Virus record (IMG/VR): IMGVR_UViG_3300009285_001830
Coordinates: 1 to 39,435 of that record
Reading direction: 5' to 3' (one strand)
Source: a virus
DNA: 39,435 nucleotides
Part shown: piece after piece, positions 1 through 39,435 of the stretch
How positions within the stretch are numbered: the first letter of the stretch is position 1
Layout: the number at the start of each line of letters is the position of its first letter
The notes under the pieces: model-generated
The model's database searches: none
The model's input: the letters and a program-made list of their open reading frames with translations, nothing else
Told to the model about the DNA's origin: nothing
Made by a program: the position numbers and the translations under genes

Positions 1-13
1 CGCACTGTAGGCA
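1..13. repeat. 13-bp terminal overlap, left copy
   Basis: The bases CGCACTGTAGGCA open the window and are repeated exactly as its last 13 bases (39423-39435). The coding frame of the zinc-ribbon gene passes through the joined ends without a break, so the repeat is best read as the overlap left by assembling a circular or circularly permuted molecule. It is too short to look like a genuine terminal repeat. Confidence 0.85.
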
Positions 14-154
14 GCGGCGGTGGGGGCCGTTTGTGTCGCGGGTGGTTTCCACGTCGCCCTTGCAACGCGGGCAGGCTCCCAGGGTGAGGTCAGGTTTTAT
101 AAATATCGGCCTCAGTGGGGTTGGGTCTGTGGCTTCCTTGACGTAGCGGTTCAT
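1..154 (-). CDS. Zinc-ribbon protein, 5' part (gene crosses the contig joint)
   Basis: This is the N-terminal part of an 88-residue protein that starts with ATG at 154, runs off base 1 and continues from 39422 down to a TAG at 39310. The joined protein has CxxC pairs at residues 28/31 (CPRC) and 48/51 (CLQC) followed by GWYQDL, a classic treble-clef or zinc-ribbon arrangement, then a basic His-rich tail. The start ATG overlaps by ATGA the stop of a 33-codon reading frame, so it may be translated by coupling; it has no Shine-Dalgarno of its own. A nucleic-acid-binding role is inferred only from the fold. It is the last gene of the block before the early promoter at 39277. Confidence 0.72.
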   Translation of the reverse strand, partial: MNRYVKEATDPTPLRPIFIKPDLTLGACPRCKGDVETTRDTNGPHRRCLQC

Positions 155-252
155 TGCAGGTGAGGGGTTTGGGGTCTTGACACGGGGGGTTGTAACATGA
201 TAGGCTCCTCTTGTTGGATTTTACCGAGTCTGGCACCGAGGGCTTGGGCCAT
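151..252 (-). CDS. 33-residue small ORF coupled to the zinc-ribbon gene
   Basis: ATG at 252 is preceded by a GGTGAGG purine run and the frame ends in a TGA at 151-153 that overlaps the zinc-ribbon start as ATGA. An inner ATG at 198 has a better GAGGAG site 6-7 bases upstream and would give a 15-residue leader. The same frame is open further upstream as far as a TAA at 310-312, so this could be the 3' part of a damaged gene. No family was recognised. It may act as a leader ORF that delivers ribosomes to the zinc-ribbon start. Confidence 0.35.
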   Translation of the reverse strand: MAQALGARLGKIQQEEPIMLQPPVSRPQTPHLQ

Positions 253-267
253 CACACCCAGGCCCTC
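238..267. other. Imperfect 11-bp stem-loop upstream of the zinc-ribbon gene
   Basis: GAGGGCTTGGG (238-248) and CCCAGGCCCTC (257-267) can pair over 11 positions with one mismatch and an 8-base loop. On the plus strand it is followed by ACCTTTTAC, on the minus strand by no T-run, so it is a poor terminator for the leftward transcript. In the leftward mRNA it would hold the ATG of the 33-codon ORF in its loop-proximal arm, which could limit access to that start (inference). Confidence 0.35.
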
Positions 268-367
268 ACCTTTTACTGGTACAAGCTGTTTGTGGTCGAT
301 GCGACAGGTTTAACCGTTTTGCCAGCTAGTGTTTTGCACCTCCTTCGTTAGGATTTACCAACGCAGC

Positions 368-655
368 TTATTTGGTCGCCTGTACGCCGTCGCTGCGGGG
401 TGGCCAATACCATTTGCCGGGCCCCACGCCTTCCTCCACGCTGGTCAACCACAGCGAGTCATTGCCGTCCAAAAACGCTTGACCATTAAAGTTTGTGTCG
501 GTGTGAGGCCAGACGACTATCGCGGGCACAACCTCCCCCCCTAAAAGCAATTGTCCAACAGAACCCGCGTTCTGGATGTGACGCCTGTTCACCTCCTCTG
601 CATTCTCTCGTGAAATCATGTACAACACGATGCGCCCTGCCGTTAGTTTCGCCAT
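368..655 (-). CDS. Conserved small phage protein (WPPR type)
   Basis: A 95-residue protein starting MAKLTAGRIVLY, with an NRRH segment, a central VVPAIVV strand, FLDGNDSLW, and a C-terminal GPGKWYWPPR. This pattern (GRIVLY ... NRRR ... NGQVFLDGND ... WPPR) is one I recognise from uncharacterised small proteins of many tailed phages; its function is not known. A clear ATG start is used and the gene follows the XRE regulator by 14 bases, so the two are probably co-transcribed. No membrane segment or cysteine cluster is present. Confidence 0.82.
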   Translation of the reverse strand: MAKLTAGRIVLYMISRENAEEVNRRHIQNAGSVGQLLLGGEVVPAIVVWPHTDTNFNGQAFLDGNDSLWLTSVEEGVGPGKWYWPPRSDGVQATK

Positions 656-669
656 GACTCCTCCATGCT

Positions 670-864
670 TCAGACTTGATCCTTCCTGTCGCTCTTGATC
701 TCGAACAACTCCGCTTCGGGGAGGTCCAGGATGCGTGCAACCCGCTTTCGGAAGCGGGGGCGTATCGGCTGTTGCCCAGACTCCAACCGCGCCAGGTATG
801 TTTTCTTCATGCCGAGCCGAGTGGCAAGTTGCTCCAGCGTGTAGCGTTGAAAGATAGGATGCAT
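670..864 (-). CDS. XRE-family HTH regulator (64 aa)
   Basis: A single Cro/CI-type helix-turn-helix fills this protein: YTLEQLATRLGMKKTYLARLESGQ followed by the IRPRFRKRVARIL helix pair and a LPEAELF ending, the usual pattern of XRE domains. The start is uncertain. ATG 864 lies directly against an AAGGAG run (no spacer); the frame stays open upstream to a GTG at 1014, so an N-terminal extension is possible but has low-complexity sequence. It sits downstream of a promoter that carries a TTTCG-N2-CGAAA palindrome between its -35 and -10, making it a candidate autoregulating repressor or Cro-like protein. Confidence 0.83.
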   Translation of the reverse strand: MHPIFQRYTLEQLATRLGMKKTYLARLESGQQPIRPRFRKRVARILDLPEAELFEIKSDRKDQV

Positions 865-977
865 CTCCTTGTCCGTGTTCTCCCTAGTGTTATTGTTGGA
901 AGCCGTTACCAGGACTGTCGCTCCCATTTCGGCGTCTGGCCGCCTCGCATGGGTACTACCGCTAGCGTTTCCCCATG

Positions 978-1118
978 CTAACTGGAGCCAACTATGGTTC
1001 CGCTCGGCAACCACCCCTGGCTCCTGGACGGTATCATGCGCTGGCCCGCCACGTACTCATCGTCGTACAACGCCAACTTTCCCGGCGGCGGTTGGGTCTT
1101 GCTCCCACGCCAGCGCAT
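978..1118 (-). CDS. Possible leaderless 46-residue protein
   Basis: An ATG at 1118 opens a 46-codon frame ending in TAG at 978-980. It begins MRWRGSKTQ and contains LALYDDEYVAGQ; no family was recognised. The TATAGT -10 of the promoter ends only five bases before the ATG, so transcription would begin at or next to the start codon and the mRNA would be leaderless. A GGAG run abuts the ATG but is too close to serve as a ribosome site. The XRE gene follows. It could equally be untranslated leader for that gene. Confidence 0.4.
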   Translation of the reverse strand: MRWRGSKTQPPPGKLALYDDEYVAGQRMIPSRSQGWLPSGTIVGSS

Positions 1119-1123
1119 CTCCA

Positions 1124-1151
1124 ACTATAGGGTTTCGTGCGAAAATGTCAA
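1124..1151 (-). promoter_or_regulatory. Promoter with operator palindrome in its spacer
   Basis: On the minus strand TTGACA (1151-1146), a 16-base spacer and TATAGT (1129-1124) form a strong sigma70-type promoter. The spacer is mostly a palindrome TTTCG-N2-CGAAA at 1133-1144, whose TTCG-N2-CGAA core recurs at 24196-24205 and 39296-39305. A protein bound here would block RNA polymerase directly. It should drive the 46-codon ORF, the XRE regulator and genes leftward through the contig joint. Confidence 0.75.
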
Positions 1152-1203
1152 GGGGGTTAGGGCGCGAGTTTCAGGCGAATTGGTTGCGAGGGGCGCAACC
1201 AGG

Positions 1204-1274
1204 TAGCGGGGGCTGGACTCGAACCAGCGTCTGCACCTTATGAGGGTGCTGAGGTGCCGCTCCTCTACCCCACT
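1204..1274 (-). tRNA. tRNA with CAT anticodon (elongator Met or Ile2)
   Basis: The minus strand folds as a full cloverleaf of 71 bases: acceptor AGTGGGG/CCCCGCT with one T-G pair, T8 A9, a 4-bp D stem GAGG/CCTC with loop AGCGGCA, a 5-bp anticodon stem GCACC/GGTGC with loop CTCATAA (anticodon CAT at 1242-1240), a 4-base variable loop and T arm GCTGG-TTCGAGT-CCAGC. Discriminator A is followed by CCT, so CCA is not encoded. Initiator hallmarks are missing (A1-T72 is paired, no three G-C pairs in the anticodon stem), which leaves elongator Met or the lysidine-modified Ile2. Confidence 0.92.
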
Positions 1275-1285
1275 ACAACGCCTCT

Positions 1286-1314
1286 AGTCTACAAGGCCAC
1301 ACGCAGCCCGTCAA
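1286..1314 (-). promoter_or_regulatory. Promoter for the tRNA
   Basis: TTGACG (1314-1309), 17 bases, TAGACT (1291-1286) on the minus strand. The -10 lies 11 bases before the first base of the tRNA, the right distance for a short 5' leader. The same TAGACT -10 is used by the plus-strand promoter at 24247. Confidence 0.65.
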
Positions 1315-1404
1315 GGCGTGGGCTGAAACGAGGGGGTGGCTATCCCAGGTAGTGGGGCCGTCAGAATCACATCCTGGGGCTTCTGCGGGCATTGTGGAGG
1401 AAAA

Positions 1405-1830
1405 TCAGCCTTTTGTGAGTCGGTCAATGAGCAAATAGAGTATTGCGGCCACGGCAGCCAGGATACTGCCCCCGATACCAGTCTTTTTAGCCGCACTCAT
1501 TGTCTTGCCCATCGCTGCGCCAGTCGCCTCGGCGTGCTTCATGCCGTTCACTTGTGCCTTGCGCTCGTTGAGCACCGCAACCTCACCCGTGAGGCGGTCT
1601 ACCTTGATATTCAGGTTGCTAGCCCACGTTCGGAGACTGTCGGTTGCCTCCTGGAACTTGCCGATACTCTCTCGAAAGTTGTTCATGGCTTCCGTCATCT
1701 GTGCCAGAGTCTTGTCAACGGTTTCCAGGCGGGTCTCTATACGGGACTGGCGAGTTGCGGCGGCCAGGTCATGGTCGGCCCACGCCTTGTGAAACTTCTC
1801 AACGACCCCCTGGATTTCCTCGGTGGTCAT
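1405..1830 (-). CDS. Coiled-coil protein with C-terminal membrane anchor (holin/XhlA-like?)
   Basis: The chosen start, ATG 1830, overlaps the previous stop as ATGA and follows AGGGTGAGG; a longer in-frame start exists at 1887 but would overlap more. The 141-residue product is a charged heptad-rich helix (roughly residues 25-95), then GMKHAEATGAAMGK, and ends with one transmembrane helix (SILAAVAAILYLLI) and RLTKG. Phage XhlA-type proteins, which act with a holin at the membrane, have a similar coiled-coil plus C-terminal TM plan, though they are usually shorter. It is the last protein gene of the late block, a common place for lysis genes. Lysis is an inference; a membrane-linked virion role is the alternative. 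Confidence 0.7.
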   Translation of the reverse strand: MTTEEIQGVVEKFHKAWADHDLAAATRQSRIETRLETVDKTLAQMTEAMNNFRESIGKFQEATDSLRTWASNLNIKVDRLTGEVAVLNERKAQVNGMKHAEATGAAMGKTMSAAKKTGIGGSILAAVAAILYLLIDRLTKG

Positions 1831-2021
1831 ACCCTCACCCTGTCGCCAACTGCGGGGAACGGCTGACACCGCTTGACCCTGTTCCACACATATCCCTGGT
1901 AGGCCACCTCGCCCATGTCGTCCACTAGCGTCACCAGGGCCTCATGAAAATGCTCTCGCGTTTGAGACGGACTGACCTTCTGCACTAGAAAGTCACCGTG
2001 TGGCAACTCAAAAGCGGTCAC
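1827..2021 (-). CDS. Small hypothetical protein (64 aa)
   Basis: GTG at 2021 overlaps the stop of the Lys-rich 40-residue gene (GTGA) and its own TGA overlaps the coiled-coil gene (ATGA), so it is the middle member of a tightly coupled trio. The protein has no cysteine cluster or membrane segment and contains FHEALVTLVDDMGEVAY and a YVWNRVKRC stretch. No family was recognised. The coupled position is the main reason to accept it. Confidence 0.65.
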   Translation of the reverse strand: MTAFELPHGDFLVQKVSPSQTREHFHEALVTLVDDMGEVAYQGYVWNRVKRCQPFPAVGDRVRV

Positions 2022-2140
2022 TTCTTATGCCCCTTCTTCTTGCCCCTGGCCTTCTTAGCCTTCGGAGCGGGCTTCTCTGGCGGCCTCATCCCCTCGTGCT
2101 TCGGCATGCCCTTTGCGTGCCCCGGCATCATGTGCTTCAT
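2018..2140 (-). CDS. Lys-rich micro-protein (40 aa)
   Basis: ATG 2140 opens MKHMMPGHAKGMPK and the frame ends with KKARGKKKGHKK before a TGA that overlaps the next start as GTGA. It is strongly basic, His/Met-rich at the N-terminus and probably disordered. Very short Lys-rich proteins of this kind are common in phage late operons; function unknown. It overlaps out of frame the last 86 bases of the 119-residue gene upstream. Confidence 0.6.
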   Translation of the reverse strand: MKHMMPGHAKGMPKHEGMRPPEKPAPKAKKARGKKKGHKK

Positions 2141-2414
2141 GCTTGCACTCACTCCTCGTGTCTAGTTGTTCAACCTTTGTAACCATTTTCCTGGGGATTT
2201 GCTGGAAGAAGCGATAATCACCATCCTCGAAATGGTCTGTCCCCAGGACGATAGAATTCTGGTTTCGCTCAACGAGAAACCCCACAGTTTGAGTAGGCAT
2301 TGGAGTGCGACACTCTTCACAACTCTTCAGGCCTTTCCTGCTATGAACGTGCCTGTTGGACGAGGCGTCTAGCCATTCAACCATGACCCTCTGCCCGTGG
2401 TGGTGGTGCTTCAC
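2055..2414 (-). CDS. Conserved small phage protein with extended tail (119 aa)
   Basis: Starts with GTG 2414, which overlaps the stop of the DUF6496-like gene (GTGA). The first residues hold four histidines, then VMVEWLDASSN, the core TVGFLVERNQNSIVLG and PRKMVTKVEQL. The core (EW.D ... VGFLVERN ... VVL ... IPRGMVT) is a pattern I know from an uncharacterised phage family of about 70 residues. The last 30 residues, after EQLDTR, are acidic/basic and low-complexity, and overlap the Lys-rich gene in another frame; the ancestral protein probably ended near EQL and later read through. Confidence 0.72.
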   Translation of the reverse strand: MKHHHHGQRVMVEWLDASSNRHVHSRKGLKSCEECRTPMPTQTVGFLVERNQNSIVLGTDHFEDGDYRFFQQIPRKMVTKVEQLDTRSECKHEAHDAGARKGHAEARGDEAAREARSEG

Positions 2415-2560
2415 TTCTTCCCCTTCTTCCTCTTTGCTTTAGCTGCGCCCGCAGTTCTAAGGGCTATTGCTACAGCTTGGGCTTGCTTGCGTCCCGAATG
2501 GCGCAATTCCCGAATGTTAGACGCAATTACTGCCTTGCTCTTGCCCTTCTTCAGTGGCAT
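2411..2560 (-). CDS. DUF6496-like basic micro-protein (49 aa)
   Basis: ATG 2560 is preceded by GGGAGG. The product begins MPLKKGKSKAVIASNIREL, continues HSGRKQAQAVAIALRTAG and ends in KRKKGKK. The pattern (MPLKKG.SK..I..NI...........QAVAIAL..AG.....KK) is the small family found next to structural genes in many phages and often labelled DUF6496 or YdaS-like; function unknown. Its TGA overlaps the next GTG start (GTGA). Confidence 0.8.
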   Translation of the reverse strand: MPLKKGKSKAVIASNIRELRHSGRKQAQAVAIALRTAGAAKAKRKKGKK

Positions 2561-2572
2561 CAGGGCACCTCC

Positions 2573-4345
2573 CTACGGCTCTGCGACTACCACCACAGTT
2601 TTACCACGTTCATCGTGCCCTGTAAACTCCAGGCCCGTCATCTCCCGCACCTCCACTTGGTAGTTGCGAGTCCCGCCTGCGTCGTCTCGGAAGGTGAACT
2701 CCAGGAGCGTATTGCTCTCCGCAGCCGTGACCAGGGCCGCCCGCTGCTGCTGTGGCGTCTTTCCTTTATAGCTCCGGCTCAGGTCCAGCTCGCACCGGTG
2801 CGCCCACTTCGCCGCCAGCTTCTTACGGTACTCCAACATGACCGAGAGCACGTCCGGGCTTGTGGTGTTGGTGCTGCCCCGCGCCAAGGTGAGATAGAAC
2901 CTGATGAAGCGAAAGGCCAACCCCGCTCCACTAGTGCCCAGGGTGTAGGTGGTCACGCCGTCGGAGGTTATCGTACCAAGTGAGACAGCGTCCCCCCCAT
3001 TCAGAAGGTACTGCACTAGCACCGTCTCGGTGGCACTCGCCCCCGCAACTTCAACCTTGAGGGTCAGGGCTAGTTTGTCAACCTCAGACTGCCCCGTATC
3101 AAAGTGGGGCGTGTAGTGATATGCGGGCGTCCTGTAGACAAACCCTGAAACCGCCTTCGGGTTGATGCCTACAGGGTACAGAGTGATCCAGTACACCCTC
3201 TGGTTGTAGCCGAACCACAAGCGGTACAGGCTGTAGGCACTGCCCGCATACGCACCCTCGAATGGTTTGGAGATGCCTGTCAAGTAGATGTTTTGCCAAC
3301 CCTTACCATCCCACCCCATGATGGTGTCGAAGGTCTGCGAGCCGTTCAGGGCAAGAAGCTCAGCATGTGTGTTGACAAGCTGGCTGATGGTGCCCACGGT
3401 ATTGCTAGGAGGGTTGTCGCCCTCACGCGGCCAGACAATCCCAACAGCAGCGTCATCACCCGTAACCCTGTAGCCATAGATGGTTTTCCCTGCTGGAATG
3501 TACAGGGTATCCCGCCACACCACACAGCCCTTGCCGTTGTCGGCATGCTGCGGCAGGGTAAACTTCGTCTGAACAAACTTGGTGTTAGCCAGGTCGTGGG
3601 CGTAGAGGCCAACCTGGGTCATGGCGTAGAGAATGGGATTATTAGAGGTGTTCATGTAAACCAGGAGGTCGGTAACGTAGCCATCGGGCAGGCGCAGGCG
3701 GGCGTCGTTGGCTTCGGTGCCGATAGTAGACGCCGACCAGAGTTGGCCGGTGTTGTCTATGCCCCACAGCTTGTCGTTCCAGGAAGCCAGGTACAGGGTA
3801 TCAGTGGTGTCGTCCGTCCAGCTTGTCCCGTCGGAAGAGTATGAGTAGCCGCCTGTATGGGCGATCACCAGGTAGGTTGTGCCCCCAAGCTGGATTGTCA
3901 GGATGTCCGTCGCGGCTGCGGGCAGGGTGTGAACCGCAGTCCCCCAGGAGTCGGTGCTGTTGTTGTACTTGTGTACTTTTGTGCCGAAGGTGGCGTAGAC
4001 CTCGTTGGCAAGCTCGCCAATGACGCCCACTGCCGCTGACACTGTCGCCGCCGCCGTCTGTGTGGCCAGGCCGGGTAGTGTGAGGTGCCCTTTGGCTCGC
4101 AGGTTAGCGTCGGACCACCAGCAACGCCCTATACCCTCGTCACCGTGCTGAACTTCCAGGCCGAAGCCGCCCCGCCAGTCGGACCACGCCACAACGGACT
4201 TCGTGGGGTCGCTGTCACGGGTTACGTCGCCAATGACCTGCTTGGGAGCGTAGATAGAGGATAGGGAACTTTGTATCGGCGCTGTAAGGCGGTAAAAGAC
4301 GCCGTTCAGGGAGATGTCGTTGAGTTTGACGACCTTGGCGGCCAC
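2573..4345 (-). CDS. Beta-propeller-like tail protein (nozzle candidate)
   Basis: A 590-residue beta-rich protein with repeated short blade-like segments, for example LYLASWNDKLWGIDNTGQLW, ILYAMTQVGLYAHDL, CVVWRDTLYIPAGKTIYGY and YSLYRLWFGYNQRVYWI. Such W/Y-rich WxDxLY repeats fit a propeller. In T7-like podoviruses the nozzle (tail tubular B, gp12) has a related architecture and directly follows the adaptor protein gene; here the 419-residue gene precedes it by one base. The C-terminus carries a second beta domain. Assignment as nozzle is inference from size, order and virion type; a receptor-binding tail protein is the alternative. Confidence 0.7.
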   Translation of the reverse strand: MAAKVVKLNDISLNGVFYRLTAPIQSSLSSIYAPKQVIGDVTRDSDPTKSVVAWSDWRGGFGLEVQHGDEGIGRCWWSDANLRAKGHLTLPGLATQTAAATVSAAVGVIGELANEVYATFGTKVHKYNNSTDSWGTAVHTLPAAATDILTIQLGGTTYLVIAHTGGYSYSSDGTSWTDDTTDTLYLASWNDKLWGIDNTGQLWSASTIGTEANDARLRLPDGYVTDLLVYMNTSNNPILYAMTQVGLYAHDLANTKFVQTKFTLPQHADNGKGCVVWRDTLYIPAGKTIYGYRVTGDDAAVGIVWPREGDNPPSNTVGTISQLVNTHAELLALNGSQTFDTIMGWDGKGWQNIYLTGISKPFEGAYAGSAYSLYRLWFGYNQRVYWITLYPVGINPKAVSGFVYRTPAYHYTPHFDTGQSEVDKLALTLKVEVAGASATETVLVQYLLNGGDAVSLGTITSDGVTTYTLGTSGAGLAFRFIRFYLTLARGSTNTTSPDVLSVMLEYRKKLAAKWAHRCELDLSRSYKGKTPQQQRAALVTAAESNTLLEFTFRDDAGGTRNYQVEVREMTGLEFTGHDERGKTVVVVAEP

Positions 4346-4346
4346 G

Positions 4347-5606
4347 TCAGTCTACCAGCCTGATGTCCTGGAGCAGTCCCCATGCCCGGCGAGCGGCCTC
4401 AGCAAGGCCCCGCCAGTAGGCCCCGCGTGGTGCCTTGTTGTCAGGGTCGGTTGACGGCCCCCCACCACCCGACTCCAGCATCCCAGCAGTCGCGTAAGCG
4501 ATAACATAGTCCTCTGGCACCTCGCACACATCCGAGTCCGCAGAGAGTAGCGCTGGTTTGTCGCCTCCCGTTATCTTCAAGAGATTCCCCCCGACCACGT
4601 CTCTAGCCGACGGGCTGAGGATGATGTCACGGGCCTCTTTGTCAATCCACCACGAACGGGGGTCGAGGCGTTGCCAGATAGCTGTGTCGGCAGCATAGGC
4701 TCGGATTTTGTCAATCCAGAGGGTACACGCTCCCAGATCAGTGCCGTACTGTAAGCCAACGCTGATAATGGCTGTATCAAGCCTGGGGTTCGCCAACGCA
4801 AGCCGAGCATAAGTCCCGGTGTTCGCCACCAACGCTGGGATAGAGAGGGATTCCAAAGCGGAGGCGCACAAAGCGGTGTCGTCCAGGAGGAGTTTCAGGT
4901 CCCCCGCTACAGCGGCCACGGTGCTCTTTATCCATAGTTCGACGTGGGTGTACCCAGATAAGTTGAGGGATGATATGGCGTCCGTTGCCAGAATATCGTT
5001 TGCGGCGGCCCCCGCAGCCACCACCAACTTGTTTGAGCTACTTCCCTGGCGGTAGTCCTTCGTGTCTAGCGAAAGAGTCACGTCGCTGTCCACCGACTCA
5101 TCCCAGGCTACATCGCACAAGTGAATAGTTTTAGCGGTGACGGAGATTCTGTACTCCAGGCGGTTGATCATAGCAAACTCTGTTGGGATGTCGAAGCGGG
5201 TCTGTCTGCCATCGCCACAGAGGGCAACGCTCTCTTCGGGGTCGAAGATGCGGCCAGTTGCAGCTATGATAGCCTGGTTGATGATGTCGTGGACTCTGGC
5301 AGGTGGGAACTCCTGCTCCCAGAGCTCGTAAGTGTCACCGCTTACCGTGGCGGTGACTGCGGGGGCAAAGGTCAAGGTGCCGGAGGAGCCTGTGGAGTCG
5401 GACACCTTGCGGATAAGTCCATCGTTGGTGCCAGAGGTGAAGAGTATCCACTTGCCAATGTGCTCATCATCACCGCCTGGCAGAGACGAATCTACCAGAG
5501 TGAGAGTGGTGCCATTCGACGAGGCCGACGAGGGATAGACGGCATTCAGATTGTAGCCGACGCTAAGCCGGATTTGCTCACGGGTGCGCCCTTGTAAAAC
5601 GACCAT
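4347..5606 (-). CDS. Tail/adaptor structural protein with carbohydrate-binding-like domain
   Basis: A 419-residue protein. The N-terminus (GRTREQIRLSVGYNL) and the segment VHDIINQAIIAATGRIFDPEES resemble the helical start of head-tail or adaptor proteins (TTPA-like). The middle (about 190-310) reads as a jelly roll of the kind found in carbohydrate-binding modules: YTHVELWIKSTVA, LKLLLDDTALC, LWIDKIRAY. The C-terminus returns to helices (YVIAYATAGML, WRGLAEAARRAWGLL). It lies between fibre-like genes and the propeller-like protein. I infer a tail adaptor carrying an inserted lectin-like domain. Confidence 0.68.
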   Translation of the reverse strand: MVVLQGRTREQIRLSVGYNLNAVYPSSASSNGTTLTLVDSSLPGGDDEHIGKWILFTSGTNDGLIRKVSDSTGSSGTLTFAPAVTATVSGDTYELWEQEFPPARVHDIINQAIIAATGRIFDPEESVALCGDGRQTRFDIPTEFAMINRLEYRISVTAKTIHLCDVAWDESVDSDVTLSLDTKDYRQGSSSNKLVVAAGAAANDILATDAISSLNLSGYTHVELWIKSTVAAVAGDLKLLLDDTALCASALESLSIPALVANTGTYARLALANPRLDTAIISVGLQYGTDLGACTLWIDKIRAYAADTAIWQRLDPRSWWIDKEARDIILSPSARDVVGGNLLKITGGDKPALLSADSDVCEVPEDYVIAYATAGMLESGGGGPSTDPDNKAPRGAYWRGLAEAARRAWGLLQDIRLVD

Positions 5607-5624
5607 GAATCAACCCCCTCGTCT

Positions 5625-5846
5625 TTATCCGAGGATGGCTTTGGCCCAATCCTGCATGGCTGTTTTCAGGTCGTCGGGCACGTCGCCGCTGACCACAAAC
5701 GCCTTCCGCCTTGCATCTATTTTGCCTGTCGCCACCTCCACGGTGCCCGCCGAGGCGTCAACCACAACCTGCACGGTCTCAGGTGGAACACCCAAGAGCG
5801 CGGCGGCCTCTTCCGCAAGTTTCCTCGGAGCCCTGGTGACTATCAT
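5625..5846 (-). CDS. Small hypothetical protein of the tail block (73 aa)
   Basis: Begins MIVTRAPRKLAEEAAALLG and ends LKTAMQDWAKAILG, with a short beta stretch TVQVVVDASAGTVEVATGK between. It looks like a compact alpha-beta domain with no metal or membrane signature. One base separates it from the 238-residue gene upstream, so it belongs to the late tail operon. No family recognised; a small virion component or chaperone is possible. Confidence 0.65.
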   Translation of the reverse strand: MIVTRAPRKLAEEAAALLGVPPETVQVVVDASAGTVEVATGKIDARRKAFVVSGDVPDDLKTAMQDWAKAILG

Positions 5847-5847
5847 C

Positions 5848-6564
5848 CTAGAACTCTCCTTCGACTTCTGCGCCTATCATGATGATATTTTCGTCACCCA
5901 CGTCCACGCCACCCGTCCTGGCAACGGACAGCATCAACTGATACCCCACCGCAGGTTCGGTGCTGGGGATGTCCCCCGCTACGGACTGGACGGCTCCGGT
6001 CAGGGTCCCGTTGATACGGAGCCTGTCCTGGCTAGCGGGGTCGTGCTCAAGGAGAATCCAGGCGGCGTTCGCTACGACAAGGTTTGTGACGGCGCTCACA
6101 AGCTGCTGAGCGCCGTTCGCGCCATACGTCGCCAGGTTGATGTTGACGCCGTTGGTCTGCAAGCCCAGGCCGTGCGCTGCCAGGTTCCCGATGGTCGTTG
6201 CCTGTGTAACCTGGACGCGGATTGTCAGGTTGGTGCCAGTCCCGCCCGCCGACCAGAGAAGCCAGAAGCCCAGAGAGAACTTCTTGGCCCAATTGAGGCT
6301 GAAGGAGGTTGCCACCGCACCAGGGCCTGTCGCCACCTGTACACGTCGCCCTGCGGTTGAGGCGTGCGTGGTTCCCGTAGCAACCAGCACACGGTCTCCG
6401 TTGACTGTAGTAGTGCCGCTTCCGCTGACTATCTCCGCTCCGGCGGGCCAATCCAGTACGATGTGTTTATAGGACTCACGCTGGAAGGCGCGGACTGCCT
6501 CAAAGGTGTTTGAGGCAACCTGCCCGTTCCAGTCCGCCGTTGCGCCCCATCTCGGTACTGCCAT
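5848..6564 (-). CDS. Beta-rich virion protein (fibre or jelly-roll like, 238 aa)
   Basis: Alternating hydrophobic strands dominate: IVSGSGTTTVNGDRVLVATG, FSLGFWLLWSAGG, LTIRVQVTQATT, AWILLEHDP, YQLMLSVARTG. The pattern matches a lectin-like or jelly-roll fold and the DNA encodes few lysines. The start MAVPRWGATADWNGQV is a clear ATG 10 bases after the previous stop. Position among six similar beta-rich genes indicates a tail-fibre or decoration role; no enzymatic motif is visible. Confidence 0.65.
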   Translation of the reverse strand: MAVPRWGATADWNGQVASNTFEAVRAFQRESYKHIVLDWPAGAEIVSGSGTTTVNGDRVLVATGTTHASTAGRRVQVATGPGAVATSFSLNWAKKFSLGFWLLWSAGGTGTNLTIRVQVTQATTIGNLAAHGLGLQTNGVNINLATYGANGAQQLVSAVTNLVVANAAWILLEHDPASQDRLRINGTLTGAVQSVAGDIPSTEPAVGYQLMLSVARTGGVDVGDENIIMIGAEVEGEF

Positions 6565-6574
6565 CTAAGCTCCC

Positions 6575-7402
6575 TCAAAAAGAGAGGTCGAAAAATGCAT
6601 TCCCCGCCACCTTCAACTCCCAGATTTCATCCACGCCCCACTCCTGCGCCGCCAGCATCACACAACCCATGCTGCCCAGGAAGTAGTTTACCAGGGCAGC
6701 CGCTCCCCTGGACGCCCCCAGGTAGCAGAGGCCAGCCTTGTTCTCCATAGCAACGTAAACACCGTTGCTATAATCCGTATCGTCCACCTGGCCCGCCGCC
6801 GTGCCGTCCCAGGCGTAGAGTTTGATTCCACTAGCGGCCTTGCTGCCGCTGTAAGTAGCCACTATGAAGATCGGCGTGCCTGTTGCCAACGCGGTATTAT
6901 ATGTGCGCCCAATATACGCACTGGCGGAATCGTCAACCAACTGAAGTATCAATTTCTCGGACGCATCCAAAACAAGACGCCACTCCTGCTTTGTGTTTCC
7001 CGTCGTTATGTCGAACTTATTGAGGATTTCCTTTGCGCCCGCACTTGCCGTCTGGTTGAACCAGGCTGCAATAGAAAACGGCGAGTCGGTCACGCCGTCG
7101 CCAAAGCTCAGGTTGGCTGCATCGGGCACGGAGCCGTAGTTGGCCAGGCCGTCAAAAGAGACCGTGGGGCCGCTCCCCAGCATCCCAAGCCGACTGGCAA
7201 TGCTGCCGTCGTAGGTCAACGTGCGGGCGTTGCGGTCCGCCGTGGTGGTGGTGGTGGTGTCCGTTGATTTGGGCAGCCAGAGGAGCGGCACGTCGCCGCC
7301 GATGCCCAGCAGGGTACGCCGGAACTTCTCACGCTCCTGGATACCCTCCCTGGTTCGGAAGCGCGGAAGGCGGTTGGGGATTGGGGTCGCTTTAATCAAC
7401 AT
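6575..7402 (-). CDS. LamG/concanavalin-like lectin-fold virion protein (275 aa)
   Basis: ATG 7402 follows AGGGGGG and the previous stop at 7410; an in-frame upstream start at 7462 would overlap that gene. The C-terminal 200 residues show the LamG pattern: VSFDGLANYGSVPDA, FSIAAWFNQT, LNKFD, WRLVLDASEKLILQLVD, PIFIVATYSG, IKLYAWDG and FLGSMGCVML. These are the F.GS.D..L, F.ISAW and G.I..V.. strands of laminin-G/concanavalin A-like domains, which bind carbohydrate or pack in fibres. A receptor-binding tail protein is likely. Confidence 0.78.
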   Translation of the reverse strand: MLIKATPIPNRLPRFRTREGIQEREKFRRTLLGIGGDVPLLWLPKSTDTTTTTTADRNARTLTYDGSIASRLGMLGSGPTVSFDGLANYGSVPDAANLSFGDGVTDSPFSIAAWFNQTASAGAKEILNKFDITTGNTKQEWRLVLDASEKLILQLVDDSASAYIGRTYNTALATGTPIFIVATYSGSKAASGIKLYAWDGTAAGQVDDTDYSNGVYVAMENKAGLCYLGASRGAAALVNYFLGSMGCVMLAAQEWGVDEIWELKVAGNAFFDLSF

Positions 7403-7409
7403 TGCCCCC

Positions 7410-8183
7410 CTAACACCGTACCCAAGTGAGTTGTACCGTAGTGGCCGCCGCCGCTTGTGCAATGAATTGCAGCGCCCCCACCTCGTCCCCCAGGCTCATC
7501 TCGTACAGAACGCTCTCGCCGAAGAAGCCGGTGTCGCCAGTGTCTGTGCCCGCGCCATCAGTCTCAATAAAACCTGCGAGCTGGTCTACGAGAGTAGCGG
7601 CGTCCAGGTTGACCGAAACGGCGAACCTGAGCCAGTAGAGTTTTTCTACGGGGGCCGCCGAATCACCCAGGAGGTCTCTCAGACTCTCTGGTGTCCAGGC
7701 TGTAGGCACCGTGAAGGTGATATTGCCGTCCTGGGCAAAGGTAGCACCCCCACTATCTGTCCCATCCACCGTAATCGTGAGGGCGACAAACCCTGTGAGC
7801 GTGCTGTTGGCGCAGGTCAGAACGGAGCCGGTGGCGTTGGCTGTGGCTCCTATATCCACGAAAAGGTCGTTGACCTTCCGAACAAAGCCCACGTAGAGAT
7901 AGTCCGTGGTGCGGAGTGCAAGGCTCTGGCCCGTGAAGCCCCGGTCTATGATGGTTGAGCCTGGAGTTGCTAGCAGGTTGATCCATTTGTCGCTTGTCTT
8001 CCGCCACAGCCCTGTAATCCGTGGCACAAGACCAAGCCGCAACGCCAGCGTGGGTTCGAGCAGGATACCGTTAAAACCAGGCCGTCGGTTGAAGACAGTC
8101 TTGGTGCCGTTAGATGCCGGAACAGTTAGTTGCTCACCCTTCAGGGCCTGGACGGGCTTTGACAGTGTGTAGGTGACTGACAT
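7410..8183 (-). CDS. Beta-rich virion protein (257 aa)
   Basis: Starts MSVTYTLSKPVQALKG. It has two beta-rich halves: an N-terminal one (GFNGILLEP, LYVGFVRKVNDLFV, TATANATGSV-like repeats) and a C-terminal one (YWLRFAVSVNL, VLYEMSLGDEVG, TVQLTWV). Thr/Asp/Gly-rich low-complexity composition is typical of phage tail or head fibres. No catalytic motif seen. It is part of the continuous tail operon; the downstream lectin-fold gene starts 7 bases after its stop. Confidence 0.65.
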   Translation of the reverse strand: MSVTYTLSKPVQALKGEQLTVPASNGTKTVFNRRPGFNGILLEPTLALRLGLVPRITGLWRKTSDKWINLLATPGSTIIDRGFTGQSLALRTTDYLYVGFVRKVNDLFVDIGATANATGSVLTCANSTLTGFVALTITVDGTDSGGATFAQDGNITFTVPTAWTPESLRDLLGDSAAPVEKLYWLRFAVSVNLDAATLVDQLAGFIETDGAGTDTGDTGFFGESVLYEMSLGDEVGALQFIAQAAAATTVQLTWVRC

Positions 8184-8252
8184 TTAACCTTCCTCTCAGG
8201 CGACCGCCGATGCCGCCACTCTCTCGGCAGGCGAAGACAATGGGGTGTCTTC

Positions 8253-8672
8253 TTACTTTGCTACACGGATTGCGTCAACCTTTCCCCTGCGGTCGTCACC
8301 TGGAGCACCCTCTAAAACCAGGAATGGCTCCAGGGCTACCAGGGTTGCCACGGTCAGTGACACGTCCTCTGGCAGTAGGAGCGGCTCAAACTCTACCTTG
8401 ATGGTCTGGCTCATCATAGACTCGTGCTCCTCAAAGAACACTGGCCAGCCAGGCATATCGGGGTTGATATGGTAGCCAGTGGGGGTCTTCTCCCCATGCT
8501 TGAAAAAGAGCTTGTTGCGCTCCTGCTGGATAGGCTCAATCTCCTGGTGTATGAGCCGCACAAACCTGGCGACGCGAATGCCCACCCTGGCGGGGATGTT
8601 CAGCTTGGACAGTTCCTGCAATGATTCCTGAAGGTTGAACAGTTGCCCATTGGTAAAAGTCTCCGAAGCCAT
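8253..8672 (-). CDS. Hypothetical helical phage protein (139 aa)
   Basis: The ATG at 8672, with GGAGGAG just upstream, is preferred over an in-frame start at 8738 that would overlap the preceding gene. The N-terminal half is helical (LFNLQESLQEL, VGIRVARFVRLIHQEI, IQQERNKLFFKHG) and the second half is mixed (IKVEFEPLLLPEDVSLTVATLVALEPF). It resembles small phage proteins of the DUF1617 kind, but I am not sure of that match. It lies inside the tail block. Confidence 0.65.
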   Translation of the reverse strand: MASETFTNGQLFNLQESLQELSKLNIPARVGIRVARFVRLIHQEIEPIQQERNKLFFKHGEKTPTGYHINPDMPGWPVFFEEHESMMSQTIKVEFEPLLLPEDVSLTVATLVALEPFLVLEGAPGDDRRGKVDAIRVAK

Positions 8673-8688
8673 AGCTCCTCCTCTCTGG

Positions 8689-9972
8689 TTAGAACGTCTT
8701 GGATGTGTTCGCGGGGAGATAGTAGGAGGTTCCACCAACGCGAAACCGTAGAACGTGGGTCATGCTCATTGAGTCGGTGTTGACCTCAGCCTCAAACAGG
8801 CCGCCTGCTGTATCGCTGATGCCGCTGCCAAGCTCGAACAGGAACCCATTGGTGTTGAACGTGGCCACGTCCGCGCCAGCCACGTTGCAGTAGAGGAACG
8901 ATGTGGCTGTGCCCGTGAGGGCACCACTTTCAAGCACCAGCTCTGACTCTAGCGGGGCATAAGTTCCGCTAGAGGTGCCCGCCGACAGTACAAGCTCGCC
9001 TATGACGGCGGAACCAAGCCCCGTGGTGCCTCCAGACGCACCGTACTCGGCATATCCCTTCAAGGCATTAGACCAGCCTCCCAGGACAACGTTGGTGTAC
9101 ATGTGGAACCTGGCCCGCCCGCCGACACCGCCCGCACCCGTCATGGTGCTTTTCATGTAGAAGGGTTCGACGCTGTTGGAACCATTGGTTGACGCACATG
9201 TGGAGTAGATGTCAACCAGGGGACTGCCCTGAGTTAAGGTCAGTGGCGTACCGGACGTACCAAGGATTGCCCGCGCAACCCCAGTCCATATCAGGTCGTC
9301 GGTACTGGCATCCCAGGTCAGGGCGGCAGAGGCCGTCTGCCCACGGAAAACGACATCAACGCCGTAGTCGTCCGCCCCGAAGTACCAGGCCCCGTTAGTG
9401 TCCCCGTTTTGATCCCACCACACTTTATAGCTGGCAGTATCTCCGTAGAAGGTGACATCAACGCCTGTTCCGTCAACACCAAAGGCCATGTCGCCAGCAG
9501 CCAGGGTGAGTAGTGCCGCAGAATGGGTCAGGGTTACATTGCCGTTATCGAAGTTGATAACCCCGCCTGACGCCAGGAACAGGTCGCCCCACATCAGGGC
9601 CGTGGTGCCCAGTGCATTCCCATCTGAGGTGGCTGGCGACAGGGCGGAAGCAGTCAGGATAACTTCATCCACACCCGCCACCTGCAAGGTCAAGTCTGTA
9701 ACGCCATTGAGCACCAGGGTCCCACCAGCAACGCTGATTATGCCGTCCGTACCGTCGTGGCTCAGGCTGATATAGTCCGTCGCAGGCGTTGTCTCTGAGT
9801 GGATGTAGAGGGTCGGATGTGTGGGGTTGGCAACGGCCCAGTCTGTGTTTTCGTCCGCAGCCGAGGCCAAGTGCAAGACCCGATAGTCTGTCGGAACCAG
9901 AATGGCGAGTTGCTCGCCAGTCGCGTCCCCACGAGTTACCTTAAACCCCCGGTGCTTGGTTGGTGTCGCCAT
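8689..9972 (-). CDS. Tail-fibre-like protein (427 aa)
   Basis: A Gly/Ser/Thr/Ala-rich protein of repeated beta segments such as LYIHSETTPATDYISLSHDG, TLVLNGVTDLTLQVAG, MWGDLFLASGGVINFDNG, VDVTFYGDTASYKVWWDQNG and the similar VDVVFRGQTASAALTWDAS. This kind of array (phage tail-spike or fibre shaft, often with L-W-G-D-L-F and INF motifs) is common in fibre proteins of environmental phages. The C-terminus (LRFRVGGTSYYLPANTSKTF) may be a trimerisation tip. Host receptor binding is inferred. Confidence 0.75.
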   Translation of the reverse strand: MATPTKHRGFKVTRGDATGEQLAILVPTDYRVLHLASAADENTDWAVANPTHPTLYIHSETTPATDYISLSHDGTDGIISVAGGTLVLNGVTDLTLQVAGVDEVILTASALSPATSDGNALGTTALMWGDLFLASGGVINFDNGNVTLTHSAALLTLAAGDMAFGVDGTGVDVTFYGDTASYKVWWDQNGDTNGAWYFGADDYGVDVVFRGQTASAALTWDASTDDLIWTGVARAILGTSGTPLTLTQGSPLVDIYSTCASTNGSNSVEPFYMKSTMTGAGGVGGRARFHMYTNVVLGGWSNALKGYAEYGASGGTTGLGSAVIGELVLSAGTSSGTYAPLESELVLESGALTGTATSFLYCNVAGADVATFNTNGFLFELGSGISDTAGGLFEAEVNTDSMSMTHVLRFRVGGTSYYLPANTSKTF

Positions 9973-10016
9973 GTCCGTCTACCCCCTTCGCTGCAAAGGC
10001 AGCACTTGAGAAAGGT

Positions 10017-10790
10017 TTAGGTTGCCCCAACTGGCTGCGCGCTATGCTGGTTGCGCGCGTGGGCTGCTATCTTCAGGCTCAATCGGTGAGCACCCTGGGC
10101 TGCCAGGACTTCGCCGCAGACGAGACATGTCTGTTGAACAAGTGCCTGTCGCCCGCGCCGCGATTGTGCCAGCGCAGTAGTAGCCATCTCTTTGACAACT
10201 TCCTTGACCATCGGCGGCGCGGCTGGGGCTTCGCCCCCCTGAGACACTTTAGCCAGGGACTGGTAGAGTTGCCTCTGAAACCGCCTGTCCTCTTGCCGCT
10301 CAGCCTCGTCCCGTGCTCCCAGGATGGCCTTCCACTCAGACTTGTGTTTCTTCTCCATGTGAAGCCGCACTTGCTCCTCGGATGCTAGGTGGGCGGCTGG
10401 GCACGCAGGCATACCCTGAAGATCATATTTGGCCCTCTCTGGCCTGCTGGGATGCAGAAGGCATGTAAAAGCACCTCGACTCCACGGCACTGTCGGCTTC
10501 TTGCTAAAGACAGGCTTGCCTATCCATTCTGGATAGGCGGGGTCGTCATGCGCCTTCTTTAAGGCAGCGACAAGGTGTTGCGAGTTAATGGTTAGTCGCT
10601 CTCCTGTCCGTGTGTTGTACAAGGCAATCCAGGGCGCCCCCTTGTTTTCCGCGATAGCTAAAGGTAGGGGTTGATCTTCGGTGGCGTGCCTCAGTACGTC
10701 GCCTTCGTGCATATCTGTGAACGGGTCTGCGACAGTCTCCACCCCCAGGGCTGAGACCTCATCCGCCAGGACTTGCGAGAGGGTTGCCAT
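10017..10790 (-). CDS. Protein with two C2H2-like zinc motifs in the structural block (257 aa)
   Basis: ATG 10790 has AAGGAG nine bases upstream; a TTG at 10799 is an alternative. Two zinc-finger-like patterns stand out: a central one (C-x-L-H near 110, then MPACPAAH ... VRLHMEKKHK) and a C-terminal one (CLVCGEVL ... LKIAAHARNQH). Between them is a charged helix (ILGARDEAERQEDRRFQRQLYQ). The first 90 residues form an alpha-beta domain (APWIALYNTRTGERLTINSQH). Function is unknown; it could bind nucleic acid or stabilise a virion protein. Confidence 0.7.
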   Translation of the reverse strand: MATLSQVLADEVSALGVETVADPFTDMHEGDVLRHATEDQPLPLAIAENKGAPWIALYNTRTGERLTINSQHLVAALKKAHDDPAYPEWIGKPVFSKKPTVPWSRGAFTCLLHPSRPERAKYDLQGMPACPAAHLASEEQVRLHMEKKHKSEWKAILGARDEAERQEDRRFQRQLYQSLAKVSQGGEAPAAPPMVKEVVKEMATTALAQSRRGRQALVQQTCLVCGEVLAAQGAHRLSLKIAAHARNQHSAQPVGAT

Positions 10791-10795
10791 AGCTG

Positions 10796-11200
10796 TCAAC
10801 TCCTTACTACTGTGAGAAGGGGGCCACTGACCGTCGCGTGCCGTCGCAACAGGCGTTTTTCTTCACATTCTTCTTGGTACGCCTGTATAAGATTGGTTGG
10901 CCCCCTGTTCTCTGGCACCTTGTTCGCGCGTGCTCTGTCCGCAATCTCCATTGCCTCGCCAACACTGTACAGGTTAGCTGCCCAGAACCGGAACCCTGTC
11001 GCACCAGGGAAGAGAACCTCTGGCCCCATCTCCTTGACGTACAGGTACTCGAAGTCACCGCGCCTTACCACGATGTGCTGATAGCGGTGTAACCCGAATC
11101 TCGGCTTGTCCTTTACAACCTCGGCCAGCATCCAGACCCGATCGTCCAGAGTGAGTCCCTGGGGGGTTGCGGAGGATGTCAGGCCAGGCACGCTATGCAT
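10796..11200 (-). CDS. Hypothetical late protein (134 aa)
   Basis: ATG 11200 is preceded by AAGGAGCTCGCC. The sequence reads as an alpha-beta protein: VWMLAEVVKDK, HIVVRRGDFEYLYVKEMG, GFRFWAANLYSVGEAMEIADRARAN, then a basic helical tail ending LLTVVRS. No cysteine cluster. It ends six bases before the preferred start of the zinc-motif gene, so the two are probably translated together. No family was recognised. Confidence 0.65.
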   Translation of the reverse strand: MHSVPGLTSSATPQGLTLDDRVWMLAEVVKDKPRFGLHRYQHIVVRRGDFEYLYVKEMGPEVLFPGATGFRFWAANLYSVGEAMEIADRARANKVPENRGPTNLIQAYQEECEEKRLLRRHATVSGPLLTVVRS

Positions 11201-11251
11201 TGGCGAGCTCCTTCAAGGGAGTGAAGGTGTTGGAGCCTTCTCCATGCGTTC

Positions 11252-11932
11252 TTAAACCCTTCCACACTCAACGAGCTTGTAGTCAACGTCCAGGGAACGG
11301 GCCGTGCCGCCGCTCTGAACTGCCCAGGCATCACAAAGCAGGGTAGCAGCCGTGACCGCATTGTCTATCCGCGCCTGCCAGATGCCGTTGATGTAGTAAT
11401 CGGCATCACCGTCTTCGTTGAGCACAGCTCTGAGCGTCTGGTAGGTGCCGACTACGGGGGTTGTAGCCCCGCCTTTCGAGCAGGCTACAGGCGTGGCATC
11501 GGCGTCACCCTTCACGGCCACCGCTTTCCAGTTGGCCGTGCCAGCCCCAGTGTACGCAAACCCCGCAGCGTTTGTGGCACCACTGGTCTGAACGTCGGCA
11601 GTGCTGAGTGTAATCGGGTTCTCGTCAGTCACCTCGTCAGTCAACCCTATGTACGTCTCGCCGTCCGCAACACTCGTTACCGCCTTGACTCTGCTTTCGA
11701 AAATGAGCGGCCCGCCCGCACTGGGTCGGTAGATAACCACCCCGAACAGGTTGGTTATGTCGTTGTCGTCGGTGTCCACGGTCCCGCGTACAACACCGTT
11801 AGCCAGTGTCTGGATGGCGAAGGCCGTGCCGCCACCGTCCGTGTTGGAGGTGTAGAGGTTGGTGGTGTCTATGGCCTTCCGGTTGAAATCGTCAAAACTC
11901 CGAACCTTGCCGAAACTGGTGTCTGTTGCCAT
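11252..11932 (-). CDS. Beta-rich head or tail decoration protein (226 aa)
   Basis: Starts MATDTSFGKVRSFDDFNRK after an AAAGGAAGC site. It shows jelly-roll-like strands: VVRGTVDTDDND, FGVVIYRPSAGGPLIFESRVK, TYIGLTDEV, WKAVAVKGD, ADYYINGIWQARID and a final LDVDYKLVECGRV. The position one gene after the capsid suggests a head fibre or decoration protein. This is inference from order and composition. Confidence 0.65.
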   Translation of the reverse strand: MATDTSFGKVRSFDDFNRKAIDTTNLYTSNTDGGGTAFAIQTLANGVVRGTVDTDDNDITNLFGVVIYRPSAGGPLIFESRVKAVTSVADGETYIGLTDEVTDENPITLSTADVQTSGATNAAGFAYTGAGTANWKAVAVKGDADATPVACSKGGATTPVVGTYQTLRAVLNEDGDADYYINGIWQARIDNAVTAATLLCDAWAVQSGGTARSLDVDYKLVECGRV

Positions 11933-11975
11933 TGCTGCTTCCTTTCTGCCAGGCTCTCTCGCCTGCTAACAGTAT

Positions 11976-12212
11976 TTAGAACCCGAATATCCGGATGAGC
12001 CTACCGAGAAGGCCTGGCTTCCTGTACCAGGTCTGCCCCAGTTGCTCACTTACCCGCCGGGAGCGCTCTGAGAGCCCAGGGGCGTTCAGGGCGTAGAACT
12101 CCTCCAGGAGACTTTGCCGACCCCAGGTATAGGGCAACTCGTCTTTTGCCGCCTGGACGAACTCAGCGTCAAACTTACCCTTGGTGTAGAGACTTTGCAA
12201 CTTCTCTTGCAA
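11976..12212 (-). CDS. Small protein directly after the capsid gene (78 aa)
   Basis: The best start is TTG 12212, four bases after the AAGGAG that overlaps the capsid stop; starting upstream in this frame (to 12290) would overlap the capsid gene. The product, LQEKLQSLYTKGKFDAEFV onward, is helical and basic with a FYALNAPGLSERSRRVSEQLG segment and a hydrophobic end (LLGRLIRIFGF). Its place suggests a head-completion or connector protein, but no family was recognised. Confidence 0.6.
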   Translation of the reverse strand: MQEKLQSLYTKGKFDAEFVQAAKDELPYTWGRQSLLEEFYALNAPGLSERSRRVSEQLGQTWYRKPGLLGRLIRIFGF

Positions 12213-12220
12213 GGCGCTCC

Positions 12221-13099
12221 TTATGACGTAGGCACTGCGGCGTCGCTGAGAATACCATACGCCCAGTTGCCCGCAGACCGCTCGGCCCACACGTACTCAT
12301 CCTTCAACCAGACGCTCCACCCGCCATAGCCCTTCTGCGGCTCGTACCGCTGGGCCCTCCAGGGACTCTTGCCCTGCACCAGTAGCACAGCTCTCTTGGC
12401 GTACACTGCCCCGCGAGCATCTGGCGTGGAGTCAATGGTTATCAAGCCCTCTTCCATGACCTTGATGTCCCCAATGGTGCCACGGAAGCCATGCAGGAAG
12501 GTCTCCTCGGTGTAACCCTTGGGGATAGGATACGTGCCCACCGGTGCCAGAATCTCCGTCTGGAGGTCATATATCTGGTAGCCGTGTAGCACACAGTACA
12601 AAGGCGGAAGGCCCGGCTCTGTGGCGTTCGACGTTATCCGCCGCCCCGCTGCAAGGATATGGCCCGTCTGTAGGACCTGGCCGGTTCCGGCCAGGGTGGT
12701 GCCAAAGGTCGAGAAGAGCGCAACGCCAAGTTGCGCCTTCAGTTTTTGGATAGCTTGCTGTGCCGCTTGACCAAGAAGCGCAAATGCCTTCTGGTTCAGC
12801 CGCATCCTCACCCTGTCCCCGATGAACGTCTGTATCGCGGTGAGCTGGGGGGTGGCTGAGAGGATCGAGCCATCGAGTTCCTGGGGATTGTCTATGTCGT
12901 CAGTCTCCCCGTATTGCTGCGCCGTGAGCTGGGCCAGAAGGAATTCGCGCCATGCCGTGCCGGTGTGTTCGGTAAGGGTCTGCCTATCACAGGCTTTCAG
13001 CATCACGTCCGCGGGAAACTCCCGCGTAGTCCGTGCGGACGCGATAACCGTGTCCAGTCCTTCCTCGATTGTTGTTACAAACGTGTCGCCTGATGCCAT
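12221..13099 (-). CDS. Major capsid protein
   Basis: A 292-residue protein directly downstream of a scaffold-like gene (2-base gap) with a strong GGAAGGAG site. The start MASGDTFVTTIEEGLDTVI and internal features (VRMRLNQKAFALLGQAAQQAIQKL, the LQTGHILAAGRRI region, PPLYCVLHGYQIYDL, VMEEGLITIDSTPDARG, AVLLVQGKSPWRAQR, DEYVWAERSAGNWAYGI) follow the long-helix then P-domain then beta-ending order of HK97-fold capsid proteins. Such proteins form the icosahedral shell. Order scaffold-capsid-small protein is standard. Assignment rests on context and fold pattern rather than a diagnostic motif. Confidence 0.85.
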   Translation of the reverse strand: MASGDTFVTTIEEGLDTVIASARTTREFPADVMLKACDRQTLTEHTGTAWREFLLAQLTAQQYGETDDIDNPQELDGSILSATPQLTAIQTFIGDRVRMRLNQKAFALLGQAAQQAIQKLKAQLGVALFSTFGTTLAGTGQVLQTGHILAAGRRITSNATEPGLPPLYCVLHGYQIYDLQTEILAPVGTYPIPKGYTEETFLHGFRGTIGDIKVMEEGLITIDSTPDARGAVYAKRAVLLVQGKSPWRAQRYEPQKGYGGWSVWLKDEYVWAERSAGNWAYGILSDAAVPTS

Positions 13100-13101
13100 C
13101 T

Positions 13102-13824
13102 CTAGTGCTCCTTCCTATCCCGTGTGGGGTAAATCCCATCGTTGAGTGCGTCCTGCGCCTTGACCATATCATCTGGCGACATTGAGTCGCCTCTGGCTAA
13201 CCGATTCACAAGAGCCTGTTTGCCTGAGCCTGGGGCTCTTGACGGAGTATTGTCAGCAAACTTCTGGGGAGGTGCTCCATCCTGCTTAGACCTGGCGATA
13301 ACGCCCTGAAGGGCCGCTATCATCATCTTGTCCGGACTATCAAGTTTCACGAATGTTTCCTTTGGCAAGCCCGTCTCCGTGGTGAGCCAGCTCACGAGGG
13401 TGTCCCGTGCCCCTATCTCCTTGTGGAGATTCGCCGCGTACTGCTCGGCTCGGATGCGCCCCTGTGTCCATTGCTGCTTTTCGGCTTCAAGCTGGCGCAT
13501 CTTCTGGATAACAGGGGCTACTTGCTCAGGGCTAAACCCTTCATTTTCCAACTGCTTCTGGTACGCTGCAATCGCCTGGTCGCTGTTTGCCTGAGATAGC
13601 TGCTGCCGGTGCTGTTCAAGCTGGGCCTGCGCCGCCTGTAGTTGCTCCGCCAGGAATTGCTCTTGTGGCGAGACTACAGGGGCTGGGCGAACAGGAGGTA
13701 AGGCAGGAGGTTCGGCGGCGGGCTCCGGGGCAGGAGCCTCTTGAATTGGCTCCTCGACGACATCCTCAACTGGCGCTGGTGGTGCCTCTACGCTTACGCC
13801 TGGTTCTGCAACGGCCTCTACCAT
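13102..13824 (-). CDS. Capsid scaffolding protein
   Basis: 240 residues. The first 60 are Pro/Ala/Glu-rich and disordered. Residues 60-150 are a Gln-rich coiled coil (FLAEQLQAAQAQLEQHRQQL, IQKMRQLEAEKQQW). The C-terminus is helical and basic, ending DGIYPTRDRKEH, as seen in the capsid-binding end of scaffolds. Such proteins guide procapsid assembly and are then removed. It is immediately upstream of the capsid gene. A stem-loop lies 21 bases before its start codon. Confidence 0.85.
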   Translation of the reverse strand: MVEAVAEPGVSVEAPPAPVEDVVEEPIQEAPAPEPAAEPPALPPVRPAPVVSPQEQFLAEQLQAAQAQLEQHRQQLSQANSDQAIAAYQKQLENEGFSPEQVAPVIQKMRQLEAEKQQWTQGRIRAEQYAANLHKEIGARDTLVSWLTTETGLPKETFVKLDSPDKMMIAALQGVIARSKQDGAPPQKFADNTPSRAPGSGKQALVNRLARGDSMSPDDMVKAQDALNDGIYPTRDRKEH

Positions 13825-13844
13825 GAATCCCCCCTAAACAAATA

Positions 13845-13870
13845 ACCCCTTGGCAACCATACCAAGGGGT
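13845..13870. terminator. Strong hairpin upstream of scaffold-capsid genes
   Basis: ACCCCTTGG (13845-13853) and CCAAGGGGT (13862-13870) form a perfect 9-bp stem with an 8-base loop. In the leftward transcript the stem is followed by TTATTTGTTT, a usable though interrupted U-run, so it may act as a partial terminator between the ejection/Com genes and the capsid genes. It is also a possible RNA target of the Com-like protein encoded just upstream. Confidence 0.6.
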
Positions 13871-13902
13871 TTCTGGAACCCTCCACCAGGAACACGATCA
13901 AT

Positions 13903-14091
13903 CTATTGGTGCGACACTAACACACCTCTACGTACTTTGTCAAGTGCTTCCGACCAGACTTGGGGCGATTCGCCCGCTTCCTTCAAGTTCAACACATGGC
14001 AGTTGTAGCACTTGATTTCAACCTGGCCCTCACGCAAGTCCTCCATGCCCAGGAGCTTGCCACAGTTCGTACACTCCCATCGCTTCCTCAT
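13903..14091 (-). CDS. Com-like zinc-finger regulator (62 aa)
   Basis: Begins MRKRWECTNCGKLLGMEDL and continues EIKCYNCHVLNL. Two CxxC pairs (C7/C10 and C28/C31) with the spacing and flanks of phage Mu Com (x-C-x-N-C-x-K-L-L ... I-x-C-x-x-C). Mu Com is a zinc-binding RNA protein that stimulates translation of the mom mRNA by opening a hairpin. Here the gene overlaps the ejection protein stop (ATGA) and is followed by a perfect hairpin before the scaffold gene. RNA-binding control of the capsid operon is an attractive inference; the family match is good. Confidence 0.8.
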   Translation of the reverse strand: MRKRWECTNCGKLLGMEDLREGQVEIKCYNCHVLNLKEAGESPQVWSEALDKVRRGVLVSHQ

Positions 14092-17000
14092 CTTGCCCCT
14101 ACAGGAACCCAGCCACCATTAGGCGGCCCACTACCGACAGGAACCTGTTGGCGTGGCGCTGGTTGCCCCTGTTGGCCAACAGGAGATGGTGCAGTTGGTA
14201 CGCGGGGTAGTGCTGATTGGGGTAACTGACCCCGCCGCTTCCGGAGTGCTTCCTGTCCAGCAAGCGTCAATGGTTTACTGACTCGTCCCAGTTCAACCAG
14301 ATAGGCGTCCAACAGGGGATTTTTCCGTCGGAAATCCTCTCTTGCGCGTGCCACCCGATCCTCAAAGGCCGTAAGTGTAAACCTGTAGGGGCTTGTCTTC
14401 AGCCACGTCGCCCTGTCCACAGAGGGCACCGCTTTGTACTCCGCCCAGGCATTCTTCAGATTCGCAGGCACCAGGGTATCCGCAAGCCTATCATACTTGG
14501 TCAGGAGCTCGATGTCCCGCCTGGTGGACCGGAGGTTCACGCCTGTAGCTTGAACAAGTTGCCCAGAAGGGCCGATACGCCTTTCGCTGACGGGAACAAC
14601 GCCCCCTGCTCCTGGTATAACCTGCCGGGCAGCCTGGGCTACTGCCCCCATACCTATGGGCAGGAGGACATCATAGCCAGCCTGGATAGCTCGTTCCTCT
14701 GGCCCTCGCAGGGGTGTGCCCCCATACGCCCGGCCAGTTATTTGCGTCATGGCCGCCCTGGGTAGGACATTCTCCCTGGCCTGAAGTGCTCCCGCCGGGT
14801 CCAGCAACCAATGCAACAGTGTGTCCGCCTGTCCCATCAGATCAACCGTCAAGTTCTCGCCATTCTCGTCTTTGAGAGGAATATCAGGGGCCAGGAAGCG
14901 ATAGTTGTACCCAACGGGGATACCTGACTCCTGACGGGTCACTGGATTATAGCGGTCAACGGGGAGCGGCTTGCCTGTTGTGGCGAAATGTATGATGTTC
15001 GCCAGAGCCGACATGAAGATGAAGAGACCAGCCCAGTGTTCCAACCATACCCGCTTCGAGGGGCCTTTGACTGTCATCAAAGCACCCCGTATCCATGATT
15101 CGGACTCGTTGGTGCTGAATATAAGTTGGCGGGTTATCTCTCGCATCGCAGGCTGTTGGAAGACGGACTGCCATACAGGTAGATTTGAGTACATCACGTT
15201 TATGTCCCTGGCAGCCTGGGCCGCAATCTGGCGGTCTGACCACTTCGGGTGTAGCTGCTTCAAGACGGGCACAATATGATTCCTGGCAGCAAACTCCATC
15301 GAAAGAGGATATATGTTCTCAAATAACCCCTTCTCGAAGAAGCGGTTGACTGCATCTATCCTCTCGCGCACTCGGTCAAGTTCAGTGACCGGGGTATCCT
15401 TCATGGCATCGTCCAGGAAGCTTCTGATGCTGCGGCGGAGCATTGTTGTATCTGGGCCGATGTTCACGCCTTCCTGTACCAGCATCCGCGGGCTAATTTT
15501 AGTACCTTTGAGGATTGGTTCGTTGCTCAGCCAGTGTTGGCGCAGTTCCCGCCGGGCCACCTCTGAAAATTGCCCCCTGAATGCCTTCGCAAGATAGGCA
15601 GGGAAGTTGATAGTGCCCCCTGTGAGAATGGCATTCGGGGTCACTGCCTCGCCCGCAGTGCGGAAGGCAAAGTCGAGATGCTGAAAGAGGGATGCCAGGA
15701 GTTTAATCCGTTTTGCTCCCTGGGATGCCGTGCTCAAAATACGCACAACATCCTTGCCGCCGATACGCAGCTCTGGGCGTAACCCAAACTCACTCTCCAA
15801 CACATCGGCAATCCGATTAGGGACAGCCGTGGCGGGTGTCATCCTGGCCTTGCCCGCCTCGTCCACATAAGGGCGGCCCTCAAAAGCAGGCCCCACCTTC
15901 GGGACACGCCATCCTTCAGGGGCCTCGTGTCTGGGCGCAACCATATCAGTCTTCTGAAGACGCTGCTTCAGGATTACTCCCTGCTGATAGTCGGCAGCAG
16001 CCATATATCTTTCGGCCAGGAGGTCATACGGATTCCAGGACTTGGGACTCCAACCCTCCGCTCGCATCTCTGTATAGGTCAAGGGGGTCCTTTTCTTTAG
16101 ATAGAAAGGTTGCGCCCCCATGCGTGCCAGTCCAGTCCGTGTTGCCTTGGGTTGTCGCCAGATTCTCGGAAAATATACGCCTTCCAGCAGTTTCTCGGAC
16201 ATTTTGGGGTCGAAGGTCAGCATGTCGGCTGTCACCTGGGCCATCTTGTCCTGCAAGTCCGTCACGACGGGCTGGAACCCTGGTGGCACAGGCCCCTCGC
16301 CATGAACCGCCTTTAGCAACGCATCGCCCTGCTTAGGCGAGAGCATAGGTTTGCCCTGGAACTGCCTGGTGACACCAGCTTGGCGCAAAAGATCACTGCC
16401 CGCATCCAACCACTCGCGGGCCTCCAATGCTGCTTCGGCACTACTCCCCGCGTACTTCCTGACCGCCACAGTACCAGGGTTCTCGCCGGGGATGCCTAAT
16501 GTCAAGTCGCCCGCGGGTTGACCCCCCGATATTCGTGGCCGTCTACCACGTGGCGGCTTCGCGGGCGGGGTGCCGCTCGGAGGCGGCGCTGCGGCTGCGG
16601 TTTCAATAGGCGAGGCCGGAGGTGGAGGATGTAACCCCCCGGCCCCACCTGCGGGTACGGCTGGCTCAGGGGGCAAGGCTGCGCCAGCTTTACTTTCAAC
16701 TATGGCGGGGGCAGCCTCAGCCTGTGTTGGGGCTGCAACCCTGGCAGGCACTTCGGGCACCTTGGGAGCGGGTACGGCTACTTCAGCCTGGGGTACAGGA
16801 GGTGCTTTCGGCGGCCTAGCTTTCCTGGGCGGCGTCACTTCAGCGGCCCGCACCCACGCTTCGTTTGCTGCTCTTATCCTGGCCTTTTCTGCTTCCGTGA
16901 GAGGCACCCTGGGAGCGGGTACGGCTACTTCGGCCTGGGGTGCGCGAGGTGCTTTCACTGGCTCTCGTATAATCAGCGCATCATTACCCAAAAGTCTTTG

Positions 17001-17885
17001 CGGAGTCGGAGTCCTTGTTTCACCAATACGCCAATAGCTAATGCCATCTGGCGACTTATGAGCAACCTCAAAAACACCTTCTCGGTTCGGCAAACGGAAG
17101 TGTTCTCCTTTGACTAAATCTCCGGAGAGTGGAGGGAGCGTGCCAAGAGGTGCTTCCGCCACCAGTTTTGCTCCAGGGGCTTTGGCGGCGGCAACAGGCT
17201 TCTTCGGCACCCTTGCCATGCCCGCTTCTCCCGCGGCGATCCTCCGCGCCACGGGCGCAGTCTCTCGTGCAGCCCGAGTCGCCACTTCCCCGACCTTTCT
17301 TCCCCCTTTTTCTGCCACCTTGACCGCCAGGCGTGCCGCACCCTCGGTGAACCCCGGCGTAAGCAGCGGCGTTTCCACAGCCATCTGCTGCCCCAATGGG
17401 CGTTCAGCATAGCGTTGCTGCGATGACTCAATACTTTCGGGCATTGGCTTCCGCGTAAAGGGCGCTTCAAAAGCCGTCAGCAGTGGCTCGGCGATGGGGG
17501 CCACCAACGGCTGAATGGCGCCAAGCGGGGCAAGAAGGCGGGACCCAAGGTCGGTCTGTGCCAACGCCCCCGCACCACGGATTCCAGCCCCCACGCCACG
17601 GAGACCAGCCCCCGCCAATAGCCGCCCCACGTCAGGCAGTCCTTCAATCTCCCTGAGTGTATCAAGTAAACCAGGGCCAGTGGGGGGCGCAACCCTCGAC
17701 GGTACTGGCTCCGTTGGTGGGGCAACGTAGCCCTCGGAGCGCCGCCGAATAGCGGACGCTATGGCCTGGACAAGGGCCTGGCGTGTTGGGGGAGGCTGCG
17801 GCGGCAACGGTAGGCCGCTGTGCCGCAAGAATCGCAGGAACGGAAGGTTGCGATCAATCTCCTCGTCTGGATAGAGTAGCGGCAT
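14088..17885 (-). CDS. Large internal virion / DNA-ejection protein (1265 aa)
   Basis: N-terminal 320 residues are Pro/Ala-rich with amphipathic helices (VGRLLAGAGLRGVGAGI, AARLAVKVAEKGGRKVG). Residues 320-430 are a Pro/Lys linker with VPAPRVP repeats. From about 460 the protein is helical: REWLDAGSDLLRQAGV, then YNPYDLLAERYMAAADYQQG and the segment FENIYPLSMEFAARNHIVPVL, AAQAARDINVMYSN, a hydrophobic GLFIFMSALANII and a final FRRKNPLLDAYLVELG. This latter part resembles large polyvalent/ejection proteins (LPD38-type) packed in podovirus heads and injected with DNA. No protease or lysozyme motif was identified. It replaces the tape measure expected in long-tailed phages. Confidence 0.75.
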   Translation of the reverse strand: MPLLYPDEEIDRNLPFLRFLRHSGLPLPPQPPPTRQALVQAIASAIRRRSEGYVAPPTEPVPSRVAPPTGPGLLDTLREIEGLPDVGRLLAGAGLRGVGAGIRGAGALAQTDLGSRLLAPLGAIQPLVAPIAEPLLTAFEAPFTRKPMPESIESSQQRYAERPLGQQMAVETPLLTPGFTEGAARLAVKVAEKGGRKVGEVATRAARETAPVARRIAAGEAGMARVPKKPVAAAKAPGAKLVAEAPLGTLPPLSGDLVKGEHFRLPNREGVFEVAHKSPDGISYWRIGETRTPTPQRLLGNDALIIREPVKAPRAPQAEVAVPAPRVPLTEAEKARIRAANEAWVRAAEVTPPRKARPPKAPPVPQAEVAVPAPKVPEVPARVAAPTQAEAAPAIVESKAGAALPPEPAVPAGGAGGLHPPPPASPIETAAAAPPPSGTPPAKPPRGRRPRISGGQPAGDLTLGIPGENPGTVAVRKYAGSSAEAALEAREWLDAGSDLLRQAGVTRQFQGKPMLSPKQGDALLKAVHGEGPVPPGFQPVVTDLQDKMAQVTADMLTFDPKMSEKLLEGVYFPRIWRQPKATRTGLARMGAQPFYLKKRTPLTYTEMRAEGWSPKSWNPYDLLAERYMAAADYQQGVILKQRLQKTDMVAPRHEAPEGWRVPKVGPAFEGRPYVDEAGKARMTPATAVPNRIADVLESEFGLRPELRIGGKDVVRILSTASQGAKRIKLLASLFQHLDFAFRTAGEAVTPNAILTGGTINFPAYLAKAFRGQFSEVARRELRQHWLSNEPILKGTKISPRMLVQEGVNIGPDTTMLRRSIRSFLDDAMKDTPVTELDRVRERIDAVNRFFEKGLFENIYPLSMEFAARNHIVPVLKQLHPKWSDRQIAAQAARDINVMYSNLPVWQSVFQQPAMREITRQLIFSTNESESWIRGALMTVKGPSKRVWLEHWAGLFIFMSALANIIHFATTGKPLPVDRYNPVTRQESGIPVGYNYRFLAPDIPLKDENGENLTVDLMGQADTLLHWLLDPAGALQARENVLPRAAMTQITGRAYGGTPLRGPEERAIQAGYDVLLPIGMGAVAQAARQVIPGAGGVVPVSERRIGPSGQLVQATGVNLRSTRRDIELLTKYDRLADTLVPANLKNAWAEYKAVPSVDRATWLKTSPYRFTLTAFEDRVARAREDFRRKNPLLDAYLVELGRVSKPLTLAGQEALRKRRGQLPQSALPRVPTAPSPVGQQGQPAPRQQVPVGSGPPNGGWVPVGAR

Positions 17886-17886
17886 C

Positions 17887-18204
17887 CTACATCAACCATC
17901 TCAGCGGAGGCGCAAACTTGCTGTAGTCCTTTCCTTGCTGTTCCGGGGAGAGATTGCCAAACCTCTCGCTGAATGGCAAGTTTTGAAGAAAGTCCGTCCA
18001 GGGCATGTTGGGACTCTGGCCCTGCCGCATCTGGCTGCCAAGTGCGCCCAAATACTGGTTCCAGATATCCCCGTACTGGCCCTGAAGCCACTTCTGCTGG
18101 TTTGGTGTTCTGGCCCAATCAGCGCCATAGGAGTAGTAGGCCGCTTCGGGCATCTGCTCCAGAAGGCTCTTCCAAAAGTCCTGGTATGTTGTCATCGTGG
18201 CCAC
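17887..18204 (-). CDS. Small virion-block protein (105 aa)
   Basis: GTG 18204 has AAAGGGGG eight bases upstream; ATG 18195 is the alternative. The product is Trp/Tyr/Gln-rich: TYQDFWKSLLEQ, AAYYSYGADWARTPNQQKWL, YGDIWNQYLGALG. Its stop is one base from the start of the ejection protein. Composition and order suggest a companion internal virion protein, by analogy with multi-protein ejection systems; no family match. Confidence 0.65.
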   Translation of the reverse strand: MATMTTYQDFWKSLLEQMPEAAYYSYGADWARTPNQQKWLQGQYGDIWNQYLGALGSQMRQGQSPNMPWTDFLQNLPFSERFGNLSPEQQGKDYSKFAPPLRWLM

Positions 18205-18216
18205 AGGATGCCCCCT

Positions 18217-19041
18217 TTAGACCAGTCCAAGTCGCCGGGCGTACTCAAGAAACGGCATCTCTGGGGTAGCGGTTTGTTGCTCTCGGTACAGGTTCTCCAG
18301 TCCCCGTTGCCGTGCGGTGCCGAGGAAATCGGGGGTAAACGCGCCCAGGACATTCTCTACAAGACCCCGCTGTGCCGCGCCGACCCCCCCTTTAGCTTCA
18401 CTTTGCCCATACAGGGCATAGAGGTCGCTGAGCCGCAGCGCCCTCTCGCCTGTTTCCCCTGTTCGCGGCACACCCCCCTGTGCAAGTGAAGCAAGGACAT
18501 CGCTCACCTGTTGTTCCAAGGACGCCCGTGAAGGCATCTGGCCCTGCATTTGTCGAAAGTAGGTGAGATAAGGATTGGTCTGTGCTTCCAATGTTTCGGG
18601 CCTTGTGCCCGCCTGGGAGAGTTTGGCAAAGTTAGCCAATCTATCCAGTTGAGGCTCCGCCCCGCGCTGTGCCGCCGCCGACAGGCCCGCGCCTCCACCT
18701 AACTCCTTCAGGAAACGAGTGAACTCCATCGCAGGCTCTTGCTGCGCGTAGGCCCATTGCGTTGTAGTAGGCACTGCTCCCGGCGAGAGACCTGTCGAGA
18801 GGGGTGTTCCCGGTGGGATATTCGTTGATACTGGCGTTGACACTGTGGGGGTCGCCGCTGGGCCAGGCGTCAGGGTGTGGCCCAGCGGATTCCATACTGG
18901 CGGCTTCGTGCCGTAAACAGTCCGCATGTCATTGTCGTCTGCTACAGTGCCACCTGCCCGCAAGGCCGCCTGGCGGTCTACTGGCGACACCCAGTAGACC
19001 ACGCCGTTAATTCTCATCAATTCCCATTCTACGCTTGCCAT
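18217..19041 (-). CDS. Virion-associated protein upstream of the ejection gene (274 aa)
   Basis: A Shine-Dalgarno GGAGGTAGG precedes ATG 19041. The protein begins MASVEWELMRINGVVYWVS, has a Pro/Thr-rich middle (residues 60-95) and an Ala/Gln/Leu-rich helical C-terminal half (LSAAAQRGAEPQLDRLANF, LEQQVSDVLASLAQGG, LRLSDLYALYGQSEAKGG). Between portal and ejection protein, such helical Ala/Gln-rich proteins are typical second ejection components in podoviruses. Function inferred. Confidence 0.65.
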   Translation of the reverse strand: MASVEWELMRINGVVYWVSPVDRQAALRAGGTVADDNDMRTVYGTKPPVWNPLGHTLTPGPAATPTVSTPVSTNIPPGTPLSTGLSPGAVPTTTQWAYAQQEPAMEFTRFLKELGGGAGLSAAAQRGAEPQLDRLANFAKLSQAGTRPETLEAQTNPYLTYFRQMQGQMPSRASLEQQVSDVLASLAQGGVPRTGETGERALRLSDLYALYGQSEAKGGVGAAQRGLVENVLGAFTPDFLGTARQRGLENLYREQQTATPEMPFLEYARRLGLV

Positions 19042-19079
19042 GTCCTACCTCCGTGTGTTTCCCATATTCTACTCTATTG

Positions 19080-20858
19080 TCAAGCCCCTGGCCTTGGTTG
19101 GCCTGGCGGCACCAGTGGCAGCGGGCCTTGCGGCACCGGCTCTGGCGGCGGAACCCCCATCTCAGCGTTCGGCAAGACCTGCGGCGGCAACGTTGGAGGC
19201 TGTTCAAGACCCGCCTGTGGCACCGCCCCAGGGCCGCCAGGGGGGGCGCCTCCTGGTACTTGTAACATCGCAAGAACTAGCTTCTTCAAGTCCGCCTTGT
19301 AAATCTCAACCAGGTCGTTCCGGCCCATGTTCTGCAACGCCTGAATCATTGTCCACAGGGCCGCAATAGGGCTCAGCGTCTCGGCCTTTTCCTCTTTCAG
19401 CGCGTCCAGTATTGCGTCAACATTCTGGACGCCCAGTATGTTGCTCAGGATTTCCCTGAGAGGCAGGATTGGCCCTTGCTTGCCCTCTCGCAGCATCTGT
19501 GCCATTGCGACTTTGCCAGCCTCATCCTGTGGCAGCACGGGTACTATCCGCACTTCGGGTATCCTGGCAACTCCAATCTCAGACGGCTGGAACGGCCGTT
19601 CAAACCAGTCGTTGCTTCTGGAGTACCCTTGTAGCATGATGGGCCTGAACCGGCCCGTGGCGAACTGCTCCAACAATAATCTGCAAATTTGCCGGTATGC
19701 GGTTTCCATTGCCAGGAGTCGTGGCTTCAGGATGGCGTCCACGCCGCTTCGCAGCGAGTTGATGGCAAACCCGGATAGCTGAAATGCCAACTCGCCAAAG
19801 ACGCTGTATGGCAGCGACCCCCGTTGAAGCTCGCCCGCAATTCGGCCCAGGAGCGCCGGCGTATCGGCTTGCATCGTCAGCAACTCCAGCGCCTTTGGTG
19901 CCTCTCCAGGCTCGTGACTGAGCCATGTCCCCTCTTTGTAGGGGTCTTTCTCCAACGTCTTCGTTCCACCCTTGCTCGGTATCCCCAGTGGCGGCTTGCC
20001 GCTCCGCGCCACCAGGGTCATCATAATAGACATAAAAAGGTTGAAGTTCTCGTACAGCGCACGGTTCGCCGCAAAGATGCTCTCCCCAAAGTCCGCCTCA
20101 TAGGTGAGGTCTTGCCCATTTCTACTCCTGATGGGCGGTGCGGTGCCAACAGGCACGATGAAAACCGGTATCCGGGGGCATCCATGCGGCGTCGGCTCCT
20201 TCAGCCACTCGCCGTCCGCCACCACCATCTCCTGTTGGTTATCCCAGTAGTTCAGGAGCCGGATGCTTGCCGTCCCCCTGGTGGTTTTTGCCGGGAGACT
20301 CCCATACTCGGCCTCAACCTCGTCGGGTGTCCTGTCCATCGCGTAGCAGGCCCACGAAAGCCTGCCCCGACCTCTGCCAAAGTAGGTGTGGAGCGGGTCC
20401 CAGGGCATGATCTCAACCTGCGTCTCGCCTTCGACGGTCTTTCTGAGCAGCACTCGGCCAGCACACCAGCCACGAAGGGGCACAAAGGTTGCAAGCTGCT
20501 GTTGGACGCCTGGCAATATCATGTCGGCTAAATACTGGTCCGCCGCACTGAGCGCCCCAACCAGGAATAGCTCTGCCTGGTCGTCCATTTGCCGGTCTTT
20601 CTGCATCTTATCTACCGGGAACCGAATATTCACAGGTGCCCCCGCCAGCCACGAAATCACCCGCTCGGCAAAGACCCTCGGTTCGTTCGCCGTGTACGAC
20701 CTGTAGCCCTCCGTGCTTCCCTCTGCGTCTTTGTACTGATACGGGGTCAGCCTGTAGCTGTCGTAGTCAGCCTCCATCCGCTGCCGCAACAGGTCTGTGT
20801 CATCTTCCTGCTGCTGCACCAGGGCTTCGATACCCCCAGGGGTCAACTCTGGCTCCAT
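19080..20858 (-). CDS. Portal protein (592 aa)
   Basis: ATG 20858 immediately follows the TerL stop, with GGGGAG upstream. The product starts with a charged helix (IEALVQQQEDDTDLLRQRME), then YRSYTANEPRVFAERVISWLAG, a beta wing with GWCAGRVLLRKTVEGETQVEIMPWDPL, LNYWDNQQEMVVADGEW and IPVFIVPVGTAPP, the long stem helices (ESIFAANRALYENFNLFMSIMMTLVARSG), a crown helix and a Pro-rich tail from about 545. These are the elements of the dodecameric portal through which DNA is packaged. Portal directly after TerL is the usual order. The Pro/Gly-rich tail of about 45 residues is unusual. Confidence 0.88.
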   Translation of the reverse strand: MEPELTPGGIEALVQQQEDDTDLLRQRMEADYDSYRLTPYQYKDAEGSTEGYRSYTANEPRVFAERVISWLAGAPVNIRFPVDKMQKDRQMDDQAELFLVGALSAADQYLADMILPGVQQQLATFVPLRGWCAGRVLLRKTVEGETQVEIMPWDPLHTYFGRGRGRLSWACYAMDRTPDEVEAEYGSLPAKTTRGTASIRLLNYWDNQQEMVVADGEWLKEPTPHGCPRIPVFIVPVGTAPPIRSRNGQDLTYEADFGESIFAANRALYENFNLFMSIMMTLVARSGKPPLGIPSKGGTKTLEKDPYKEGTWLSHEPGEAPKALELLTMQADTPALLGRIAGELQRGSLPYSVFGELAFQLSGFAINSLRSGVDAILKPRLLAMETAYRQICRLLLEQFATGRFRPIMLQGYSRSNDWFERPFQPSEIGVARIPEVRIVPVLPQDEAGKVAMAQMLREGKQGPILPLREILSNILGVQNVDAILDALKEEKAETLSPIAALWTMIQALQNMGRNDLVEIYKADLKKLVLAMLQVPGGAPPGGPGAVPQAGLEQPPTLPPQVLPNAEMGVPPPEPVPQGPLPLVPPGQPRPGA

Positions 20859-22259
20859 CTACCATCTCCCCATCGTCAGAAACTCGCCCCCCGGACGCCT
20901 TGCGTACCCAAACTGGTCTACCAGTCCATAAATCACAGCCTTGATGCCGTGATTATTCTCGTCCTTCGGCTCGTCACCCAGTATATTACCTTCTCTGTCC
21001 ACCTTCCACCTGTAAACCCGCGTCTGCCCGTCAAAAGGGCTCGCACAACCTCCCAGTTCGCTCAATATCCCCCTGCACCGGGAGTCAATCACTATCTTCG
21101 GCACCCCCGAAATCGGGTCGGGCTTCAGAAATGCCTTCAAACGCTCCCGCCCGTCTGCTTCCCCTACCTTCTGGGCCGTCAGACGCAGCCCTGTCTCTTT
21201 TAACCATATCTCCACCGGCGCAGGCATCGCCTGGTGTTGGTAGCCATACAGGTCTATCACCCCAAACTTCACGTTGCACTTCCCTTCACTCCCCCACCAC
21301 GCCCTCCCCTGGCACACCCTTATTATCTCCTCTGTCACCAGCCCCTGCTCGTATACCTCGTCAAATACCCGCACCTGCCCGTTTATTATCTGCACCGCCT
21401 CCACCGCACACGTCCCACGGTATCCCGGATCCGTCCAGATGTGTACCGGCTCCCCTGGCTCCCATTCAACATCCCTCACATGCAAGTCCGGCCGGAACTC
21501 GTGGAACACCAGTCCCCTCGGCGGCACCGGCCTCCCACTTATCCTCTCTGTGAAAAACTCGTCCCCTGTCTCCCGCTCTAGCCTCAATATCTCCGGGTCG
21601 TTCCGCCCCCCAGGAAACAGGTGTACGTTCGTCCACGTCGGTATGATGAAGCTCGCCGTCTCCCCGTAACCCCCCTCCCACGCCGTCACCAGGCTCGGAT
21701 ACCACCCTATGCTCCCCTCTAACGTCCCACTCATCACGATCCACCCCCGCGTCGGCGCTACCCTCTCCCGTAACCTGTGGTACGTCTCCAGGTCAAGCTG
21801 GCTCGCTTCACACCCCAGTATCCCATCCGGCGCCTTCATCGCCAAGACCCGCGGGTCCTTCCCACTCTTTGTCTCAATCCTCGTCCCATCCTCTAGCTCT
21901 ATCTCCCCAGGATCAACTCGCTTTGTCTGCCCCCGCAATAACCCTAACTTTGCAAAAAACCTTGCTAAATGGTCAAACTCCCCCCGCGTCCTCTCGTAGT
22001 CCCGCGCTACTAGCCAGTATAGCAACCCCTCCTCCCCACGCTTCCCAATTTCCTCCCCGTACCTCTTCACCAGCGTTACCGCCGATATGTAGCTCTTCCC
22101 ACTCTGCGCCCCACCACTTACCACGATGCTTCGCTTCCGACTTGCCACTACCCCCGCCTGCTCCTTCCCCGTCGGCTTGAAGTTGAGCTTCCGTAGCAGG
22201 TACTCCCCCGCCGTCCCTTCCCTCTCCTTCCCTCTCGCTTCGTTGATTGCTGTTGCCAT
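20859..22259 (-). CDS. terL: Terminase large subunit (ATPase-nuclease)
   Basis: 466 residues. The packaging ATPase shows a Walker A SGGAQSGKS at 48-56 and a Walker B/catalytic carboxylate region GCEASQLD at 149-156 followed by a coupling SGTLEGS motif at 177-183. The RNase H-like nuclease half has WTDPGYRG (D277), VIDLYGYQ (D336) and the C-terminal DENNHGIKAVIYGL (D433, H437), the three metal-site positions of terminase nucleases. It cuts concatemers and pumps DNA into the prohead with TerS and the portal. The coding strand is markedly purine-rich (GAG, AGG, GGG codons) compared with the neighbouring structural genes. Confidence 0.95.
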   Translation of the reverse strand: MATAINEARGKEREGTAGEYLLRKLNFKPTGKEQAGVVASRKRSIVVSGGAQSGKSYISAVTLVKRYGEEIGKRGEEGLLYWLVARDYERTRGEFDHLARFFAKLGLLRGQTKRVDPGEIELEDGTRIETKSGKDPRVLAMKAPDGILGCEASQLDLETYHRLRERVAPTRGWIVMSGTLEGSIGWYPSLVTAWEGGYGETASFIIPTWTNVHLFPGGRNDPEILRLERETGDEFFTERISGRPVPPRGLVFHEFRPDLHVRDVEWEPGEPVHIWTDPGYRGTCAVEAVQIINGQVRVFDEVYEQGLVTEEIIRVCQGRAWWGSEGKCNVKFGVIDLYGYQHQAMPAPVEIWLKETGLRLTAQKVGEADGRERLKAFLKPDPISGVPKIVIDSRCRGILSELGGCASPFDGQTRVYRWKVDREGNILGDEPKDENNHGIKAVIYGLVDQFGYARRPGGEFLTMGRW

Positions 22260-22262
22260 CTC

Positions 22263-22553
22263 CTACGCCCCTGGCGGGCCTCCTCCCAGACGAGTTGACT
22301 CCGCACCAGCACATGTAAGTACCGCTCCGTATTCCTCGGCTAGCCCCAACACACACCCCCAAAAACCCCGCGCCGCTTCCTCCAACTCCCCACTGATGCC
22401 AACGTGCAGGATGCCATCCAAGGCCCTCCAGATTCGCAGAACCTCCGAGCCTTCCACTATGAAGTTGATCGTGTGAGGCTCGGCACCCCCCAGTTGCCGT
22501 GGGATTTCAGGGGAAGTCTTTAGCCCCGTGTCTATTTTGTGCTCCCCATCCAT
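22263..22553 (-). CDS. Hypothetical protein next to terminase (96 aa)
   Basis: Begins MDGEHKIDTGLKTSP and contains INFIVEGSEVLRIWRALDGILHV and ARGFWGCVLGLAEEYGAVL. A mixed alpha-beta small protein without recognisable motifs. It ends three bases before TerL. A GGGGGGGG run lies about a dozen bases before the ATG at 22553. No family recognised. Confidence 0.6.
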   Translation of the reverse strand: MDGEHKIDTGLKTSPEIPRQLGGAEPHTINFIVEGSEVLRIWRALDGILHVGISGELEEAARGFWGCVLGLAEEYGAVLTCAGAESTRLGGGPPGA

Positions 22554-22604
22554 TTAATGCCCCCCCCTATTTTTACTCCTCATTGCTGTACGCGATTTAG
22601 TCCG

Positions 22605-22754
22605 TCAAGGATACCTAAAAGAGGCTACCGCCCATCCTAAGCCATGCCCCCTACCCGTCGCCAGGCTTCTTTCTATCACCTCTCGCACCTGCTCCTGGTC
22701 TCCCCCGGCCAGTCCCCGGCCAAGCAGGTAGTATCGTAGCACAGGTGTGCTCAT
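22605..22754 (-). CDS. 49-residue protein coupled to the HNH gene
   Basis: ATG 22754 overlaps the HNH stop as ATGA. The product reads MSTPVLRYYLLGRGLAGG, then a helix DQEQVREVIERSLATG and GLGWAVASFRYP. It has good codon structure and a plausible helical fold but no recognised family. Coupling to the nuclease is the main support. Confidence 0.6.
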   Translation of the reverse strand: MSTPVLRYYLLGRGLAGGDQEQVREVIERSLATGRGHGLGWAVASFRYP

Positions 22755-23089
22755 GCTGGCACCAAGCCTTTACGCCTACGCCATGCCCACTGATAGGCGC
22801 GGCAGTACGCCTTCCACTGACTTCTGCGCCGTTCCAGGGTCTCAGGCGAGGTATCTGCCCACCTTCGCCTGCCTCGCAGGTTACAGGAGATACACTGTAC
22901 CTGGAGATTAGCCTCATCGGTAACACCTGCTGGGAATGGGATGATGTGTGCCACCTGGAGGCGAGAGGTTGCACCACACACTTGACAGGTGTAACCATCC
23001 CGCTCTAGCACTCGATGCCGCATCGCCGCCGGAGGCCTATAACCTTGCTCGAACTCCCGCCGAGTCACCCCTGGCGGTAATCGTCGCAT
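22751..23089 (-). CDS. HNH endonuclease (112 aa)
   Basis: ATG 23089 follows AAGGAAGG; a start at 23116 is possible. Residues 26-70 are a McrA-type HNH domain: RVLERDGYTCQVCG (C35, C38), LQVAHIIP (H48), DEANLQVQCISCN (N61, C66, C69). Cys pairs hold a structural zinc and the His/Asn site cuts DNA. HNH proteins next to terminase genes assist DNA cleavage during packaging in several phages (for example HK97 gp74). A basic C-terminal helix (ERRRSQWKAY) follows. Packaging help is inferred from the position; homing is the alternative. Confidence 0.9.
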   Translation of the reverse strand: MRRLPPGVTRREFEQGYRPPAAMRHRVLERDGYTCQVCGATSRLQVAHIIPFPAGVTDEANLQVQCISCNLRGRRRWADTSPETLERRRSQWKAYCRAYQWAWRRRKGLVPA

Positions 23090-23137
23090 CTTGTCACCTT
23101 CCTTACTGGCTCGCATAGTAGTTAGTATGTAAAGTCA

Positions 23138-23389
23138 TTATGTCGAGTAGGCCCCTCTTTGTGTTTCGTGTAGCTCCACCAGCCCCAGGCCATCACAGGC
23201 GGGGCAGAAATGGAGACCAAGGGCCTGCACGTACCCCGGCACCACCGACGGCACCAGGAGCTCCACCAGCCCCCGTCCTGCACACACCTGGCACTCCTGC
23301 CACACCGCAGTCGTCGCAGGTTGAGTCGCAGCTGGGCTGCTGTTGAGCTTTGCCCATACCCACACCGGCACCCTACTCTGTTGGAGCAT
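23138..23389 (-). CDS. Small protein with two DnaJ-type CxxCxGxG motifs
   Basis: From ATG 23389 the protein is 83 residues. It contains CQVCAGRGLVE and CPACDGLGLVE, two copies of the CxxCxGxG zinc motif known from DnaJ, separated by about 28 residues. A longer start at 23431 lacks a ribosome site. It overlaps the TerS 3' end by 17 bases. DnaJ-type zinc modules in small phage proteins usually have unknown function; protein or nucleic-acid binding is possible. Confidence 0.75.
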   Translation of the reverse strand: MLQQSRVPVWVWAKLNSSPAATQPATTAVWQECQVCAGRGLVELLVPSVVPGYVQALGLHFCPACDGLGLVELHETQRGAYST

Positions 23390-23975
23390 CGCCGCCCCCT
23401 TCTGTTGACTCCACACACGCACGCGCTTCATCTAATGCGGGCTGCGATTCCGCCGCCGCTCGCCGCTCCGCGTTCCAGGCGCGTAACTCGGCCACTAGTG
23501 ATTGCGCGGGTGAAACCACCACCACTTGGGCATCCCGCTGAAGTACGCCGGTGCCATGCAGCAGGATGTCGGCCCCACGGATACGGTCGCGTGCGTGTGG
23601 GGCGTGTAGGGCATCGTCAATTAAACGTTCCGCAACAGGGTTACGGGCGGCGTTCAGGGAATCCCGTGCGCACGCGAATGAGAGGGTATCGCGCATCAAG
23701 AGCGCCTCATCCCAAGCAGCCTGAAAGGCGGGATTGATCGCTGTCCACTTACGGATGGAGGCCATTGAGGTCCCCTGGCGACGGCAGGTTTCCCAGACAG
23801 TGAGGAGTCTGCCGTCCTCGGTGGGGGTAGTGAAGACGAGGAGGAGATCGCGCATCCACGGGGCGAGAGGTTTTGACGGCTGAGGGGGGGCAGGCGTATC
23901 AAGGGAGGTGACACGGCTTGTATCAAGGGTAGGGGTAAGAGGGAGAGGTTCTTTAGGGGTACTGGCGTCTGGCAT
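23373..23975 (-). CDS. terS: Terminase small subunit
   Basis: ATG 23975 with GGAGGATTGT upstream is preferred; the frame extends to 24098 without a ribosome site. The 200-residue product has a disordered Pro/Thr start (30 residues), an HTH (LLTVWETCRRQGTSMASIRKW, then TAINPAFQAAWDEAL) and a helical oligomerisation part (CARDSLNAARNPVAERLIDD, RDRIRGADILLHGTG). The W.....NP.F...W..A sequence is typical of TerS DNA-binding domains. It recognises viral DNA and loads TerL. It is the first gene of the late operon. Confidence 0.85.
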   Translation of the reverse strand: MPDASTPKEPLPLTPTLDTSRVTSLDTPAPPQPSKPLAPWMRDLLLVFTTPTEDGRLLTVWETCRRQGTSMASIRKWTAINPAFQAAWDEALLMRDTLSFACARDSLNAARNPVAERLIDDALHAPHARDRIRGADILLHGTGVLQRDAQVVVVSPAQSLVAELRAWNAERRAAAESQPALDEARACVESTEGGGDAPTE

Positions 23976-24155
23976 ACAATCCTCCGATGGAGATGGACAT
24001 TGCCTGTTCGCGCGTGGGCCGTACCTATGTAGCGGCGTGTTCCCACAGCGTTTATGGCCGTTGCTCTGTCGCTGAATCCCCCGGCTAGTAGGGGGCAAGT
24101 GCGGCGGCGGACGGAGCTGTTCAAGAACCCCTGCCGACGGCCTGCGCCTGCCTCT
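23976..24155 (-). other. Leader of the late operon (no gene seen)
   Basis: About 170 bases separate the leftward promoter at 24185-24156 from the TerS start. I see no confident gene here; the TerS frame is open through most of it but without a ribosome site. A 15-codon ORF with ATG near 23999 overlaps the TerS start region. Such a leader could hold an antitermination or regulatory element, but no clear one was found. Confidence 0.4.
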
Positions 24156-24185
24156 GGTATATCACACCCCCGGCCCCGGTGTCAA
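24156..24185 (-). promoter_or_regulatory. Leftward late-operon promoter
   Basis: TTGACA (24185-24180), an 18-base very G-rich spacer and TATACC (24161-24156) on the minus strand. It reads into terS and the structural block. It lies back to back with the plus promoter and the 44-bp element, so one bound protein could influence both. Confidence 0.6.
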
Positions 24186-24192
24186 GCACGTG

Positions 24193-24236
24193 ATATTCGC
24201 ACGAAATTGGTACGCCACAGGTATTGACAACATGCC
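24193..24236. repeat. 44-bp promoter/operator element, copy 1 (plus orientation)
   Basis: This 44-bp stretch is repeated in inverted orientation at 39265-39308 with 42 of 44 bases identical. It includes the palindrome TTCG-CA-CGAA (24196-24205), a CCACAGG block and the -35 TTGACA, and ends six bases into the promoter spacer; the -10 regions differ. The conservation of everything upstream of the spacer implies shared activator or repressor binding. Confidence 0.85.
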
Positions 24237-24252
24237 GCCATCATGGTAGACT
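24224..24252 (+). promoter_or_regulatory. Rightward promoter of the plus-strand operon
   Basis: TTGACA (24224-24229), 17 bases, TAGACT (24247-24252). The first gene starts at 24298 after GAGGGAGGACTAAG. The element upstream of the spacer is the 44-bp repeat, so expression should follow the early promoter at 39277-39249 that carries the other copy. Confidence 0.78.
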
Positions 24253-24297
24253 GGGTACATCGCCTGGACAGAGGGCCAGCGACGAGGGAGGACTAAG

Positions 24298-24597
24298 ATG
24301 ACGGCGTTGCAGGAGCAGTTAGAGGCCCAGGTCAAGCGGGATAACCCTCGATGGTTCGAGCCAGCAACCAAGCGGTCTTTCGGTGATGTGGCCTACACGG
24401 TCCGCGTGGCGCATTCAGGCCAGGCGTACCTGGTACGGTCCACCTACGCCTGGACGGACATGGGAGGCAAGGGGAAAAAGCTTCACTACCGCCTGAACCC
24501 GTTGCGCTGGGAGGATTCCCACCTCCGAATATCCCACCTGCTGGACGAGGTTTTCGAGACTCGGCAGGAGGTAGGGGCATGGCTCAAAGCACACTGA
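24298..24597 (+). CDS. First gene of the plus-strand operon (99 aa)
   Basis: ATG 24298 has GAGGGAGGA seven bases before it. The product begins with an amphipathic helix (TALQEQLEAQVKRDNP), then a beta-rich part (DVAYTVRVAHSGQAYLVRSTYA), a GKGKKLHYRLNPLRW loop and a C-terminal helix (LLDEVFETRQEVGAWL). No family recognised. It is the largest gene of the only rightward operon and is controlled by the shared 44-bp element, so an early or regulatory role is possible. Confidence 0.75.
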   Translation: MTALQEQLEAQVKRDNPRWFEPATKRSFGDVAYTVRVAHSGQAYLVRSTYAWTDMGGKGKKLHYRLNPLRWEDSHLRISHLLDEVFETRQEVGAWLKAH

Positions 24598-24648
24598 CGG
24601 CAGGAAACATGTCGCCTGGCCAGAAGACCAACGACGAGGAGGAATAAC

Positions 24649-24816
24649 ATGCCAGAATACACCTACACCATCACCATCACGGGCAGCGTAACGGCCCGCA
24701 ATGAAGAAGCAGCCCACACTAAGGTCGATACCATCTCTGCAGCCCTGGGACAAGCCAAGCTGCCCAAGTGGGTAGGGGACCAGGAAATAGAGTCCGAGGT
24801 ATCCGAGGAGAGCTAG
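24649..24816 (+). CDS. Small acidic protein (55 aa)
   Basis: ATG 24649 follows GAGGAGGAATAAC. It starts MPEYTYTITITGSVTARNEE, has a helix AAHTKVDTISAALGQA and an acidic end (EIESEVSEES). The strand-helix-strand order resembles small phage proteins that begin with a beta hairpin of the form YTxTxxGxVTAxxEEEA. Function unknown. Confidence 0.72.
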   Translation: MPEYTYTITITGSVTARNEEAAHTKVDTISAALGQAKLPKWVGDQEIESEVSEES

Positions 24817-24831
24817 ATTAGGAGGGACGAC

Positions 24832-24912
24832 ATGAACAGGGAGCACCTGGCCTGGAGGCACGCAATTCAATCTGCGCTGGCGTCCAGCGCAGGCAAGGAG
24901 GGCCAGCCATGA
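24832..24912 (+). CDS. 26-residue micro-protein
   Basis: ATG 24832 is preceded by GGAGGGACGAC and the frame ends in TGA that overlaps the next start (ATGA). The product is a helix-like MNREHLAWRHAIQSALASSA with a KEGQP tail. It may be a real micro-protein or a coupling ORF that carries ribosomes to the zinc-ribbon gene. Confidence 0.5.
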   Translation: MNREHLAWRHAIQSALASSAGKEGQP

Positions 24913-25034
24913 CAACGACAACAACCGTCAGCTTCCCAACCGCCACCTGCCCCAGGTGCGGGCATACTTGGCTGCTCCGCGTGGAGCACCCCAAGAAGTG
25001 CCCGAAATGCACGGGGCGGCTCGAACAGAAGTAG
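24909..25034 (+). CDS. 41-residue zinc ribbon
   Basis: Starts at ATG 24909 overlapping the previous stop. The product is MTTTTTVSFPTATCPRCG, then HTWLLRVEHPKKCPKCTGR: two CxxC knuckles (CPRC and CPKC) separated by 15 residues, the rubredoxin/zinc-ribbon pattern of very small phage proteins. It ends the plus-strand operon; nucleic-acid or protein binding is assumed only from the fold. Confidence 0.78.
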   Translation: MTTTTTVSFPTATCPRCGHTWLLRVEHPKKCPKCTGRLEQK

Positions 25035-25052
25035 CCCGTGATTCCAGGCGCA

Positions 25053-25095
25053 TTGAGGGGGTCGGGTGGCACCGTTGGGCGTCCAGCCCCCTCAA
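25053..25095. terminator. Stem-loop between converging operons
   Basis: TTGAGGGGG (25053-25061) pairs perfectly with CCCCCTCAA (25087-25095), with a 25-base GC-rich loop. It sits between the last plus-strand gene (stop 25034) and the end of the helicase-loader gene (stop 25136). There is no T-run on either side, so it would be a weak or factor-assisted terminator for both converging transcripts. Confidence 0.5.
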
Positions 25096-25135
25096 AGCAG
25101 CGCCTTGCCCGCGCTAGACCCCTCCCAGGTGCTTC

Positions 25136-25960
25136 TCACCACGTTCGGCCCGTCCGAAAGCTCGGCGCGGCCAGGCGCACCTGCTTGACCCGGCCAGTGC
25201 GCGTGTCGAATAGCCGATCCGCGATCCGCTCCCCACACGTCGCCGCCATATCGCTAGCGTTCAGGTTGGTTGTCACCACCAACGGCAACCTGTGCTCGTA
25301 CCTGTGGTTGACGATCCGTTCCATCCACTCCGTACTTGCCTGGCTGAGCCTCTCCTTGCCCGCGCCCAGATCGTCCAGCCCTAGCATCCCAACCGTCGCG
25401 TACCGCCCCACGAGGGCGTCAACACCCGGACCTTCATAGTCGGGGTTGTGCTGCGACGCCGCCACCTCGCTCCGTAGCTCCCCCAGGAGGTCGGGCACAA
25501 ACCTGTACCGCGCAAATGTAAGCCGTGTTGTCAGCTCCCGCACGATGCCTACCAACAGGTGAGTTTTGCCGGTGCCCCGCAGACCCATGAGCAACAGTGT
25601 CGAGTACGAGGTGCCCCCCTCAGCAAACGCCCTGGCCTCTGTATAAGCCGCCTCGGTGCCAGGAGTCGGCACCCAGGCCGCGAACGACATCCCCGCCAGG
25701 CTATCAGGGAGAGCGTTGTAGTCAAGTACCCGTCGCTGCACGTCCCGCCGCTCCCGGCCCGGCCAGCAGACACACCGGCTAACCGTCCGCGCCGAACCTT
25801 CTGGGGGCGGCTCTACCTCGACCCAACCCGTATCCTCGCAGACCGCGCACTCAGGCGGGCTACTCGTACATGCTCTCTGGTCGTCGAGGGTCGAACCCTG
25901 TGGGTCTACCCGTCGGGGTCCGACGCCCCACGCGGCCAACAGGTTGCCTACCTTCTCCAT
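25136..25960 (-). CDS. DnaC-like helicase loader (AAA+ ATPase)
   Basis: ATG 25960 has AAGGAG six bases upstream. The 274-residue product has an N-terminal zinc cluster (CAVC at 38/41, CVC at 63/65), a Walker A GLRGTGKT (126-133), a Walker B LGLDDLG (193-199) and a VVTTNL sensor-1 segment near 231, as in DnaC/IstB loaders. It should place the host replicative helicase at the viral origin with the DnaD-like initiator encoded just upstream. The start lies 100 bases inside that initiator gene, an unusually long overlap; no later start would keep the zinc cluster. Confidence 0.9.
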   Translation of the reverse strand: MEKVGNLLAAWGVGPRRVDPQGSTLDDQRACTSSPPECAVCEDTGWVEVEPPPEGSARTVSRCVCWPGRERRDVQRRVLDYNALPDSLAGMSFAAWVPTPGTEAAYTEARAFAEGGTSYSTLLLMGLRGTGKTHLLVGIVRELTTRLTFARYRFVPDLLGELRSEVAASQHNPDYEGPGVDALVGRYATVGMLGLDDLGAGKERLSQASTEWMERIVNHRYEHRLPLVVTTNLNASDMAATCGERIADRLFDTRTGRVKQVRLAAPSFRTGRTW

Positions 25961-26732
25961 TTCCGGCTCCTTGCTCTTGCAACACTCCGGGTTCACGACC
26001 CTCGGCAGCACAGCGGGTCAGAATAGCACGGATGTACGCCCAGGTGCGTTTCCCCTGCCGGGCGGCCTCGGCCACAGCCAGGCCACCCCAGGACGGGTCC
26101 AGGTGCGGATACTCGGTCTCCAGAGTGCGAACGTCATCGAGCATTACCGGCGTCACCAGACCCATGTGGTGCTTCTCGAAGGCTATGGCAATCGCGGCCA
26201 GCAACGGACTTCGATCATCGCCTGGCTCAGGGGGGGGGCCTACTCGGACCCCAGTTGTGTCCTGGCTACTCTGGAACGCCAGGCCGGGTTGCTCCGCCGC
26301 TTCTGTTGGAGCCTGGACCTTCTCTGCTCGCTCTTTCTGCGGCAAACCGGCTGCAGCAGCCGGTACGGTGGGTTCGCGGGCTAGCTGGGGTTGGCGGTAC
26401 GGTTTCTGCCTTTCGTATTCAGACTGATACTCTGTCCAATGAGTGATGTGGATACCGTGTTCGTCCTCGGTTATTCTTCCTTCGGCTTGACATTTTTCCA
26501 GGGTGGTCTCGAAAAGCTCCAGGGGAATGTTAAACCTGTTGGCGATAAAGGAATGGGGGTATGGGCGAAGGTCGTTGTCGCTAATAATACCGGGGGTGGG
26601 ACCAAGCGCCGCAAAGATGAGGAAGTCAACCCAGGTGGCTCGCTCGGCGGGTTCGAGCTGGTATCGCACTGAGCCATTGAGCATCCCCTGTACATGTACC
26701 TTGATCCAGGTACGCTTTCGTTCGCTCCTCAT
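25860..26732 (-). CDS. Replication initiator / DnaD-like organiser
   Basis: 290 residues. The first 105 form a winged-helix domain (WIKVHVQGMLNGSVRYQL, ATWVDFLIFAALG, FIANRFNIPLELFETTLEKC, HITHWTEYQ), the form found in phage replisome organisers. A Pro/Gln/Ala linker follows (125-175). The C-terminal part (about 180-250) has GLAVAEAARQGKRTWAYIRAIL, the helix-YIxxIL pattern of DnaD/DnaB2 domains, and the end is basic and disordered. A near-perfect promoter with direct TTGTAAC repeats lies 32 bases before its ATG. It probably binds that region as origin and controls itself. Confidence 0.85.
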   Translation of the reverse strand: MRSERKRTWIKVHVQGMLNGSVRYQLEPAERATWVDFLIFAALGPTPGIISDNDLRPYPHSFIANRFNIPLELFETTLEKCQAEGRITEDEHGIHITHWTEYQSEYERQKPYRQPQLAREPTVPAAAAGLPQKERAEKVQAPTEAAEQPGLAFQSSQDTTGVRVGPPPEPGDDRSPLLAAIAIAFEKHHMGLVTPVMLDDVRTLETEYPHLDPSWGGLAVAEAARQGKRTWAYIRAILTRCAAEGREPGVLQEQGAGNGEGRQPVGRVGRRTPTGRPTGFDPRRPESMYE

Positions 26733-26763
26733 GAAGCACGCTCCCGCATCGGAAGATGCTCGG

Positions 26764-26792
26764 ATTGTAACTCATGTTGTAACTCTTGTCAA
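26764..26792 (-). promoter_or_regulatory. Promoter of the replication operon
   Basis: TTGACA (26792-26787), 17 bases, TACAAT (26769-26764) on the minus strand: a near-consensus sigma70 promoter. Two TTGTAAC boxes overlap it (26765-26771 across the -10 and 26777-26783 in the spacer), so the protein that binds the boxes should repress transcription. Confidence 0.82.
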
Positions 26793-26839
26793 GAGAACCT
26801 GCTGCTGTTGTTGTAACCTGTTTTGTAACTTTGTTACAA
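26765..26839. repeat. TTGTAAC iteron-like boxes (candidate origin)
   Basis: Four direct TTGTAAC boxes (26765-26771, 26777-26783, 26811-26817, 26823-26829) and one inverted GTTACAA (26833-26839). Boxes 1-2 and 3-4 are each 12 bases apart, start to start, about one helical turn. Boxes 4 and 5 form a short inverted pair. The cluster adjoins the initiator gene promoter, the usual layout for an iteron origin with autoregulation. Function inferred. Confidence 0.72.
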
Positions 26840-26844
26840 AACAC

Positions 26845-26916
26845 CTCTACCTCTACCTCTACCTCTACCTCTACCTCTACCTCTACCTCTACCTCTACCT
26901 CTACCTCTACCTCTAC
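26845..26916. repeat. Twelve tandem CTCTAC hexamers
   Basis: Seventy-two bases of perfect CTCTAC repeats between the TTGTAAC cluster and the stop of the 77-residue gene (26921). One strand is pure pyrimidine plus A, the other purine plus T. No interruption is seen. It may be a spacer, a protein-binding array, an unwinding aid or a slippage product; the perfect array implies recent expansion or selection. Confidence 0.9.
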
Positions 26917-26920
26917 GCGC

Positions 26921-27154
26921 TTAGCTGGGCGGCTCTGCCTTCGCCCGGCTCTGCCAGCCAACCTCATCCAAGTATGCCTGTTGCCATGCCCTCGCTGCCG
27001 TGAGCTGCCCGTCCATCTCCCTGTCCAGCGCCGCCCTTAGATTCTTGATGGCTATTCGCACCTGCTCCTCAGCCACCTCCACCTCTCTGTACACCTTCTT
27101 GTACGCCTCCCTGTAGGCCGCGTCCGCCGCGTCCAACTTCGGGTTGCTCTCCAT
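26921..27154 (-). CDS. Helical charged protein (77 aa)
   Basis: ATG 27154 follows AAGGAGATACACA. The protein is one long helix with heptad character (DAADAAYREAYKKVYREVEVAE, VRIAIKNLRAALDREMDG, ARAWQQAYLDEVG). No cysteines or HTH. Its stop lies four bases before the hexamer array. Possibly a coiled-coil partner of the replication proteins; unrecognised. Confidence 0.68.
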   Translation of the reverse strand: MESNPKLDAADAAYREAYKKVYREVEVAEEQVRIAIKNLRAALDREMDGQLTAARAWQQAYLDEVGWQSRAKAEPPS

Positions 27155-27183
27155 TGTGTATCTCCTTCACTACTTATAGCCTT

Positions 27184-27438
27184 TTACTCCCTGGCATACC
27201 TCCACCGCCGATAGACCGTCCTTGTTGAGACGCCCAGGGCGCGGGCAGCCGACGTTGCACTGAGGCCACGGACATTGAGAGCTGCCGCCTCCTCCACCCG
27301 TTTCATTATCGGATTGGTGGCCTCCTCGTAGTCGGCGCGGCCCAGGCCCAACGAGCACGTTAGGAACGGGCAATCGAGGCAACAGCCGTGGTGCGCGGCG
27401 CAACCACACCCCCCAAAATGACCACAGGACGTAAGCAT
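27184..27438 (-). CDS. Cys-cluster plus helix-turn-helix protein (84 aa)
   Basis: Begins MLTSCGHFGGCGCAAHHGCC, then LDCPFLTC: at least eight cysteines in the first 28 residues, spaced for metal binding. The C-terminal 35 residues form a homeodomain-like HTH (AAALNVRGLSATSAARALGVSTRTVYRRWRY), the form seen in Hin-type recombinases and WhiB-like small regulators. Two GGAGG runs lie before the ATG. A metal-dependent DNA-binding regulator of the replication or late genes is inferred. Confidence 0.75.
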   Translation of the reverse strand: MLTSCGHFGGCGCAAHHGCCLDCPFLTCSLGLGRADYEEATNPIMKRVEEAAALNVRGLSATSAARALGVSTRTVYRRWRYARE

Positions 27439-27459
27439 CAGAACGGCTTCCTCCCTCCG

Positions 27460-27630
27460 TCAACTGTCCTTCAGCAAGTCCCATATAATTCCTGTCACGA
27501 ACCTCGTAGGGCTTGCACTGGCCTCAAGGAGTTTCTGGCGGTAGGCGGCAAGGCTGGCTTCGTAGAACCACTCCCAATCCAACCAGATTGCCTCAATCTC
27601 CAGGGCCAGGGCGTCGTCTGGTATTGTCAT
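27460..27630 (-). CDS. Small helical acidic protein (56 aa)
   Basis: ATG 27630 overlaps the previous stop as ATGA, which decides against a longer open frame reaching 27771. The product starts MTIPDDALALEIEAIWLDWEW and goes on FYEASLAAYRQKLLEASASP, an acidic Trp-rich helix pair. Unrecognised. Confidence 0.65.
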   Translation of the reverse strand: MTIPDDALALEIEAIWLDWEWFYEASLAAYRQKLLEASASPTRFVTGIIWDLLKDS

Positions 27631-27824
27631 GTTTCTGCCACAGCCGCCCATACTTGATCCAGGAGGGCCTCTGCCTCGGCGCACAGAGCCTTTGTCTTGC
27701 CATAGCTGATACCCTGAACCTGCCCTGTCCTGGTGTTCAGCAGCAGGATGATCACCTGGTCGGCGTCCCATTTGGCCGCCAGGCTCCGAGCGTCGGCTAC
27801 CTTGGGAGAGGGGTTGAAGGCCAC
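27627..27824 (-). CDS. Small hypothetical protein (65 aa)
   Basis: Begins MAFNPSPKVADARSLAAKWD, has a beta pair (QVIILLLNTRTGQVQGISYGK) and ends in a helix (ALCAEAEALLDQVWAAVAE). Its stop overlaps the next start and it follows the 62-residue gene by three bases. It resembles small phage DNA-metabolism accessory proteins by size only; no family recognised. Confidence 0.65.
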   Translation of the reverse strand: MAFNPSPKVADARSLAAKWDADQVIILLLNTRTGQVQGISYGKTKALCAEAEALLDQVWAAVAET

Positions 27825-27827
27825 TGC

Positions 27828-28016
27828 TTACTCCACCTGCACCATGCGAAACTTCCTAGTATCCGTTCCCCCATCCATCAGCCACCGGGCGAGTGCCGTC
27901 ACCACCTGGGCATCCCCTTCAACCGTCACGGTTGCCTCTCGAAAGGGCACCGCCTCCCAAGATTTCTTCCAAACTCCTGAGTCGAAGCACTCCATCACCT
28001 GATAGACAACCTTCAT
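27828..28016 (-). CDS. Small hypothetical protein (62 aa)
   Basis: ATG 28016 follows AAAGGAGGG. The product reads MKVVYQVMECFDSGVWKKSW, then a VTVEGDAQVVTALARWLMDGG segment and a FRMVQVE end. A compact beta-alpha-beta shape is likely. Unknown function, in the early block between the PP-loop gene and the replication genes. Confidence 0.65.
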   Translation of the reverse strand: MKVVYQVMECFDSGVWKKSWEAVPFREATVTVEGDAQVVTALARWLMDGGTDTRKFRMVQVE

Positions 28017-28028
28017 GGTGCCCTCCTT

Positions 28029-28823
28029 TCAACTGTCCTTCAGCAGATCCGCAGTCTGGAAGCACCCACAGCTACCCCAGTCCTCCAGGTCGTACTGCAA
28101 CCCTGCTTGTTGCCTTTCCCGAAACTCTTTCAGTGTGAGCGGTTTCTTCGTGCCCCCGGACCTGTCTTGCAGAATCGTAATGTCCTGACGTTCCAAGTAG
28201 TCACGTATAGCCTGCTCATTTTGCTCCCACTCCAAGTAGCGCTTCGGCAGCATCCGTAATAGCAGCGCAAAAGAGGCTTGACCCGCCTTAACACAACCAC
28301 CGCCACAGTTGTTATGAGGAAACCCCAGTTTGTACAGACGTGGTGGTTCAATGCCGTTAGCACGGCTCATCAGCATGAGGTCGTTCCTGGTCAGGTACGG
28401 TTGTTCAAGCAAGGGGGCCTCATAGCGCCAGGGGCCACCATACCTAATCATCCGACGCAGCCGGTGCTCCTCGGACCAATCAAACCCATAAATCAGCACT
28501 GTGTTCAGGGGGTCGCAGTGCTCCGCAACCCACTTGTTCAAAAGTTGGCGCTTCAGGATTTTACTACAGGGGTCCACGAGATGGTTGCCAAGAAACCGCA
28601 CATCCTGAAAAACCTGCCAGATAGTGCGCCCGTCTTTCAGCGTTATCAAGGGAGCGCCTATGTTCTGTGCGGCCTCTGGCAGAAAGCGGTATAAGTCCTC
28701 ATCTTCCATCCCCGTGTCAGCAAAGAGCAGAACACCATTCTCCACACCGTACTTGTGGGCGGCGCGCTTCGCTGCCACCCAGGATGATAACCCACCGCTG
28801 AACTGTCCCACCCAGTGCATCAT
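28029..28823 (-). CDS. PP-loop ATPase (PAPS-reductase-like fold)
   Basis: From ATG 28823 (264 residues; a GTG at 28904 would add 27) the N-terminus is MMHWVGQFSGGLSSWVAA, carrying the PP-loop SGGxxS that binds ATP pyrophosphate, followed by GVLLFADTGMEDEDLYRFL, a typical second strand of PAPS reductase/adenylyltransferase-like enzymes. Cysteines occur in DPCSK, NNCGGGCVKAG and WGSCGC. A conserved LLLRMLPKRYLEWEQNE segment is typical of the phage/mobile-element subfamily. The substrate is unknown; adenylation of a nucleic acid or base (as in DndC or tRNA thiolation) is as plausible as sulfate reduction, since reductase motifs are missing. Confidence 0.83.
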   Translation of the reverse strand: MMHWVGQFSGGLSSWVAAKRAAHKYGVENGVLLFADTGMEDEDLYRFLPEAAQNIGAPLITLKDGRTIWQVFQDVRFLGNHLVDPCSKILKRQLLNKWVAEHCDPLNTVLIYGFDWSEEHRLRRMIRYGGPWRYEAPLLEQPYLTRNDLMLMSRANGIEPPRLYKLGFPHNNCGGGCVKAGQASFALLLRMLPKRYLEWEQNEQAIRDYLERQDITILQDRSGGTKKPLTLKEFRERQQAGLQYDLEDWGSCGCFQTADLLKDS

Positions 28824-28924
28824 TCCTACTTTCGCGCTGGCTCTTTGTGTCCTAGTCCTCGCACCGCACTTAACCAATTCTCCAGTTCGATTGCGTTCAA
28901 CCACAGGGTATAGCCCCCCGATAG

Positions 28925-29011
28925 CTATATTGTCACCTTGCTATCAGGTGTAACCACCGTAGGTAATCCCAGGGATAAGTAAGCGTTGGTTCGATTGTCT
29001 CTGAGCCTCAT
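28925..29011 (-). CDS. Possible 28-residue micro-protein
   Basis: ATG 29011 opens MRLRDNRTNAYLSLGLP and ends at TAG 28925-28927. No good ribosome site is visible and no family is recognised. It fills part of a 150-base gap and its frame reads like coding sequence, but random occurrence is not excluded. Confidence 0.25.
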   Translation of the reverse strand: MRLRDNRTNAYLSLGLPTVVTPDSKVTI

Positions 29012-29017
29012 GGCATC

Positions 29018-29077
29018 TCAGTACCCCCACGCAGGCACCACCCACGGCGTCCCGTCCTCATCGGCCAACCCTCTCAT
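29018..29077 (-). CDS. Possible 19-residue ORF coupled to the protease
   Basis: ATG 29077 overlaps the protease stop as ATGA and ends in TGA at 29018-29020 (MRGLADEDGTPWVVPAWGY). The overlap is of the kind that marks real gene pairs elsewhere in this genome, but the product is very short and unrecognised. Confidence 0.3.
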   Translation of the reverse strand: MRGLADEDGTPWVVPAWGY

Positions 29078-30162
29078 AGCTGATACCTCAACTCCGATTG
29101 GTACAGGGTCGTCAAGTCCTCAACGTCGTGCGGCCTGATTCCCAGCCCAGGATTGGCCATCACCGAATCGCTGTCCTCGTACAACCCCTCCTTGCCATCA
29201 TTCTCAGGCCCGGCCATGTAGTAGTGGTCAGCCAGGCCAAGTACGTGGCCCAACTCGTGTATGAGGCCGCCAAGCCCGTAGGCGTTCTCTGAGAGGGGGA
29301 TGTTGGAAAGTGCCCACCTCTGCTGTTCGTACGCTGGTCGCCTGCCCTCTGGGTCACGTAAGAACCGCTTTACTCGCACGCCCATGAAGTATCCTGACTC
29401 CTCACTCCAATCCTTTAGCGCCCATGCGGGAATCTCCCTACCAAAGAGGAAGACTCCGAAGTCGCTTGGGTCATAGTCGTCTGGCTCCTGAAGAACAAAG
29501 AAGTCCGGTAGTTTACCGCTAGTGGTTTCCCTGGTGTGTAGATTCCATGCCGCCAACGCCTGCTGTACCTCGTTGAATGTCAAGAGGCATGAGGGGTCTC
29601 GATATACAGCAATAGGCAAAGGCCCAAACCACAAGCCACCCCAGAAGTGGTTTAAGAAGTGGGCGTCAAGGCCAGGCTCCAAGCCAGGACCCTGTTGAGC
29701 CAATTCCGCCTGCAACCTGTCTATCGCCTTGCGGTACTGGACGCCACGGGCTTCTAGCTCGGCTACCTTGGCTTCCAACTCGTCAGCATACGCTACCCAC
29801 TCAGCGCCTTTCTCATTTAGCGGCCTCATTAGCCATGCCCCAATAGCGGCTTGTGCGGTATAACCCAGGTTGTGCCACTCCGGTGGCGGCGCTCCGATGT
29901 TTGGTGGCTCAGGTCGCTGCATGGGGGTCTCTTTGCTCATGCGCATTTCTCCTTGTGGGCTTCTGCTGTTCGGTCCCCAGGTGCCCTCCAGTATCCCCAG
30001 ACACATCTTGCAGTTTACTGGCCTGGGGGTTTTCATAATCTCGGCTGGCCAACCACACAAAGTCACAACAAACTGGTCAATGCGGTCTTTGACAAGATGC
30101 ACCCTATCTCTGTCAGCAACGCGCCCCTTCAATGTCTCTCCTGGTGGCTCAGGTCGCGTCAT
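29074..30162 (-). CDS. Zincin metalloprotease, apparently fused to a Cys-knuckle module
   Basis: 362 codons from ATG 30162. Residues 1-60 form a small module (RVHLVKDRI ... VVTLCGW ... NCKMCLG) like the 70-residue gene at 30584. An AAGGAG site and in-frame ATGs follow (29940 and 29922), the second opening MQRPEPPN like the first MTRPEPPG, so the protease was probably once separate. Then a coiled coil (110-155) and a metalloprotease domain with HELGHVLGLAD at 302-312 (HExxHxxGxxD zinc ligands) and a Met-turn-like SVM near 335, as in matrixin-type zincins. No signal peptide is seen. It may act on host protein, virion proteins or the envelope; no endolysin was found elsewhere. Confidence 0.82.
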   Translation of the reverse strand: MTRPEPPGETLKGRVADRDRVHLVKDRIDQFVVTLCGWPAEIMKTPRPVNCKMCLGILEGTWGPNSRSPQGEMRMSKETPMQRPEPPNIGAPPPEWHNLGYTAQAAIGAWLMRPLNEKGAEWVAYADELEAKVAELEARGVQYRKAIDRLQAELAQQGPGLEPGLDAHFLNHFWGGLWFGPLPIAVYRDPSCLLTFNEVQQALAAWNLHTRETTSGKLPDFFVLQEPDDYDPSDFGVFLFGREIPAWALKDWSEESGYFMGVRVKRFLRDPEGRRPAYEQQRWALSNIPLSENAYGLGGLIHELGHVLGLADHYYMAGPENDGKEGLYEDSDSVMANPGLGIRPHDVEDLTTLYQSELRYQL

Positions 30163-30165
30163 GGT

Positions 30166-30609
30166 TCATCTCCCTTCGGCCTTCCTGGGCCGTAGCAATC
30201 GTTTGACGGATGCCGGGGTCCAACAATCTGTTGGTTGGGACAATATAATCGTGCGTAGCTCATTCGTTGCCTTGACAGCTTGTTTTGTGTCGCTTGTTAC
30301 TATAGGGACTAGAAGGTTTCCACTCCAGTCAATCGTGGGGTATCCATAAGGGTCGTCGAACGTAGGAGTTGACCATGTTTCAATGACTGTTCCGTCTTTT
30401 GCCATTCGTACAATAGTGGTTGCCCATTCTGTCTGGGGGTCATCCATTTTCACTCTCTCAATGCGGGCACCAGTAAACATGGTCTTGTTCAGATACTCCA
30501 CGTACCGCTTTGCTCTGTCTCTTGTTGAAAACGCACCTCTTACGCGATACGATGAGTATTCCCCGTCGGTGACCAGATAAACGCTATCGGGTGGCCTGGG
30601 TCGCTTCAC
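30166..30609 (-). CDS. DUF7336-like phage protein (147 aa)
   Basis: GTG 30609 gives MKRPRPPDSVYLVTDGEYSSYRVRGAFS, where the VYLVTDGEYS.Y.V.G.F segment is a small domain common in phage and bacterial hypothetical proteins (DUF7336-type). After it come a helix (TRDRAKRYVEYLNKT), IERVKMDD and a beta C-terminus with WSGNLLVPIVT. The start overlaps the end of the preceding gene by 26 bases. Function unknown; in known genomes it accompanies tail or early accessory genes. Confidence 0.72.
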   Translation of the reverse strand: MKRPRPPDSVYLVTDGEYSSYRVRGAFSTRDRAKRYVEYLNKTMFTGARIERVKMDDPQTEWATTIVRMAKDGTVIETWSTPTFDDPYGYPTIDWSGNLLVPIVTSDTKQAVKATNELRTIILSQPTDCWTPASVKRLLRPRKAEGR

Positions 30610-30796
30610 GGTTCATCTCCTTCTGGCGAGCAAGACAACTCTTGCAGTCCTTGCAGTCAACGGGTTTGCTGGTCGCCCCGTACAGACGACCGGTGATGCC
30701 GCATAGTGTTATTGCTGTGGTGAGAAACACATCGAGCACATGCACCCGCTTTCCATTGCCGATGTAGCCACGTTTGCGGATTGTGAAACTGCCCAT
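30584..30796 (-). CDS. Cys-knuckle micro-protein (70 aa)
   Basis: ATG 30796 opens MGSFTIRKRGYIGNGKRVHVL, followed by TAITLCG and VDCKDCKSCLARQKEMN. The TLCG ... CKxC arrangement (cysteine, about 16 residues, CKDCKSC) is a small zinc-binding unit used by many short phage proteins and is related to the N-terminal module of the protease gene. The frame stays open upstream to 30901, but that part overlaps the tiny membrane gene and has an unlikely Cys/Trp-rich translation. Confidence 0.7.
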   Translation of the reverse strand: MGSFTIRKRGYIGNGKRVHVLDVFLTTAITLCGITGRLYGATSKPVDCKDCKSCLARQKEMNREATQATR

Positions 30797-30812
30797 ATCT
30801 ATGCCTCTATCC

Positions 30813-30881
30813 TCAATCTCTGTGTCCCCACCAGTACACAAAGGCCAGCACCAGGGCGCTAGCCGGTAGGCCGGGGTGCAT
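30813..30881 (-). CDS. 22-residue membrane micro-protein (short copy)
   Basis: ATG 30881 opens MHPGLPASALVLAFVYWWGHRD, a single short hydrophobic stretch flanked by HPG and GHRD. It is the shortened duplicate of the 34-residue gene at 31581-31685: ends are the same and twelve Leu/Val/Glu-rich residues are missing in the middle. The start lies inside the 3' end of the ATP-grasp gene, exactly as the longer copy starts inside the zinc-finger gene. Too short to span a membrane comfortably, so it may be a decayed or antagonist form. Confidence 0.5.
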   Translation of the reverse strand: MHPGLPASALVLAFVYWWGHRD

Positions 30882-31569
30882 TTAGTCCCTTCATAGGACA
30901 TTCTGGGTGCCAGCTACGCTCCCCCTCGGCCATGTCAATCAGATACCACTCACCGTTCTGCCCATAAGCAAAATCTACCGACCAGTATCCTGCCACGACC
31001 TGCCCCACCCATGTTGTGCAGGAGGTAAGTCGGTCCACTTCAGAACTGTCCTCATAGTTCAGCCTTGCTAACTCTTCTTGCCAGTGTTGCACGGTAGGGC
31101 GGCCCTTAGCCACAGCGTCTGCGGGCCAATAGGGGTGGTGGCACTGTACTTGCCCATCCTTGATAAAGTACCGGCGTTCCCTGGCGATTGGCAACCCTCG
31201 CCATGCCGTGAATGTAGAGGCCAGTGGAATGTACCGCCGCAGGGCTATAGCCGATGGCGTCAAATCTTGGGCCACAGTACAGTCAATCAGGGCACCAAGA
31301 TTCTTAAAGAGATGGCTCGCATCAGGAACGTAGCACGTCCATTTATAGTCATGTTTAGCCGAGGCCAAGTCTGTCCGCATGAACAGAGGGAACCCTGTCT
31401 TAGTGCTGGCGCTCAGGAGTTCGGCCACCACCGCGTCGGGCAATGGCTTGCCGTCCAGTAACCCTACCCAGACCTTCCAACTTGCCTCTACGAGTATTGT
31501 CCAGGGTTTCGGGATAGGCAGGTCTTTAATCAAGGGCCACCAGTACAGCATTGAGTTTTGTGATTCCAC
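30859..31569 (-). CDS. R2K-type ATP-grasp ligase
   Basis: GTG 31569 has AGGAGG five bases before it; 236 residues. Features of the R2K clade of ATP-grasp proteins: FMRTDLASAKHDYKW (R65, D67, K72, K76), LRRYIPLASTFTAW, ARERRYFIKDGQV, VAGYWSVDFAYGQNGEWYLIDMAEG (ATP/Mg segment near 205-220). Members of this clade (CDC123 and phage relatives) are predicted to ligate or modify proteins using ATP. Substrate unknown here. The C-terminus ends LNAPRPTG because the tiny membrane gene overlaps it; the neighbouring zinc-finger gene ends LNAPRPVS for the same reason. Confidence 0.8.
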   Translation of the reverse strand: MESQNSMLYWWPLIKDLPIPKPWTILVEASWKVWVGLLDGKPLPDAVVAELLSASTKTGFPLFMRTDLASAKHDYKWTCYVPDASHLFKNLGALIDCTVAQDLTPSAIALRRYIPLASTFTAWRGLPIARERRYFIKDGQVQCHHPYWPADAVAKGRPTVQHWQEELARLNYEDSSEVDRLTSCTTWVGQVVAGYWSVDFAYGQNGEWYLIDMAEGERSWHPECPMKGLNAPRPTG

Positions 31570-31580
31570 CTGAGCCTCCT

Positions 31581-31685
31581 TCAATCTCTGTGTCCCCACC
31601 AGTACAGAAACTCCAGCACCCACTCCAGCACCAGCAGGAGCACCAGGAGCAGCACCAGGGCGCTAGCTGACAGGCCGGGGTGCAT
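31581..31685 (-). CDS. 34-residue membrane micro-protein (long copy)
   Basis: ATG 31685, with CAGGAG upstream, opens MHPGLSASALVLLLVLLLVL and continues EWVLEFLYWWGHRD. It has one strong transmembrane segment of about 18-25 residues with an EW interface and a short charged end. Its start is inside the 3' end of the zinc-finger gene. It is repeated in a shorter form at 30813-30881. Small single-span peptides of this type act as toxins, holin-like pores or regulators of membrane proteins; which applies is unknown. Confidence 0.68.
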   Translation of the reverse strand: MHPGLSASALVLLLVLLLVLEWVLEFLYWWGHRD

Positions 31686-31887
31686 TTAGGGGACTCCTGC
31701 TCATTGTCTCCATGTCCTCTAACATCCCTGGCCAGCAATTAAGGCATATCCAATGTGTCATACCCTGGACACTAATGAAGTGGCGTCCTCCAGAAAACTT
31801 TCGGCGGCACACGTCGCACATGTATAACCCGCCACCAACCAGCTTTTGCGCTTTGTATTTCTCGTAGAGTTCATTCGTGAGCGGCAT
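31663..31887 (-). CDS. Small zinc-finger protein (74 aa)
   Basis: Starts MPLTNELYEKYKAQKLVGGG and carries two CxxC knuckles, MCDVCRRKFSGGRHF and WICLNCWPG, forming a probable zinc-binding fold. The C-terminal MSRSPLNAPRPVS is encoded by DNA shared with the start of the tiny membrane gene. The ribosome site AGGAGGGCTAAAT recurs before the 111-residue gene. Role unknown. Confidence 0.75.
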   Translation of the reverse strand: MPLTNELYEKYKAQKLVGGGLYMCDVCRRKFSGGRHFISVQGMTHWICLNCWPGMLEDMETMSRSPLNAPRPVS

Positions 31888-31893
31888 TAGTAT

Positions 31894-31941
31894 TTAGCCC
31901 TCCTCAGTCTTGCCGGTTACACCTGGTGGATAGTTGCTCAT
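31894..31941 (-). pseudogene. 15-codon remnant duplicated from a nearby gene start
   Basis: ATG 31941 opens MSNYPPGVTGKTEEG and stops. Its first ten codons equal the start of the 106-residue gene at 32858 (MSNYPPGVTGN), and 36 of 37 bases around the start match between 31910-31946 and 32827-32863. It then joins the AGGAGGGCTAAATA junction seen before the 111-residue gene. It looks like a duplicated gene start cut short by recombination. It may now act only as a leader ORF, since it overlaps the previous stop as ATGA. Confidence 0.6.
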
Positions 31942-32273
31942 GGTGCTAACTCCTTCACGGGTGCCTCCAGCGTCACCTCGAAGAACGTCACCACCTGGCC
32001 CTCTTTGTAGCCAAACTCCTTCAGGGCAGTCATCCACTGGTCAACGGTCCCAAAGCCACTACTACCCAGGCCAAACTCCAGAGAGTCAACCAGGTCGAAG
32101 GGTTCCGTACAACTCGCCAACCACTTCCGTCGCCCCTTGAGCAGTTCGAGTTCGGTGTCCAGTAGCAAGTCGAGACGACCAGACCACTGACTCCGCGTAA
32201 CCCTGGCCGTGACTACCCGCCCATGCTCCAGCAGGTACGCGGCTGCCTTGGGATGGCTGAATCGCATTAGCAT
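31938..32273 (-). CDS. Hypothetical protein (111 aa)
   Basis: Starts MLMRFSHPKAAAYLLEHGRV after GGAGGGCTAA; an ATG two codons in is also possible. The protein has a VTARVTRSQWSGRLDLLLD segment, a helix, and a beta end TFFEVTLEAPVKELAP. The stop overlaps the remnant ORF (ATGA). I recognise no family. It sits among early accessory genes of the cassette-rich zone. Confidence 0.65.
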   Translation of the reverse strand: MLMRFSHPKAAAYLLEHGRVVTARVTRSQWSGRLDLLLDTELELLKGRRKWLASCTEPFDLVDSLEFGLGSSGFGTVDQWMTALKEFGYKEGQVVTFFEVTLEAPVKELAP

Positions 32274-32533
32274 TTAGCCCTCCTAAGTCGGCAGAGTTCT
32301 ACAACCTGCCGGTCGGTTATCTCGATGGCACCATCCCGCAGGGCAGCCCGTCGCTTGTTGACTGTCAAGTCGTAGTGCGGGGGATTTTTGTCCTCGAACC
32401 ATCCACGTCGGAGCCCTATCAAGTTGGCAAATTCATGAAGCTCCTCTATTGTATCTGCGAACAGGTGGCAGGCCCTGGTATATCGCCACCGCTTGGTGGG
32501 TTGGCATGAGTGCAACTTGTCTATGTACACCAT
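32267..32533 (-). CDS. DUF4031-family protein (88 aa)
   Basis: From ATG 32533 the product reads MVYIDKLHSCQPTKRWRYTR, then ACHLFADTIEELHEFANLIGL and RRGWFEDKNPPHYDLTVNKR. The pattern V-Y-x-D ... W-R-x-x-x-x-C-H-L-x-A-D-x-x-x-E-L-H-x-F-A-x-x-I-G-x-x-x-x-W-F ... P-H-Y-D-L matches DUF4031, a small family widespread in phages and bacteria with unknown role. Completeness at both ends is clear. A longer frame to 32815 overlaps the preceding gene and is disregarded. Confidence 0.88.
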   Translation of the reverse strand: MVYIDKLHSCQPTKRWRYTRACHLFADTIEELHEFANLIGLRRGWFEDKNPPHYDLTVNKRRAALRDGAIEITDRQVVELCRLRRAKC

Positions 32534-32537
32534 CAGA

Positions 32538-32858
32538 CTAGTCCTGACCAGCTCTTTCCTCGGCCTTTCGTAGCTCCGCTTCCTCTCGCCCCGCATCATC
32601 AATCTCCTGGCAGCAACACTCCACGAGCCATAGAAACGGGCGCAGGGCATCCCGAATCGCTGGCCAGTGGGAGTGGCCTCCTGAATGACACTCCGCCAGC
32701 AGCGCTGCTTCAACCAACTGTTTGACCTCATAGGGATCAAGGCGGCCCACAGCCTCGTCCGAAAACTTATAGTCTTCGTGGAGTGGGCAATCCGTGAAAT
32801 GCACCTCCCCTGCAATCTGGCGTTCGTTGCCGGTTACACCTGGCGGATAGTTGCTCAT
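32538..32858 (-). CDS. Hypothetical protein (106 aa)
   Basis: ATG 32858 follows AAGGAGGCACC and starts MSNYPPGVTGNERQIAGE. Beyond it are CPLHEDYKF, a helix VKQLVEAALLAECHSGGHSH and WLVECCCQEIDDAGREEAE. Histidine and cysteine content suggests a metal site but the spacing is not diagnostic. The start is duplicated as the remnant ORF at 31894-31941. Confidence 0.65.
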   Translation of the reverse strand: MSNYPPGVTGNERQIAGEVHFTDCPLHEDYKFSDEAVGRLDPYEVKQLVEAALLAECHSGGHSHWPAIRDALRPFLWLVECCCQEIDDAGREEAELRKAEERAGQD

Positions 32859-33169
32859 GGTGCCTCCTTGACCTTCTCCATCTCGCAGGCTGCCACCAGA
32901 CCCGAATATGTCCAATCAGCATCTTCGGCTGTCACACTGAAGCGATGACCATTGTTGCCGGAGTGCCCACAACCAGGAGAGGACCGATAACCACGCGGGT
33001 AGATATACCGAACGGTTCCCAGGAGGCGCTTGCCCAAGAAGTCCTCCGAGTCCTCCGAGTGTCCAGGGCCACCACAGACCAGGCATCTGCACTCAGGGCT
33101 GAAGCGCAACCTCACCTTGTCGCCTACCTCTGGCACCCAGGGTTCGTAGAACTCGCGCTCCTCGCTCAT
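32855..33169 (-). CDS. Hypothetical protein with Cys cluster (104 aa)
   Basis: Starts MSEEREFYEPWVPEVGDKV, a beta barrel-like opening (VRLRFS), then ECRCLVCGGPGHSED with three close cysteines, LLGTVRYIYPRGY and SPGCGHSGNNGH. The stop overlaps the next start (ATGA). The SH3-like VGDKVRLRF strand plus zinc-like cysteines suggest a small nucleic-acid or protein-binding protein; unrecognised. Confidence 0.65.
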   Translation of the reverse strand: MSEEREFYEPWVPEVGDKVRLRFSPECRCLVCGGPGHSEDSEDFLGKRLLGTVRYIYPRGYRSSPGCGHSGNNGHRFSVTAEDADWTYSGLVAACEMEKVKEAP

Positions 33170-33172
33170 GGT

Positions 33173-33346
33173 TTATCCCTCGTTCTCTGCGGTCTCATCC
33201 ATCCCCTCAAACTCTGGTGTGCTATCCCAGAGGGTTACACACGCAGGACATATCCACTCAGTTATACCTGCACATACAGGCGGAGCAGGCTTCATTCTCT
33301 TAGCCCCACAACATGGACAATAAACCTGGGGCATGGTTATGGTCAC
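33173..33346 (-). CDS. Zinc-ribbon protein after the nuclease (53-57 aa)
   Basis: The start is either GTG 33346 (overlapping the nuclease stop as GTGA) or ATG 33334. The product has MPQVYCPCCGAKR, later WICPACVTLWD: CxxC knuckles about 20 residues apart with an extra cysteine before the second, and an acidic tail ending ETAENEG. A longer open frame upstream (to 33898) runs through the nuclease gene in another frame and is not real. Confidence 0.72.
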   Translation of the reverse strand: MTITMPQVYCPCCGAKRMKPAPPVCAGITEWICPACVTLWDSTPEFEGMDETAENEG

Positions 33347-33999
33347 ACTCTGCCCTTCAACAGTTTGTCCAGGTCGTATGCCTCTCGTAGCCGCACGAAC
33401 ATTTGCCATGCCCCGTCCAACTCCTTGAAGTAGTGATGGCTGAAGTCGCCATGCTCCTTGCTGAAGCGCCCAATATGAAAGCCACCGAGGATACGGTACG
33501 GCAACCCGGCATGTTGATTCAGTAGGTGCTGATAGGCGGCGAGTTGCAAGAGCGTTTCCACATAGATTGCGTTGCCAGTTTTCCAGTCGCCCAGGGCGTA
33601 GTCGTCCCCTGACTGCAAAATGGCGTCGGGAGTGCCCCCGAAGGCGTAGCAGGTGCAGACCAGGGGCTTTTCCCAGGGGATAATTTCCATCCTGGTCTGT
33701 GCCCGCCATTGCTGCCAGTTCTCCCAGCCCTGTACTGCCAGGGGACGGATTGCCTCTGGCGCGCCCGCCAGGAGCGCATCGAGTGGTTCTCCTCGTAACG
33801 TCGCCTCGACCAGCGCATGAGCCAGGCTGCCGGCATCTGCCGCCGCCTGTTTCTCCTCCCTGAAGTCCTTCCCGTCTCGGCCCTGCTGCCATGCCCAATA
33901 GCTTAGCCCGCCGGAGTCCTTGAACCTGTTCAGGATTGTCGTGACCCCAGGCACCTTAGTTCCGTCTGGTAGGGCGTAACCCGCCTTTGGTCTTGGCAT
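33343..33999 (-). CDS. RecB-family PD-(D/E)XK nuclease (Cas4-like exonuclease fold)
   Basis: 218 residues. The conserved sites are in order: AGSLAHALVEA (56-66), GGTPD (121-125), GDWKTG (137-142) and QLAAYQ (152-157), the G..H, GxxD, DxK and QxxxY motifs of RecB-like exonucleases. D125, D138 and K140 are the likely metal and catalytic residues. Next to a RusA-like resolvase and an ERF annealing protein it forms a recombination set that makes 3' overhangs. The start MPRPKAGYALPDG follows GAAGGAG. Confidence 0.88.
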   Translation of the reverse strand: MPRPKAGYALPDGTKVPGVTTILNRFKDSGGLSYWAWQQGRDGKDFREEKQAAADAGSLAHALVEATLRGEPLDALLAGAPEAIRPLAVQGWENWQQWRAQTRMEIIPWEKPLVCTCYAFGGTPDAILQSGDDYALGDWKTGNAIYVETLLQLAAYQHLLNQHAGLPYRILGGFHIGRFSKEHGDFSHHYFKELDGAWQMFVRLREAYDLDKLLKGRV

Positions 34000-34029
34000 C
34001 TGTCTGCTCCTTCTCTTGCGTTACGGTTA

Positions 34030-34446
34030 TCACGATGTGCGGCTCCTTAGAGTGACCCACATGCCTTCTGGCGTCCCCACCTCCCACATCACCGTTCCAC
34101 AGTGCAGGTCGGAATCGTTCAAGCCGAGTTCGAAGGCCAGGCCGTCCCTGCCAGCCTTGAACCCTGCCCACACGTTGTCATCATCTCGTCTCCGTTCCAC
34201 AGCGCATCGGAGCTTCAGGTCAATATACAGGGGCGGCTTAGGGGCCTTCCTGTCCGCCAGGGCCATATAGGTCAGGAAAGTGGCATCACGGAAGAGCTGG
34301 TTTGTTCCTGCGGTCACCTTGTAGCGGAGTCCCCTGCCAAACCCTGCTCGCTTCAGTTGGTTGCCCGACAGGGACACGGTAGCACCCTTACTATCCAGGG
34401 GCACGGTATAGATGGTGTAGGGAAACTCGATGACCAGGGGCTTCAC
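34030..34446 (-). CDS. RusA-like Holliday junction resolvase
   Basis: GTG 34446 with GGAGGG upstream; 138 residues. The DDDN at 88-91, D101 and the D111/D113 pair form the acid cluster of RusA-type resolvases (D-x-D-N ... D ... D-D), with conserved R85-R87 before it and GxxxDGLAFELGL between. A beta-strand N-terminus (LVIEFPYTIYTV) and a YIDLKLRC strand precede the site. It would cut branched DNA from recombination and help resolve concatemers. Confidence 0.72.
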   Translation of the reverse strand: MKPLVIEFPYTIYTVPLDSKGATVSLSGNQLKRAGFGRGLRYKVTAGTNQLFRDATFLTYMALADRKAPKPPLYIDLKLRCAVERRRDDDNVWAGFKAGRDGLAFELGLNDSDLHCGTVMWEVGTPEGMWVTLRSRTS

Positions 34447-34485
34447 GCAACCCTCCTTCGTTCAATCCCAGAAGACGTTATGGTC

Positions 34486-34659
34486 TCAGGCATACCACTT
34501 GTCGAACTTCTTGAAAAGGTCTACGCCAGCCCCATATCCTAGCTCAGTCAACATCCTCCCCATAAGTGCATCGGCGTCAATGTGCGCCGTTTCTGTGTCA
34601 ACGTATTCGGCGGATACGATCCCCGCCATCGCTGCCTGAAACTCCTCTGGCGTCATCAT
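34486..34659 (-). CDS. Small acidic protein coupled to ERF (57 aa)
   Basis: ATG 34659 overlaps the ERF stop as ATGA. The product is MMTPEEFQAAMAGIVSAEYV, then TAHIDADALMGRMLTELGYG and FKKFDKWYA. Negatively charged helical protein; a similar reading frame continues far upstream but through ERF in another phase, so only this part is taken as real. Perhaps an ERF accessory; unrecognised. Confidence 0.65.
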   Translation of the reverse strand: MMTPEEFQAAMAGIVSAEYVDTETAHIDADALMGRMLTELGYGAGVDLFKKFDKWYA

Positions 34660-35648
34660 CTTGAGCCACCCTCGATTGTGCCCTCGTCGTCGCCGCCCTC
34701 TGCGGCCTCCACAGGGGGCCCCTGGGGTGCCGTCAGGCCCGCGTGCGCCTTCCGCCAGGCTCCCATTTCGGCCTTCAGCTTGTCGTATGCTCCCCGCAGG
34801 GTCCCGCCAATATGCTCCCACTCGTCCATGTTTGCAACACCCAGGATGCCCCATATTTCCTCCAGTCTCAGGCCCAAGTTGCCCTTTCGGTCTTTGGGAT
34901 CGCCAAGGACCATCTCCCTGAAGGCTCTCCGGGCCTCCAGGGTCTCGTCGAGGGTAGCCCCGGAAGCAGACGTGACAAGGGGCGGCTTCGGCTCCGCTTT
35001 GGCCGGTGGCGTGACCATGCTGGGCTTCTCCTGGCAATATGAGCCGCTGTCGGTCTTCCCTGGGCAGGCGTAGAAGTCATAAGGCTTCCCTGCGTTCTTG
35101 CCCGATTTGCTAATCCCCGTGCGGTGCTCAAAGGGCAGGTGGTGGACTGGGCAAGTGGTTGATGGCGCTCCCTGTTCTGGTTGGGACTCAGGTGGCTTCG
35201 CGCCTGTGTCGTCCTTGTGTGCGCGTGCCGGAGCTGCCTTACCCGCTGCGGCCCCATCGTCGTCCTCCTCGGATGCTATACCCAACAGAGCGGATAGGGC
35301 ATAGCGCCTGGCATAGGTGAGGGCCGACCCTATAGCCTGCGGAGTCTTGTCCGTACTCTCAAGAACGAGCTCGCTTTTAACCCATTCGCTAGAGGTATGG
35401 CAGAGGAGGGTTTCGACAGTCACCATATTACCAGCCACCTGCGCGGGTTGCATGACGGCCAAGCCATTCTCGGACAGGGCCTTCCGGCAGGATTCCAAAA
35501 CATCAACCAGGGGCGCATAAGTGTACTTGACCCTTTGACCACCCTTAGTCGTAAAGTCCACTATCACGGACCGCTTGACGGGCAGAAAACCCCCCTGTGC
35601 CTTGGCGAGAGCCTCTGAAAGTTTCCCGATGCTATCACTTCTTTCCAC
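34656..35648 (-). CDS. ERF-family single-strand annealing protein
   Basis: GTG 35648 after GGAGAACCAG. Residues 1-130 match the ERF (essential recombination function) fold: YTYAPLVDVLESCRKALSENGLAVMQ, LLCHTSSEWVKSEL, the signature QAIGSALTYARRYALSALLGIASEEDDDG. A disordered Pro/Lys linker follows, then CPVHHLPFEHR ... YDFYACPG, a zinc-like module also seen in other ERF proteins, and a C-terminal helical part. It binds and anneals single strands for recombination and repair with the nuclease next to it. Confidence 0.92.
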   Translation of the reverse strand: MERSDSIGKLSEALAKAQGGFLPVKRSVIVDFTTKGGQRVKYTYAPLVDVLESCRKALSENGLAVMQPAQVAGNMVTVETLLCHTSSEWVKSELVLESTDKTPQAIGSALTYARRYALSALLGIASEEDDDGAAAGKAAPARAHKDDTGAKPPESQPEQGAPSTTCPVHHLPFEHRTGISKSGKNAGKPYDFYACPGKTDSGSYCQEKPSMVTPPAKAEPKPPLVTSASGATLDETLEARRAFREMVLGDPKDRKGNLGLRLEEIWGILGVANMDEWEHIGGTLRGAYDKLKAEMGAWRKAHAGLTAPQGPPVEAAEGGDDEGTIEGGSR

Positions 35649-35662
35649 CTGGTTCTCCTTTC

Positions 35663-36160
35663 TTACCCTTGTGGGCCTTGCTCCGCCAGCACCTTGTCCA
35701 GGTCTGCGGCGATGGTCGCTTGCGGCACCTGTGTAACGGTGACATAGTCTAGGGGCATCCCCTTGGCCATCTTCTCAAAGGCAGTCTTGTTCAGTTGCAA
35801 TAGCTTTGTGCTCAGGAGATGCGCCCGCACCCACTCCACGGCTTTCGCTTCCTCGTACTCCAGCTTGGTCAGCACGCGGACATTGACCCCAGGAGCCACC
35901 GTCTTCTCCCCCGTGACGGCATAGCTGTTCAGGGCCGCCTGCCGCAAGTCCTGTTCAGCCTCGGCCAGGCTGTTGGCTACCGCCGCCACGCTTACAAGCA
36001 GCCCACTGTGCGCCTGCTCCCACGCCGTCCATTCGCTGTGAACCACGGCCTCAATGTCCTTTTGCACTCGACGCAGGTGGGCAACCTGCCGAACCCGCTC
36101 CAGCAAAGTTAGCGGCCTTGCCATGAGCGGCCTTACTGCCTCTGTACCTTTAACCTCCAT
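35663..36160 (-). CDS. Hypothetical protein upstream of ERF (165 aa)
   Basis: ATG 36160 follows AAAGGAGGATAGCT. The protein is helical (LLERVRQVAHLRRVQKDIEAVVH, AWEQAHSGLLVSVAAVANSLAEAEQDLRQAAL) with a small beta part (TVAPGVNVRVLTKLEYEEAKAVEWV) and ends LDKVLAEQGPQG. Helical proteins of this size often precede ERF or other annealing proteins in phage recombination operons and may bind the nuclease or DNA. Unrecognised at family level. Confidence 0.7.
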   Translation of the reverse strand: MEVKGTEAVRPLMARPLTLLERVRQVAHLRRVQKDIEAVVHSEWTAWEQAHSGLLVSVAAVANSLAEAEQDLRQAALNSYAVTGEKTVAPGVNVRVLTKLEYEEAKAVEWVRAHLLSTKLLQLNKTAFEKMAKGMPLDYVTVTQVPQATIAADLDKVLAEQGPQG

Positions 36161-36162
36161 AG

Positions 36163-36324
36163 CTATCCTCCTTTTGTTGCTTCCAGGATGTCCAACATCA
36201 GCCGCCGCTCTGCCAGGTGGACGACGTACTGCTTGTCGCTATTCGTTCTGATAACAGTCCCGTCGGGGTACTGCGGCCACGATCCCCAGAGCCGCACAGG
36301 CTCACCACAAAGCTCGCAGGGCAT
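36163..36324 (-). CDS. Small Cys-knuckle protein (53 aa)
   Basis: ATG at 36324 overlaps the RNA ligase stop as TGATG. The product starts MPCELCGEPVRLWGSWPQYP and ends ERRLMLDILEATKGG. Only one CxxC pair (C3/C6) is present, so metal binding may need dimerisation. Unrecognised. Confidence 0.6.
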   Translation of the reverse strand: MPCELCGEPVRLWGSWPQYPDGTVIRTNSDKQYVVHLAERRLMLDILEATKGG

Positions 36325-36944
36325 CAGAAATCCCTTGTTTTGAGCTTTGCTATGAGTCTTGCACCATTGCGAGAGTACAGGTCAACTACCGGCCTCAACA
36401 CCAGTCCTTCGGCCGCAAAGTTTCCCCAGGTAGAGAGGAAACCCCGCTTGACGTAGCGCACCGTTTCTTCCAGGGACCACTGACCAATCACGGGGACGCA
36501 TCGAATACCAAGCTTGGCCGCGATGTCTTCAACATTATGTCTTTCCAGCCACCACCCGGCCACCCTGACATCGAACAGCACAAAGTCCACCCCATCCTTG
36601 ATATAGTTGCCCCCACCCTTCTGGATTCTAGCCCCGTAACCCTCTCCATAGAGGATCATTGAAGTGTCAGGATATACCTTCTGGAACAGCTCTACATGGA
36701 ACAACTCCTGGAGTTTCTTGAGTAGGAAGGGGGGCAACAGGGCGGCATCATTCCTGTCCCCGAACCCTACCTTGCCCTCAGCCCAGGTGACTCGAGTATG
36801 TGTCCCGTCAACCTTCTCTGTCCATAGCCACGAGTTCTCTTTCAGGTAATCAAACTCAGGTCGTCGCCATTTCCCTTCGATGACCCTGTGGGTTCCCTCG
36901 TCCCTGTCGAAAAGCGTCTCTATTTTCGGGTACTCATTTGCCAT
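36324..36944 (-). CDS. RNA ligase (nucleotidyltransferase)
   Basis: ATG 36944 follows CAGGAGG and gives 206 residues; the frame is open to 37007. The catalytic motif I is KVDGT at 44-48 (K44 would carry AMP), followed by DRND near 63 and ILYGEGYG (motif III region), VDFVLFDVR (IIIa), EGLVLRP at 179-185 (motif IV) and KLK at 200-202 (motif V). It matches the Rnl2-like or DRAM-like small RNA ligases of phages. The absence of a 3' domain suggests an ATP-dependent RNA repair enzyme. It would seal tRNA cut by host defences. Confidence 0.85.
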   Translation of the reverse strand: MANEYPKIETLFDRDEGTHRVIEGKWRRPEFDYLKENSWLWTEKVDGTHTRVTWAEGKVGFGDRNDAALLPPFLLKKLQELFHVELFQKVYPDTSMILYGEGYGARIQKGGGNYIKDGVDFVLFDVRVAGWWLERHNVEDIAAKLGIRCVPVIGQWSLEETVRYVKRGFLSTWGNFAAEGLVLRPVVDLYSRNGARLIAKLKTRDF

Positions 36945-36964
36945 GTACGCGCCTCCTGGATTTA

Positions 36965-37177
36965 CTAGCACCCTTCCTCGTGCTGCGAGGCCCACCGGAT
37001 GGGACACGGTTCGGGTTCCTCGCCCAACTCCTGCTTGAGGCGGCGGACAGTTGCCTCAAGCTGGTGGGTCTCCCAAATATCCCACCAACCCGTGACTCGC
37101 ATCCGCTTCAGGGTCGCCTCATTGGTGGCTATCTGCTGGCGGAGACTTTCTCGTATGTGCCAAGATGACGGTGTCAT
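36965..37177 (-). CDS. Helical small protein (70 aa)
   Basis: Starts MTPSSWHIRESLRQQIATNEATLKR after GAGAGGAGG. It is a coiled-coil-like helix pair (ATVRRLKQELGEEPE) with WWDIWETHQ between, ending PCPIRWASQHEEGC. No motif of known function. It is co-transcribed just upstream of RNA ligase. Confidence 0.65.
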   Translation of the reverse strand: MTPSSWHIRESLRQQIATNEATLKRMRVTGWWDIWETHQLEATVRRLKQELGEEPEPCPIRWASQHEEGC

Positions 37178-37194
37178 GTGCCAACCTCCTCTCG

Positions 37195-37596
37195 TCAGAC
37201 CACTGTGTGAGGTAAGTACGGGAAGGTGACCGGAACCCGACTTCCCGATCTGGGGTATGTTGCACCAGAACTTTCCTTAAAGACCTCGCCATCCATATCG
37301 TATGCCTGCCCATTCTCCTTGAACACTGAACTACACCGGCGATTCTGGAACAGGCCCTGGCTGACTTCGTTCCACTCGTCGGCATCACCCGTGAGTGGCG
37401 AAAGTGGCTTGTACCGAGCTACTATCCCGAATAGATGCGTAACCACTTCGGCATTCATGCCACTGTGTCCCTGCTTCGCAAACGTCTTCACCAGTGCCAG
37501 CACCGCCTTCCCTAGCCGTTCCCCGTAGGACGAATCCTTGTCAAGCAACCCTGCGCGTCGCAGCTCATTCTCGGCGTAGTCTACCAATTTACTCAT
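37195..37596 (-). CDS. Conserved early phage protein (133 aa)
   Basis: ATG 37596 has AAGGAGCCTG upstream; earlier in-frame starts overlap the preceding gene. The protein begins MSKLVDYAENELRRAGLLD, has YGERLGKAVLALVKTFAKQGHSG, a LSPLTGDADEWNEV motif, then QNRRCSSVFKENG and AYDMDGEVF. The PLTG.DDEW ... QN.RC..VF ... A.D..G..F pattern is one I know from an early phage family of unknown function, often found near replication genes. It lacks a cysteine cluster. Confidence 0.75.
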   Translation of the reverse strand: MSKLVDYAENELRRAGLLDKDSSYGERLGKAVLALVKTFAKQGHSGMNAEVVTHLFGIVARYKPLSPLTGDADEWNEVSQGLFQNRRCSSVFKENGQAYDMDGEVFKESSGATYPRSGSRVPVTFPYLPHTVV

Positions 37597-37622
37597 CAGG
37601 CTCCTTTTCGTTATCACCATAA

Positions 37623-37817
37623 TCACTGGCGCGGGGTCTCCTCTCGAATATGAGCCTCGATGTGCTCACAGGGTCGCCAGTTGCACTGAGTAGACCAGCC
37701 TTCATTCTCAGCCGACCAGCAACCGTTGCACTGGCGGCACAGGTACAGGCCAAACCGGAGGACGACGTTGGGGGTCGGTGGCTTTGGCAGGAGAGGCTGA
37801 AAGGAGATTATTGTCAT
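37623..37817 (-). CDS. Small Cys-rich protein (64 aa)
   Basis: Its ATG overlaps the pentapeptide stop as ATGA. The sequence [20 protein letters not shown] leads to [18 protein letters not shown] and [13 protein letters not shown], with six cysteines spaced for one or two zinc ions. No family recognised. Confidence 0.65.
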
Positions 37818-38473
37818 AATCCTAGCTCCTTCTTCCGTTGCTCGATAATAAACAGTAGTGCCTCTGCATCAGCCCTGAAGTTTGCTGGGGGGTTGCCGGC
37901 CTCCACCTTAGCCCAGAACTCCTCCGGGGAGCCTGTGAAACAACCGAGGGTTATCACGGGCGTCGGCCTCATCGAGACATAGGCAACTGCGGCAATCGAG
38001 AACGCGGGGCCAAAGGTGAAGAACGCCCGCACCCCTATAGCGCCCGTGAGGTTTGCGCCCCAGAGGTTTGCGCCCCAGAGGTTTGCGCCCGTGAGGTTTG
38101 CGCCCCGGAGGTACGCGCCCGTGAGGTCTGCGCCCGTGAGGTTTGCGCCCCGGAGGTACGCGCCCCGGAGGTCTGCGCCCGTGAGGTTTGCGCCCCGGAG
38201 GTACGCGCCCGTGAGGTACGCGCCCCGGAGGTACGCGCCCGTGAGGTTTGCGCCCCGGAGGTACGCGCCCGTGAGGTACGCGCCTCTCAGGTTCGCCCCC
38301 TCCAGGTTCGCCCCCTCCAGGTTCGCCCCCATCAGGTTCGCCCCCACCAGGTACGCCCCCGCCAGGTTCGCCCCCATCAGGTTCGCCAGTTGCCCACCTG
38401 GCTCTCCACGCACCCGTGCTATATGTTTGGTCAGGATGTCGGTTATCTGCTCTGCGGTCAAAGGCTCAGTCAT
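37814..38473 (-). CDS. Pentapeptide-repeat protein (219 aa)
   Basis: ATG 38473 overlaps the previous stop (ATGA). After an N-terminal helix ([20 protein letters not shown]), roughly residues 28-147 are uninterrupted A(N/D/Y)L(x)G repeats, for example [19 protein letters not shown], forming the right-handed quadrilateral beta-helix of pentapeptide repeats. The C-terminal 70 residues are a separate domain ([24 protein letters not shown]). Some family members mimic DNA and bind gyrase; whether this one does is unknown. The DNA shows a 15-base periodicity (CGCCCCGGAGGTACG type). Confidence 0.88.
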
Positions 38474-38871
38474 GGCTGTACCCCTTTCCTGACATTGGTG
38501 ATAGCCTGTCTCGCCGCGCACCCCAAGCGGTCATGCACAGCCTGTGCGTCGTCCCCGGTGGCACAGTAGAAGGCCGCGACATCTCCGTAGCCGCCACAGT
38601 ATTCCTTCAGGAGGATCGCGGGACCGAGACGCCCACACTGAGAGCACCTGGCCGTACAGAAGATGGAGACGGTATCGGTTGTGCGCCTTCTCAGTAAATC
38701 GACATCCAGGGCTTTGCGCTCGGCCCGATGCTCGGTGGCCAGGGCTTTGCGCTCGGCCCGATGCTCGGTGGCCAGGGATTGGAGTGCGGCCCTTTGCTTG
38801 GCGGCCAGGAAGTCAAGTGCGTCCAGGTAGTCGGTGTACTGTATGGGCGTCGCCTTATTCTGCGCCATCAT
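38470..38871 (-). CDS. Early protein with 11-residue tandem repeat and Cys cluster (133 aa)
   Basis: Starts [21 protein letters not shown]. It contains two exact copies of [11 protein letters not shown] (DNA repeat of 33 bases at 38706-38771), a helical charged stretch, then CTARCSQCG and later [13 protein letters not shown] and CAARQAI. Four or more cysteines suggest a metal site. The repeat is too regular to be old. Function unknown; it overlaps the XRE gene end and precedes the pentapeptide gene. Confidence 0.7.
38706..38771 (-). repeat. Two tandem 33-bp repeats
   Basis: The unit CCAGGGCTTTGCGCTCGG with CCGATGCTCGGTGG is present twice in exact tandem (38706-38738 and 38739-38771), duplicating eleven codons in the 133-residue gene. 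Perfect identity suggests a recent duplication. Confidence 0.88.
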
Positions 38872-39136
38872 CGTTGGCCTCCTGTGGCGGAGCCGCCGTC
38901 CTCTCAGGCTCGAATATCCAGTCGTAGGGCACCCCCAGCAGGTGCGCTATGGCGTGCTGTTGCTCAGCCGTCAGGTAGTCCCCCTTCCGGCCCGCCATCG
39001 CGTGCAACAGACGCCATCTGCCGGGCATCCCGATTTCCGAGGCAACCCAGGTAGCCGTGCGCTTATTTACCTCCAGCAGTTCCTTGAGCCGCACCGCCCA
39101 CCGTGGCGGCACTGGTTTGGATTTCACTACGGTCAT
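38855..39136 (-). CDS. XRE-family HTH regulator of the early operon (93 aa)
   Basis: Starts MTVVKSKPVPPRWAVRLKELL. The HTH core is RTATWVASEIGMPGRWRLLHAM, then a third helix and LTAEQQHAIAHLLGVPYDWIFEP, the XRE pattern in which the final segment closes the domain. The start overlaps the 26-codon gene as ATGA and follows AAGGAGGAGG. It lies right after the early promoter with the 44-bp element, the expected position of a Cro-like protein. It is distinct in sequence from the other XRE protein at 670-864. Confidence 0.85.
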   Translation of the reverse strand: MTVVKSKPVPPRWAVRLKELLEVNKRTATWVASEIGMPGRWRLLHAMAGRKGDYLTAEQQHAIAHLLGVPYDWIFEPERTAAPPQEANDDGAE

Positions 39137-39213
39137 CCCTCCTCCTTTATGGAGTCCTGTTCTACCTCGTTTTGCAGGGCTTCGACCTTAGCCCAGTAGC
39201 CGTTGTTCCTCAT
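39133..39213 (-). CDS. 26-residue first gene of the early operon
   Basis: ATG 39213 is preceded by GAGGGGGACCTGG. The product is an acidic amphipathic helix MRNNGYWAKVEALQNEVEQD with the end SIKEEG and a TGA that overlaps the XRE start. Codon structure, ribosome site and coupling support it; no family recognised. It may be a leader ORF for the regulator or a micro-protein of its own. Confidence 0.62.
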   Translation of the reverse strand: MRNNGYWAKVEALQNEVEQDSIKEEG

Positions 39214-39248
39214 CCAGGTCCCCCTCGTTTCACGGATTCAACGCTGCC

Positions 39249-39277
39249 ATTGTAAGGCACGGCAGGCATGTTGTCAA
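39249..39277 (-). promoter_or_regulatory. Early leftward promoter
   Basis: TTGACA (39277-39272), 17 bases, TACAAT (39254-39249) on the minus strand, near consensus. Start of transcription would be near 39242, before the 26-codon gene. The region from -35 upstream is the second copy of the 44-bp element with its TTCGTGCGAA palindrome at 39296-39305. Confidence 0.85.
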
Positions 39278-39308
39278 TACCTGTGGTGTACCAGTTTCGT
39301 GCGAATAT
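39265..39308. repeat. 44-bp promoter/operator element, copy 2 (minus orientation)
   Basis: Reverse-complement copy of 24193-24236 with two differences. Palindrome core at 39296-39305; CCACAGG and the TTGACA -35 included. It starts two bases from the stop codon of the junction zinc-ribbon gene, so the promoter and gene end are tightly packed. Confidence 0.85.
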
Positions 39309-39309
39309 G

Positions 39310-39435
39310 CTACGAAAGACGTGGGCTGTGGTGGCCCTGGCCGTGCTTGCGAAGGCCAGGTAAATGGGGCTTGTGTCTGTTGCCGGGGGCGGGTTCAGGC
39401 AGATCGAGGTCTTGATACCATCCGCACTGTAGGCA
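39310..39435 (-). CDS. Zinc-ribbon protein, 3' part (gene crosses the contig joint)
   Basis: C-terminal part of the 88-residue protein that begins at 154 (bases 39423-39435 duplicate 1-13). It encodes the second CxxC knuckle (CLQCGWYQDL), a Pro/Gly-rich stretch and a basic HGQGHHSPRLS ending before TAG at 39310-39312. Finding that both ends of the window belong to one in-frame gene is strong evidence for circularity. Confidence 0.72.
   Translation of the reverse strand, partial: CLQCGWYQDLDLPEPAPGNRHKPHLPGLRKHGQGHHSPRLS

Follow-up and report, generated by a model that had tools for sequence, protein, structure and literature searches.

A 13-bp core at fixed spacing from three predicted promoters of an uncultured bacterial virus, a putative site of one regulator

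Some small XRE-type proteins activate transcription from an upstream site and repress their own gene from a site that overlaps the promoter; examples are lambda CI at PRM and the controller (C) proteins that accompany restriction-modification systems. In autoregulated phage and restriction-modification controllers, a gene with two sites, one positioned to compete with the polymerase, tends to be that of the regulator itself. The L5-type operators and stoperators of cluster A mycobacteriophages are 13-bp asymmetric sites that lie along the direction of transcription and are dispersed at phage promoters; the L5 sites number more than twenty, and many are located away from promoters (PMC9283540). 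The SPBRE sites of Bacillus phage SP-beta are formed by one short element repeated in several phage promoter regions and are read as a single regulon. They are bound by MrpR, a protein with the tyrosine-recombinase fold, for which ten bound promoter regions were reported in SP-beta (PMC10516654). The element described here would act most like these two dispersed operator sets, and it was classed with neither, because it has four sites only, all at promoters, and its candidate protein is of another build.

The window, that is, the whole 39,435-bp virus record, contained a 44-bp element twice in inverted orientation, with 42 of the 44 bases matching. This pair had been described in an earlier note, and a recount agreed with it; about 2e-13 pairs as good were expected in a random 39.4 kb sequence of the window's size and composition, so the match was far beyond chance. 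The palindrome TTCGCACGAA, the CCACAGG block, and the -35 hexamer TTGACA, which had been placed inside the shared DNA, were found in both copies. The two mismatches, at 24207 (T/C) and 24214 (G/A), were both transitions. Both copies abutted predicted strong sigma-70-type promoters, and the elements and promoters were located as follows.

24193-24236, plus strand: 44-bp element, copy 1, with the TTCGCACGAAATT core, the GGTACGCCACAGGTA block, the -35 hexamer TTGACA, and 7 bp of spacer
39265-39308, minus strand: 44-bp element, copy 2, with its parts ordered as in copy 1
24224-24252, plus strand: P24224, predicted promoter of the small rightward operon, TTGACA-17-TAGACT with TG before the -10
39249-39277, minus strand: P39277, predicted promoter of the early leftward operon, TTGACA-17-TACAAT (11/12)
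1124-1151, minus strand: P1151, predicted promoter of the HTH gene, TTGACA-16-TATAGT (11/12)
24156-24185, minus strand: P24185, putative late leftward promoter, TTGACA-18-TATACC with an extended -10 (TGA), adjoining copy 1 back to back
24298-24597, plus strand: first gene of the small rightward operon

The identity between the copies had its upstream edge at 24193 and its downstream edge at 24236. It lay mostly upstream of the -35 hexamer, as had been claimed, but extended 7 bp beyond it. The back-to-back arrangement of copy 1 with a late leftward promoter was also recovered, with the palindrome between the two promoters and its centre 15.5 bp upstream of the P24185 -35. About 700 bp (23431-24150) from the late leftward promoter to the first likely late gene had neither a clear coding signal nor an Rfam match. 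On the other side, the codon bias of the gene 24298-24597 resembled that of other genes. Its homologue in one relative (L044, 7822-8157, minus strand; 37-39% identical) was likewise divergent from the terminase operon. Homologues were found in one lineage in IMG/VR, and Pelagibacter phage HTVC010P gave a match that was weak and partial.

When both strands of the whole window were searched with the core TTCGCACGAAACT, allowing up to two mismatches, exactly four sites were obtained, at 39305(-), 24196(+), 1143(-), and 1179(-). The earlier count of two copies was incomplete in this respect, as both sites at P1151 had been missed and the core was present in four copies at three promoters.

24196-24208, plus strand: core TTCGCACGAAATT, centre 23.5 bp upstream of the P24224 -35
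39293-39305, minus strand: core TTCGCACGAAACT, centre 23.5 bp upstream of the P39277 -35
1167-1179, minus strand: core TTCGCCTGAAACT, centre 23.5 bp upstream of the P1151 -35
1131-1143, minus strand: core TTCGCACGAAACC, within the spacer between the -35 and -10 of P1151

The upstream core thus held a fixed position at all three promoters. Perfect copies of TTCGNNCGAA occurred three times in the window, in both 44-mers and at 1134-1143, and a copy with one mismatch, at 1170-1179, had the same distance to the -35 as in the 44-mers. In 100 dinucleotide-preserving shuffles, 13-mer cores with up to two mismatches occurred with a mean of 0.55 and a maximum of 3, against 4 observed. The sharing among several promoters was beyond chance, because four sites lay at three promoters and 0/100 shuffles reached four; the chance of a two-mismatch core at one given place was about 7e-6. 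Among 379 TTGACA-like hexamers, the 23.5-bp offset was occupied by the palindrome, with no more than one mismatch, at just these three promoters. A weight matrix derived from the four sites scored them at 22-27 bits and the next best place at 9.4. The three core-bearing promoters were among the best sigma-70-like ones in the window, and all were near consensus. The LexA-type box (GAAC-N4-GTTC) was also considered and rejected; copies were found at 561 and 19590, and none at these promoters.

Between the upstream site and the -35, P1151 was unlike the other two promoters. Because this DNA has diverged, the feature that was kept is the core together with its spacing, and this would look like the predicted binding site of one regulator. 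The GGTACRCCACAGGTA block and the 7 bp after the -35 were common to copies 1 and 2 only. The suggestion that two promoters share an upstream regulatory site was supported, and it was strengthened by the third promoter, which kept the core and its exact spacing amid diverged DNA; a recent copy may account for the rest of the 44 bp. In its full form, the alternative of a recent copy holds that the identity reflects only a recent duplication of a short promoter segment, with no shared regulator. It agrees with the sharp edges on both sides, with the identity through the core-to--35 block and 7 bp further, with the small number of differences (two, of one kind), and with the presence in the early region of further 25-50 bp repeats close to gene starts. 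It leaves unexplained the P1151 core at the same offset and the perfect core in the P1151 spacer, and we consider it unlikely. The extra identity of copies 1 and 2 may most simply reflect recent local copying of a control segment; alternatively, it may be a second site that is unused at P1151, and the two transitions fit either. The repeated DNA itself is probably a genuine control element of an uncultured bacterial virus, with a putative regulatory role.

These sites resembled those of L5 in being 13 bp long, dispersed at phage promoters, and oriented with transcription (4/4). However, the core is nearly palindromic, which weakens the test of orientation, and the many copies and off-promoter sites of L5 had no counterpart, since the four sites were all at promoters. 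The likeness to SP-beta was in the repetition of one short element in several promoter regions, which can be read as a single regulon; in contrast to MrpR, the candidate protein is of the XRE type and three promoters are concerned.

A circular or circularly permuted genome is probable, because an ORF crosses the joined ends and the contig ends have 13 bp in common. The genes that bear on the assignment of a regulator were the following.

154 to stop 39310, minus strand, across the joined ends (1-154 and 39310-39435): zinc-ribbon ORF (CxxC...CxxC)
670-1014, minus strand: XRE/HTH regulator gene (Pfam HTH_31 2e-9, HTH_3 1e-7)
38855-39136, minus strand: first gene of the early leftward operon, weakly XRE/lambda-repressor-like

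Read leftward across the junction, the order was tRNA-Met, P1151, the HTH gene (670-1014), 368-655, the zinc-ribbon gene, copy 2 with P39277, the XRE-like gene (38855-39136), and the early region. Copy 2 began right after the stop of the zinc-ribbon ORF. The early region contained genes for an RNA ligase, an Erf-like annealing protein, an exonuclease, and DnaC/DnaD-like loaders, and the early operon also encoded a pentapeptide-repeat protein (37814-38521). No integrase was recognised among the scanned proteins, which included several long ORFs with no family match, and the Rfam scan gave tRNA only. Other repeats were observed in the window. Several 25-50 bp segments were repeated within 29902-32863 with 73-97% identity, some of them at gene starts (e.g. 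31910/32827 and 30143/30590). Five TTGTAAC/GTTACAA repeats lay within 75 bp (26765-26839) around a strong leftward promoter (26792), before the DnaD/DnaC-like loader genes, and were adjoined by an (ACCTCT)n tract (26843-26917); they are possibly origin iterons or the sites of another regulator.

The HTH gene 670-1014 lies directly behind the two-site promoter P1151. Its product matched HTH_31 with 38.1 bits (cut-off 27) and HTH_3 with 32.4 bits (cut-off 23), both exceeding the curated cut-offs, and has room for one HTH domain only. The start of the gene is uncertain (GTG 1014 or ATG 864), and the N-terminal 50 residues are doubtful. A low-confidence structure model resembled SinR, C.BclI, C.AhdI, and 434 Cro, all with E above 0.001. 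Neither this protein nor the XRE-like protein 38855-39136 had homologues in IMG/VR or among GenBank phages.

With moderate confidence, and from sequence features, we propose that one autoregulated factor, most likely the XRE protein 670-1014, recognises the element and through it runs a small phage regulon. The oriented 13-mer TTCGCACGAAAYY would be the site of this single DNA-binding regulator, and the members of the regulon would be the early leftward operon (P39277), the small rightward operon (P24224), and the regulator's own gene (P1151). Through the intergenic site of copy 1, P24185 and with it the late leftward operon could also belong. Because P1151 has a two-site layout with an HTH gene behind it, activation from -58 with feedback from the spacer site was proposed. 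Bound at the upstream site, centred at about -58, the regulator would contact RNA polymerase and activate transcription at all three promoters; when abundant, it would occupy the spacer site of P1151 and block the polymerase, giving negative feedback. We infer each of these three steps, namely the HTH protein as binder, activation from the upstream site, and repression from the spacer site. Activation is the least certain step because the three promoters are near consensus, and such promoters may need no activator. If the upstream sites served repression instead, DNA looping or a complex spread across the 44 bp would be required. The candidate resembles the C proteins and lambda CI as a small XRE-type protein, with a weak fold match of its model to C.BclI and C.AhdI; it differs from them in its DNA sites and genetic setting, and its dual action is putative.

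The binder could instead be the second XRE-like protein or a host factor. The early Cro-like protein 38855-39136 would, on this alternative, lower expression of the HTH gene and of the rightward operon as well as of its own operon. Its gene is first in line behind copy 2; the protein's model, of low confidence, was like lambda-type repressor domains (E above 0.001), and the protein had a weak PHROG repressor match. Its own promoter, however, has a distant upstream site only, the occluding site being at the HTH gene, and a repressor centred at -58 has no obvious means of blocking the polymerase. We regard this assignment as rather unlikely.

Phages often exploit host repressors, and a host regulator (e.g. 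of the DNA-damage or stress response) bound at these sites could be used by the phage for promoter timing. The nearly palindromic core and the near-consensus sigma-70 promoters would fit a bacterial regulon. Against this, a terminase search of genome contigs gave no match and named no host, and a literature search over titles and abstracts found no published site of this sequence. In addition, the palindrome at the same spacing had eight matches in IMG/VR, with one such site in each viral record, which is about the number estimated for chance. A host regulator is thus distinctly unlikely as the binder. Among the eight, L068 at first resembled the window and was rejected, since its site apparently falls in the terminal part of a coding sequence.

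The exact 44-bp element was absent from IMG/VR, GTDB genomes, GenBank phages, and PLSDB plasmids. Relatives were collected by the gene 2573-4345 (16 records, 42-53% identity) and by the terminase (27 records, all but one 47-58% identical). A search of relatives had been named in the earlier note as a check; the palindrome occurred in none of these terminase and 2573-4345 relatives, the searched collections contained no closer record, and no inverted 44-bp promoter pair comparable to that of the window was found among them. Two relatives carried other recurrent palindromes. In a 39-kb relative (G012), GTCGTGAnnnnnTCACGAC occurred five times, always intergenic; in its loci L046/L047, GTCGTGA-N5-TCACGAC was located at 13600, 15389, 16487, 17998, and 18424. 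In a second (G030, locus L062), GTTTAAAC occurred eleven times, mostly between genes and often as GYGTTTAAACATG; two copies in L062 lay upstream of TTGACA promoters, at 6560 and 7811. Because G012 and G030 carry these, this group may commonly have dispersed palindromes, with sequences that differ.

Centromere sites are scattered over the genomes of plasmid-like phages such as N15, and the dispersed palindromes of the two relatives would also agree with a role of the sites in DNA replication or partition (centromere- or iteron-like), their proximity to promoters being coincidental. That role is highly improbable, given that all four sites either kept a set distance from a promoter or overlapped one and that no partition gene was recognised among the scanned proteins.

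The reading as a regulon of one autoregulated factor predicts identical spacing and one occluding site at the regulator's own gene. In a more tentative and rather doubtful extension, one oriented 13-bp site would coordinate early, accessory, and regulator transcription and, via the back-to-back region that is shared, late transcription as well; it would serve for activation at -58 and for repression within the spacer of the regulator's own promoter, in a lineage with no sequenced close relatives and with a binder possibly of an undescribed kind. For this phage group, which has no sequenced close relative, the result offers a concrete proposal, a regulon of four sites with a named candidate for its regulator. 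The element looks like the site bound by one self-controlled phage switch protein, an ordinary kind of thing, here in an unstudied virus lineage.
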